DNA of 40,207 nucleotides from an uncultured Thermomicrobium sp. Its GTDB lineage: Bacteria > Chloroflexota > Chloroflexia > Thermomicrobiales > Thermomicrobiaceae. The DNA lies in assembly GCA_938028665.1 (NCBI GenBank), contig CALIMB010000062.1, positions 1 to 40,207 on the forward strand, written 5' to 3'. Each line of letters opens with the position of its first letter. Within the stretch, counting starts at the first letter, position 1. A program made the position numbers and the translations under genes. Positions 1 to 40,207 of the stretch are shown one piece after another. The notes beneath the pieces are model-generated. The model was not told the origin of the DNA and did not search any database. It was given only the letters and a program-made list of their open reading frames with translations.

Positions 1-34
1 AGGCACGTGCTGGACACGTAGGGGAGACGTTCTG

Positions 35-1156
35 ATGAGTGCGGTAGAGTACCGACCCGGACTCGAGGGGATCATTGCCACTGAAACGAGCATCTCGTAC
101 CTGGATGTTGATCACGAGGAGATCGTTGTCCGTGGCTACAACTTACTCGATCTTGCACGTCAGCGCACGTACGTTGACGTCGTTGGACTGTTAGTGCATG
201 GTGTCCTGCCGGACGAGAGAGAGCGAGCGGAAATGGAGCGCCAGTTGCTCGCTGCCGCTGACGTACCGGCAGAGCTCTGGCAGATTCTCCGCCTTCTACC
301 GCGGCAGATGGACGCCATGGATCGGCTACGCACGGCGATTTCTGCGCTTGGTGGCTGGGATCAGGCGGCGAATTCGGCTAATCCGGAACAGGACCGGACT
401 AGTGGGCTACGCGTCATCGCACAATCAGCAACGATTGTGGCGAACCTCCTGCGAGTGGCGGAGGGACACGAGCCGCTAGTACCCGACCAGCGACGCTCTT
501 ATCCAGAAAACTTTCTCTGGATGATCACGGGCCGCGAGCCGAGTCAGGCCGAGATCCGTGCCTTTGATCAGACTCTGATTGCGTATAGTGAGCATGAGCT
601 CCCCAACTCGACGTTTGCTGCTCGGGTCATTGCCTCGACGTTGGCGGACCTGTATGGGGCCCTGACCGGGGCGGTGGCCTCGCTGAAAGGGCCGCTGCAT
701 GGGGGCGCCAACGAAGCGGTGATGGAGATGTTGCTAGAGGCCGGGGACGAGGAAGGATTGGAGCGGCTGATTCGTGCCAAGCTGGAACGCAAAGAACGGA
801 TCATGGGCTTTGGACACCGGGTCTATATGCGGCGCATGGATCCGCGGGCCCAACTCCTTAAAGAGACACTGGCCCAGCTGGTTGCCGAACGTGGTGATCC
901 AGAGGGGGAGAAGCTGCTCCGGATGTGCCAGCGCGGTGAGGATGTGATGCGGAGTGAGAAGGGGCTCTTCCCCAACCTCGATTACTACGCAGCTCCCGTG
1001 TACTGGGTGCTCGGTATCCCGATTGATCTCTATACACCAATCTTCTTCGCGGCACGGACAGCAGGATTGGTTGCGCATGTGATCGAGCAGCATGCACACA
1101 ATCGGCTGTTCCGGCCACGGGTGTTGTACACGGGTCCGCGTGGTTTAAAGCCATAA
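35..1156 (+). CDS. prpC: 2-methylcitrate synthase / citrate synthase family
   Basis: This 373-residue citrate synthase family enzyme most likely condenses propionyl-CoA with oxaloacetate to 2-methylcitrate in the cytoplasm. The family catalytic residues are visible: His222 in GPLHGGANE, His261 in MGFGHRVY and Asp316 in PNLDYYAA, followed by the substrate-binding Arg in NRLFRPR. The length is normal for the short bacterial (type II-like) form. The ATG at 35 follows a purine-rich AGGGGAGA. The methylcitrate assignment comes from context: prpD starts 31 bp downstream and prpB follows. From sequence alone an ordinary citrate synthase cannot be excluded, since many enzymes of this branch use both acyl-CoAs. 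The promoter lies outside the window or in the first 34 bases. Confidence 0.9.
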   Translation: MSAVEYRPGLEGIIATETSISYLDVDHEEIVVRGYNLLDLARQRTYVDVVGLLVHGVLPDERERAEMERQLLAAADVPAELWQILRLLPRQMDAMDRLRTAISALGGWDQAANSANPEQDRTSGLRVIAQSATIVANLLRVAEGHEPLVPDQRRSYPENFLWMITGREPSQAEIRAFDQTLIAYSEHELPNSTFAARVIASTLADLYGALTGAVASLKGPLHGGANEAVMEMLLEAGDEEGLERLIRAKLERKERIMGFGHRVYMRRMDPRAQLLKETLAQLVAERGDPEGEKLLRMCQRGEDVMRSEKGLFPNLDYYAAPVYWVLGIPIDLYTPIFFAARTAGLVAHVIEQHAHNRLFRPRVLYTGPRGLKP

Positions 1157-1187
1157 CGGTGAGGCGAGACGAAGCAGAGGAGGAAGC

Positions 1188-2633
1188 GTGGGCGAGGGAG
1201 CACACGGTGCGCGTCCAGCACCCGATGCGGTGCTGGTGGAGCTGGCGCGCTATGTGGTGGAGACGGAGATCACAAGTGCGCAGGCCTACGAGACGGCACG
1301 ACTGGCCCTCGCAGACTCATTGGCCTGTGCCTGCGAGGCATTGACGCACCCGGACTGTACTGAGCTGATCGGCCCGGTGGTGCCAGGCACGCAGGTGCCA
1401 CAAGGAGTTAGGGTGCCAGGGACCAATCTTGTGCTTGATCCGGTGCAGGGGGCATTTGCTATCAGCGCGCTGATTCGTTGGCTCGACTACAACGATACCT
1501 GGCTGGCTAAGGAGTGGGGGCATCCCTCGGATAACTTTGGGGCGATACTGGCGGTGGCCGATTTTGTGAGCCGGCAGCGGCGGGCGCGTGGTGAAGAGCC
1601 GTGTCGGGTCCGTGATGTCCTGACAGCGGCGATTAAGGCGTATGAGATTCAAGGTGTCCTGGCGCTGGAAAACAGCCTGAACCGCGTTGGCTTTGATCAT
1701 GTGCAGTTTGTCAAAGTGGCCTCAGCCGCAGTTGCAGCAGCCCTCTGGGGCGGCGGGTTCGACCAGATACTGAGCGCGGTTTCGAATGCCTGGATCGATG
1801 GGCCGGCCTTGCGCACCTACCGACATTTCCCGAATACCGGGCCGCGCAAGTCGTGGGCGGCAGCCGATGCGACGAGTCGTGCCGTGCGCTTAGCATGGTT
1901 GGCGTTGCGTGGGGAGCCGGGATATCCGACGGCGCTTAGCGCGCCGCAGTGGGGATTCCAGGACGTGGTGCTGCGTGGACAGCCGGTAGTGCTGGCGCGG
2001 CCGCTGGGAAGCTACGTGATGGAGAACGTTCTCTTTAAAATCGCGTTCCCAGCCGAATTCCACGGCCAGACGGCGGTGGAAGCAGCGCTGCGACTTCACT
2101 CGGAGGTGCGCGAGCGGTGGGAGGAGATCGAGGAGATTGTCATTGAGACACAGGAGTCAGCCAAGCGGATCATCGATAAGCCAGGGCCGTTTGCCAATCC
2201 GGCGGATCGCGATCACTCGCTGCAATACATGACAGCAGTGGCCTTGCTCTATGGTGAGTTGCGCTATGAGCACTATCTAGAGCCCATCGCTTTGGATCCC
2301 CGGATTGCTGCACTGATAGCCAAGATGCGGGTGATTGAGCGCCCGGAGTTCAGCCGTGACTATCTTGATCCCGACAAACGGTCGATTGCCAACGCGGTGC
2401 AGGTGCGCTTCCGCGATGGGAGTGAGACGGAGCGGGTCGTCGTTGAGTATCCGATTGGGCATCCGCGGCGACGGGGTGAAGGTTTGCCGCTCCTCCGGCA
2501 GAAACTGGCGCGGGCACTGCGGTTGGTCTATCCGGAGCGACGTGCCCAAGCGCTGGAGCACTTATTGCTCGATGACCCGACACTGCCAGACATGGCAGTT
2601 GACCGGTTGATGGAGGTGTTGCATCGGGGGTAG
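1188..2633 (+). CDS. prpD: 2-methylcitrate dehydratase (MmgE/PrpD family)
   Basis: A 481-residue MmgE/PrpD family protein, expected to dehydrate 2-methylcitrate to 2-methyl-cis-aconitate without an iron-sulfur cluster. The family N-terminal all-alpha domain carries recognisable stretches such as RWLDYNDTWLAKEWGHPSDN (about residues 98-117) and GVLALENSLNRVGFDHV. A C-terminal alpha/beta domain holds the AAF-type segment around FPAEFHGQTAVEAAL. Length is typical. The start is the GTG at 1188, preceded by AGAGGAGGAAG, a near-perfect ribosome-binding site; no ATG serves the frame as well. It sits between prpC and prpB in one operon, with only 3 bp to prpB, so translational coupling is likely. Confidence 0.92.
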   Translation: MGEGAHGARPAPDAVLVELARYVVETEITSAQAYETARLALADSLACACEALTHPDCTELIGPVVPGTQVPQGVRVPGTNLVLDPVQGAFAISALIRWLDYNDTWLAKEWGHPSDNFGAILAVADFVSRQRRARGEEPCRVRDVLTAAIKAYEIQGVLALENSLNRVGFDHVQFVKVASAAVAAALWGGGFDQILSAVSNAWIDGPALRTYRHFPNTGPRKSWAAADATSRAVRLAWLALRGEPGYPTALSAPQWGFQDVVLRGQPVVLARPLGSYVMENVLFKIAFPAEFHGQTAVEAALRLHSEVRERWEEIEEIVIETQESAKRIIDKPGPFANPADRDHSLQYMTAVALLYGELRYEHYLEPIALDPRIAALIAKMRVIERPEFSRDYLDPDKRSIANAVQVRFRDGSETERVVVEYPIGHPRRRGEGLPLLRQKLARALRLVYPERRAQALEHLLLDDPTLPDMAVDRLMEVLHRG

Positions 2634-2636
2634 AGC

Positions 2637-3548
2637 GTGAGCTGGCTTGGCCGAGAAGCGGTGCCTCAGGTGGAACATGCGCGGGCGTTCCGCGCGCTGG
2701 TGGCGACTGAGTGCATAGTGCTCCCCGGGGTGTGGGATGGGCTTTCGGCGCTGCTGGCGCGGGCGGCGGGGTTCCGCGCGCTGTACCTTTCAGGAGCGGC
2801 CTACACGGCGAGCCGCGGTTTGCCCGATCTAGGACTCATTGGTATTGAGGAGGTTGTGGAGCGGGCGCGGGAGATTGTGCGAGCCAGCGAGCTCCCGCTC
2901 ATTGTCGATATCGATACAGGATATGGTGGTGTGCTCAATGCCGCGCGTGCGGCGCGGGAGTTGGTTGAGGCACGGGTGGCAGGAGTACAGATCGAGGACC
3001 AGCAGCAACCGAAAAAGTGTGGGCATCTTTCGGCCAAGTTGCTTGCACCTCCTGAGGAACTAGAGCAGAAGGTGCGGGCGATCAAGCAGGTGGCACCGCA
3101 GTTGTATGTCATCGCCCGGACCGATGCTTTTGAGCAGGAGGGGATTGAGGGGGTAGTGGCCCGGGCACGGCGATATCTGGCCGCTGGGGCTGACGCGATT
3201 TTCCCCGAGGCATTGCCGAGCGAAGAAGCGTTTCGCGACGTGGCAGCGGCACTGCCGGGCGTGACACTCCTTGCCAATTTAACGGAATTTGGGAGAACTC
3301 CAGCGTTGGCGGCAGCGCAGGTGGCCGAGTGGGGGTATCGAATTGCACTTTTTCCAGTCTCGGCTCTCCGGGTCGCTGCCAAAGCGATGGAGCGGTTGTA
3401 CCGGACTCTGGCAGCAGAGGGAACGTCACGCAGCCTGGTGGCCGAAATGCAGACGCGGGCCGAGCTCTACGAGCTCCTTGGCTACTTTGACTACGAGGAG
3501 TTTGACGCGACACTGGCCCGGTCGACCTTGCCGGAGTGGCAGGGGTAG
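2637..3548 (+). CDS. prpB: 2-methylisocitrate lyase
   Basis: A 303-residue isocitrate lyase/PEP mutase superfamily enzyme that should cleave 2-methylisocitrate to pyruvate and succinate, the last step of the methylcitrate cycle. The family signature PKKCGHL carries the catalytic Cys128, and the metal-binding acidic stretch DIDTGYGG begins at residue 91. YLSGAAYTASRGLPDLGLI is the usual N-terminal substrate loop. The start is GTG 2637, three bases after the prpD stop. Related lyases such as oxaloacetase or carboxyphosphonoenolpyruvate mutase share this fold, but the operon strongly favours PrpB. No prpE or PrpR-type regulator is visible in the window. Confidence 0.92.
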   Translation: MSWLGREAVPQVEHARAFRALVATECIVLPGVWDGLSALLARAAGFRALYLSGAAYTASRGLPDLGLIGIEEVVERAREIVRASELPLIVDIDTGYGGVLNAARAARELVEARVAGVQIEDQQQPKKCGHLSAKLLAPPEELEQKVRAIKQVAPQLYVIARTDAFEQEGIEGVVARARRYLAAGADAIFPEALPSEEAFRDVAAALPGVTLLANLTEFGRTPALAAAQVAEWGYRIALFPVSALRVAAKAMERLYRTLAAEGTSRSLVAEMQTRAELYELLGYFDYEEFDATLARSTLPEWQG

Positions 3549-3653
3549 GGGAACACTCGGCCGGTTGTGGCCGGAGAAAGGGTGACGGTTCGCGTTACAC
3601 AGCAGCGGTAAGGGGGAAAGGGAACCGACCGAGCAAGGGTGGTGAGCGACCCT

Positions 3654-3714
3654 CAGGCAAGTGCATAGGTGATGAAGGTACCGACCGGGACAGTCATCAC
3701 GGTGGCACTGCCTG
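3654..3714 (+). other. Compound hairpin downstream of prpB
   Basis: The outer arms CAGGCAAGTG (3654-3663) and CACTGCCTG (3706-3714) pair over 9 bp with one bulged A. The inner arms GTGATGA (3669-3675) and TCATCAC (3694-3700) pair perfectly over 7 bp around an 18-base loop. No T-run follows, so a classical intrinsic terminator is not supported. It lies 105 bp after the prpB stop and could be a processing or stability element of the prp mRNA, or part of a larger structured RNA. Confidence 0.45.
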
Positions 3715-3750
3715 GCGCGCGCAATGCATGCTGAGTATTGGGTAGGCGAG

Positions 3751-3798
3751 GGGCCTGTTGGGAGTCCCAGGGAGGCTAGGCTCGTAAGCAACAGGTCC
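3751..3798 (+). other. 10-bp helix with inner GGGAGTCCC turn
   Basis: GGGCCTGTTG (3751-3760) can pair with CAACAGGTCC (3789-3798) over 10 bp with a single G-U pair, enclosing a small GGGAGTCCC self-complementary turn. It begins 36 bases after the compound hairpin at 3654-3714, and a further imperfect helix pairs 3905-3913 with 3937-3946. Taken together these could form a multi-helix transcript, but chance pairing in G+C-rich DNA is not excluded. Confidence 0.35.
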
Positions 3799-4883
3799 AG
3801 GGCGCTCAAGAGGAGTTGTCGAGGGATGTGGGTAGCCTGAGGGGCTGGCAGAGGCTCGTGGTCGAATCCGAAGGGGCAGTGTGATACTGGTAAACGTTGC
3901 TGTGTTCCCTGATGACCCAAGCCCGTCGCTTCGCTGATTAGGGGAAGGCTGCTTGTACGCGGGGAAGCAGGCGTTCTTTCGGAAAAGCGGTGAATGTCTC
4001 TCATCCCAAAGATCACCGGTACTGTCGGTCGGTGGGGCACGCGTACAGCACCATTGGTGAGGCGCGGGCTCCGCTGCATCCCCGAGTAGGCGAATCACCG
4101 CATGGTTTCTCCCACTTGGTCAACGGGGTGGAGTTTCCAGTCCTCAAGGCTTTGTGCGGATGAACCAGATCAAGGCACGGCGGTGCTCCGGACCTGGCTA
4201 CGTAAGATTGTGTGCGTGGTTGGATCTCGTTGTCGGTCCCGATGACCGTGATGCGTAGCAGTCGTTTGTTGTGGCGATGCGGCTACGCTTTGCGGCTGTG
4301 AGGGGGTGCGTTTGGGGCGTGGGCCTGCAGTGCGCGATGTTCTCCTCCCCGCGTGGATGACGTGTTCTCTGGCGGCCTAGTTTCGCGGTGCGGTGTGATC
4401 TGTTGTGGCTGCGTCTAGCCTGGTGCTGGTTGGGAGACCCAGGCCGGTCCTCCGACCGAAGGATCGGTTGTGCGGTCGGTTGTAACTGCGCCAGATTGCG
4501 GCTTTGATGCAAGCGTGTGTGAAACCGGTATCGAACCGACGGGAAGGACAGTGTGTGGCCACGGCGGTCGGGATGCAGGGAGAATTGGCAGGAGGTAGAG
4601 TCAGAAGTCAGCGAGCGGCAGGATTTGGGTGTGACCGATTTGGTGAGAGATCTCAGGTGCTAGGGTCTCAGAGATCTGCACGGTGTTTTCTCCGCATGCT
4701 TCAGGGCGGCAAAAGGCCGCGTTGGCTACAGGGGATGGCTTCACGGCAGGCTTCAGAGTGGTGAGTGGTTGGCTACCCTCGGTCTGTGTACCAGGAGCAT
4801 CGTGGAAGGAAGCTGGCCGGAGATGGCCGACGCTTCGGCGGTCTAAGCACGGGGTTACTCGGAGTCCGTGGTAGGGGGCGACG

Positions 4884-6302
4884 ATGTTGAAGGTGGCATT
4901 CATTGGGGCGGGGAGTACAGTCTTTGCACGCACGTTGCTGCAGGATTTGTTTTTGTTTCCGGAGTTTAACGAGGTAACGGTCGCGCTCATGGATATCGAT
5001 GAAGAACGACTCCATGACACGGAGCGTGTTGCCCATCGGTTGGCTGAGCGTTTGGGGGTGCGACCACGGATTGAGGCGAGTACTGACCGACGGCGGGCAT
5101 TGGATGGGGCGGATGCGGTGCTGACGCTGTTCCAGGTGGGTGGATACCGGCCAGCCACGGTTGCAGACTTTGAGATCCCCAAGCGCTATGGACTACGGCA
5201 GACGATTGGCGATACGGTAGGGATTGGCGGGATTCTGCGTGGTTTGCGGACCGTGCCGGTATTGCTGGAGATTGCGCGGGAAATGGAGGAGCTGTGTCCG
5301 GACGCGTTGCTCTTGAACCACGTGAATCCGATGGCGATCTGTACGTGGGCAGTGAGCCGAGCAACTCGGATTCAGGTGATTGGTCTCTGTCACAGTGTGC
5401 AAGGGACGGCGGTGTATTTGGCATTGCTTCTGGGACTGGATCCGACCGAGGTGAACTATGTCTGCGCGGGGATCAATCACCTTGCGTTCTACTTGCGGCT
5501 TGAGCACCAGGGACGTGATCTCTACCCGGCGTTACGGGAGCTGGTGGAGGAGGGACGGGTTCCGGTCCATGATCGCGTGCGGTTTGCGGTGTTGAAGCTT
5601 CTTGGGTACTTCGTGACGGAATCGAGTGAGCATTTTGCGGAATATGTGCCGTGGTTCATCAAGCGTCATCGGCCGGATCTGATCGAGCGGTATGGTATCC
5701 CCCTCGACGAGTATCTGCGGCGGTGCGAGGAACAGATTGCGGAATGGACAGAGATGCGTGCTGCACTGCTCAATCCCGATCTGACAGCGCTGGAGCGCTT
5801 TGAAGAAGCACGTCGGCAGAAGGAGCTAGCCCGGCTAGAGGCGTTGGGGTTAGAACGGCATGCGGCCTGGCTTCGCCGACGCTGGGAGGAGGAGAAGCGA
5901 TTGGGTCGGCCGCTGCACTCGGGTGAATCTGCGACCTTGATTCTTCATGCGTGGAAGACGGGGCAGCCGCGGGTCGTCTACGGGAATGTTCTGAACAGGG
6001 GGCTGATCGACAATCTTCCAAGCGAATGTTGTGTCGAAGTGCCGTGTCTGGTTGATCGCAATGGGGTGCAGCCGGTGCGAGTTGGGATGCTCCCGCCGCA
6101 ACTTGCGGCGGTGATGCAGACGAACATTACCGTGCAGCAGCTGACGGTGGAGGCGGCACTGACGGGACGGCGGGAGCATGTGTACCATGCGGCGCTGGTT
6201 GATCCCCATACGGCGGCGGAGCTGGATCCAGACCAGATCGTGGAGCTGGTGGACGAGTTGTTGGCGGCGCATCGCCAGTGGTTGCCGACAGAATGGGGAT
6301 GA
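4884..6302 (+). CDS. Glycoside hydrolase family 4, alpha-galactosidase-like
   Basis: A 472-residue GH4 enzyme. This family uses NAD+ and a divalent metal (usually Mn2+) for a redox-assisted hydrolysis of alpha- or beta-glycosides in the cytoplasm. The N-terminal Rossmann dinucleotide motif FIGAGSTVFARTL (residues 6-18) is of the MelA/AglA type. The metal-binding pair Cys169-His170 lies in CHSVQGT, Asn145 in NHVNPM and His199 in GINHLAFY. CHSVQ is characteristic of the alpha-galactosidase/alpha-glucuronidase side of the family rather than 6-phospho-beta-glucosidases, but the exact sugar cannot be read from sequence. The ATG at 4884 follows GGGGGCG at a 5-base spacing. It stands alone, with no transporter beside it. 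Confidence 0.88.
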   Translation: MLKVAFIGAGSTVFARTLLQDLFLFPEFNEVTVALMDIDEERLHDTERVAHRLAERLGVRPRIEASTDRRRALDGADAVLTLFQVGGYRPATVADFEIPKRYGLRQTIGDTVGIGGILRGLRTVPVLLEIAREMEELCPDALLLNHVNPMAICTWAVSRATRIQVIGLCHSVQGTAVYLALLLGLDPTEVNYVCAGINHLAFYLRLEHQGRDLYPALRELVEEGRVPVHDRVRFAVLKLLGYFVTESSEHFAEYVPWFIKRHRPDLIERYGIPLDEYLRRCEEQIAEWTEMRAALLNPDLTALERFEEARRQKELARLEALGLERHAAWLRRRWEEEKRLGRPLHSGESATLILHAWKTGQPRVVYGNVLNRGLIDNLPSECCVEVPCLVDRNGVQPVRVGMLPPQLAAVMQTNITVQQLTVEAALTGRREHVYHAALVDPHTAAELDPDQIVELVDELLAAHRQWLPTEWG

Positions 6303-6855
6303 GTTGCTGTGGTGGCCTGAAAGAGAAGCCAGACGGTGATGGTGGCGGGAGGGTAAGGACAACTTATAGGCGTTATAGGCGTTGCCTTCGGGCAATCCTT
6401 TCTCAGGGATGTGATGCTCCTCGATTTTTGCTTCCGGATGCTCGTGGCGAGGTGTTTGCCGTCGGTCATGTTGGGTTGCTGCTAATGAAGTTCTGGAAAA
6501 TCCTCGTCCTGCGATGGGTAGGGTGCCCGTTTCTGGTGATGATGACCGTGCGATTATCTTGTTGACGACATTCCGGGGATTAAGGGTGTGGTGGGCCGGC
6601 GAGAGAGCAGCGGATGGTCCTGCTCTGTGTTCTAGGACATGCACATGACTGGCTCGGTGGGAGCTGTGAGTGCGGGCGGATGCAAGCTGCTACACGTGTC
6701 TGTGCACCTTCTGCGGTCAGCTGCTGTACCGGCCACTGCGCCGAGGACGTGTGCACGAAACTCAACAGGTTGCCTGACCACTCGTGAGCCCTCCTGTGCT
6801 GGATATTGCTTTGGTCAGCGCCGCTTCACAAGGCACTTGGGCACCCAGAGGGTAC
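6303..6855. other. Convergent intergenic region
   Basis: This spacer separates the 3' ends of the GH4 gene (+) and the PRC-barrel gene (-). Besides the small hairpin at 6381-6396 it shows a short tandem duplication TTATAGGCG TTATAGGCG at about 6364-6381. I see no credible gene or RNA in the rest. Confidence 0.5.
6381..6396 (+). terminator. Small UUCG-loop hairpin, possible terminator of the GH4 gene
   Basis: GTTGCC and GGCAAT pair over 6 bp (one G-U) around a TTCG tetraloop, 78 bases after the GH4 stop codon. CCTTTCTC follows. The tetraloop makes the short stem unusually stable, but the T-run is weak, so termination is plausible rather than shown. Confidence 0.35.
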
Positions 6856-7551
6856 TCATCGCTTGCCGCGGCGGGCGGTGGCTGCGTCGACGGAGAGGCG
6901 GACGGTGTCCTCGGTGATTTCGGCGATCCATTCGGCTGGGATATGCAGGTGTTCGCCGGCAAAGAGTCCTGGGTCAACAGCAAGACTGATGATTTCTCCG
7001 TCTTCGTTGAGGTGCACGTGCTCAACCTTGCCGAGCCGCTCACCGTCGCTGGCGATGACAGCAGTTCCGCGGTCGATGCGCACGGCTTCTGGCGGGAGAT
7101 TAGTCTCAACCTCGAGCGGTGGGGCGACGGGAGGGACGGAGCTTGGCAGGGTGCCACCGCTCGGCTCGTAGAGTGCAGCACCCAGGTCAGGAACCAGGGG
7201 CTCGCGAGCCGGGGTGCCCCAGAGCAGTGGAATGGGACCAAGGCCACCAGCACTGGGCCAGACGTACGGGAGGCTAGCAGCTTCTTCGGCGGTGAGGCGC
7301 ACGAACTCAGTCTCAACGAAAAGAGGCAGTTCTCTGGCCTGCTCGGCGTCGAGGGTAAGCCAGACGGTTCCGTCAGGTGCAACCGCCTCGATCAACTCGC
7401 GGTCGACAATTCGGTCTTCGCTGAGCAGCCAGCCGCGGTGCACAATGATCGCTTGCACCTCGCGAGTCTTGGGGTCAAGGATCAGTTGGTCCACCGTGCC
7501 GATTCGTTTCCCATCGCGACTGATCACTGGCCGCCCGAGCTCGATGTGCAT
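6856..7551 (-). CDS. Two-domain PRC-barrel protein
   Basis: A 231-residue soluble protein with two PRC-barrel-like halves. Residues 1-75 open with GRPVISRDGKRIGTVDQLIL and residues 155-231 with GTAVIASDGERLGKVEHVHL. These are joined by a Pro-rich linker (about residues 110-150). PRC barrels are small beta-barrels found in photosynthetic reaction-centre subunit H and RimM, and in many stand-alone proteins of unknown role. No signal peptide or membrane segment is present. The ATG at 7551 is preceded by GGAGGCAAACC. The gene is divergent from the Fur-family gene with 183 bp between start codons. No specific function can be assigned. Confidence 0.85.
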   Translation of the reverse strand: MHIELGRPVISRDGKRIGTVDQLILDPKTREVQAIIVHRGWLLSEDRIVDRELIEAVAPDGTVWLTLDAEQARELPLFVETEFVRLTAEEAASLPYVWPSAGGLGPIPLLWGTPAREPLVPDLGAALYEPSGGTLPSSVPPVAPPLEVETNLPPEAVRIDRGTAVIASDGERLGKVEHVHLNEDGEIISLAVDPGLFAGEHLHIPAEWIAEITEDTVRLSVDAATARRGKR

Positions 7552-7714
7552 GGTTTGCCTCCATGGTCTATCTGCTGCCTTCTGCGGCTAGCTTGCAACG
7601 GGTTGGCGGAGAAGGCAAGAGGAAGCGCAGGTGTGGGAGGTCCGTTATCGACTGCAGAGCGTGACAGCACACGGCGAGATGCAAGGACTGCGGCCAGCAC
7701 AGGGGAATCCGCGT

Positions 7715-7720
7715 TATACT
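7715..7720 (+). promoter_or_regulatory. Candidate -10 element of the Fur-family gene
   Basis: TATACT at 7715-7720 matches five of six bases of the bacterial -10 consensus. Transcription would start at about 7727, within or just before the GTG codons at 7726 and 7729 that are in frame with the regulator. There is no Shine-Dalgarno sequence upstream, so the message may be leaderless. No clear -35 hexamer is visible 17 bases upstream. Confidence 0.4.
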
Positions 7721-7734
7721 GGGCCGTGGTGAGG

Positions 7735-8184
7735 ATGGGTATGCGGACGACCGAGGAAATCATCGAAGCACTGCACGAGCGTGGCTGTCGGGTGACCGGG
7801 CCACGGCGGGCGATTGTCGAGTATGTGCTGAGGCAACGGCAGTCCTTCTCGGCCGAGGAAGTTTTCCACGCGTTACGGAGAAAAGAGCCGCGGATCGGAC
7901 GAGCAACCGTATTCCGGACGCTGGATCTTTTGACGAAGCTCGGCCTGGTGGAACGAGTACACCACCCCTCCGGCGTGCATCGGTATGTTGTGGTGAGCGA
8001 TGAGCACCGACATCATGTGGTTTGCGTCCGTTGTGGGCGCGTGGCGGAGTTTTCTGGATGTAACGTTGAGTCTGTGCTCTCGCTTGTCGCCGATCAAACG
8101 CGTTTTCGAATCCTTGACCACCGGCTGGAGCTGACCGGCCTTTGTGATGAGTGCCAAAGACAGCCGCTCGCCGACGCCGGATGA
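7735..8184 (+). CDS. Fur-family metal regulator, probably Zur
   Basis: A 149-residue Fur superfamily repressor with an N-terminal winged helix (about residues 1-85; the recognition region reads RATVFRTLDLLTKLGLV) and a C-terminal metal-binding and dimerisation domain. The structural zinc site is intact: Cys97/Cys100 (CVRC) and Cys137/Cys140 (CDEC). HRHHVV at residues 91-96 supplies the regulatory-site histidines. The next genes downstream are zinc transporter genes with Fur-type palindromes at 8603 and 8662, so a zinc-responsive role (Zur) is inferred. Start choice is uncertain: ATG 7735, ATG 7741, or the GTGs at 7726/7729 if the message is leaderless. The open frame runs far upstream, but that part is antisense to the PRC gene. 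Confidence 0.9.
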   Translation: MGMRTTEEIIEALHERGCRVTGPRRAIVEYVLRQRQSFSAEEVFHALRRKEPRIGRATVFRTLDLLTKLGLVERVHHPSGVHRYVVVSDEHRHHVVCVRCGRVAEFSGCNVESVLSLVADQTRFRILDHRLELTGLCDECQRQPLADAG

Positions 8185-8602
8185 ACAGCGCTTTGTGGGA
8201 GCTCCGGTGGCACCAGTGGGGCAACCGGATGTGATTGCACCACAACAGGCGGTGGCGCATAGCTTGTTGGCGAAGAGTACGAGGTGTGCTATGCAGTTGG
8301 GGTTGCCCGGCGTGCTCGCTGCGATTACGAGGCGGCAAGGTACGGTGGCTCCCTCGGCCTGAGCCCTCTGGACATTCGCGCTCCCGTTTGACAGTTGGGT
8401 GCCTCTCGTCGGTTGGAGAGACGTGAGGCGGTGAGCGCGCCCTCTTGATCCCCCTTCAGGCGCCAGTGCTAGGCTCTGCCCATCCCTTTCCTCTGTCGAA
8501 GGTGGACAGAGGTTCGCTGGAGATTGAGGGTGTTGGTCTCGTGATCGCTCCTTTCGGTTGAAGGGGGGCGGGACACAAGAGGGAAAGGACGGGTAAGAGC
8601 GC
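8185..8602. other. Intergenic region between the Fur-family gene and znuA
   Basis: About 420 bases without a convincing gene. It holds one imperfect hairpin at 8401-8429 and ends at the operator of the zinc transporter operon. A 72-residue frame that begins inside the regulator gene shows no recognisable features. Confidence 0.5.
8401..8429 (+). terminator. Hairpin, possible terminator or leader structure
   Basis: GCCTCTCGTC (8401-8410) and GACGTGAGGC (8420-8429) form a 10-bp stem with one mismatch and a 9-base loop. No T-run follows. It may separate the regulator transcript from the znu operon. Confidence 0.35.
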
Positions 8603-8617
8603 TGATACTTGGTATCA
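8603..8617 (+). promoter_or_regulatory. Fur/Zur-type operator of znuABC
   Basis: TGATAC and GTATCA form a perfect 6-3-6 inverted repeat with spacer TTG. The right arm overlaps TGGTATCAT, which resembles an extended -10 promoter element, so a bound repressor would block RNA polymerase. It is 80 bases upstream of the znuA start codon. The same arms recur at 11756-11780, which supports recognition by one regulator, most likely the Fur-family protein encoded just upstream. Confidence 0.75.
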
Positions 8618-8661
8618 TCAAAGTGTATGCCCCGGGACTGGGGCACTTTGGCGCTTGAGAT

Positions 8662-8676
8662 TGAGACAACGTATCA
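8662..8676 (+). promoter_or_regulatory. Second, degenerate Zur-type box in the znuA leader
   Basis: TGAGAC and GTATCA, spacer AAC, repeat the 6-3-6 arrangement of the box at 8603 with one mismatch in the left arm. The centres are 59 bases apart. It sits just before the GAAGGGAGAAG ribosome-binding site of znuA, so it could add a downstream roadblock. Confidence 0.45.
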
Positions 8677-8696
8677 TGGATGAAGGGAGAAGAACG

Positions 8697-9845
8697 ATGC
8701 GACGCTGGTTAGTGCTGGTTTTGGTTCTTGCTAGCCTTGTGCTGTCAGCCTGTGCTCGGCAAACGCAGCCGACGCCGATGGCGGGGGTGAGTGAATCTGC
8801 AGTTCCCACGCCAACGCCGAGTGAAGGAGCAGCGGAATCGTTAACTCCGACCGTGCCGTTAGCCAAGAAGGTGGTTGTCGTCGCTAGCACCTCGGTTTTT
8901 GCCAGCATGGTTGAGGTGGTGGGTGGGAATTTGGTTGAGGTGCATGCGGTGATGCCTCCAGGGGCTGATCCACACACCTATCAGCCGACACCACGGGACG
9001 TGGTGAAGCTCGCTGACGCGCAGTTGGTGGTGTACAACGGGGGCGATCTGGATCCCTGGATGGAGCGTCAGTTGGAGGCAGTGGGAAGCAAGGCGAAAGT
9101 TGTCGTTCTTGCAGAGGGGCTGGAACCGCCGGCGGGGGTAGCTGTTAAGGAGGAGCACATAAAGGGGACACGCAAGGCGGAGCATGATCATCAGCATGCG
9201 GAGGGGACACCCGAGGCGGGGCATGATCACCGGCATGCGGAGGGGACACCCGAGGCGGGGCATGATCACCAGCACGCGAAAGAGACGCCAGTGGCTACCT
9301 CGTCGCCAGAGCATGAGCATGACCATGAACATGGAGTCAATCCGCACTTTTGGCTTGATCCGGACTTTGCAGTGATCTACATCGAGCGCATAGCGGCGGG
9401 GCTTGGAGAGGTTGACCCAGCTCATGCCGAGTTCTATCAGACCAATGCAGCACGCTACATTGAGGAGATTCGCAACTTTGATGTTTGGGCGAAGGAGCAG
9501 ATTGCGAGCATCCCACCGGAGCGGCGCAAACTGGTGACCTTCCACGACGCGTTTCCCTACTTCGCGGCACACTATGGGCTGGAGCTTGTGGGTGTTGTTG
9601 TGCTCAGCCCGGGACGTGAACCCTCACCACAGGAGGTTGCGCAACTGGTGGCGCGGATTCGGGCCGAAGGGGTACCAGCGATCTTTGTGGAGCCGCAGTT
9701 TAATCCCAAGTTAGCGCAGACAATTGCGCAAGAAGCTGGGGTGCGGGTGTTGGAGCTGTACAGTGATGCAGCGCCAGCTGGCATGGACTATTTAGGGATG
9801 ATGCGGCAGAACGTGACCAATGTGGTCGAAGGGTTGCGTGGGTGA
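8697..9845 (+). CDS. znuA: Zinc ABC transporter substrate-binding lipoprotein
   Basis: A 382-residue cluster A-I metal-binding lipoprotein that captures zinc outside the membrane and hands it to ZnuB. The N terminus is a lipoprotein signal with lipobox LSAC (Cys19), then a Thr/Pro-rich linker. The metal ligands are His93 (DPHTY), His217 (NPHFWLDP) and His283 (TFHDAF). A His/Asp/Glu-rich loop covers about residues 150-213, typical of zinc rather than manganese transporters, and is built partly from tandem 13-residue repeats. I chose the ATG at 8697 because it places the hydrophobic core directly after MRR and has GAAGGGAGAAG upstream. The stop overlaps the start of znuC. Confidence 0.93.
   Translation: MRRWLVLVLVLASLVLSACARQTQPTPMAGVSESAVPTPTPSEGAAESLTPTVPLAKKVVVVASTSVFASMVEVVGGNLVEVHAVMPPGADPHTYQPTPRDVVKLADAQLVVYNGGDLDPWMERQLEAVGSKAKVVVLAEGLEPPAGVAVKEEHIKGTRKAEHDHQHAEGTPEAGHDHRHAEGTPEAGHDHQHAKETPVATSSPEHEHDHEHGVNPHFWLDPDFAVIYIERIAAGLGEVDPAHAEFYQTNAARYIEEIRNFDVWAKEQIASIPPERRKLVTFHDAFPYFAAHYGLELVGVVVLSPGREPSPQEVAQLVARIRAEGVPAIFVEPQFNPKLAQTIAQEAGVRVLELYSDAAPAGMDYLGMMRQNVTNVVEGLRG
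9198..9275 (+). repeat. Tandem 39-bp repeat encoding the ZnuA His-rich loop
   Basis: Two adjacent 39-bp units (9198-9236 and 9237-9275) differ by only two bases and each encode AEGTPEAGHDH followed by Arg/Gln and His. A diverged partial unit precedes them at about 9162-9197. The near-identity at DNA level points to recent duplication by slippage, which changes the number of histidine clusters in the loop. Confidence 0.85.
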
Positions 9846-10669
9846 TGCGCGGCGGTGCAGTCGCGGTTGAGCGAGCGGCGCGGGCGACGACGATACCGGT
9901 AATCCAGGTGGAGGAGTTGACGACAGGTTACCGGCGTAATGAGCCAGTACTGCGCAATGTGCGATTCTCGGTGGAACGGGGCGCGCTGGTCGGAATCCTC
10001 GGCCCAAATGGGAGTGGCAAGTCAACGCTCTTCCGCGCGTTGCTCGGACTCTTGCGCCCCTGGGAAGGCAGAGTGCTGGTGGAGGGACAGCCGGCTCGTC
10101 CCAATCCCGACATCGCTTATATTCCGCAGCGGGAGACGATCGACTGGGACTTCCCGGTGACCGTGCTCGATGTTGCCTTGATGGGTCGGTATCCTCGCCT
10201 TGGTTTGTTCCGTCGCCCTGGCAAGAATGATCGGGAGCTGGCGCTCTGGGCTTTGGAGCAGGTGGGATTGGTGGATCAACGTGACCGACTGATTGCCGAG
10301 CTTTCTGGTGGTCAACGACAACGGGTCTTTTTGGCACGGGCACTGGCACAGGAACCGGAGCTGTTTCTCCTGGATGAGCCGGTGAGTGGGGTTGATGCTC
10401 CGACGCAGCACTTCGTTTTCGAGCTCCTGGAACGTCTTTGTCGACAAGGGAAGACGGCGCTGGTTGCGACTCATGATCTCTCGTGCGTGGCGCAGCGGTT
10501 CGACCGGGTACTGCTCCTTAACCACGAAGTGATTGCCTACGGCCCGCCGCAAGAGGTGTTTACGGAAGCGCTGCTTCACCGCACCTTCCGATCTCACCTT
10601 TTGCTCTTGCGGTACGGTGATCGGGTCATCGTGGTGGAGGATGAGGATGGGGATGAGCGGAGCTGTTGA
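9845..10669 (+). CDS. znuC: Zinc ABC transporter ATP-binding protein
   Basis: A 274-residue ABC ATPase powering zinc uptake with ZnuA and ZnuB. Walker A is GPNGSGKST (residues 53-61), the signature is LSGGQRQR, Walker B is LFLLDEP and the H-loop is VATHD. The short PQRETIDWDFPVTV Q-loop region is typical of the zinc/manganese branch. ATG 9845 overlaps the znuA stop (TGATG), which implies coupling; an in-frame GTG at 9842 would add one residue. The C-terminal 30 residues end in an acidic tail that overlaps the znuB start region. Confidence 0.92.
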   Translation: MRGGAVAVERAARATTIPVIQVEELTTGYRRNEPVLRNVRFSVERGALVGILGPNGSGKSTLFRALLGLLRPWEGRVLVEGQPARPNPDIAYIPQRETIDWDFPVTVLDVALMGRYPRLGLFRRPGKNDRELALWALEQVGLVDQRDRLIAELSGGQRQRVFLARALAQEPELFLLDEPVSGVDAPTQHFVFELLERLCRQGKTALVATHDLSCVAQRFDRVLLLNHEVIAYGPPQEVFTEALLHRTFRSHLLLLRYGDRVIVVEDEDGDERSC

Positions 10670-11510
10670 GTTGTTTGTCGAACCGCTGCGGTACGGGTTT
10701 CTCCTGCGGGCGCTGGTTGCTGCCGTCCTAGTTGGGGCGATCGGTGCCGTGGTTGGGAGTTACGTTGTGCTCAAGGGATTGGCGTTTATCGGGGATGCGT
10801 TGGCGCACGTTGCTTTCACTGGGATCGTGGTAGCCTTCCTGGCTGGATTCAGCTTTTACGTTGGTGCGTTGGCAGCGGCGATCACCGCTGGGCTGGGAAT
10901 TGGCTGGGTGACGCGTCGCGTGGGGCTCAGTACGGATACAGCGATTGGGATTGTGTTTAGTGGGGTCTTTGCCCTTGGTGTGGTGCTGATGGCGATAGGG
11001 ATCCGGACCTATACGGTTGATCTCTTTAGTTACGTCTTTGGAGATATTTTGGCGGTGCGGGCACGTGACCTGTGGGCGATTGCCCTGGCGGGGATCCTTG
11101 TGGTAGGAGTGGTTGTGGCACTGTACAAGGAGCTTTTGTTTGCGCACTTCGATCCGGTGGTGGCCGAGGCGACGGGGCTCCCTGTTGGCGTGTTACAACT
11201 CGTTCTCTTGCTTCTCCTTTCGGTTACGGTTGTTGTCTCGGTGCAAGCGGTAGGGGTGGTGCTGGTGCTGGCGATGCTGGTGACACCGGCGGCGACAGCA
11301 GCCCTCGTTGCCCGAAGACTCGCAAGCATGATGCTGCTCGCTGTCTGTTTTGGCGTCCTGGCGGCACTGGTTGGCTTCTACCTGAGTTACTACGCGAGTG
11401 TCCCCTCGGGGGGAGCCATTGTGCTGGTGGCGACGGTGCTGTTCGTCCTGGTGGCAGGGCTGGTCCGCGGGCGCGGTGCCTGGCGACGATTGACGGCTGC
11501 GTACCGGTAG
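10653..11510 (+). CDS. znuB: Zinc ABC transporter permease
   Basis: A 285-residue integral membrane permease of the ABC-3 (ZnuB/AdcB/MntB) family with about eight to nine hydrophobic segments. It forms the channel for metal delivered by ZnuA. The family region GSYVVLKGLAFIGDALAHVA lies near the N terminus, and a Gly/Val/Ala-rich C-terminal half reads VSVQAVGVVLVLAMLVTPAA. The start overlaps the end of znuC by 17 bases. In-frame ATGs at 10641 and 10647 are alternatives, all just after GGTGGAGG. No terminator with a T-run is seen after the stop at 11510. Confidence 0.92.
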   Translation: MSGAVELFVEPLRYGFLLRALVAAVLVGAIGAVVGSYVVLKGLAFIGDALAHVAFTGIVVAFLAGFSFYVGALAAAITAGLGIGWVTRRVGLSTDTAIGIVFSGVFALGVVLMAIGIRTYTVDLFSYVFGDILAVRARDLWAIALAGILVVGVVVALYKELLFAHFDPVVAEATGLPVGVLQLVLLLLLSVTVVVSVQAVGVVLVLAMLVTPAATAALVARRLASMMLLAVCFGVLAALVGFYLSYYASVPSGGAIVLVATVLFVLVAGLVRGRGAWRRLTAAYR

Positions 11511-11755
11511 CGCGATGATCCGACCTCCAGCGGATTGCTTGACACTGCGTGCTGCTCGGTGTGCCGTCGGCTCTCCTGCACAGGAACGTCTTTGAGAGGG
11601 AAAGCCTCCGAGTTCCCCGGAGCTGCAGCGCAGAGTCCGGCGGCAAGCAGTGCTGGCAGGTGGTTACAGATCGTGAACACGGCATGAAGTTGCTCGCACC
11701 GGAGTAGCTATCTGGAGCGAGGAAAGACGAGTGGCTGGCGAAGTTGTTGTCCGTG
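11511..11755. other. Spacer between znuB and the Zur-type box
   Basis: About 245 bases with no credible gene. Together with the leader from 11781 to 11923 it makes a 413-base gap between znuB and the dsrE-like gene. The leader contains a strong Shine-Dalgarno-like AAGGAGG at 11824-11830 that is not positioned for any sizeable frame. Confidence 0.45.
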
Positions 11756-11780
11756 AGAAATGATACTGAGTATCATTTCT
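11756..11780 (+). promoter_or_regulatory. 25-bp perfect Zur-type palindrome before the dsrE-like gene
   Basis: The arms AGAAATGATAC (11756-11766) and GTATCATTTCT (11770-11780) are perfect 11-base inverted repeats around TGA. The core TGATAC-N3-GTATCA equals the box before znuA. The outer bases resemble the GAAATG...CATTTC ends of the proteobacterial Zur consensus. It is the strongest operator in the window and lies 143 bases upstream of the ATG at 11924. Confidence 0.85.
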
Positions 11781-11923
11781 GGCGGGCATGCCCATCGGTC
11801 CGTGCGTGACGCATGGAGGAGCTAAGGAGGGTTGAATTGAGGATGCAGTGATGAGATCCGGAGCTCGCACGTCTGCTGGTTGTTCCAACGGAAGACTGCA
11901 CGGTCAGTAAGGGAGTGGAAATC

Positions 11924-12328
11924 ATGCGAGTGGCGTATGTCTTTGCCACACCACGAGCGGCGAGCTACAAGCTGGGTCAGATGATCCTGCCGCAACTGGA
12001 GGCGGGGACACACGGAGTTGAGGTTGTTGGGATGTTCTTCTTCGATGATAACGTCTTTGTTCTCCGCCGGGGTGACCCGATCGGCGAACGACTAGCCCGT
12101 GTTGCCAAGGAGCGGGGAATTCTGCTCATGATGTGCGACATGTGCGCGCTGGAGCGGAACCTGGCGAAGGGACAGCCTCGCTGGTGTGATCCAGGGAGCG
12201 GACGGGGACGGACAGAACCGGCTGAAATTCAACCGGTCGAGACGGTCGAGGGTGTACAAGTGGGGTGCTTCCCTGATCTCTACGCGGCGCTGGCGCAGAA
12301 TCCGCCAGACCAGGTGATAACCCTTTGA
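11924..12328 (+). CDS. DsrE/DsrF-like (SaoD-like) sulfur-relay family protein
   Basis: A 134-residue cytoplasmic protein of the DsrE/DsrF/TusD fold. The opening strand MRVAYVFAT, a central GVEVVGMFFFDDNVF and the C-terminal Cys115 in GCFPDLYAAL fit the family, whose members carry or relay persulfide sulfur. It also has a CxxC pair (Cys71/Cys74 in MCDMCALERNLA) and Cys88, as in the DsrE-like group often labelled SaoD. The substrate is unknown. I prefer ATG 11924 over GTG 11915 because GGGAG is well spaced before it. The Zur-type palindrome upstream predicts induction under zinc limitation. A bidirectional hairpin follows the stop. Confidence 0.75.
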   Translation: MRVAYVFATPRAASYKLGQMILPQLEAGTHGVEVVGMFFFDDNVFVLRRGDPIGERLARVAKERGILLMMCDMCALERNLAKGQPRWCDPGSGRGRTEPAEIQPVETVEGVQVGCFPDLYAALAQNPPDQVITL

Positions 12329-12412
12329 GGGTTCTCGCGCCGCGTACCCTGTGCGAAGAGCTTGACACTGAGGTAGGCGGCACGCTGCAGCGAGAGGTTC
12401 ACGGCGGTTCCA

Positions 12413-12438
12413 GGAGGGGGTGAAGGCTGACCCCCTCC
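12413..12438. terminator. Bidirectional terminator-type hairpin
   Basis: GGAGGGGGT (12413-12421) and ACCCCCTCC (12430-12438) form a perfect 9-bp G+C-rich stem with an 8-base loop between two convergent genes. It begins 84 bases after the dsrE-like stop and 5 bases beyond the stop of the gene on the other strand. T-runs are absent on both sides. Confidence 0.6.
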
Positions 12439-12442
12439 GCTG

Positions 12443-12838
12443 TTATGGCCGGGCACGGCGCATCTCAGCACGATAGATTCCGGCCAGGAGGGCAGCAGTT
12501 GCGACGACATGCATGAGGATGAGCACGAAGCGCGTCCCGGGACGCTCGGTTGACGCAAACGGTGGGACGAGCAAGATGAGAAAGATGAGGAGGCTGAGAA
12601 GCATGAAGATCAGAAAAGGACGGCGTGTCCAGCGGCGTAACAGGGTGTAGAAGGCGGTGCCAACGAGTAACGGGATGGCGGTCAAGAGAATGACTCGCGG
12701 TAGCCCCACCACCGTTTCCGGTTGCCCAGGTGGCTGTACCTGAAGTGATACTCCCACCGCTCGGGCAAGGCCCCACAGCGCAGCGTTGAGAATCGCCGCG
12801 ACAATTGTTGCCAGAAGACCATACCGCCAGATCACCAT
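12443..12838 (-). CDS. Small four-helix membrane protein (DUF6069-like)
   Basis: A 131-residue protein with four predicted transmembrane helices: about residues 7-27 (LLATIVAAILNAALWGLARA), 47-67 (RVILLTAIPLLVGTAFYTLL), 74-94 (FLIFMLLSLLIFLILLVPP) and 104-123. The helix layout resembles DUF6069 proteins of unknown function common in Actinobacteria and Chloroflexota. The ATG at 12838 follows AGAGGAAGGGG. It may form a unit with the tiny membrane peptide gene 48 bases upstream. No catalytic or metal-binding motif is apparent. Confidence 0.75.
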   Translation of the reverse strand: MVIWRYGLLATIVAAILNAALWGLARAVGVSLQVQPPGQPETVVGLPRVILLTAIPLLVGTAFYTLLRRWTRRPFLIFMLLSLLIFLILLVPPFASTERPGTRFVLILMHVVATAALLAGIYRAEMRRARP

Positions 12839-12886
12839 GAGAACACCCCTTCCTCTGAAAGAACGGGCAGCGCTCGAGATTTCAGG

Positions 12887-12994
12887 TCATGCGGCTTTCC
12901 GCGTAGGTAGTCTTCGGTGAGCGTATCGCAAAATTCCGCTGGCTAAGATGGTGAGGGCCACTCCTACAAGACCACAGACATTCACGGTGACCAT
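12887..12994 (-). CDS. Possible 35-residue single-pass membrane peptide
   Basis: The frame on the minus strand encodes a 35-residue peptide with one hydrophobic helix (CGLVGVALTILASGIL) followed by a strongly basic tail ending RRLPTRKAA, the pattern of a small membrane protein with the tail inside. Either ATG 12994 or GTG 12985 could start it; AAGTGAAGGATGG is suitably spaced for the GTG. It ends 48 bases before the start of the four-helix membrane protein on the same strand. No homologue is recognised, and chance cannot be excluded for so short a frame. Confidence 0.4.
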   Translation of the reverse strand: MVTVNVCGLVGVALTILASGILRYAHRRLPTRKAA

Positions 12995-13448
12995 CCTTCA
13001 CTTGACCGTTTCCCCTACTCTTTGTGGCGTCAGTTGCAGTGGCCGGGCAGGACTGCTCGTTGGTGAGACCAAATCGTAGAGCATAGTCCGGCGTGGGGCA
13101 AGGGGGTGTGTTCGTCGCGCTTGGATAGGGAAGCTCCCTACCCGCTACGTTCAGTACAAGCAGGAGCGGTGGAGAGGCTGTTGTCCTATGCTGGTGCTTT
13201 TCTAGCACGTTAGGGTCAGGGAGTGCCTGAACAAGTGTCGTAACGGATGGGCGGGGTACTGGTTGGGGCATTGAGCAGTCTGGTGGGAGTGGAGTGTCCA
13301 GGCGAGTCATCAACACCGCGAGAGTAGGGAGTCACTGGAGTCGGCTATGCGCTGTTCTGCCCGGTGCTGGATTCCACGTGTCACTCGTCTGGTACTGCGA
13401 TGGGATTGCGTTGTTGGTGCACCGAGGTGGCGCGTGACTTGGTAGTCG
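12995..13448. other. Intergenic region downstream of nosL
   Basis: About 450 bases with no convincing gene. It should contain the promoter of the small membrane protein genes on the minus strand. Frames on both strands here lack any recognisable motif. Confidence 0.5.
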
Positions 13449-13482
13449 GACACCACCAACTCGTCCGATTGTTAGTGGTGTC
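13449..13482 (-). terminator. Hairpin enclosing the nosL stop codon, end of the nos operon
   Basis: On the minus strand GACACCACTAAC pairs with GTTGGTGGTGTC over 12 bp with one G-U pair and a 10-base loop. The left arm includes the last two His codons and the TAA stop of nosL. No T-run follows. The position makes it the natural 3' boundary of the nos mRNA. Confidence 0.5.
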
Positions 13483-13930
13483 GTGGTCGCTGCGGTGGAC
13501 GGGCAAGAAGTTGTTCCCACGGGAGAAGGTCACCGCCAAGCTCTGTCTGGCGTTGCTGTGCAGCGTTTTGGTTGGCGAAGGCGGCGATACCGTAACCCAT
13601 CGGGGAACGGACATTGGTGCTCACCAGATACCAGGCGCTTTCGGCCGGTAGCCAGGACTGGGTGTCGAGATCGTGAACCCAGTGAGCCGCCCAGGCCGGC
13701 TGGTGCTTCTGTCGATAGATGAGGAGACACCCGATGTCGTCGAAGAGGTAGGTTTCTCCGTTCGCGGTAGCGGCTGCTGCGGCGAAGCGGCTGTCGGAAA
13801 GGATCATCCCGCACTCGGCGCAGGTGTCGCGGCCGTAGCGGATCTGGGGCGGAGAAAGCTCTCGCTTCCGCTGGCAGGCGGCAAGCGGCAGGGTGACGAG
13901 GAATGTGAGAAGAAGCTGACGGCGTCTCAA
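13472..13930 (-). CDS. nosL: NosL copper-binding lipoprotein
   Basis: A 152-residue NosL family protein, the copper chaperone for maturation of the nitrous oxide reductase copper centres. It has a lipoprotein signal with lipobox LAAC (Cys19) and the NosL signature DTCAECGMILSD, with Cys37 and Cys40. YLFDDIGCLLIYRQ is the second conserved family region. The start is an unusual TTG at 13930, which overlaps the nosY stop by four bases (TTGA). A strong GGGAGGT lies six bases before it, and no ATG or GTG would preserve the signal peptide. The His-rich C terminus (PRHH) is encoded within the terminator-type hairpin. Confidence 0.92.
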   Translation of the reverse strand: MRRRQLLLTFLVTLPLAACQRKRELSPPQIRYGRDTCAECGMILSDSRFAAAAATANGETYLFDDIGCLLIYRQKHQPAWAAHWVHDLDTQSWLPAESAWYLVSTNVRSPMGYGIAAFANQNAAQQRQTELGGDLLPWEQLLARPPQRPRHH

Positions 13931-14754
13931 CGTAAGACCTCCCGACGCAGGATGGAGTAGGCAGCGACGCTAGCAACAAGACTCCAGAGTAGGAGCATGC
14001 TGGCAAGAAGGAGAGATAGTGTCGCGCCAAAGCGCTCATCGGCGTAGAGACCAGCGGGTCCGAGTAGCTCCAGTGTACCGGCCAGGAGGCGTAACGCGGC
14101 GATCCGGTAGGCTTCGGTGGGATTTACCAGTGCGATCCCGAGGAGCCAGGATGGAGGCAGGCGTACCGCGAGTGCGGTGCCCATAAGACCAAGATTACCG
14201 AGCAGTACGAGTACAAGCCAGAGAGCGAGTGCAAGGCTGACGGCGGTACTGGTTCGGGTGCAACGACTCGAGAGGAGAAGGCCGAGTGAGAGAGAAGCCC
14301 AAGCGAGCAGGATAGTCAGGCCGGCAAGGGCGAGGAAGGCGAGCGGGTCCGTGGCACCAACGAAGAGTAGGAAGACAGCACTGGCGCCGAAGCCGAGCGC
14401 GACAGCGACGGCGAGGGCGAGGCCAATACCGAGCGCTTTGGCGAGAAAGTATGCTCCCGTCCCGACAGGCTGGGCCAGCCAAAACTCGAGCGCACTGCGT
14501 TCACGGTCGCTGGCCAGGGCGAGGGCCCCCAGTGTGAGCCCCATGAGGGGAACGAGGAGCAGCATGAGGTTGACCAGGCTAGCTGCGGTGCGCCCAAAGC
14601 CGCTGACTGGGCTGGTGGCACCGGTGAGAAAAACGAGGAGGGAAAGCGCGCTACTCAGGAGAAGGAGGGCTGCAGCATCGGCCAGAAACCAACGATTGCG
14701 TAGTGCGTCGCGTAGCTCCTTTTGGGTGAGAATAAGGACGGTATTACCAACCAT
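13927..14754 (-). CDS. nosY: NosY ABC permease
   Basis: A 275-residue ABC-2 type permease with six hydrophobic segments, the membrane part of the NosDFY complex required to build the copper-sulfide centre of NosZ. SDRERSALEFWLAQPVG (about residues 83-99) is the conserved cytoplasmic segment of NosY. The first helix lies at about residues 22-45 and the last at 247-268. The ATG at 14754 overlaps the end of the fused nosD-nosF gene by 11 bases, and its own stop overlaps nosL. All this indicates a single translation-coupled unit. Confidence 0.92.
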   Translation of the reverse strand: MVGNTVLILTQKELRDALRNRWFLADAAALLLLSSALSLLVFLTGATSPVSGFGRTAASLVNLMLLLVPLMGLTLGALALASDRERSALEFWLAQPVGTGAYFLAKALGIGLALAVAVALGFGASAVFLLFVGATDPLAFLALAGLTILLAWASLSLGLLLSSRCTRTSTAVSLALALWLVLVLLGNLGLMGTALAVRLPPSWLLGIALVNPTEAYRIAALRLLAGTLELLGPAGLYADERFGATLSLLLASMLLLWSLVASVAAYSILRREVLR

Positions 14755-17098
14755 CGGTAGCCTCCAACCAGAAATCTCGAACCTGGATACCTAGCCGGGC
14801 AAGGAGGTAGAAGGGCTCTGCCTTCCGCTGGGGTGGAACAATGACGCGGAGCCGCTGATCTTCACGATAGACGGCAAAGCCGTGTGCCGTGAGGAGATGA
14901 GTAGCTGGCTGCAAGGTATCGACATCGAGTTCAAGGATGAGTGATTGATGCACGTTGTATCTTATCGGCAGGGCTGCTGCGCCTGACTCAGCGACGATAC
15001 GTCCGGCCTCGAGCCGTAAGACGCGTGTGGCCAGGTGCCAGATGTCATCAGAGCGGTGCGAGGCGAAGATGATCGTCCGGCCTGACTCGCGAAGTTCGCG
15101 GAGGGTGGACAGGAGTTCCTCGCGTGCGGTCACGTCGAGGTTTGCTGTTGGCTCATCGAGCAGTAGCAGTGGTGGATCACCAATCGTTGCCAGGGCGAGT
15201 GCAAGTCGTTGTTGCATACCGCCTGAGAGAGTCCGTACTGGCTGATACCAGGTCTGCTGGAGGCCGAAGACACCCAGGCGTTCCCAGGCACGCTCCAGCG
15301 GTTCGCCGCGCAGGCGCGCGACAGTTGTCAGGAGCTCGCCAGTAGTAAGGTCGAGGAGCGGTAGCTGCTGCGGCACGTATCCGATTTGGGCGCGCACAGC
15401 TGGGCCGTCTTCGAGCGGTGAATGGCCGAAGACGGTAACTGTACCGGTGTAGGCAGTTCGGCCAAGGAGGCAGCGAAGGATTGTCGTCTTGCCGGCACCG
15501 TTTGGTCCCCAGAGGGCGAGTGCCTCGCCAGGTCGAACGATGAAGCTCACATGATCAAGAACGAGGCGATCCCCAAAATACTTGGTGAGCCCACGCACTT
15601 CCACAACGGCTGCGTCCGTGACGGTGCACGCTGCGGTTGCTACGGAGGGGGTGGTGGAAGCCAGTACCACGGGTGCAGGGGCGCGTGGAGCGGTGGTTGC
15701 CTGTGCGAGCACGAACCGTGGCGGGCGACGGAGGATGAGGAGGAGAGGAAGCGCAGCGGCAGTGAGCAAGGCAAGTGAGAGGAGCGCATGAATACGAGAT
15801 GGTGGGGAGAGGTTCCAAGGAAGATCCGGCCACGGCGTTGAGTGAACGAGTGGAGCGGGATCAGTGAAGCGTGGTGCTGGCTGGAAGAGAGGAACCGCAC
15901 GTGCAGCCAGATCGAGCGCGGAGGCAGCAAGGCTGAAGCGGAAAAAGGCGAGCAGCGGGGAGCGGTCGGTAAGAACACTTGAAAGTGCGCGGTTCTGGTA
16001 TGGCAGATCGCCAATGCCGTTGCGGTCCGCATCATAGCCGACGTAGTCGCTCCAGAAGTTGCCACGCCCAGCCTCGGCCCAGGCGATGCGGTCGAGCGTG
16101 CCGCCGCCCTGAGGCGCTGCTTGCTCGAGATTTTCCAGGAGTGTGTTGCCGATGATGAGATTAGAGCGAGTTGCCGGGCTGATGAGGAGGCCAACGTCGT
16201 TATAGGCGATCCAGTTGCCCGTTATCCGGTTGGTGACTCCCTCCGAGATCGGGGAATTGTCGATGTAGATGCCAACACGATTCCGAAGGAACAGATTCCC
16301 TTCTGCCAGGACACCGTCGGTCTCTTTCAGGGCCAAGCCGTAGCCAGACGGGCCGCGGTTATGAAAGAAAACATTGCGACGGACGGTCTGGCGCGCGCCG
16401 TACATAAGATAGATGCCGACTGAGTTGTCGCGAAGGACGTTTCCCTCAATCACGCTCTCCTGTGAATACATGAAGTGGAGACCATAGCGGCCGCGTTCGA
16501 CCACGTTGTTGCGGAAAAGCGTGTGATCAGAATACCAGACGATGACATCACGGCTATCCTCAACACGGTTGTCGACAATGTGCGTTCCCGGGCTGTACCA
16601 GAGTTTGATGCCGTCGCCGCGTTGTGGCTCTGGAAGCGGTTTGCCAACGATACGATTGGCTTGGACAAGCGCACCTGGTGCGTTGAGGAGCTGGATGCCG
16701 AAGAGGCTGTCGAGTACCTGGTTACCAACGATCTGGGCTCCTGGTGCCGTGACAAGGATGCCGGTGTCCTCGCGATCGTGACTTGTGCCGCTACCGCGGA
16801 CAATGAACCCTTCAATATGAACACGAGGTGCAGCAACGTGAATGACGGTCCCCTGACCGCCTCCATCAATGACTGGCCAGTTCTCGCCGTACAGTGTCAG
16901 CGGGCGGTCGATAACGACCCGGCCGACATAGACACCACCACGGACGCGAATTGTTGCTCCGGCTGGTGCAGTGGCGATTGCTTCCTGGATCTGGCGGAGT
17001 GAGCAATCGGGGCAGACAATAAGCTCGCTGGCATGAACCGGTGGTGGCGTCAGCAGCAGGAGCACGGTCAATGTTGCGGCGAGAACAAGCCGGTGCAT
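14744..17098 (-). CDS. NosD-NosF fusion: beta-helix domain, TM helix, ABC ATPase
   Basis: A single 784-residue frame joins two proteins that are normally separate. Residues 1-24 are a Sec signal peptide. Residues 25 to about 430 are NosD, a right-handed beta-helix of repeated NosD/CASH units (for example RNNVVERGRYGLHFMYSQES). Residues 436-459 form a transmembrane helix, and an Ala/Pro/Thr-rich linker leads to a NosF-type ABC ATPase from about residue 505. That part has Walker A GPNGAGKTT near 530, LSGGMQQR, LLLLDEPTANLD and an H-loop FASHRSD, then a 75-residue C-terminal domain. The topology is sensible: NosD outside, ATPase inside. The ATG at 17098 has GGGGGTG before it. A GTG near 15606 could allow separate NosF, but lacks a ribosome-binding site. 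Confidence 0.93.
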   Translation of the reverse strand: MHRLVLAATLTVLLLLTPPPVHASELIVCPDCSLRQIQEAIATAPAGATIRVRGGVYVGRVVIDRPLTLYGENWPVIDGGGQGTVIHVAAPRVHIEGFIVRGSGTSHDREDTGILVTAPGAQIVGNQVLDSLFGIQLLNAPGALVQANRIVGKPLPEPQRGDGIKLWYSPGTHIVDNRVEDSRDVIVWYSDHTLFRNNVVERGRYGLHFMYSQESVIEGNVLRDNSVGIYLMYGARQTVRRNVFFHNRGPSGYGLALKETDGVLAEGNLFLRNRVGIYIDNSPISEGVTNRITGNWIAYNDVGLLISPATRSNLIIGNTLLENLEQAAPQGGGTLDRIAWAEAGRGNFWSDYVGYDADRNGIGDLPYQNRALSSVLTDRSPLLAFFRFSLAASALDLAARAVPLFQPAPRFTDPAPLVHSTPWPDLPWNLSPPSRIHALLSLALLTAAALPLLLILRRPPRFVLAQATTAPRAPAPVVLASTTPSVATAACTVTDAAVVEVRGLTKYFGDRLVLDHVSFIVRPGEALALWGPNGAGKTTILRCLLGRTAYTGTVTVFGHSPLEDGPAVRAQIGYVPQQLPLLDLTTGELLTTVARLRGEPLERAWERLGVFGLQQTWYQPVRTLSGGMQQRLALALATIGDPPLLLLDEPTANLDVTAREELLSTLRELRESGRTIIFASHRSDDIWHLATRVLRLEAGRIVAESGAAALPIRYNVHQSLILELDVDTLQPATHLLTAHGFAVYREDQRLRVIVPPQRKAEPFYLLARLGIQVRDFWLEATDGW

Positions 17099-17102
17099 GG
17101 TG

Positions 17103-17738
17103 TCACCCCCGTTGGGCAGAGCCGCGCAGCCGCGCGGCGATGCCGATGAGTGCACTGAGGGCAGCGAGGATGGCCAGGTATAGTCCACTACCGAACCGCG
17201 CTTGAACAACAAACTGTCCAACTCGCCCCGTCCCAAGTACGGGTGGTGTAAAGGGTTTGATCGAGCTTGAGAGTGCAGCGTGCGGATCAAGGTTATGGCC
17301 AAAGTACCAGAGCCAGTACTGGAGATCAGCGATGAAGATAATGGGGAATATGACGATCAGGATGGCGAGAAGTGTGATCCAGCGTTGTCGGAGTAAACCG
17401 GTGAAAAGGGCGAGGAGCGCCAGAGCCGCGACGCCGTAGGGGGCAATCGCGCGCTCGAAGGGCGCTGCCTCTTCCAGCTTCATCATCCCGATATAGTGGT
17501 TGAGTCCATTCACTTCTTGGACGTCACCAGCAAGTTTCGTGAGATAGATCAGAACGCGGAGTCCGCCTGGGTACTGAGGCGCAAGTAGCGTCATGTGCCA
17601 GTACGGAAGCACCAGTGAGACTCCGAGCAAGATGGCTGCGAGGAAAAAAAGTATGCGATCCCTGCTGTGGGCAATCACTGCGCTGAGCGATTGTATGACG
17701 TTTAGTCTTGCGGTGGTCCGGGTGGTAGCGATTTCCAT
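17103..17738 (-). CDS. NosB-like integral membrane protein of the nos cluster
   Basis: A 211-residue membrane protein with about four hydrophobic segments (near residues 28-47, 98-116, 120-140 and 185-203). It contains a conserved block PYWHMTLLAPQYPGGLRVLI and then GLNHYIGM (residues 78-85), which I associate with membrane proteins in clade II nos clusters such as NosB. Their role is unproven; electron delivery or copper-site assembly has been proposed. The ATG at 17738 follows GAGAAAGGATCG. The stop is 4 bases before the nosD-nosF start, so it is translated with the maturation genes rather than with nosZ, from which it is separated by a strong hairpin. Confidence 0.7.
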   Translation of the reverse strand: MEIATTRTTARLNVIQSLSAVIAHSRDRILFFLAAILLGVSLVLPYWHMTLLAPQYPGGLRVLIYLTKLAGDVQEVNGLNHYIGMMKLEEAAPFERAIAPYGVAALALLALFTGLLRQRWITLLAILIVIFPIIFIADLQYWLWYFGHNLDPHAALSSSIKPFTPPVLGTGRVGQFVVQARFGSGLYLAILAALSALIGIAARLRGSAQRG

Positions 17739-17780
17739 GGTTGCGATCCTTTCTCGACTCCGAAGGTAGCCAAGTTTGGG

Positions 17781-17818
17781 AGAGGGGGCGGTAAGGAGAA
17801 TCCCTTACCGCCCCCTCT
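17781..17818 (-). terminator. 16-bp perfect hairpin between nosZ and its accessory genes
   Basis: AGAGGGGGCGGTAAGG (17781-17796) and CCTTACCGCCCCCTCT (17803-17818) are perfect inverted repeats with a 6-base loop, the most stable hairpin found in the window. It begins 10 bases after the nosZ stop and ends 43 bases before the start of the next gene. On the nosZ-coding strand no T-run follows, so partial termination or protection of the nosZ 3' end is more likely than full termination. Confidence 0.8.
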
Positions 17819-17827
17819 GCTGCGGGA

Positions 17828-19855
17828 TCAGGTCGGCTTCACCAGGAAATAGCCCATCATTTCGAGATGCAGGGCCGAGCAGAACTCTGTGCAGTAGAAC
17901 GGGAAGGTGCCTGGAATATCGGCGACGAAGCGGATGGTCTGAGTTTCACCAGGCTCGAGACTGAGGTTGATGTTGTAGCCCCCGAGGGCAAAACCATGCG
18001 TTGCGTCCTTGGCACGCTCGATGTTCGTGAGGTGCCAGATCACTTCATCTCCCTGCTCGACCTCGATGAGATCCGGGCGAATCTGGCTGCGCAGCAGGAC
18101 ACCCCAGATCTCAACGGTCTTGCCGCGTCGCTCAATGCGCTCGTCACCGACCTTGAGAACGGCATTGGGATCGACGCTGTGGGTGTGTGGGTTCCAACCC
18201 ACCTCGGGGTAGATCTCCCAAGCCTTGATCCGCTCCCGCTTAATGATTTGCGCGTAGTGTGGCTCGCCGATCCCGATTGGGCTATCGTAAAGGACGCGCA
18301 TCGGTTGATTGGGTGCAATGGAGATCAGCTGCGCGTTCTGCGGCAGCAGTGGTCCGAGGCTGGCAAAGCGGTCAACTGACCACTTGTTGTGTGCGACGAG
18401 GAAGCGACCGGCAGGCTTGACAGTATCCCCCTCTGCGGCAGCAAGGTGTCCAATGTTGTACTGGACCGGTAGTTTCTCTACCAGCTTCCAGCCATCTTCG
18501 TGATAGGGCTTGCCGAGTGACCACTTGGCGACCGCACTATCCAGGAACAGGCTCGTATAGGCGTAACCCTGATCGTCAAACTGGGTGTGCAAGGGACCGA
18601 GGCCAAGCTCAACCTGGGTCTCGACACACTGTTCGAAGGGAAGGACCGGGATGCCGTATTCATCGGTATCCCAGTTACCCGCTTGGATGGCCTGCTGAAT
18701 CTTGGCAAAGCTGTAAACGGTGACGTGAGGATCGAGCTTCCCTGCCACGACGATGTAGTCTCCACCCGGCGTCACATCCACACCGTGCGGGCTCTTCGGC
18801 TCTGGGATCAAGAAGAGGACCCCTTCCTTTGCAGCGACATCCATGCGGATGACTTTAAAACCGTTGATTATCTCGTATTTGCCGGCCGCGATGACTTCTT
18901 CAGCCTTCTTCCAATTGACGACATGGAGGTAGTCCATGTCACGTTGGGTCGTGGCGATCTCCATAGCTGGCCGACCCTCTAGCAAGCCCGGAAAAGCGAG
19001 TTCCGTGTTGAACGAGTTCCAGAAGGCCCAGCCGTGGGATGGCCCTTTCCCAGCATCGGCCAAGTCGTGCCAGTACGGAGGCGTCTCAATGGCAAACGAC
19101 TCCTCGGGGATAATGCGCCCCTTCTGTCGGTCGAACTTCCAGAAGGTGAGAACACCACGGTACTTTTCCTTGTACTGAGTGATTGGCGCGTAGACGCCGC
19201 CAAGCGGCACTGAGTACTGGTCAGCTTCGAGCACGTACTCGGTGTTTGGTGTCACAAAGCAGCCACCGTGCTCATTAACAAGGAGGGGATTCTTCACGAT
19301 CTGCTTGGTCTCAAAGTCCCGGAGATCAACGACGGCAATGCGACCATTCGCTTTGTCGTTGATGAAGAGGAATTCGCCGTCATATTCGCCATTGGTTTCG
19401 CTCAGGGCCGGGTGGTGCGTATCGCCCCAGAGGATCGGCTTTCCGTGGAAGTAGCCCCCCTCAAGGACCTCACTCGTGGAGCCACCGTAGCCGTAGCCCT
19501 GCCATGGCTCCGGGGCAAAGACAGCGATCACCTTGAGAAGGCGCATCGACGGCAAACCATGGACTAACACCTGCCCACCGTGGCCGGTTGAGGAGAACAT
19601 GAGAAACTCATCGTATTTACCAGACGGAACGTATGTCATGAGCGCTGCGGTCACATCTTCCGGAGTGAGTTGCCGCTGCTTGATAATTTCGTCGGCCGTG
19701 ACGCCGAGCTTTGGTGCCTCCTCTTTGCGCTGCAAGACACTGCAACTTGCGAGCAGGGCACCAGCTGAGAGCCCTGCCGCTGCACCGAGGAGTCCTCGTC
19801 GACTGACCTTGTGTTGATTGACCTGGAACGGTGGTCGATCACGGTTCTCGGTCAT
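17828..19855 (-). CDS. nosZ: Nitrous oxide reductase
   Basis: A 675-residue NosZ that reduces N2O to N2 outside the membrane. The seven-bladed propeller carries CuZ-type His motifs: GDTHHPALSETNG, NEHGG, SPHGV, GPLHTQF and EPHYA. The C-terminal cupredoxin domain has the CuA site Cys655, Cys659, His663 and Met666 in FYCTEFCSALHLEMMG, with another ligand in DATHGF. The N terminus has a twin-arginine motif (SRRGLL) followed by a hydrophobic stretch ending in the lipobox-like LASC, suggesting Tat export and possibly lipid anchoring. I chose ATG 19855 because GGAGGAGGG lies 7 bases upstream; the frame extends farther upstream without family similarity. No nosR is adjacent. Confidence 0.95.
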   Translation of the reverse strand: MTENRDRPPFQVNQHKVSRRGLLGAAAGLSAGALLASCSVLQRKEEAPKLGVTADEIIKQRQLTPEDVTAALMTYVPSGKYDEFLMFSSTGHGGQVLVHGLPSMRLLKVIAVFAPEPWQGYGYGGSTSEVLEGGYFHGKPILWGDTHHPALSETNGEYDGEFLFINDKANGRIAVVDLRDFETKQIVKNPLLVNEHGGCFVTPNTEYVLEADQYSVPLGGVYAPITQYKEKYRGVLTFWKFDRQKGRIIPEESFAIETPPYWHDLADAGKGPSHGWAFWNSFNTELAFPGLLEGRPAMEIATTQRDMDYLHVVNWKKAEEVIAAGKYEIINGFKVIRMDVAAKEGVLFLIPEPKSPHGVDVTPGGDYIVVAGKLDPHVTVYSFAKIQQAIQAGNWDTDEYGIPVLPFEQCVETQVELGLGPLHTQFDDQGYAYTSLFLDSAVAKWSLGKPYHEDGWKLVEKLPVQYNIGHLAAAEGDTVKPAGRFLVAHNKWSVDRFASLGPLLPQNAQLISIAPNQPMRVLYDSPIGIGEPHYAQIIKRERIKAWEIYPEVGWNPHTHSVDPNAVLKVGDERIERRGKTVEIWGVLLRSQIRPDLIEVEQGDEVIWHLTNIERAKDATHGFALGGYNINLSLEPGETQTIRFVADIPGTFPFYCTEFCSALHLEMMGYFLVKPT

Positions 19856-20647
19856 AATCCGACCCTCCTCCATCCTTGTCGCGGGGTCTGCCACACCCCG
19901 TGTCCTGATAGGAGTGTCTGCGCAAACAGGTTCGGCGAACACGACCGGTTGGGTAGTTTCCAACCTACACGGTGGGATAGGTTGTAACCCTACCCGTATG
20001 GTTGGGGCCTGGTCTGTGCCCTGCTGCCGATCGTCAGAGTGATGAAGCAAGGCTGCTGCTGAAGGGCGGATAAGAACTGGCCTCTTGGGATGCCGCGATT
20101 CAGGGGTTTTCAAGGGATCGCTTGCGTCAAAGATGACGACGAAGAGGAGCAAGCTCACGGCTCTCTTGTGGACAAGGTCGCGGTTCTCAGCTTCCTTCGC
20201 CCGTCCCCTTGCTTGTGACGCGGGTAGAGGAGCCAGCAATGACAGCGGCAGAGGGGTGCACGATCCTACTGAGACGCTGACCTCGAGTCTGCGAGAAGTT
20301 ACTGCAACGATGACTCACCAGCACCTTCAGGTGCAACCGTTCAGTAGGTGATCTGCACGGTGCTCACCGGCACGCCGAAGAACGCGGCTTCTTGGATGGT
20401 CTGATGTCTGGAAGGGAGAATGCACCGTAGGTACTTGGAGAAGCGAGCACCTACACCACTGGTTGGCTCGGCGGGCAGAGTTGGCGCCGGTCACGGTGCG
20501 GCCGCCATGGGCGGAGTGCCAAAAAGTGGGCCTATCGCACAGGAAAGAGATCATCAGGGTTGCGGTGAGTGCCGCTCCAGGGGATCGGTGCTGAGCGGTG
20601 CTGTGTGAGCGTCAAGCGTTAAATAGCAGCTGTTGGCGCTGTTCGGT
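19856..20647. other. Intergenic region upstream of nosZ
   Basis: About 790 bases between the nosZ start and the frameshifted remnant of the nuclease gene. It holds the two dyads at 19954-19992 and must contain the nosZ promoter. No obvious FNR-type site of the TTGAT-N4-ATCAA form is seen close to nosZ. No gene is supported. Confidence 0.5.
19954..19992 (-). promoter_or_regulatory. Two tandem imperfect palindromes upstream of nosZ
   Basis: Written on the plus strand, TAGTTT-CC-AACCTA (19954-19967) and TAGGTT-GT-AACC(C)TA (19978-19992) share the form TAGGTT-N2-AACCTA. Their centres are 24 bases apart, and they lie about 100-137 bases upstream of the nosZ start codon. The arrangement suggests paired binding sites for a dimeric regulator. 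The regulator is unknown and is not encoded next to nosZ. Confidence 0.4.
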
Positions 20648-20770
20648 TCAGCCAGCTTCGCAGCCGATGCCGTCGCGATCAGTGTCGAAGTGGTGCGGGT
20701 CGGGTGGCAGGACCCGGAAACGGCGGTACGGGATGTCACGGCAGTCAAGGTCGGGTGGAGGAGGAGGCAC
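20648..20770 (-). pseudogene. Frameshifted Excalibur-type C-terminal domain of the nuclease
   Basis: In another frame directly after the nuclease gene the minus strand encodes DLDCRDIPYRRF, then DTDRDGIGCE and a stop. This is the DxDxDGxxCE calcium-binding Excalibur pattern often found at the C terminus of secreted SNase-like nucleases. The first half, CDPSYPDMC, is still in the nuclease frame. The break lies at about 20768-20775, in a GTGTG dinucleotide run; a loss of two bases there would explain it. A sequencing or assembly error is possible. Confidence 0.7.
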
Positions 20771-21437
20771 ACATGTCCGGATAGCTGGGATCGCAACTGG
20801 ATAGAGGTGACGGTGCTCGTGAGGGACTGGACTGTAACGGAGTGCACGCTCCCCAGAGGCCAGCACGGTTACGTTGTGCCTCCTGCTGGGCAGCAGTGAG
20901 ACGATCAGTGTAGCGTTGGTCTGGCGGGTACTCGCGAGCAATGGCAGCACCCTGGCGGACGAGCTCCTCGTTGACGAGGATCCACGAATGTGCACGTGCT
21001 ATCCAGACATAACGCAGGAATCGTCCATACCGATCAGTGTCACTGACATCCTGTTCGAGGTAGACAGTGCTCCCAGGCGGTGTTAGCTGGGTCAAGGCGA
21101 CCGTTGCGGCTTCGAAGAAGCATTCAGCGGGTCGACCTTGGTCTCCGCGCTCGGGGGCATCGATGCCGATAAGGCGGACGATCGCTTGGCCGTGCTTGGT
21201 GCGAACAGTGAGCGTGTCGCCGTCAATCACGTTCACGACGAGCGCGGGCTCTGCCGGGACAGGAAGTGCAGGGGAGAAAGGTGTGGGCGCTTGCGGTGAT
21301 ACGGCAACCGGTGAGGTGGTGGGTACGCTCGTGTCGGTTGACGGGATGAGCACGCCGGTCTGGTTCCTGCCAGAGGAATTGGGAGCAGCACAACCGGTGG
21401 TGAGGAAGAGGGCGAACAGGAGGAGCCAGCGGACCAT
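20745..21437 (-). CDS. Exported SNase-like (thermonuclease) protein, C terminus truncated
   Basis: A 230-residue exported nuclease of the staphylococcal nuclease family, which degrades DNA and RNA with Ca2+. The N terminus is a signal peptide of lipoprotein style (FLTTGC), followed by a Pro/Thr/Ser-rich linker to about residue 65. The OB-fold catalytic domain is intact: VIDGDTLTV, RLIGIDAPE (catalytic Arg and Glu) and DRYGRFLRYVW (second catalytic Arg). The start ATG 21437 follows GGGAG, and the upstream nitroreductase stops 2 bases before, so it closes the F420 operon. The frame stops soon after CDPSYPDMC because of the frameshift described separately, so the Excalibur domain is lost. Catalytic activity should not depend on it. 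Confidence 0.85.
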   Translation of the reverse strand: MVRWLLLFALFLTTGCAAPNSSGRNQTGVLIPSTDTSVPTTSPVAVSPQAPTPFSPALPVPAEPALVVNVIDGDTLTVRTKHGQAIVRLIGIDAPERGDQGRPAECFFEAATVALTQLTPPGSTVYLEQDVSDTDRYGRFLRYVWIARAHSWILVNEELVRQGAAIAREYPPDQRYTDRLTAAQQEAQRNRAGLWGACTPLQSSPSRAPSPLSSCDPSYPDMCASSSTRP

Positions 21438-21439
21438 CG

Positions 21440-22117
21440 TCACTCCCAGGCAACGATCAAGGCTTCCAGTGGGCGTCGTGGGCGTCGCTGCGGGTCGGCG
21501 GCGGCATAACCGAGCGTGATGAGTGCCTGGGGTTCGAGGTGGGGAGGAAGGTTGAGGGTGTGGCGGACGACGCTCGGACAGAAGAGTGGCGCGCACATCC
21601 AGCCGGTATCGAGGCCAAGGCGATAGGCCATGAGTAAGGCGTTTTGTACAGCGGCGCCGAGGCTTTGGATTGCCATTGTCCGCTCGGCAGCCTGACGGTC
21701 TGGATCCGGATAGCGATCGAGGTCGCTCGGATCGAGGCAGACGAGAATGAGTACGGGGGCCTCAAGAAGACGCCGTTGTGATCCGGCGAGCCTTCGTGCA
21801 ATCGTGTCTTGATCCTCGCCGTCCATGGCGAGGTGATAGCGCCAGGCCTCGGCCATGGCCTCGGCAAGTGCACGCTTGCGTTCTGGGCGGGTGAGAACAA
21901 CGAAGCGCCAGGGTTGTGTCCCGTGAGGTGAGGGAGCCCACGCGGCAGCTTCGAGGATTGCCGTGACGAACTCGGGTGGTACGGGATCGGGGCGCAGGCG
22001 ACGTACCGAGCGGCGGCCACGGACGAGTTCTGGAAGGTCGAAAGGGCGAGTACCGGGGATTCCGGTGATGTCCGGGAGTGGAGCGAGCGGTGGTGGAACA
22101 GGCGATGCAGCTTGCAT
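21440..22117 (-). CDS. Nitroreductase-family protein, candidate dehydro-F420-0 reductase
   Basis: A 225-residue FMN-dependent nitroreductase-fold protein. RGRRSVRRLRPDPVP is the usual N-terminal FMN-binding segment. APSPHGTQPWRFVVL (about residues 67-81), AAVQNALLMAYRLGLDTGWMC and the C-terminal LGYAAADPQRRPRRPL match the nitroreductase domain that forms the C-terminal half of mycobacterial FbiB. There that domain reduces dehydro-F420-0. Here it is a separate protein in an operon with cofC and cofD, so the same reaction is inferred. The ATG at 22117 follows GAGGAGCCTGCT. Another flavin-dependent reductase function is possible. Confidence 0.75.
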   Translation of the reverse strand: MQAASPVPPPLAPLPDITGIPGTRPFDLPELVRGRRSVRRLRPDPVPPEFVTAILEAAAWAPSPHGTQPWRFVVLTRPERKRALAEAMAEAWRYHLAMDGEDQDTIARRLAGSQRRLLEAPVLILVCLDPSDLDRYPDPDRQAAERTMAIQSLGAAVQNALLMAYRLGLDTGWMCAPLFCPSVVRHTLNLPPHLEPQALITLGYAAADPQRRPRRPLEALIVAWE

Positions 22118-22127
22118 AGCAGGCTCC

Positions 22128-23084
22128 TCACGATACCGGAGTGGCAGGACGTGTCGTGTGGACGGGAGTAGGTGCTGGGATCCAGCTGAGAGCGGTAATG
22201 GCGCTCCAGAGGAGGACGAAGCCTGCAAGCTGCCAGCTGTCGATTGTGGTGTCGAGCACCCACCAGTTGACGAGGATAGCGAGAGCGGGGAAGGCGAGCT
22301 CAGCGAGTGTTGCGTACGAGGCGCGTGTTTGCCGCAATCCAGCGTAATATATGAGCATGGCAAGGAGACCGGGCACAAGGGCAAGAAAGAAGAGGCGTGG
22401 TGCCTCCTCTGCGAGTCCAACTGTCCAGGTACGGGTGAAGGTACCCTCGACGAGAGCGAGCGTGACGAGGAAAGGCAGGGCAAGGAAGAACCGAGCCGCG
22501 GTGAGGGTGGGGAAGGGGAGGGTACTGAGCATGTAGCGGCCGAGGACGGTGGCGCTGCCCCAGAGCGCCGCAGCAGCGAGGGCGAGCACCGCGGTGAGGA
22601 TTCGTTCCTGGGGGAGGAGCCAGATCGCCTGGAAGGCGGCGCGTCCGAAGGAAACAAGATAAGCACCGGTGAGCGCGAGTACAAAGCAGGGCCAATAGAG
22701 TCGAGGCAATCGTTCGCGTAACAGGAGCGCAGCAAGAAGGACGGCGATGAGAGGCTGGACCTTTTGGAGCAGGATGACAGTGGTTGGGTTACCGATACGG
22801 AAGGCAGTGGTGAACAGGACAGTCGCTAACCCGGAAGCACCCCAGGCGATAGCGACGAGCGCCAACCAGGAGCTGCGGGGAAGTGCGGCAAAGGCGCGAC
22901 GCTGCCAGAGGAGGACCGGTAGTGCATAGAGAGCCAAGAAGAGGTGTTCGGCCAGCACAATCGAGGTTGCCGGGAGTGTCTCGGTTAGTGGTTTCCGGAT
23001 GGGTGCGTCGATAGCCCAGAGGGACGCTCCGAATGCGACAATGAATACTCCCCAACGTGTCACTGTTGTCTGTCGACTCTCCAT
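22128..23084 (-). CDS. EamA/DMT-superfamily transporter
   Basis: A 318-residue membrane protein with ten hydrophobic helices arranged as two EamA repeats (about residues 10-145 and 163-300). Members of the drug/metabolite transporter superfamily move amino acids, nucleotide-like compounds or other metabolites. The substrate cannot be read from sequence. Its ATG at 23084 lies inside the 3' end of cofC (25-base overlap) after AAAGGGGGAGAA, so it is translated with the F420 genes. Transport of an F420 intermediate or of F420 itself is a speculation from context only. Confidence 0.82.
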
Positions 23085-23683
23085 TTCTCCCCCTTTGCCA
23101 CAAGACGGACATCGATGAGGTCGTCTGGTGTGTCGAGGTCAAAGGCGAGCGCCGAAGCCCATAGCTCACGAAGCGTACACCGAGCGCGGAGTGCTGCCAG
23201 GCGATGATGACGACGACTCTCCAGACCGAAGGCTGGTGGGATGACATCTGGGGGCGCGAGGGCCAGCAGGTTTGTCCCGGTGCCGCGCCGATCGGGTGCA
23301 AGGACGATGCCGGGTGGCTCGAGGAGAGCGAGCGCGGTTTGCACAGGTGGGGCAGTGAGGAGGGGAAGATCCCCATGGACAACTAATAGAGCTGGATAGC
23401 CAGCACGCAGCGCAACGTGCTGCGCCGCGCGAATCGCCGCATTAAGTCCTGGTTGGGGCTGGAGCAGTGGGTGAGCGCCCCACCTGACAACGAGGGAGGC
23501 GACATGGGAATCGGGTGTTACGACAAGTACCTCTGCAACGTCAGGTACGCTCTGGAGAGCCTCAATAGTGCGCCGCGTTAATTGCAGGACAAGAGACTGG
23601 CGGGTCGCTGGATCGAGCGCTGAGGCGAGGCGGCTCTTGGCATGCTCCAGTTGTTGGATAGGGATGACTGCGAGTGTGCGCAT
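23060..23683 (-). CDS. cofC: 2-phospho-L-lactate (or PEP) guanylyltransferase
   Basis: A 207-residue nucleotidyltransferase of the CofC/FbiD family. It activates a three-carbon phospho-acid (phospholactate or phosphoenolpyruvate, depending on the organism) with GTP for F420 side-chain assembly. The N-terminal [16 protein letters not shown] is the family version of the GTP-binding start. VVHGDLPLL holds the metal-binding Asp, and [13 protein letters not shown] followed by FGLESRRHH is the CofC signature. ATG 23683 overlaps the cofD stop (TGATG). The neighbouring nitroreductase suggests the PEP-based route, which needs a reductase step. Confidence 0.9.
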
Positions 23684-24669
23684 CAGGAGGGAGCTCCACG
23701 GAGGTCTAGAGCAAACGTGAGTGTCTGGCGGGCAAGGCGAGCGCGGTCGGCCTCGTCACGCATCAGCGCATCGGTGACAAACGGACGGATACCAAGTTCG
23801 GCAATAGCAGGAGCGAGGTGGGCGTCAGCGTGGTCAAGAACCAGGCCATCAAGGAAGTCCTGGTAAAGACGGGCGATACCGAGAGGGGACACCTCGTGAC
23901 CAAGACTGGCCAGCATCCGATCAGCGGGCCCTTTGAGAGCACGGCCGGCGACAATCGGGCTGACCGCGACGATAGGAGTGGCAAGTTCTCGGAGCAGCTG
24001 ACGCATGCCAGGGAGAGCAAGGATTGGGCCGATGCTCACGATCGGGTTCGACGGGGCGAGGACGACTACGTCGGCGTGGAGGAGTGCTTGCCTGACTTCA
24101 GGGGTGGGGCGGGCCTGCATGATTCCCTCGAAACGCACAGCACGGACAGTGTCCTGCTGACGACGCCGGACAAAGTATTCCTGGAACGGTAGAGGACCAG
24201 AGGGCGTTTCCACAATGGTACGGACTGGTTCGTCGCACATGGGGAGGATCCGTGCGGCGACGCCGAGCGCAGTGGCAAGTTCTGCAGTCACCTCGGTCAG
24301 TCGGATCCCCTGCCGGAGGCGTTCGGTGCGAAGAATGTGCGTTGCGAAATCTCGGTCGCCGAGCCAGAACCAGGTAGGGCGGCCATAGCGGCCGAGCATA
24401 CCGAGTGTGTGGGCGGTGTCACCGAGAATCCCCCACCCGGTCACTGGATTCGCGATACCAGCGAGCGTGTAGAGAACGGTATCGAGGTCAGGGGAGATAG
24501 CGAGGCCGTAGAGTTCAAAGTCATCTGCGGTATTCACGATGACGCAGAGACGGTCCCCGAACCCGAGGAGGGCGAGACCGTGGGCGAGCTTAGCTCCGCC
24601 AACACCGCCGGCAAGTACAACGACGAAGCCGGTTCTTTCGGATTCCTGCGTCAATGGGTGCTCCTTCAC
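23683..24669 (-). CDS. cofD: 2-phospho-L-lactate transferase
   Basis: A 328-residue CofD/FbiA enzyme that joins the guanylylated three-carbon unit to the deazaflavin Fo, giving (dehydro-)F420-0. Family hallmarks are [16 protein letters not shown] (residues 17-32), [14 protein letters not shown] with Asp49/Asp50, and [14 protein letters not shown] with Asp61 and Asp63. The start is uncertain: GTG 24669 begins the longest frame, but GAAGGAG lies just inside it, so a later TTG near 24654 is an alternative. It heads an operon with cofC, the transporter, the nitroreductase and the nuclease. fbiC and cofE are not in the window. Confidence 0.92.
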
Positions 24670-25138
24670 CTCGTCACTGTGCCAGTGCGAGCGATCCCGC
24701 GTGCTCCTGCGGTTCCCGCGGGCGCTGCAAGGGATGCTACTGGTTCACCGCGGGAAACGGCAATGGCTGCTGCGGGATGGGCGGGCGGTCTAGCTTGGAG
24801 TGAAGGAGGGGGATGGAGGTGGTAGCTCCTTTGCCGATGAAAGGTTCCTGGGGAAGGACGACGGCTCAGGGATGGAGAGTCTAGCGTGCTCCAGCATGTG
24901 GCGACGCCTTTTCGCTTCCAAAGCAGACCTTTGCGAAGGATAGATAACGAGACCGGAGTGCAGATGAGAGTGGGGATCCTCGGAAAGAAGTGAAGATGAT
25001 GGTCGGTGGTTGAGTAGATGTTCAGCGGTACAAGGCAGGGGAGCACGACGGTGACCCTATTCGATTATAGTTGACGTTACAATCTTGCACTGGGAAAATA
25101 GTGTCATCTGTGAAATCCCCCACCGAGGAGGTACCACG
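24670..25138. other. Divergent intergenic region upstream of cofD
   Basis: About 470 bases separating cofD (-) from the small Cys-rich protein gene (+). It contains perfect 9-base inverted arms TTCCCGCGG (24713-24721) and CCGCGGGAA (24748-24756) in the cofD leader, 44-87 bases before the start codon. A TTGACG at 25071-25076 may be the -35 of the rightward gene. No gene is supported. Confidence 0.5.
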
Positions 25139-25396
25139 ATGGAAGCTCGCCAGGTCGAGCGGGTGCTTAGGCATCTTTGTAGCAAGGGGCTTTGGGGCGA
25201 CGTTCGGCAGTGGTGTGAATCAAGGTATGACTGCGTGTACGTCGTGACCTGCCCGGATTGTGGCTGCTGTTTCGTCCTAAGTGAGGCCGAGTTTCAAGAA
25301 CTGGTGGAACGGAGTGCGATGCTGCAGGTGTGCGGTGTTCCACCGGATCGGCTGGATGTGCGCGTGCCTTATCCAGTACCACCGTTTGCTCGCTGA
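25139..25396 (+). CDS. Small Cys-rich protein with CPDCGCC motif, unknown function
   Basis: An 85-residue soluble protein that I do not recognise. A basic N-terminal half is followed by VTCPDCGCCFVLSEAEF, in which CPDCGCC (Cys40, Cys43, Cys45, Cys46) could bind a metal as half of a zinc ribbon. A further Cys follows at about residue 65 (QVCGV). The ATG at 25139 has an excellent GAGGAGGT ribosome-binding site, the main reason to accept the gene; an upstream ATG at 25085 has none. Its last 28 bases overlap the convergent gene on the other strand. It stands alone on the plus strand. Confidence 0.65.
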   Translation: MEARQVERVLRHLCSKGLWGDVRQWCESRYDCVYVVTCPDCGCCFVLSEAEFQELVERSAMLQVCGVPPDRLDVRVPYPVPPFAR

Positions 25397-26043
25397 ACGG
25401 GAGGTGGATCGCTCCCGTTCTGGCCTGCTGTAGGAGTTAGCCGGAGGTTCTCGGCGGTCTGGAGAAGCGTAGCGATCGCGGCCTCAGCGATGGCGGTGGC
25501 GAGGTGTTCCGGAGGACCGTCGACCACGATGAGACGGCGTGCCGAAGTGCGTCCGCGGTAGGCAGGGATATTCAGCGGGTGACAGATCACTGCAGTGAAG
25601 GGTGAAGGATCGAGGCGATGTCGGTGGGGCTCGAGCTCGGGAACGGCGGGGAGCAGATCGACGAGTATGGTGTGGAAGTGTGGGCGTGTGAGTTGTCCGA
25701 CCCAGTATGCGAGGTTTTCGTCGACGCCCAGCTCGACCAGTGCGAGATCGGCAGTGGCGAGGGTGCGGCCGAGCCATTCGACAAGATGTGCACCGGAGCG
25801 GTGCTCAACTGTGTGATAGCGGAGCTCGGGCCACGCGGTTGCCAGCTCCCGGAGGGCGGCTACCCCGCGGCGGCGAAGAGCCTGGACCGTAAGGGGATTC
25901 CCGCGCTCCTCTAAAAAGATAGCCTCCTGACCATGCTGCGCAAGAAAGCGGCCAAGGAGGCGGAATACTTGGGCGGGTGGGTGCTCCTCAACGGCGACCA
26001 ATGAGCGAACGAAGAGAACCCAATGGAAGCGAGGGGATATCAC
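25369..26043 (-). CDS. Protein of unknown function beside the debranching-type glucosidase
   Basis: A 224-residue soluble protein. The N-terminal half reads as an alpha/beta fold with FRLLGRFLAQHGQEAIFLEE near residues 27-46, vaguely like the N-terminal domain of CgeB-type glycosyltransferases. The rest contains PHFHTILVDLLP and RRLIVVDGPP. It starts 3 bases from the stop of the upstream glucosidase gene, so the two are co-transcribed, hinting at a carbohydrate-related role. The C-terminal tail is low-complexity and overlaps the convergent small gene by 28 bases. No function is assigned. Confidence 0.7.
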   Translation of the reverse strand: MISPRFHWVLFVRSLVAVEEHPPAQVFRLLGRFLAQHGQEAIFLEERGNPLTVQALRRRGVAALRELATAWPELRYHTVEHRSGAHLVEWLGRTLATADLALVELGVDENLAYWVGQLTRPHFHTILVDLLPAVPELEPHRHRLDPSPFTAVICHPLNIPAYRGRTSARRLIVVDGPPEHLATAIAEAAIATLLQTAENLRLTPTAGQNGSDPPPVQRANGGTG

Positions 26044-26046
26044 CGA

Positions 26047-28287
26047 TCACCTCCGCGGTTCAGCAGATGTCGCTGCGAGGACGACCGTGATCTCTGGGTC
26101 GCACTCGACCTCAATCAGATAGCGGCCATTGTGCCGGCGAATGGCAAGGTCGATGTGTGAGCCAGCGAATGAGACACCCTCTAACTCGACTTCGTTAAGC
26201 CATGGGGGAAAGGCGGGGCGCAACGTAAGCCGGCGCTCGGCTGCGCGGGCCTCTGCGCCGAGCAGGATACGGAGAAGGAAAGGTAGCGTACCGGCTGCCC
26301 ATGCCTGAGGACTACAGCTCACGGGATAGGAGATGGGGACCATGCATTCAGCTTCATCGCGACCAAAGCCGCAGAATAATTCTGGCAACCGATAGTAGGG
26401 GAAGCTGGTTGCCACCTCGAGCAGGTCGCTGACTAGCTGAAGCGCTTGGCGGTCGAAACCGTACCGGCGGAGACCAGCGACGATAAGAGCGTTGTCGTGA
26501 GGCCAGATGCTGCCGTTGTGGTAGCTCATGGGATTGTAATGGGGCATCCCGCGCGCCAGAGTGCGGATACCCCAGCCTGAATAGAGGTCGGGATGGAACA
26601 GTCGTTCGACAAGCTGGGCGGCGCGGGCCGGACTGACGATCTCGCTCCAGAGGCAGTGGCCGGGATTGGAAGAGATAGAGGTGACGAGACGACCGCGGCC
26701 GTCTACTGCCTGCCCGTAGAAGTGCTCGGGATCGTTCCAGAAGGACCGTTCAAAACGCTCACGGAGCTGCTCAGCGTCAGCGCGCAGACGGGCAGCGAGC
26801 ATGTGGCGAGTGTTTCCACCGAAGCGTTGGAGGACAGTGGCCAGCATGCGCTTGGCCTGAAAGACGTAGCCTTGAACCTCGACTGCGGCGATGGGTGGGA
26901 CGGGTTCGCTCCCGTCTGGGAAAAGGAGTGAGTTGTGGCTGTCCTTCCAGTTCTGGTGCTGCAGGCCGCGCGGCGAGACTTTCCCGTAGTCGACAAATCC
27001 GTCGCCGTTATGATCGGCATAGTGATCGATCCAGTGGAGCGCAGCCTCAACGAAGGGGAAAAGTTCGTCGAAGAGCGTTGGTGTTCCAAGCCAGTCCATG
27101 AGTTCGCAAAAGGTGACGATGAAAAGCGGTGTCGCGTCAACGGTACCGTAGTACGGGCTGTGGGGCGTTTCACCGAGCCGGACCATCTCACCGAAGCGGA
27201 GTTCATGGAGGATCTTGCCAGGTTCTTCTTCGGTCCAGGGATCAACTTTCTTCCCTTGATAACGTGCTAAGAAACGGAGCGTTTCCAGCGCGAGCTGTGG
27301 CGAGAATAGCATCATCTGCAAGCTGACGATGAGGCTGTCGCGGCCGAAGGGAGCGACAAACCACGGGATTCCCGCAGCGACGAGACGCCCGCCTGGAAAG
27401 GGAGTGAGCAAGGCACGTAAGTCCTCGAGGCTCCGTTGTAGCGCACGATCAAGGAATTCGTGGTCGGTGCGGACGCGGGCGAAAGAGATGGTGGTACTTT
27501 CGGCTGGTTCAATGAGCCGCGAGACATCGGGAATGCGCACGGCGATGCGGCGTTCCAGGAGTTCCCGGGGTACAGCACGGAAGGTGAGACGCTCGCTTCC
27601 GTGTGCTGGGAGAGTGAACCGAAAGAGGGCAAATGCGCGTGGGGGATGAGCGGCTGCAGAGGCTCGGATCAACTGATCGTGACCGGGGAGGAGCATACGG
27701 GGGATAGCCAGATCGGCGAGGTGTGTGGTACCGGCCTCGGTAGTCACGATGTCTGGGGGACGACTAAAAACGATTTCAGTCTCGAGTACAACGTCGTCAG
27801 GGGCGCGATAGGCCAGGCGAAGTTGCTGGCCATCATGGTGCGGGAGGAGGATGTGCCCGCGTGGACGTTCGCGTGGGAAACCACGCACCTCGAAGATATC
27901 GAGGAAATCGGCGGCGAAGACGAGCGCCAGTTCGACCGAAACGGGGAAGGTGTTGTAGTTGTCAAGGGTGAGTTCTTCCTCGAGTGTTCCAAGGCGAACG
28001 ATTCGGCACCGCCGCAGGGCGATAGTGTGGGCAAGAACATCGCGACCAGCGTGGTCGCGGAAAACGGTGTTGCCGAACTCGAAGATGGCTATATCAGTTC
28101 GTTCAGCTGACGAGTCGAAGAATTCTGGTTCTTCGCCATTCAGGAGCAGCCAGAGCTCACTCAGGAAGCGGGTATCACGCGCGTAAACTCCCGCACCGGG
28201 GAAGGTGCGGCGCAAGTCTCCCCGTTCGTCGCTGACGACGAACAGTTCACCATCTTTCAGAATTCGGGCGTCGCGTGCCAGCCCCAT
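26047..28287 (-). CDS. Amylo-alpha-1,6-glucosidase (glycogen-debranching type)
   Basis: A 746-residue cytoplasmic glycosidase. Residues 1 to about 210 form the N-terminal GDE beta-sandwich domain, opening with ARILKDGELFVVSDERGDL. Residues from about 280 to 700 are an (alpha/alpha)6 barrel of the GDE/trehalase type with the conserved FVAPFGRDSLIVSLQMMLF, YYGTVDATPLFIVTFCELM and SYHNGSIWPHDNALIVAGL. It would hydrolyse alpha-1,6 branches of glycogen-like or storage glucans. No signal peptide is present. I use ATG 28287, which aligns with the usual family start; an in-frame GTG at 28314 is possible. It is 60 bases downstream of the glutamine-synthetase-like gene. Confidence 0.88.
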   Translation of the reverse strand: MGLARDARILKDGELFVVSDERGDLRRTFPGAGVYARDTRFLSELWLLLNGEEPEFFDSSAERTDIAIFEFGNTVFRDHAGRDVLAHTIALRRCRIVRLGTLEEELTLDNYNTFPVSVELALVFAADFLDIFEVRGFPRERPRGHILLPHHDGQQLRLAYRAPDDVVLETEIVFSRPPDIVTTEAGTTHLADLAIPRMLLPGHDQLIRASAAAHPPRAFALFRFTLPAHGSERLTFRAVPRELLERRIAVRIPDVSRLIEPAESTTISFARVRTDHEFLDRALQRSLEDLRALLTPFPGGRLVAAGIPWFVAPFGRDSLIVSLQMMLFSPQLALETLRFLARYQGKKVDPWTEEEPGKILHELRFGEMVRLGETPHSPYYGTVDATPLFIVTFCELMDWLGTPTLFDELFPFVEAALHWIDHYADHNGDGFVDYGKVSPRGLQHQNWKDSHNSLLFPDGSEPVPPIAAVEVQGYVFQAKRMLATVLQRFGGNTRHMLAARLRADAEQLRERFERSFWNDPEHFYGQAVDGRGRLVTSISSNPGHCLWSEIVSPARAAQLVERLFHPDLYSGWGIRTLARGMPHYNPMSYHNGSIWPHDNALIVAGLRRYGFDRQALQLVSDLLEVATSFPYYRLPELFCGFGRDEAECMVPISYPVSCSPQAWAAGTLPFLLRILLGAEARAAERRLTLRPAFPPWLNEVELEGVSFAGSHIDLAIRRHNGRYLIEVECDPEITVVLAATSAEPRR

Positions 28288-28347
28288 CGTTCCATCCGAC
28301 CCAGTCAGGACCACCCGACTTGGAGCAAGTGTAGCGGGATGGCGGAG

Positions 28348-29697
28348 CTAGATGAGCTCGCCGTACTCCTCCCATTCATAGGAATCGATGCGACGATACC
28401 AGTCCGTGGTGCCGTAGTCGGGGCAACGGCGCTGGCACTTCTCTGCATCCCAGCGCTTCACGGCAACGTAGGTTTGGATGAAAGGCTGTCCGAGGAGCTC
28501 ACAGAGAACCGTATCGGCTTCAAGCGCGTCGAGTGCTTCCTCGAGCGAGCGGGGCAGGGGAGGAAGCCCTTCGAGCCAGCCCACATCCTTCTGGATCGGC
28601 GCGGGGGGTAGCAGGCGTCGCTGGATGCCGTCCCAACCCGCGGCGAGCGAAGCAGCTAAGGCGATATAGGGATTGGCAGCTGCACCGCCCAGCCGGTTTT
28701 CGATCCGAGCTTTTGGCCCCAGTGCGTCAGCGGGGATGCGGAAGGCGGCGGAGCGATTGTCATACCCCCAGCAGATGGAAGTTGGGGCGAAGAGTCCAGG
28801 CTGATAGCGCTTGTAGTCGTTTGGGGTCGGAGAAAACAGCGCGATGAGTGCAGGGGCGTGGTGGAAGAGGCCGCCGAGGAAATGCCACGCGAGCTCGGAG
28901 AGCCCATAGCGACCGTTCGGGTCAGCAAACAGATTGTTACCGGTGTATGGATCGATCAGGCTGTGGTGCAGGTGGGTTCCAGAGGCTGCTTGGTCAATGA
29001 ACGGCTTAGTCATGAAGGGAGCGAGATAGCCATGCTTCCCTGAGACCTCCTTGACGACGGTGCGGAAGGAAAAAGCTTGGTCAGCAGCGGCCAGGCCGTC
29101 AGCAGGACTGAAGGTGATCTCAAACTGACCGGGAGCGTTCTCGACGCTGAGAGTCGAGACCTCAATGCCATGCGCCTCGAGTGCGGTGAGCAGTTCGTCC
29201 CGCCACGCTGGATCAAAATTATTGCGGACAGTCGAACAAATCTGCTTATCGCGGAAGACAGGCTCGCGAGTTTCCTTGTGCAGAAGGTAGAACTCGTATT
29301 CGAAGCCACTACGAGGCATCCAGCCGTGCGATCGGTAGAGTTCGACAATGCGGCGACAAACCACGCGGGGGTCTTCGGGTGCCGGGGCATTGTCGCGATA
29401 GAGATCACCGAGGACGCGGGCTTCGCCAGGCGCATAGGGGAGAATAACCAGGGTATCCAGATCAGGGCAGAGAAGGTAGTCAGGGGGTGGTAGTCGCTCT
29501 TCGAGTGGGATGTCCCAGCCAGAAGCGTCCTGAAGTAACATGCCGCCGTAGAAGTTGAGCCCCTTCTTGGCGTACAACGGGAATTTGGCGAGAGGTACGC
29601 TCTTGGAACGAGCGATACCATGAGTGTCGGCCATCTCAAAGCGGACCCAGCGTACGCCAGCCGCTCGTAACAAACGTGTTACGGTCGCGATATCCAT
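28348..29697 (-). CDS. Glutamine synthetase family ligase
   Basis: A 449-residue GS-I family enzyme with the N-terminal beta-grasp domain (residues 12-100) and the catalytic barrel. Metal- and substrate-binding residues are present: Glu133/Glu135 (GFEYEFYLL), Glu193 (GQFEITF), HLHHS at 242-246, NDYKRY at 293-298 and NRSAAFRIP at 314-322. I do not find the canonical adenylylation loop. The length and the divergent NDYKRY (usually NSYKRL) suggest either an ammonium-assimilating GS of the short type or a gamma-glutamyl-amine ligase. ATG 29697 follows GGAGGATTT. It leads into the glucosidase gene. Confidence 0.88.
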   Translation of the reverse strand: MDIATVTRLLRAAGVRWVRFEMADTHGIARSKSVPLAKFPLYAKKGLNFYGGMLLQDASGWDIPLEERLPPPDYLLCPDLDTLVILPYAPGEARVLGDLYRDNAPAPEDPRVVCRRIVELYRSHGWMPRSGFEYEFYLLHKETREPVFRDKQICSTVRNNFDPAWRDELLTALEAHGIEVSTLSVENAPGQFEITFSPADGLAAADQAFSFRTVVKEVSGKHGYLAPFMTKPFIDQAASGTHLHHSLIDPYTGNNLFADPNGRYGLSELAWHFLGGLFHHAPALIALFSPTPNDYKRYQPGLFAPTSICWGYDNRSAAFRIPADALGPKARIENRLGGAAANPYIALAASLAAGWDGIQRRLLPPAPIQKDVGWLEGLPPLPRSLEEALDALEADTVLCELLGQPFIQTYVAVKRWDAEKCQRRCPDYGTTDWYRRIDSYEWEEYGELI

Positions 29698-29863
29698 AAA
29701 TCCTCCTGCAGTTACCGATATGGCGCGGTGCGTGGGCGAGTTGGATCAAGCCAAGCTACGAGGACAACGCCTGAGCCGCGATGTCTCTCTCCTCCCGACC
29801 AACCCATACGGCCAGAGTATACCGATAGGCAGGGCCGGTTCGGCAAGAGGACGCCTGAAGAAC

Positions 29864-30559
29864 TCAAGAGGTGCGGCAACTGCGTGATGTTGTCGGCCCA
29901 AGCGGTGCTTGCGACGTGTGAGGATCGCGACTTCCGTCCGGCTCGATGGTGAATGGGGTAGAGCGGATGGCTCGACGCTCTCGCCAGAGGTGCAAGGCAG
30001 AAGGAGTGAGCGAAACGAGAACAATGCCAAGGACGATCGGAAGAAGATACTGATCGACTCCGGGGATGGCGCTGCCGAGCCAGTAGCCGGTAAGCGTGAT
30101 GCCGATGGCCCAGAGTGCTGCGCCAGAGACATTGGCAAGCACGAAACGGCGATAACGCATGCGTCCCATCCCGGCGACGATGGGGGTACCAGTACGAACG
30201 ATTGGAATAAAGCGGGCAAGGATGACTGCTTTCCCACCATGACGTGCGAAGAACTGTTCCGCCCGGTAGAGATAGCGCTTCTTGAAGAAGCGGGTATCCT
30301 CGCGTTGGAGGAGTGCACGGCCGACGCGCAAACCGCAGGCATACCCAACCTGGTCACCGGCGACAGCAGCCAGGAAGCAAGCAACGACGAGCCAGCGGAT
30401 GTCGAGATACCCCTGGGAGGCGAGAAAGCCGGCAGTGAAAAGGAGCGAATCGCCCGGTAGGAAGAGGCCGATCAAAAGACCACTCTCGGTGAAGATGATC
30501 GCCGCAACCCCGAGGAGACCAATAGTGCGGATAACTGTGACGAGGTCAAGGTGCGGCAT
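29864..30559 (-). CDS. DedA-family membrane protein
   Basis: A 231-residue DedA/VTT-domain membrane protein; the family is implicated in phospholipid flipping and envelope homeostasis. Hallmarks are ESGLLIGLFLPGDSLLFTAG (residues 25-44), AVAGDQVGYACGLRVGRAL and LARFIPIVRTGTPIVAGMGR with the functional Arg residues. There are about five hydrophobic segments. The C-terminal 45 residues are hydrophilic and poorly ordered. The ATG at 30559 has GGAGGACGC directly upstream. It is followed on the same strand, 166 bases later, by the GS-like gene. Confidence 0.9.
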   Translation of the reverse strand: MPHLDLVTVIRTIGLLGVAAIIFTESGLLIGLFLPGDSLLFTAGFLASQGYLDIRWLVVACFLAAVAGDQVGYACGLRVGRALLQREDTRFFKKRYLYRAEQFFARHGGKAVILARFIPIVRTGTPIVAGMGRMRYRRFVLANVSGAALWAIGITLTGYWLGSAIPGVDQYLLPIVLGIVLVSLTPSALHLWRERRAIRSTPFTIEPDGSRDPHTSQAPLGPTTSRSCRTS

Positions 30560-30921
30560 GCGTCCTCCTTCCCCTGGGGTGGAGTGTAGCGGATCACCGC
30601 AGATCAGGCAGTGTGATGTTCGGATCAGGGTTCATCCTCAGTAGGATGGTCCGAGTCGGCCGGGGGTTGCTGAGGGGGTGCGCAGATTACTCTGAGTTCA
30701 GGGTCGGAGCGGGATAGGTGGTGTGTTCGTGGTGTGCTGCTACAGGGGGCAGTCTGGATGGGATGTTCCGGCTCAATTCTGTGGAATAACCGATGGTATC
30801 AACCGTTCTTTCGAGTAGGCGCATCGGTGCAGAAAAGGCATTGACAGTGAGTCCTTGTTGTGCCATTCCCCACCGTGTTGGATGTGGGAGAAGCGAAAGC
30901 GGGAAGCGAGAAGGGGGGGCC
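30560..30921. other. Divergent intergenic region between the dedA and ridA-like genes
   Basis: About 360 bases. TTGACA at 30841-30846 is a perfect -35 hexamer, but the region 16-18 bases further on (CCATTC) is a poor -10. A GTATCA half-site at about 30797 resembles the zinc boxes but has no partner. Nothing else is recognised. Confidence 0.45.
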
Positions 30922-31380
30922 ATGCAGATCGAACAGAGGCTTGCTGCGCTTGGGATCGAATTACCGCCGGTACCGCCGCCGGGTGGGAACTATGTGCATG
31001 CTGTGCGCACGGGGAATCTTTTGTTTCTGGCTGGGAAGGGCCCGTGGAATCCGGATGGGACAATGCCAACGGGTAAAGTGGGGCGCGACGTGACGGTGGA
31101 GGAGGCATACCAGCATGCACGCTCGGTTGGACTTGTCCTCCTGGCGGTGCTCAAACAGGAACTCGGTGACCTGGACCGCGTGAAGCGGATTGTGAAAGTT
31201 CTTGGGATGGTCAATGCGGTGCCCGAGTTCGACCGGCATCCGGAAGTGATCAACGGGTGCTCAGACCTGTTTGTCGAAGTATTTGGTGAGCGGGGACGGC
31301 ACGCACGCTCGGCAGTGGGCATGGGATCCTTGCCGCGGAATATCACCGTCGAGATTGAGGCGATCGTCGAGGTTGAGTGA
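30922..31380 (+). CDS. RidA/YjgF-family protein
   Basis: A 152-residue RidA superfamily protein; many members deaminate reactive enamine/imine intermediates of amino acid metabolism. The family pattern is clear: GNLLFLAGKGPWNPDG, VEEAYQHAR and HARSAVGMGSLPRNITVEIE, with the imine-binding Arg in the HARSAVG segment conserved. It is longer than canonical RidA (about 125 residues) and fits the longer subgroup with VINGCSDLFVEVFGERG. The ATG at 30922 follows AAGGGGGGG. It converges on the coiled-coil gene, 8 bases from stop to stop. Confidence 0.88.
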   Translation: MQIEQRLAALGIELPPVPPPGGNYVHAVRTGNLLFLAGKGPWNPDGTMPTGKVGRDVTVEEAYQHARSVGLVLLAVLKQELGDLDRVKRIVKVLGMVNAVPEFDRHPEVINGCSDLFVEVFGERGRHARSAVGMGSLPRNITVEIEAIVEVE

Positions 31381-31388
31381 GCTTCCGC

Positions 31389-31742
31389 TCATGAGCCTGC
31401 TTGTGATGGGGCCGAGGGCTCTTCGGCAGGTGAGCTCTCGGCCTCGTCCCGTGAGGCTTGTTCCTCGACCTCCTCGAGTGTCGTCGGCTCCTCCGGGCGT
31501 TCCGGGCTCAACAGTTGACGGACGAAGAGCAGCTCACGGCGGCGGAGGTCCCAAAGCCGCTCCAGTTCAACATTGATCTCGGCGACCCGCTGCAAGGCAC
31601 GCTCACGCTCGAAGAGCATGTCAGGCAGCGCCTGCAGGAGACGACGGCGCTCCTCGGCCAGTTCCTCGATACGCGCGAGGACCGGTGAAGGAAGCCGGAT
31701 GCGTTCTAGTTCGAGCCATAAGAGTTCATCGTTGTCAAACAT
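31389..31742 (-). CDS. Small coiled-coil protein downstream of the AOR gene
   Basis: A 117-residue soluble protein, not recognised. Residues 1-75 are rich in Leu, Arg and Glu with heptad-like spacing (ARIEELAEERRRLLQALP, LQRVAEINVELERLWDL), predicting a coiled coil. The last 35 residues are acidic, Glu/Ser/Pro-rich and probably disordered. It has no Cys and no membrane segment. It starts 3 bases after the stop of the aldehyde oxidoreductase gene, so it is co-expressed with it and could be a scaffold or partner, but nothing in the sequence shows this. Confidence 0.65.
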   Translation of the reverse strand: MFDNDELLWLELERIRLPSPVLARIEELAEERRRLLQALPDMLFERERALQRVAEINVELERLWDLRRRELLFVRQLLSPERPEEPTTLEEVEEQASRDEAESSPAEEPSAPSQAGS

Positions 31743-31745
31743 TGC

Positions 31746-33554
31746 TCACGATCCACTTGGAGCGTGCACGAGCAGGGAAGCAAGTCCAAGATCGTGCAGC
31801 CGAGTGGCTGGCACCTGTCCGTCCGGTGTCCAGCCCCGTATACGGTAGTATGCCGCGATCAATGTCTCAAGTTCCGCTGGCTCAATCCCGTCTGGGCCGA
31901 GCAAGCGGTCGGGTAGGGTATCATCGGCACGGGTCCATCCCTGCCGAAGGTTAAAGAGTTTCTTGAGTGTGACGATCCGTTCGCCGGTGCGTTGGAGTTC
32001 ATTGGCGTCGAAAGGAAGCCCGGTCACGAGCCGGACCAGTTCGGCAGCCTCGACGAAGAAGTCGTCAAAGCAATGGCGGAGAAACTTGCAGATCGGGAGC
32101 GTGTCCAGGATGGCCGCGCGGTCTTCACTCTGTGCGGTCGCACGTGCCAATTGCTCGAAGGGGTTACCTGCTTGTTCGGAGAAGTCGACCTCATAGGCGG
32201 AGGTGCGGTTGTGGCAGGCGCCGCGCGGTGTGATCGCGAAGCCGAGTGCCATGGCACGGAGGTTCTTGGGGTGATAACCGGGGAGCTCGAGGCCTTTGAC
32301 ATGCATGGCCCAGGCCTGGCTTCCCTGACCGACAATCTCCGCAGCGCGACGTGAGCCCTCGGCGAGGAGGTCCCCAAGTGGGCCCCGCCGTTCGCCGATC
32401 GCTTCCAACGTGCGGAGGAGGCTCAGGCCATCACCGAAGCGCGGCCAGTCCGCGGGATCACCGGGGAGAGGAATGCCACGCTCCACACATTCCATGGCCC
32501 AGGCGACGGTACCGCCGGCGCTAATGGCATCCATGCCGTAGTAATCGCACAGTGCAGCCGCGCGGAGAACAGTGTTGGGATCCTCAATACCGCAGAGGGA
32601 TCCAAGGGCGAAGAGTGTCTCGTACTCGAGGCGGACCGTGACTTCTGGTCCGGCATCGGTAGTGCGGAAGTGATGCTCACAGCCAACGGTGCAGGCGGCA
32701 CAGGCCTGGCGGTCGGCGCGCTGGTGGAGCGTGAGGTATTCACCAGCAAGCGCCTCGGCAGCGGGGAAACTGCCGGCTTGGAAGTTGCGTGTGGGGAGGA
32801 CACCAAGCCGGCTGAAAAAGGCGAGATTGGCGACCGTACCGAGTTCGCGGTATTTGGCCGTCTCTGGTCCGAGGCTTCGGGCGGCGAGCCGCCGGGCTGC
32901 GGCTGTGACACCGGCTGGATTGGCAACAGGCGGAAATCGCCCAGTACCGCGCACAGCGATCGCTTTGAGACGCTTGGCACCAAGGACTGCACCAGGACCG
33001 GTTCGACCAGCGAGCCGGCCATCGTTGACAACGGCGGCGTACCGCACAAGCCGCTCACCGGCGCGGCCGATCGCGGCAACACGGACGTCTCGCCCGAGTT
33101 CGTTGCGGAGTGCGGCAGCAGTGGCCTCTGGGTCTTGGCCAAGGAGATCATCAGCCGGGCGAAGGTACGCTTGATGGTTCTCGACGACGAGAACAGACCA
33201 GCGGGGGGCTTGCCCGAGGATGACGAGCGCATCGAAGCCGGTGCGACGTAGGACGAGAGCAAGGTAGCTGGAGGTGAGGGAATCACCGATGAAGCCGGTT
33301 TGAGGCGAGGTTGTGGCGATAGCGAGCTTGCTTGCGGTCGTGATACCAGTGCCAATAAAGGGGCCAGTGGCCACAATGAACGGGTTCTCCGGTGCCCACG
33401 GATCGACGCGCGGAGGAGCGAAGTGCAGGAGGAGCCAGGCAGCAAGGCCGGCGCCGCCGAGAAGCAGTGAAGAGACTTCTTGGGGGATAGGGAATGGCTT
33501 GGTTTGTCCAGTTGAGAGATCGACGACCAAGACTTGGTTGTGCACGGCGTTCAT
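31746..33554 (-). CDS. Aldehyde:ferredoxin oxidoreductase family protein
   Basis: A 602-residue AOR-family enzyme carrying a tungsto- or molybdo-bispterin cofactor and one [4Fe-4S] cluster, expected to oxidise aldehydes to acids. The cluster ligands are Cys285, Cys288 and Cys292 (CAACTVGC) plus Cys489 (PICKF), a spacing that agrees closely with the archaeal AOR. The pterin-binding segment GRTGPGAVLGAKRLKAIAV is intact, as is the domain-1 start VLVVDLSTGQT. ATG 33554 follows GGAGGCTGAGG, 4 bases after the MoaD-like gene stop. The physiological aldehyde and electron acceptor are unknown. Tungsten is inferred from family habit only. Confidence 0.92.
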   Translation of the reverse strand: MNAVHNQVLVVDLSTGQTKPFPIPQEVSSLLLGGAGLAAWLLLHFAPPRVDPWAPENPFIVATGPFIGTGITTASKLAIATTSPQTGFIGDSLTSSYLALVLRRTGFDALVILGQAPRWSVLVVENHQAYLRPADDLLGQDPEATAAALRNELGRDVRVAAIGRAGERLVRYAAVVNDGRLAGRTGPGAVLGAKRLKAIAVRGTGRFPPVANPAGVTAAARRLAARSLGPETAKYRELGTVANLAFFSRLGVLPTRNFQAGSFPAAEALAGEYLTLHQRADRQACAACTVGCEHHFRTTDAGPEVTVRLEYETLFALGSLCGIEDPNTVLRAAALCDYYGMDAISAGGTVAWAMECVERGIPLPGDPADWPRFGDGLSLLRTLEAIGERRGPLGDLLAEGSRRAAEIVGQGSQAWAMHVKGLELPGYHPKNLRAMALGFAITPRGACHNRTSAYEVDFSEQAGNPFEQLARATAQSEDRAAILDTLPICKFLRHCFDDFFVEAAELVRLVTGLPFDANELQRTGERIVTLKKLFNLRQGWTRADDTLPDRLLGPDGIEPAELETLIAAYYRIRGWTPDGQVPATRLHDLGLASLLVHAPSGS

Positions 33555-33558
33555 GACC

Positions 33559-33846
33559 TCAGCCTCCAGCCTGGGCGGCAACGAGGAGCACTTCGCTGCC
33601 GGGGGAAAGCGGTGTAGTCGGTTCGCGGGTGAAGCGGGCGTTCACGACGAAGACATATCCGCGTTGGAGCCATCCCAGCTCGGGATCAAGAACAGGGCCC
33701 GCAAGCTGTGGACAGGCTCGCAGCAGAGCCCACGCCAAATCGCCAAGTGTCTGGACAGCGGCCTCAATCTCAATACGCCGCTTTCCTACGAGGACGGCTG
33801 GAACCCCGTACAGTTCGACTGCATAGCGCGTCGCTTTAACCGTCAT
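33559..33846 (-). CDS. MoaD/ThiS-like small sulfur carrier
   Basis: A 95-residue beta-grasp protein ending in the Gly-Gly required for C-terminal thiocarboxylation, as in MoaD. TVKATRYAVELYGVPAVLVG is the first strand region, and the C-terminal PLSPGSEVLLVAAQAGG matches the family. It lies immediately upstream of the AOR gene, as MoaD-like genes often do, and would supply sulfur for pterin-dithiolene synthesis. I chose ATG 33846; a TTG at 33888 would add 14 residues that lack family similarity. No Shine-Dalgarno sequence is evident for the ATG. Confidence 0.8.
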   Translation of the reverse strand: MTVKATRYAVELYGVPAVLVGKRRIEIEAAVQTLGDLAWALLRACPQLAGPVLDPELGWLQRGYVFVVNARFTREPTTPLSPGSEVLLVAAQAGG

Positions 33847-35197
33847 GGGTGGAAACCATTCGATCCGTTGAAGTAACTCCTCGTGCAAGTATGGATGACC
33901 AAGAAGCTGCTGGCAAGTCGTCTCATAGGTGCCAAGAGTCGCGAAATGGCATCGTGCTGCCGGATGGGGAGAGCTGGTTGCAGATCAAGAGGTTCACAAA
34001 TTTGAACCGGAAAAGAAGCCTTTGGTGGGCTGCATGGGCAAAGCCTTGGTGGCTGACGGCGACTACAGGCGGGAGAGCGCCATGTTCGGAATAGGCGATG
34101 TCCGGAGTGGGCTGATCGGCGGCTGCTGACGCGGTGTGATCCCGCCAGCATGCTGGACAGCAGAGGTGCAACCTCGGTTTTGTCTGCGGACAGAGCCGAT
34201 AGAACTTGTGCCACTGTGAGAGTCAGAATGATCACGGGAGGGTGTCGGCGATGGGACTACGTGCAGAGGGGGAGTGTACGCTGCGGCGTGTGTGATGGCG
34301 GATTCTGCAACTCGTTGGGGTGGTGGAGTGAGACTCCGGAGGCATGGGACGATACGCCCCCACGTGATGGGGGAGAGTGAAAGTTGCTGGATATATCGGC
34401 AATATTGTGAGCTTAATGTTCTATAATTACATTATACTGTTTAGAATAAATCAGATAAGAGATATCGATGATGTGTGATGAGTTGGCGCTTCCCATTTTC
34501 ATACCGCGTCAGGTTAGTAGCCATTTCAGATAGCGTTGCTCCTGGCGTGAAGGTGGTCGCGTGCTCAGGGGTGGGACAAGGATGGTTGTAAGAGGCTGGT
34601 GTGGCAGGCCATGAAGCGGGTGACCATGGAGGGGGCTGGTTGGGTTGTTCAGTCAGGAAAGGAGGGTGGGCGACACCGATCACCGGCGCGGGTTTTTGGC
34701 CGTGGTCATTTGGGGTGCATCGGTGTCTGATTGGGTGCGATGGTGTGGACTCATTCGGGTCGCTCTTGTTGGCGGTGTGGCGTCGTATCGTTGCGATCGG
34801 CTGCCTCACTACGTGGTTGCGCCTGCGCGGTGAGTCGCTGCGGGTGGAGCGGAGGATTTCCCACGGCGCGCCGTGGCGGGTGTGGGCGTGATGGTGGTTT
34901 TCCATATAGTATTTCTCTTTGGTAGGTACCAGACTACCTCGACGGAGAGTGCGCTCCTGTTGAACCCCGGTTCTCCCTGTGGGGGTTACCGATCGTGCGA
35001 GTGATCGAGCGACAACAGTTGCAGGCCGGCGAGGTGACCGGAGCGCAGCTCGGGATTATGGGTGCTGTGCTGCGAGTTGGAAAGCCGGATGCGCCAGCTC
35101 GGACGACGTTCCTGGGTGATCGGCGCACATTGGGTGCAGCGATCTCATGGGTCGGGGTGACGTTGATCCCGCAGCTGCGGTCGCGTACTCTGGAGCG
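33847..35197. other. 1.35 kb region without a convincing gene
   Basis: Open frames here lack motifs and look like chance frames. Visible structure: the AT-rich island at 34385-34470 and a small hairpin CCCCCA/TGGGGG at 34357-34373 with a 5-base loop. The MoaD-AOR promoter should lie near the left end. I see no RNA gene or mobile element. Confidence 0.45.
34423..34437. promoter_or_regulatory. AT-rich palindrome with -10 hexamers on both strands
   Basis: TATAAT (34423-34428), TAC, ATTATA (34432-34437) form a perfect 6-3-6 palindrome, so each strand carries a consensus -10 hexamer. It sits in the most A+T-rich stretch of the window (about 34385-34470). The 6-3-6 geometry equals that of the Zur-type boxes, although the sequence differs. 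No good -35 is seen at 17 bases on either side. Confidence 0.4.
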
Positions 35198-35584
35198 GTG
35201 CCCCTCACAACGTGGATGCTGATTGGGAGCTTGGCCGTGGTTAGGATTGTTGGAGTGGGAGATGGGATAGAAGGTGTGCGAGCTCTGCCAGGGTTGGGTG
35301 CGTGGGGAGCCCTGCGGTACGCAGGTGTCCTGGAGATGGTAGGTGTCATGGTCTTCTGGCAGCCGAGTGTACAACGGCAGGGAACAGTGACGACACGGCT
35401 CTACACCAACCTGCAGTTAGAGGTTGCGATGGTGCAGGGAGTCGCGTTCCTTGGCGGGAGCGTACGACTCATGCAGGTGGTGGGTTTGCTCCCCCTGTTT
35501 GTGAGCCTTCTGGTCGCGCGGCGAGCGGTTGTTACCCGGCGGGAGGTTCGGGGGGCGGATCGGGTGGGTCGGCGGGCGGACTAA
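35198..35584 (+). CDS. Possible degenerate DoxX-like membrane protein
   Basis: A frame of 128 residues with hydrophobic segments. The stretch LPGLGAWGALRYAGVLEMVG resembles the central LRYxxGxLExxG part of DoxX-like proteins, with a Leu/Val-rich last helix (LLPLFVSLLVARR). The start is uncertain: GTG 35198 after GGAG, or ATG 35147. Key glycines and charged residues of the family seem altered, and the 3' end overlaps the flotillin gene on the other strand by 53 bases. It may be a decaying copy or a chance frame. Confidence 0.3.
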   Translation: MPLTTWMLIGSLAVVRIVGVGDGIEGVRALPGLGAWGALRYAGVLEMVGVMVFWQPSVQRQGTVTTRLYTNLQLEVAMVQGVAFLGGSVRLMQVVGLLPLFVSLLVARRAVVTRREVRGADRVGRRAD

Positions 35585-37148
35585 CAGTCGCGGCTCCGTC
35601 AGGGGCAGTCTGGCTGAGGCGTTCACGGACCGCAGTGGTGAGGTCGATGCCGGTCATAGCACTGAAGCTCTCGACAAGCTGCTGGACAATGATGGGGAGT
35701 TGGGTGGCATAGCGGCCGAGACCACCGGCGCCATCGGGGCTGGTACCGGAGTCGAAGACAACCACCCGCTCGATCTGGGTGAGGGGGCGTGCGGCGGCCT
35801 CGACGACCTTGGGCAGCTGCTCGACGAAGGCTTGGTACATGAGCAGCTGCATTGCGACAGGGCCGTAGGCATTGAGCGCTGCAGCCAGAGCACGCTTCCC
35901 ATCGGCTTCAGCCAGCAGTGCGGCACGTTGGCCCTCAGCGTGAGCGACGAGCTCGGCCTGGAGCGCCTCGGCGAGTGCTTTCTTCGCATCGGCTTCTGCC
36001 TGGCCAACTTGGCGAATGCGGGCAGCTTCGCCGGCGCCGAGGAGTTCGCGCTCGCGAGCAGCAGCTTCAGCACGCACAATCGTAGCTTGGCGCTCACCTT
36101 CGGCGCGGAGCACAGCGGCCTGCTTTTCGCCTTCTGCGCGAATCACGGTTGCTTCCCGCTCAGCCTGAGCACCTTTGAGAATGGTTGCCTCCAGCTCCTT
36201 CTCGCGACGGCGTGCCTCCATCTCTTGCACTGCGATAGCAGCCTCGGTTCGTGCAAGCTCCACCTGTTGCTCGGCGACGACGACCTGACGGCGGGCTTCA
36301 GCCTCAGCCAGTGGCCCAGCCTGGGCTGCACGAGCCCGCTCGGCTTCCACCTCTGCAGCATAGCGAGCCTTGCGGACTTCTGCTTCTTTCTGCGCTGCAG
36401 CAATTTCTGCCTCGGCCATTGCCTCAGCTACGGCGGCCTGCTGCATGGCTTGGGCACGACGAACCCGAGCATCACGTTCTGCCTCGGCCCTTCCCACCTC
36501 GGCGTCGCGCTTCACTTCGGCAGTGCGTCGCTGGCCAAGAGCATCAAGATAGCCCTGTGGATCGCTGATCTGCTGGATGGTCAGGACGTCGATTTCAATC
36601 CCCATCCGTGAGAGATCGGCTGCCGACTCAGCCGCAAGGCGTTGTGCGAAGGCTTGACGGTCAGCATTGATCTGCTCGACCGTCAGGGTGCCAAGAATGG
36701 AGCGAAGGTGTCCTTCAAGGGTTTGGAAGATAACGCTCCGGATCTGGTCTTGTGACATACCGAGGAACCGCTCGATGGCGTTCATCAACATCACATCGTC
36801 AGAGCCGACTTTGACGTTGGCGACCGCGTCGACCGAAACAGGAACGCCTTCTTTCGTGTAAGCTGAGGCGATTTTCAACGGAATAGTCATGACATTGAGG
36901 GAGAGGAAGTCGACACGCTCAATGATCGGGATGCGAACGCTGGATCCACCTTTGACCAGTCGATATCCCACGGTGCGCCGTTGCCCGGTCTCAGGGTCGA
37001 TGATGGTGCGCTTGCGTCCGGAGAAGACTGCCACCATGTTGGGTGGAACTTTGACGATGTTGCGACTCACAATCGCCAGGAGGGCAGCCAGTGCAAGAAG
37101 AATGAAAAGGACAGCAGCGAGAGCAAAAAGTACTCCGAGTATGGTCAT
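35532..37148 (-). CDS. Flotillin-like SPFH-domain membrane protein
   Basis: A 538-residue flotillin (FloT/YuaG type) that would scaffold membrane microdomains. Residues 5-27 form an N-terminal membrane segment, then comes the SPFH/band 7 domain (about 28-200; YRLVKGGSSVRIPIIERVDF, GVPVSVDAVANVKVG). A long Ala/Glu/Arg-rich coiled coil (about 205-420) contains the flotillin-type repeats AEGEKQAAVLRAEGERQ. The C terminus is Pro-rich (PADPPDPPPEPPAG). The ATG at 37148 overlaps the stop of the NfeD-like gene (ATGA), the standard partnership for bacterial flotillins. Confidence 0.92.
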   Translation of the reverse strand: MTILGVLFALAAVLFILLALAALLAIVSRNIVKVPPNMVAVFSGRKRTIIDPETGQRRTVGYRLVKGGSSVRIPIIERVDFLSLNVMTIPLKIASAYTKEGVPVSVDAVANVKVGSDDVMLMNAIERFLGMSQDQIRSVIFQTLEGHLRSILGTLTVEQINADRQAFAQRLAAESAADLSRMGIEIDVLTIQQISDPQGYLDALGQRRTAEVKRDAEVGRAEAERDARVRRAQAMQQAAVAEAMAEAEIAAAQKEAEVRKARYAAEVEAERARAAQAGPLAEAEARRQVVVAEQQVELARTEAAIAVQEMEARRREKELEATILKGAQAEREATVIRAEGEKQAAVLRAEGERQATIVRAEAAARERELLGAGEAARIRQVGQAEADAKKALAEALQAELVAHAEGQRAALLAEADGKRALAAALNAYGPVAMQLLMYQAFVEQLPKVVEAAARPLTQIERVVVFDSGTSPDGAGGLGRYATQLPIIVQQLVESFSAMTGIDLTTAVRERLSQTAPDGAATVSPPADPPDPPPEPPAG

Positions 37149-37693
37149 TCAGTGCCTCCCTCGCGTTGAAGCTCTCGAGTGGCGGCCTGGGTTGTTTCAA
37201 CGACCAGGGTGGTTCCGACGATATCGGTGACGCGGACGAGATGTCCAGCTGGGATAGGGTCGCCACTGAGGCTCCGAGCAAGAAGCTGGCGGCTCCCCGT
37301 CACGTCACGCACGACAACATAGCCGAGGCCATCGGGCGGAATGGTTACGCTGACCTCGGCGAGTCGCCCGTGGAGCTCGCGGAGCGAGAAGGCAGTTGTC
37401 GCCTGTTGACGGTAAAAGATGGCAACGAGCCACCAAGCAGCGGCGCCGAAGAGGAGCGCACTCACAGCTGCGATGAGTGCACTCGGCAGCGGTGCGGCGC
37501 CGAGGTAGGTCGCGATGAGGCCAGTGGCACCAAAGGCGGTCAAGGCGACAGCGATCACCTTACCGTTGAAGGGGCCGACACCGTCACCAGTGTCCAGATC
37601 GAAGACATCAGCGATCTCTCCCACGAGGAAGGTGACAGCGAGAAAGAGGAGACCAAGGAGAGCGATGGCCAGGTAAAGGAGGTAGATTAGCAT
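37145..37693 (-). CDS. NfeD-like membrane protein (YuaF type)
   Basis: A 182-residue protein with an N-terminal helix (residues 2-25), two more helices at about 46-66 and 71-92, and a C-terminal OB-fold domain from about residue 103 (GRLAEVSVTIPPDGLGYVVV, IPAGHLVRVTDIVGTTLVVE). This is the short NfeD1b/YuaF form without the protease domain. Such proteins are encoded with flotillins and help position them. The ATG at 37693 was chosen because the upstream extension of the frame is not hydrophobic or conserved. The 277 bases upstream hold its promoter and nothing else recognised. Confidence 0.85.
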   Translation of the reverse strand: MLIYLLYLAIALLGLLFLAVTFLVGEIADVFDLDTGDGVGPFNGKVIAVALTAFGATGLIATYLGAAPLPSALIAAVSALLFGAAAWWLVAIFYRQQATTAFSLRELHGRLAEVSVTIPPDGLGYVVVRDVTGSRQLLARSLSGDPIPAGHLVRVTDIVGTTLVVETTQAATRELQREGGTE

Positions 37694-37970
37694 AGTTGTC
37701 CCCGAACCGGTGGGAAAGGCTGCATCGCTTCCCCAAACGAGCCGTCCAACAACAGGATATCGCGTATGATTCGCTGGCGAATGATGAATGTTGCATCGCG
37801 CCAAGTATACAACGATTATGAGTTGGTGGGCCAGCAAACTTGAGCAGGGCTCTAACGGAGTAGTCGCTGCGTTGAGGCGACGCGCCCAAGGGAGACCGGC
37901 AACTCAGCGGGCGCTCCGGTAACTGGTGCGTGAAGCTGGTCGGAGTTCTGTGTCTCGGCTGACGAAGGCG

Positions 37971-39287
37971 TTACCCGGGAACAAGACGGAGCAGACGATC
38001 GTCGCCACGCTGTGGGTTGCCTCGGCCATCGCGGTTGCTTGTCAGGAGGTAGAGCGTGCCATCTGGACCTTCGACGACGGTACGGAGACGGCCGAACTGG
38101 CCCCGGTAGAGGGCCTCAAGCTGCGTGACCGTCCGGCCATCTGGCGCTAGGACAACTCGCCAGAGGGCCTGGCTGCGCAAGCCAGTGAACAGCAGGTTTC
38201 CTTGCCACTGCGGGATGCGCCCGGCAGTGACGAAGGTAGCACCGCTTGGTGCCCAGGTGTCGTTTCCGCTCTCGATGAGAGGCGGGACAGCATCGGGGAG
38301 CTCCTGGCGCACCAGAGTGCCCACGATGAAGGGCCAGCCGTAGTTGCGGCCGGGCTCGATCAGGTTGAGCTCGTCGTGCGCAGCAAGACCCAGATCACCA
38401 GTGGGGCCGTGCTCGGTGGCATAGAGGCGCCCATCGGGCGACCACGCGAGACCCTGGGGATTCCGGTGGCCATAGCTCCAGACGGGTGAGCCGGGGAAGG
38501 GGTTATCCGAGGGGATTGAACCATCAGGTTGGATGCGAAGAATCTTGCCGGAGAGTGATTCCCGGTCCTGTGCAGCGAACGGATTCCGCGCATCACCTGT
38601 GGTGGCGTACAGCTTCCCATCTGGACCAAAGGCGATGCGTCCACCGTTATGGATCGAGGCGCCAGGGATGCGATCGATGAGTATCTGGGGTTCAAGCAGG
38701 CGCCCATTCGCCTCCGTATAGCGAACGACGCGATTCCAGAGCTGATTTCCCTCACTGTAGGTGTAATAGAGGTAAACCCAGTGCGTCTCGGCAAAGTTTG
38801 GGTGGAGGGCCAGACCGAGCAATCCACCCTCACCGACAGCGGCAACCGGAAGCGTAAGCGCTGGTTCGGCAAGTAGTTGACCGGCAACGACCACGCGTAC
38901 CCGCCCAGGCCGCTCCGTGAGAAAGAGGCGACCGTCAGGGGCAAATGCGACCTCCCACGGCACTTCCAGGCCGGTCAGTACGGTATCGACACGAAGGGGG
39001 ACCGGTGTGGTCCGTTGCGGAATTGGCAGACGGGTAGCTGGAGTGGAAACGATGGTGGCGTGCGGTTCTGCGGTTCGGGAAGGAATCGGAGTGATTGTAG
39101 GGGGCGTGACCATTACTTCAGGTGAGAGGTTGGCCGACGGAGAAGGGGTTGGTGGAAAGCTTCCCGGTTCGCGAATGCCGATGGCACACCCTGGTAAAGC
39201 CAGTGTCGCGAGGAGGAGGGAGCGACGGGTAAAGCGCTGTTTTCCTGGCGAATGCAGGATTCGTGCTCGATGCGCTACTACGGGCAT
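37971..39287 (-). CDS. Exported PQQ-type sugar dehydrogenase (Asd/YliI family)
   Basis: A 438-residue exported beta-propeller of the soluble aldose sugar dehydrogenase family. The N terminus has TRRSLLLATLALPGC, a twin-arginine-like signal ending in a possible lipobox, then a Pro/Ser/Thr linker to about residue 95. The propeller begins at VDTVLTGLEVPWEVAFAPDG. Family motifs for PQQ and calcium binding follow: SIHNGGRIAFGPDGKLY, YGHRNPQGLAWSPDGRLY, EHGP and GRNYGWPF. It would oxidise sugars at the cell surface if PQQ is available. ATG 39287 follows GAAGGGAAG, 17 bases after the upstream gene stop; GTG 39314 is less likely. Confidence 0.87.
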   Translation of the reverse strand: MPVVAHRARILHSPGKQRFTRRSLLLATLALPGCAIGIREPGSFPPTPSPSANLSPEVMVTPPTITPIPSRTAEPHATIVSTPATRLPIPQRTTPVPLRVDTVLTGLEVPWEVAFAPDGRLFLTERPGRVRVVVAGQLLAEPALTLPVAAVGEGGLLGLALHPNFAETHWVYLYYTYSEGNQLWNRVVRYTEANGRLLEPQILIDRIPGASIHNGGRIAFGPDGKLYATTGDARNPFAAQDRESLSGKILRIQPDGSIPSDNPFPGSPVWSYGHRNPQGLAWSPDGRLYATEHGPTGDLGLAAHDELNLIEPGRNYGWPFIVGTLVRQELPDAVPPLIESGNDTWAPSGATFVTAGRIPQWQGNLLFTGLRSQALWRVVLAPDGRTVTQLEALYRGQFGRLRTVVEGPDGTLYLLTSNRDGRGNPQRGDDRLLRLVPG

Positions 39288-39303
39288 GGCTGTCTTCCCT
39301 TCG

Positions 39304-40207
39304 TCACGCGGCACCGAGATAGCGCAAGGCGATCGCAGTCATGAGCCGGACGCCAACTGCCAGTGCATCCTCATCAAGATCGAAACGTGGGTGATGCGGT
39401 GGATAAATAATGCCACGCTCTGGATTTGCAACTCCAAGGTTAATCATGCAGACGGGCACGCGTTGAGCGACGAAAGCGAAATCCTCCCCTGCCATAAGTG
39501 GCTCTCGGTCGTGGACTCGTTCTGGCCCCAAGAGTTCGGTTGCCACCTGCCGTGCCAGAGTTGTGAGCACGGGATCGTTGTGCATCGCCGGATAGCCACG
39601 GAGGTAGACAGTTGTGGCATCAGCACGCATTGCTCGGGCTATTCCAGATGCCAGCTCACCGATGCGTTGTTCGAGGTGATCACGCACTGTGGGTGAATAT
39701 GTCCGCACGGTTCCTTCGAGGATTGCGTGGTCGGGGATGATATTGGTCGCTGTTCCGGCCTGGAACTGGCCGACGGTGATGACTGCCGAGTCGAGGGGAT
39801 TAGTCTCCCGACTGATCAGTGTCTGGAGTGCGATGACAATCTGCGCGGCGACGACGATCGGGTCGACCGCAGTTTGGGGCTTCGCTGCGTGACCGCCGAT
39901 GCCGCGCACGACGATACGGAAGGTATCGGCCGCCGCAGTGGCGGGGCCAGGTGAGATGGCGACCTCACCGGCCCGATGGGTGCTGTCGACGTGGAGGGCG
40001 AAGGCAGCATCGACCGGTGGATTGTCAAGAATGCCTTCGGCAAGCATAGCGGCGGCACCGCCGGGCCCCTCCTCGGCTGGCTGGAACATCAGCTTGACGG
40101 TGCCAGCAAAACGATGACGCAAGGTGTGCAGGAGTTCAGCGACCCCGAGCAGAATGGTTGTGTGCGCATCGTGGCCGCAGGCGTGCATGATGCCAGGACG
40201 GGTTGAT
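39304..40207 (-). CDS. M20-family amidohydrolase, 5' end beyond window
   Basis: The C-terminal 300 residues of an M20D amidohydrolase (N-acyl amino acid, hippurate or IAA-conjugate hydrolase type). The fragment enters with STRPGIMHACGHDAHTT, the second metal-binding motif of the family. FQPAEEGPGGAAAML with the catalytic Glu-Glu follows, then FALHVDS, the dimerisation-domain motif GIGGHAAKPQTAVDPI, and MAGEDFAFV. The ATG at 40188 is internal, since similarity continues to the window edge. Substrate specificity cannot be read. It is followed by the sugar dehydrogenase gene, possibly in one operon. Confidence 0.9.
   Translation of the reverse strand, partial: STRPGIMHACGHDAHTTILLGVAELLHTLRHRFAGTVKLMFQPAEEGPGGAAAMLAEGILDNPPVDAAFALHVDSTHRAGEVAISPGPATAAADTFRIVVRGIGGHAAKPQTAVDPIVVAAQIVIALQTLISRETNPLDSAVITVGQFQAGTATNIIPDHAILEGTVRTYSPTVRDHLEQRIGELASGIARAMRADATTVYLRGYPAMHNDPVLTTLARQVATELLGPERVHDREPLMAGEDFAFVAQRVPVCMINLGVANPERGIIYPPHHPRFDLDEDALAVGVRLMTAIALRYLGAA

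Follow-up and report, generated by a model that had tools for sequence, protein, structure and literature searches.

Nitrous oxide reductase (NosZ) removes the greenhouse gas N2O and is active only with its copper sites loaded. The stretch of DNA analysed here (the window; 40,207 nucleotides from an uncultured Thermomicrobium sp.) carries a nos operon in which two accessory proteins, NosD and NosF, appear as one polypeptide, which raises the questions of whether this chain is a genuine and intact protein, how widely such chains occur, and how a transporter built from them would be composed.

The gene, nosDF, lies on the minus strand as a single open frame (784 codons) that runs from an ATG at 17098 to a stop codon at 14744–14746, while the plus strand of the same interval contains stops throughout. 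The preliminary description had given both the interval and the single uninterrupted NosD–NosF frame correctly; the strand, which it left unstated, is the minus strand. The operon is ordered nosZ-nosB-nosDF-nosY-nosL:

17828–19855, minus strand: nosZ, nitrous oxide reductase of clade II type (TIGR04246)
17103–17738, minus strand: nosB, a clade II nos protein with four TM segments (LNHYIGM at residue 79, GHN at residue 147)
17103–17110, minus strand: nosDF ribosome-binding site GGGGGTGA, which overlaps the stop codon of nosB (anti-SD duplex −12.9 kcal/mol)
14744–17098, minus strand: nosDF, fused NosD-TM-NosF of 784 aa (open frame, TIGR04247 and ABC_tran matches, model)
13927–14754, minus strand: nosY, permease, overlapping the end of nosDF by 11 bases, with its own SD at −9.3 kcal/mol (PDB match to NosY)
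13472–13930, minus strand: nosL, copper chaperone with a TTG start (Pfam NosL, 50.5 bits, cut-off 24)

The locus is a clade II nos cluster by its type of NosZ (927 bits for TIGR04246, cut-off 625, versus 388 for the Tat-type model) and by the nosB adjoining nosZ, whose two motifs are published (PMC9697520). The marks of clade I are a nosR adjoining nosZ and a soluble NosD; NosD is TM-anchored here, and neither the annotated genes flanking nosZ in T. roseum, where the gene order is the same, nor the window ORFs compared with Pfam included a nosR. The sole PDB match of the nosY product is NosY (7o0y_D, E 6.8e-22), and nosY is single-copy in the window’s genome. In a whole-chain search of this genome, the next best ABC ATPase was a paralogue on contig 4, 39% identical, which was rejected as a free NosF as it is encoded beside its own ABC-2 permease; neither a second NosF-like gene nor a second NosY was found in this genome. 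The NosZ N-terminus (KVSRRGLLGAAAGLSAGALLASC) bears a twin-arginine motif and a lipobox (SRRGLLG...LLASC; window 19700–19855, minus strand) despite a Sec-dependent score, as does that of T. roseum, and NosZ is possibly a Tat-exported lipoprotein. Two plus-strand neighbours are also conserved beside the operon: a DsrE/SaoD-like protein (window 11915–12328; 84–93% identical in the genus and sister genus), a possible candidate for a sulfur carrier serving the copper-sulfide site, and a metal ABC transporter consisting of a binding protein with His-rich repeats, an ATPase and a permease (window 8655–11510).

Within nosDF, the following parts were delimited:

17030–17098, minus strand: putative Sec-type signal peptide, residues 1–23 (hydropathy peak at 3–23; model helix 2–15)
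15821–17026, minus strand: NosD right-handed beta-helix and C-terminal helices, residues 25–426 (TIGR04247; alignment to 7osf/7o0y)
15731–15796, minus strand: single TM helix, residues 435–456, followed by basic LRRPPR (hydropathy, model, positive-inside)
15617–15727, minus strand: disordered Ala/Thr/Pro-rich cytoplasmic linker, residues 458–494, about 37 in all (pLDDT <50; composition)
14981–15610, minus strand: NosF nucleotide-binding domain, residues 497–706 (ABC_tran; Foldseek 7osf_B, 7o0y_B)
15485–15508, minus strand: Walker A GPNGAGKT, residues 531–538 (sequence)
15206–15229, minus strand: ABC signature LSGGMQQR, residues 624–631 (sequence)
15149–15169, minus strand: Walker B LLLLDEP, residues 644–650 (sequence)
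14747–14980, minus strand: NosF C-terminal R-domain, residues 707–784 (model alpha/beta domain 718–780; Foldseek)

A signal peptide, a complete NosD beta-helix, one TM helix, a disordered linker and a complete NosF ATPase that includes the R-domain therefore follow one another along the chain. The match to TIGR04247 (NosD) spans residues 37–418 and model positions 1–376 of 377 (415 bits, cut-off 300), and the NosD part aligns with solved NosD (7osf_A, Z 45.5; 7o0y_A, Z 44.7; 379 residues, 27% identity), which ends at its residue 429, just ahead of the point where the TM helix starts here. Hydropathy reaches 2.55 with one strong interdomain peak at 435–440 (19-residue windows), and the helix is flanked by one K/R before versus four after, as expected of a positive-inside segment. 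On the far side, Pfam ABC_tran matches residues 514–652, solved NosF is matched among PDB sequences at E 1.5e-32, and the best Foldseek matches of the C-terminal half include NosF (7osf_B and 7o0y_B, over 288–291 columns) and ABCA transporters, the alignments to both kinds covering about 290–305 columns. The NosF switch His is present (ASH, residues 679–681), and by motif Glu649 is the predicted catalytic glutamate, the counterpart of E154 in Pseudomonas NosF, whose E154Q variant is named in PDB titles and PMC11573801. An AlphaFold model of the single chain, built with 32 fused relatives (mean pLDDT 87), has a helix at 2–15, the beta-helix from 25, the TM helix at 435–456, disorder at 458–494, the ATPase at 499–706 and an alpha/beta domain at 718–780. 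Profiles, motifs, hydropathy and model thus agree with the topology first proposed, in which NosD lies outside, one TM helix crosses the membrane and NosF, complete in its motifs, lies inside, and they leave next to no doubt that the chain is a NosD joined to a NosF.

Close relatives carry the same gene. Three further Thermomicrobium genomes carry complete in-frame fusions, as do other genera of this family. Contig ends cut the chain in congeners G002 and G005; wherever it escapes such a cut, all genomes of the genus and its sister genus have the fused state. In the complete genome of T. roseum DSM 5159, the plasmid nosDF is one CDS (WP_012643063.1), annotated only as “NosD” and 70% identical to the window chain along its length. 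The nos gene order recurs in T. roseum, and the order of neighbouring genes is preserved in three more congeners and, DUF6069 apart, in a sister genus.

More widely, 25 of 400 evenly sampled Chloroflexota genomes have a NosD of this protein family; the search for NosD–NosF architectures across this phylum, which the preliminary description had suggested, found 11 of these 25 to be fused, with fused and separate forms intermixed within the window genome’s order. Further loci came from a GTDB genome scan (80 loci) and from surveys of Planctomycetota and Armatimonadota, and after removal of duplicates the collection comprised 50 distinct fused chains and 75 separate NosD, with the fused chains distributed over Chloroflexota and five further phyla (Planctomycetota, Armatimonadota, Tectimicrobiota, Calditrichota and Elusimicrobiota). 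NosD–NosF fusion is recurrent across phyla and hidden in databases under the name NosD. The initial view of the fusion as a departure from characterised clusters was right in that the fusion is real, but it recurs in about 50 chains from six or more phyla.

A quick maximum-likelihood tree, built from 125 NosD+NosF rows, calls for at least 12 switches between fused and split, or for 17 independent fusions if splits are disallowed, counts that are approximate given 35 weak forks and that leave out three contig-cut loci (L011, L097, L118) as well as L016 and L022. Some of these loci have probably moved between lineages or been misbinned. For example, L061, labelled as Isosphaeraceae (Planctomycetota), lies only about 0.12 changes per column from L050 of the Chloroflexota, which points to one or the other. 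A genome from the Planctomycetota survey (G639) holds two different fused nosDF genes, L146 and L155. Several candidates were rejected: a four-gene in-frame chain including NosY (L099, 1258 aa), in which Ns occupy the expected break sites; G028 as a split gene, which has a one-base frameshift inside conserved NosD; and long open frames in the G205, G430 and f30 genomes, which are not NosD–NosF, the upstream partner being NosB in G205 and f30.

The step that preceded fusion can be read from the separate proteins. A C-terminal hydrophobic segment, with basic residues mostly commoner after it than before, ends 67 of the 75 separate NosD, and three of the eight tails scoring no TM belong to cut or frameshifted genes (L097, L118, L022); a TM segment (KD >1.3) is likewise present in 48 of the 50 fused linkers. 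A C-terminal TM helix was reported for all five NosD of Bacillus azotoformans by Heylen and Keltjens in 2012 (PMC3475470). No such helix is present in the clade I NosD that were examined, from Cupriavidus and Sinorhizobium, so the contrast originally drawn with a separate periplasmic NosD is valid for the soluble clade I protein but not for most separate NosD of this collection or those of B. azotoformans. As most separate NosD already bear the helix, membrane anchoring predates fusion, and fusion adds NosF onto the pre-existing cytoplasmic tail of NosD. With the aligned NosF domain starting at the nosD stop codon in 31 of the 75 separate loci, fusion of an anchored NosD to its adjoining NosF is a small step that requires no re-siting of a soluble periplasmic protein.

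NosB enters similar fusions. In-frame NosB–NosD–NosF chains, the longest spanning 938 codons between stops, occur in Armatimonadota (L137, L156) and Elusimicrobiota (L136):

L137, 3850–6663: NosB–NosD–NosF
L156, 3–2675, minus strand: NosB–NosD–NosF
L136, 1234–3951: NosB–NosD–NosF

NosB–NosD fusions occur in Chloroflexota, Omnitrophota and one genome of the Planctomycetota survey (L049, L055, L057, L058, L125, L151), and the motif LNHY(I/V)G(M/V) was present in all eight NosB-fused chains checked. NosB is essential in Wolinella. The literature leaves open whether it takes part in the maturation complex (PMC9697520), and the double and triple fusions argue that NosB works with that complex, suggesting that it may be part of it.

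What the fused chain does is best approached through the homologous Pseudomonas complex. The reading that we favour, at a probability of roughly 0.7, is that NosDF is a single-chain half-transporter that pairs on a NosY dimer and drives the copper loading of NosZ with ATP. Each chain would hold NosD outside the membrane on one TM anchor and NosF inside on a flexible cytoplasmic tether, and two chains would pair through their NosF domains, seated on a NosY dimer, to give (NosDF)2(NosY)2. NosF would bind and hydrolyse ATP, and NosY would pass the effect on to NosD, driving it to take copper from NosL and hand this to apo-NosZ as the copper sites of the enzyme assemble. Such a chain would have arisen when NosF, often starting at the nosD stop codon, was joined to the cytoplasmic tail of an anchored NosD, and the joining would ensure co-insertion, fix D:F at 1:1 and tether NosD permanently, giving two NosD per transporter.

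That last point sets the chain against the solved structures. Chain counts in the PDB (NosD 16 in 16 entries, NosF 30 in 15, NosY 34 in 17) agree with the one NosD per NosF2/NosY2 given in the preliminary description, and the 1:1 ratio of NosD to NosF that it considered forced follows from the single chain, provided that the chain stays intact. As no second NosF-like gene was found in the genome, any NosF dimer must consist of NosDF and bring two NosD, unless the chain is cut; and in the absence of a second NosF or NosY and of an internal start backed by a ribosome site, the natural complex should be (NosDF)2(NosY)2 with two NosD. By analogy with Pseudomonas, D2F2Y2 is probably the native composition, and it is plausible that the fusion alters how the complex assembles. 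Against this composition, the solved complexes contain one NosD per NosF2Y2, so that two NosD might not both fit. It is quite possible, if short of an even chance, that only one is docked on the NosY dimer at a time while the other hangs on its tether, as the solved Pseudomonas complexes with one NosD per two NosF and two NosY and the long, flexible tether would both allow; the PDB copy searched, in contrast, holds only NosD of the Pseudomonas type and no complex of a fused or TM-anchored NosD. In a fully symmetric version, the NosZ dimer would have its two active sites served by both tethered NosD of a (NosDF)2(NosY)2 machine that also counts NosB among its subunits; the in-frame NosB–NosD–NosF chains of Armatimonadota and Elusimicrobiota point towards this place for NosB, but the version as a whole is rather unlikely.

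As possible as one-sided docking, and likewise short of an even chance, is the proposal that fusion is functionally neutral: a lost stop codon or a frameshift would merge adjoining nosD and nosF genes, and the merged state would drift in and out of lineages and leave the mechanism unaffected. In the 31 separate loci where the aligned NosF domain starts directly at the stop codon of nosD, one mutation could join the two genes, and both the number of switches on the tree and the way in which NosB likewise joins and separates are consistent with drift. In contrast, whole clades remain fused, including all chains of the genus and sister genus uncut by contig ends, and the TM between the domains is required in every fusion, so that fusion is topologically constrained.

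It is improbable that cutting within the linker, or an additional internal start of NosF, turns the working complex into an ordinary D1F2Y2 like the solved one with its single NosD. The linker is disordered, variable and weakly constrained, as a cut site could be: compared with the nearest congener, NosD and NosF each have a dN/dS of about 0.08 and the linker one of 0.23, the linker ranges over 0.23–0.39 in comparisons involving the window chain, and in one closer pair (39 codons, few changes) it reaches 1.37, which suggests that the linker sequence itself is only loosely constrained. However, none of the four GTG codons tested in or beside the linker offers an SD-backed start for NosF (anti-SD duplexes of −3.3 to +1.4 kcal/mol versus −5.7 to −12.9 at real starts), the positions of these codons differ between the genera compared, and the fused frame is maintained in about 50 distinct chains; the product of nosDF is very probably a single intact chain. 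That sequencing or assembly joined two genes can be dismissed, for although such errors are known (the frameshift of G028, locus L022, and the Ns of L099), three congeners have the complete chain, and the finished T. roseum plasmid carries it as one CDS. These intact frames also answer the concern, raised at the outset, that a stop or frameshift might lie between the domains, and with those of other genera in the family they show the fusion to be neither chance nor an assembly slip.

The favoured half-transporter can be approached experimentally, as T. roseum, an existing isolate, provides a thermophilic single-chain NosDF in which the D:F stoichiometry is directly testable. Annotations that lack nosF can mislead: nosF is missing from the genes (nosDYLZ) given in the Thermoflexus genome paper (PMC8129789), and Thermoflexus NosD is fused to NosF (L069, L079). 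Thermoflexus NosD and WP_012643063.1 of T. roseum share the fused architecture described here, with no difference in kind.

Fused nos accessory proteins are already known. For example, NosB–NosL fusion proteins occur in Dyadobacter and Flavobacterium (PMC9697520), although these have other partners and join no ATPase across the membrane; an open-literature search of incomplete coverage returned no description of NosD–NosF fusions, and this joining is apparently undescribed in the literature found. Clade II clusters with a separate NosD, such as those of B. azotoformans and many Chloroflexota and Planctomycetota, resemble the present locus in the signal peptide and C-terminal TM of NosD and in the clustering of nosZ, nosB, nosD, nosF and nosY, but have NosF as a gene of its own, often abutting nosD. 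The NosDFY of Pseudomonas stutzeri (7o0y, 7osf and related entries) shares the NosD fold, the NosF ATPase with its R-domain, the NosY partner and the NosL neighbour; there, however, three separate proteins form D1F2Y2, whereas here D and F are one TM-anchored chain.
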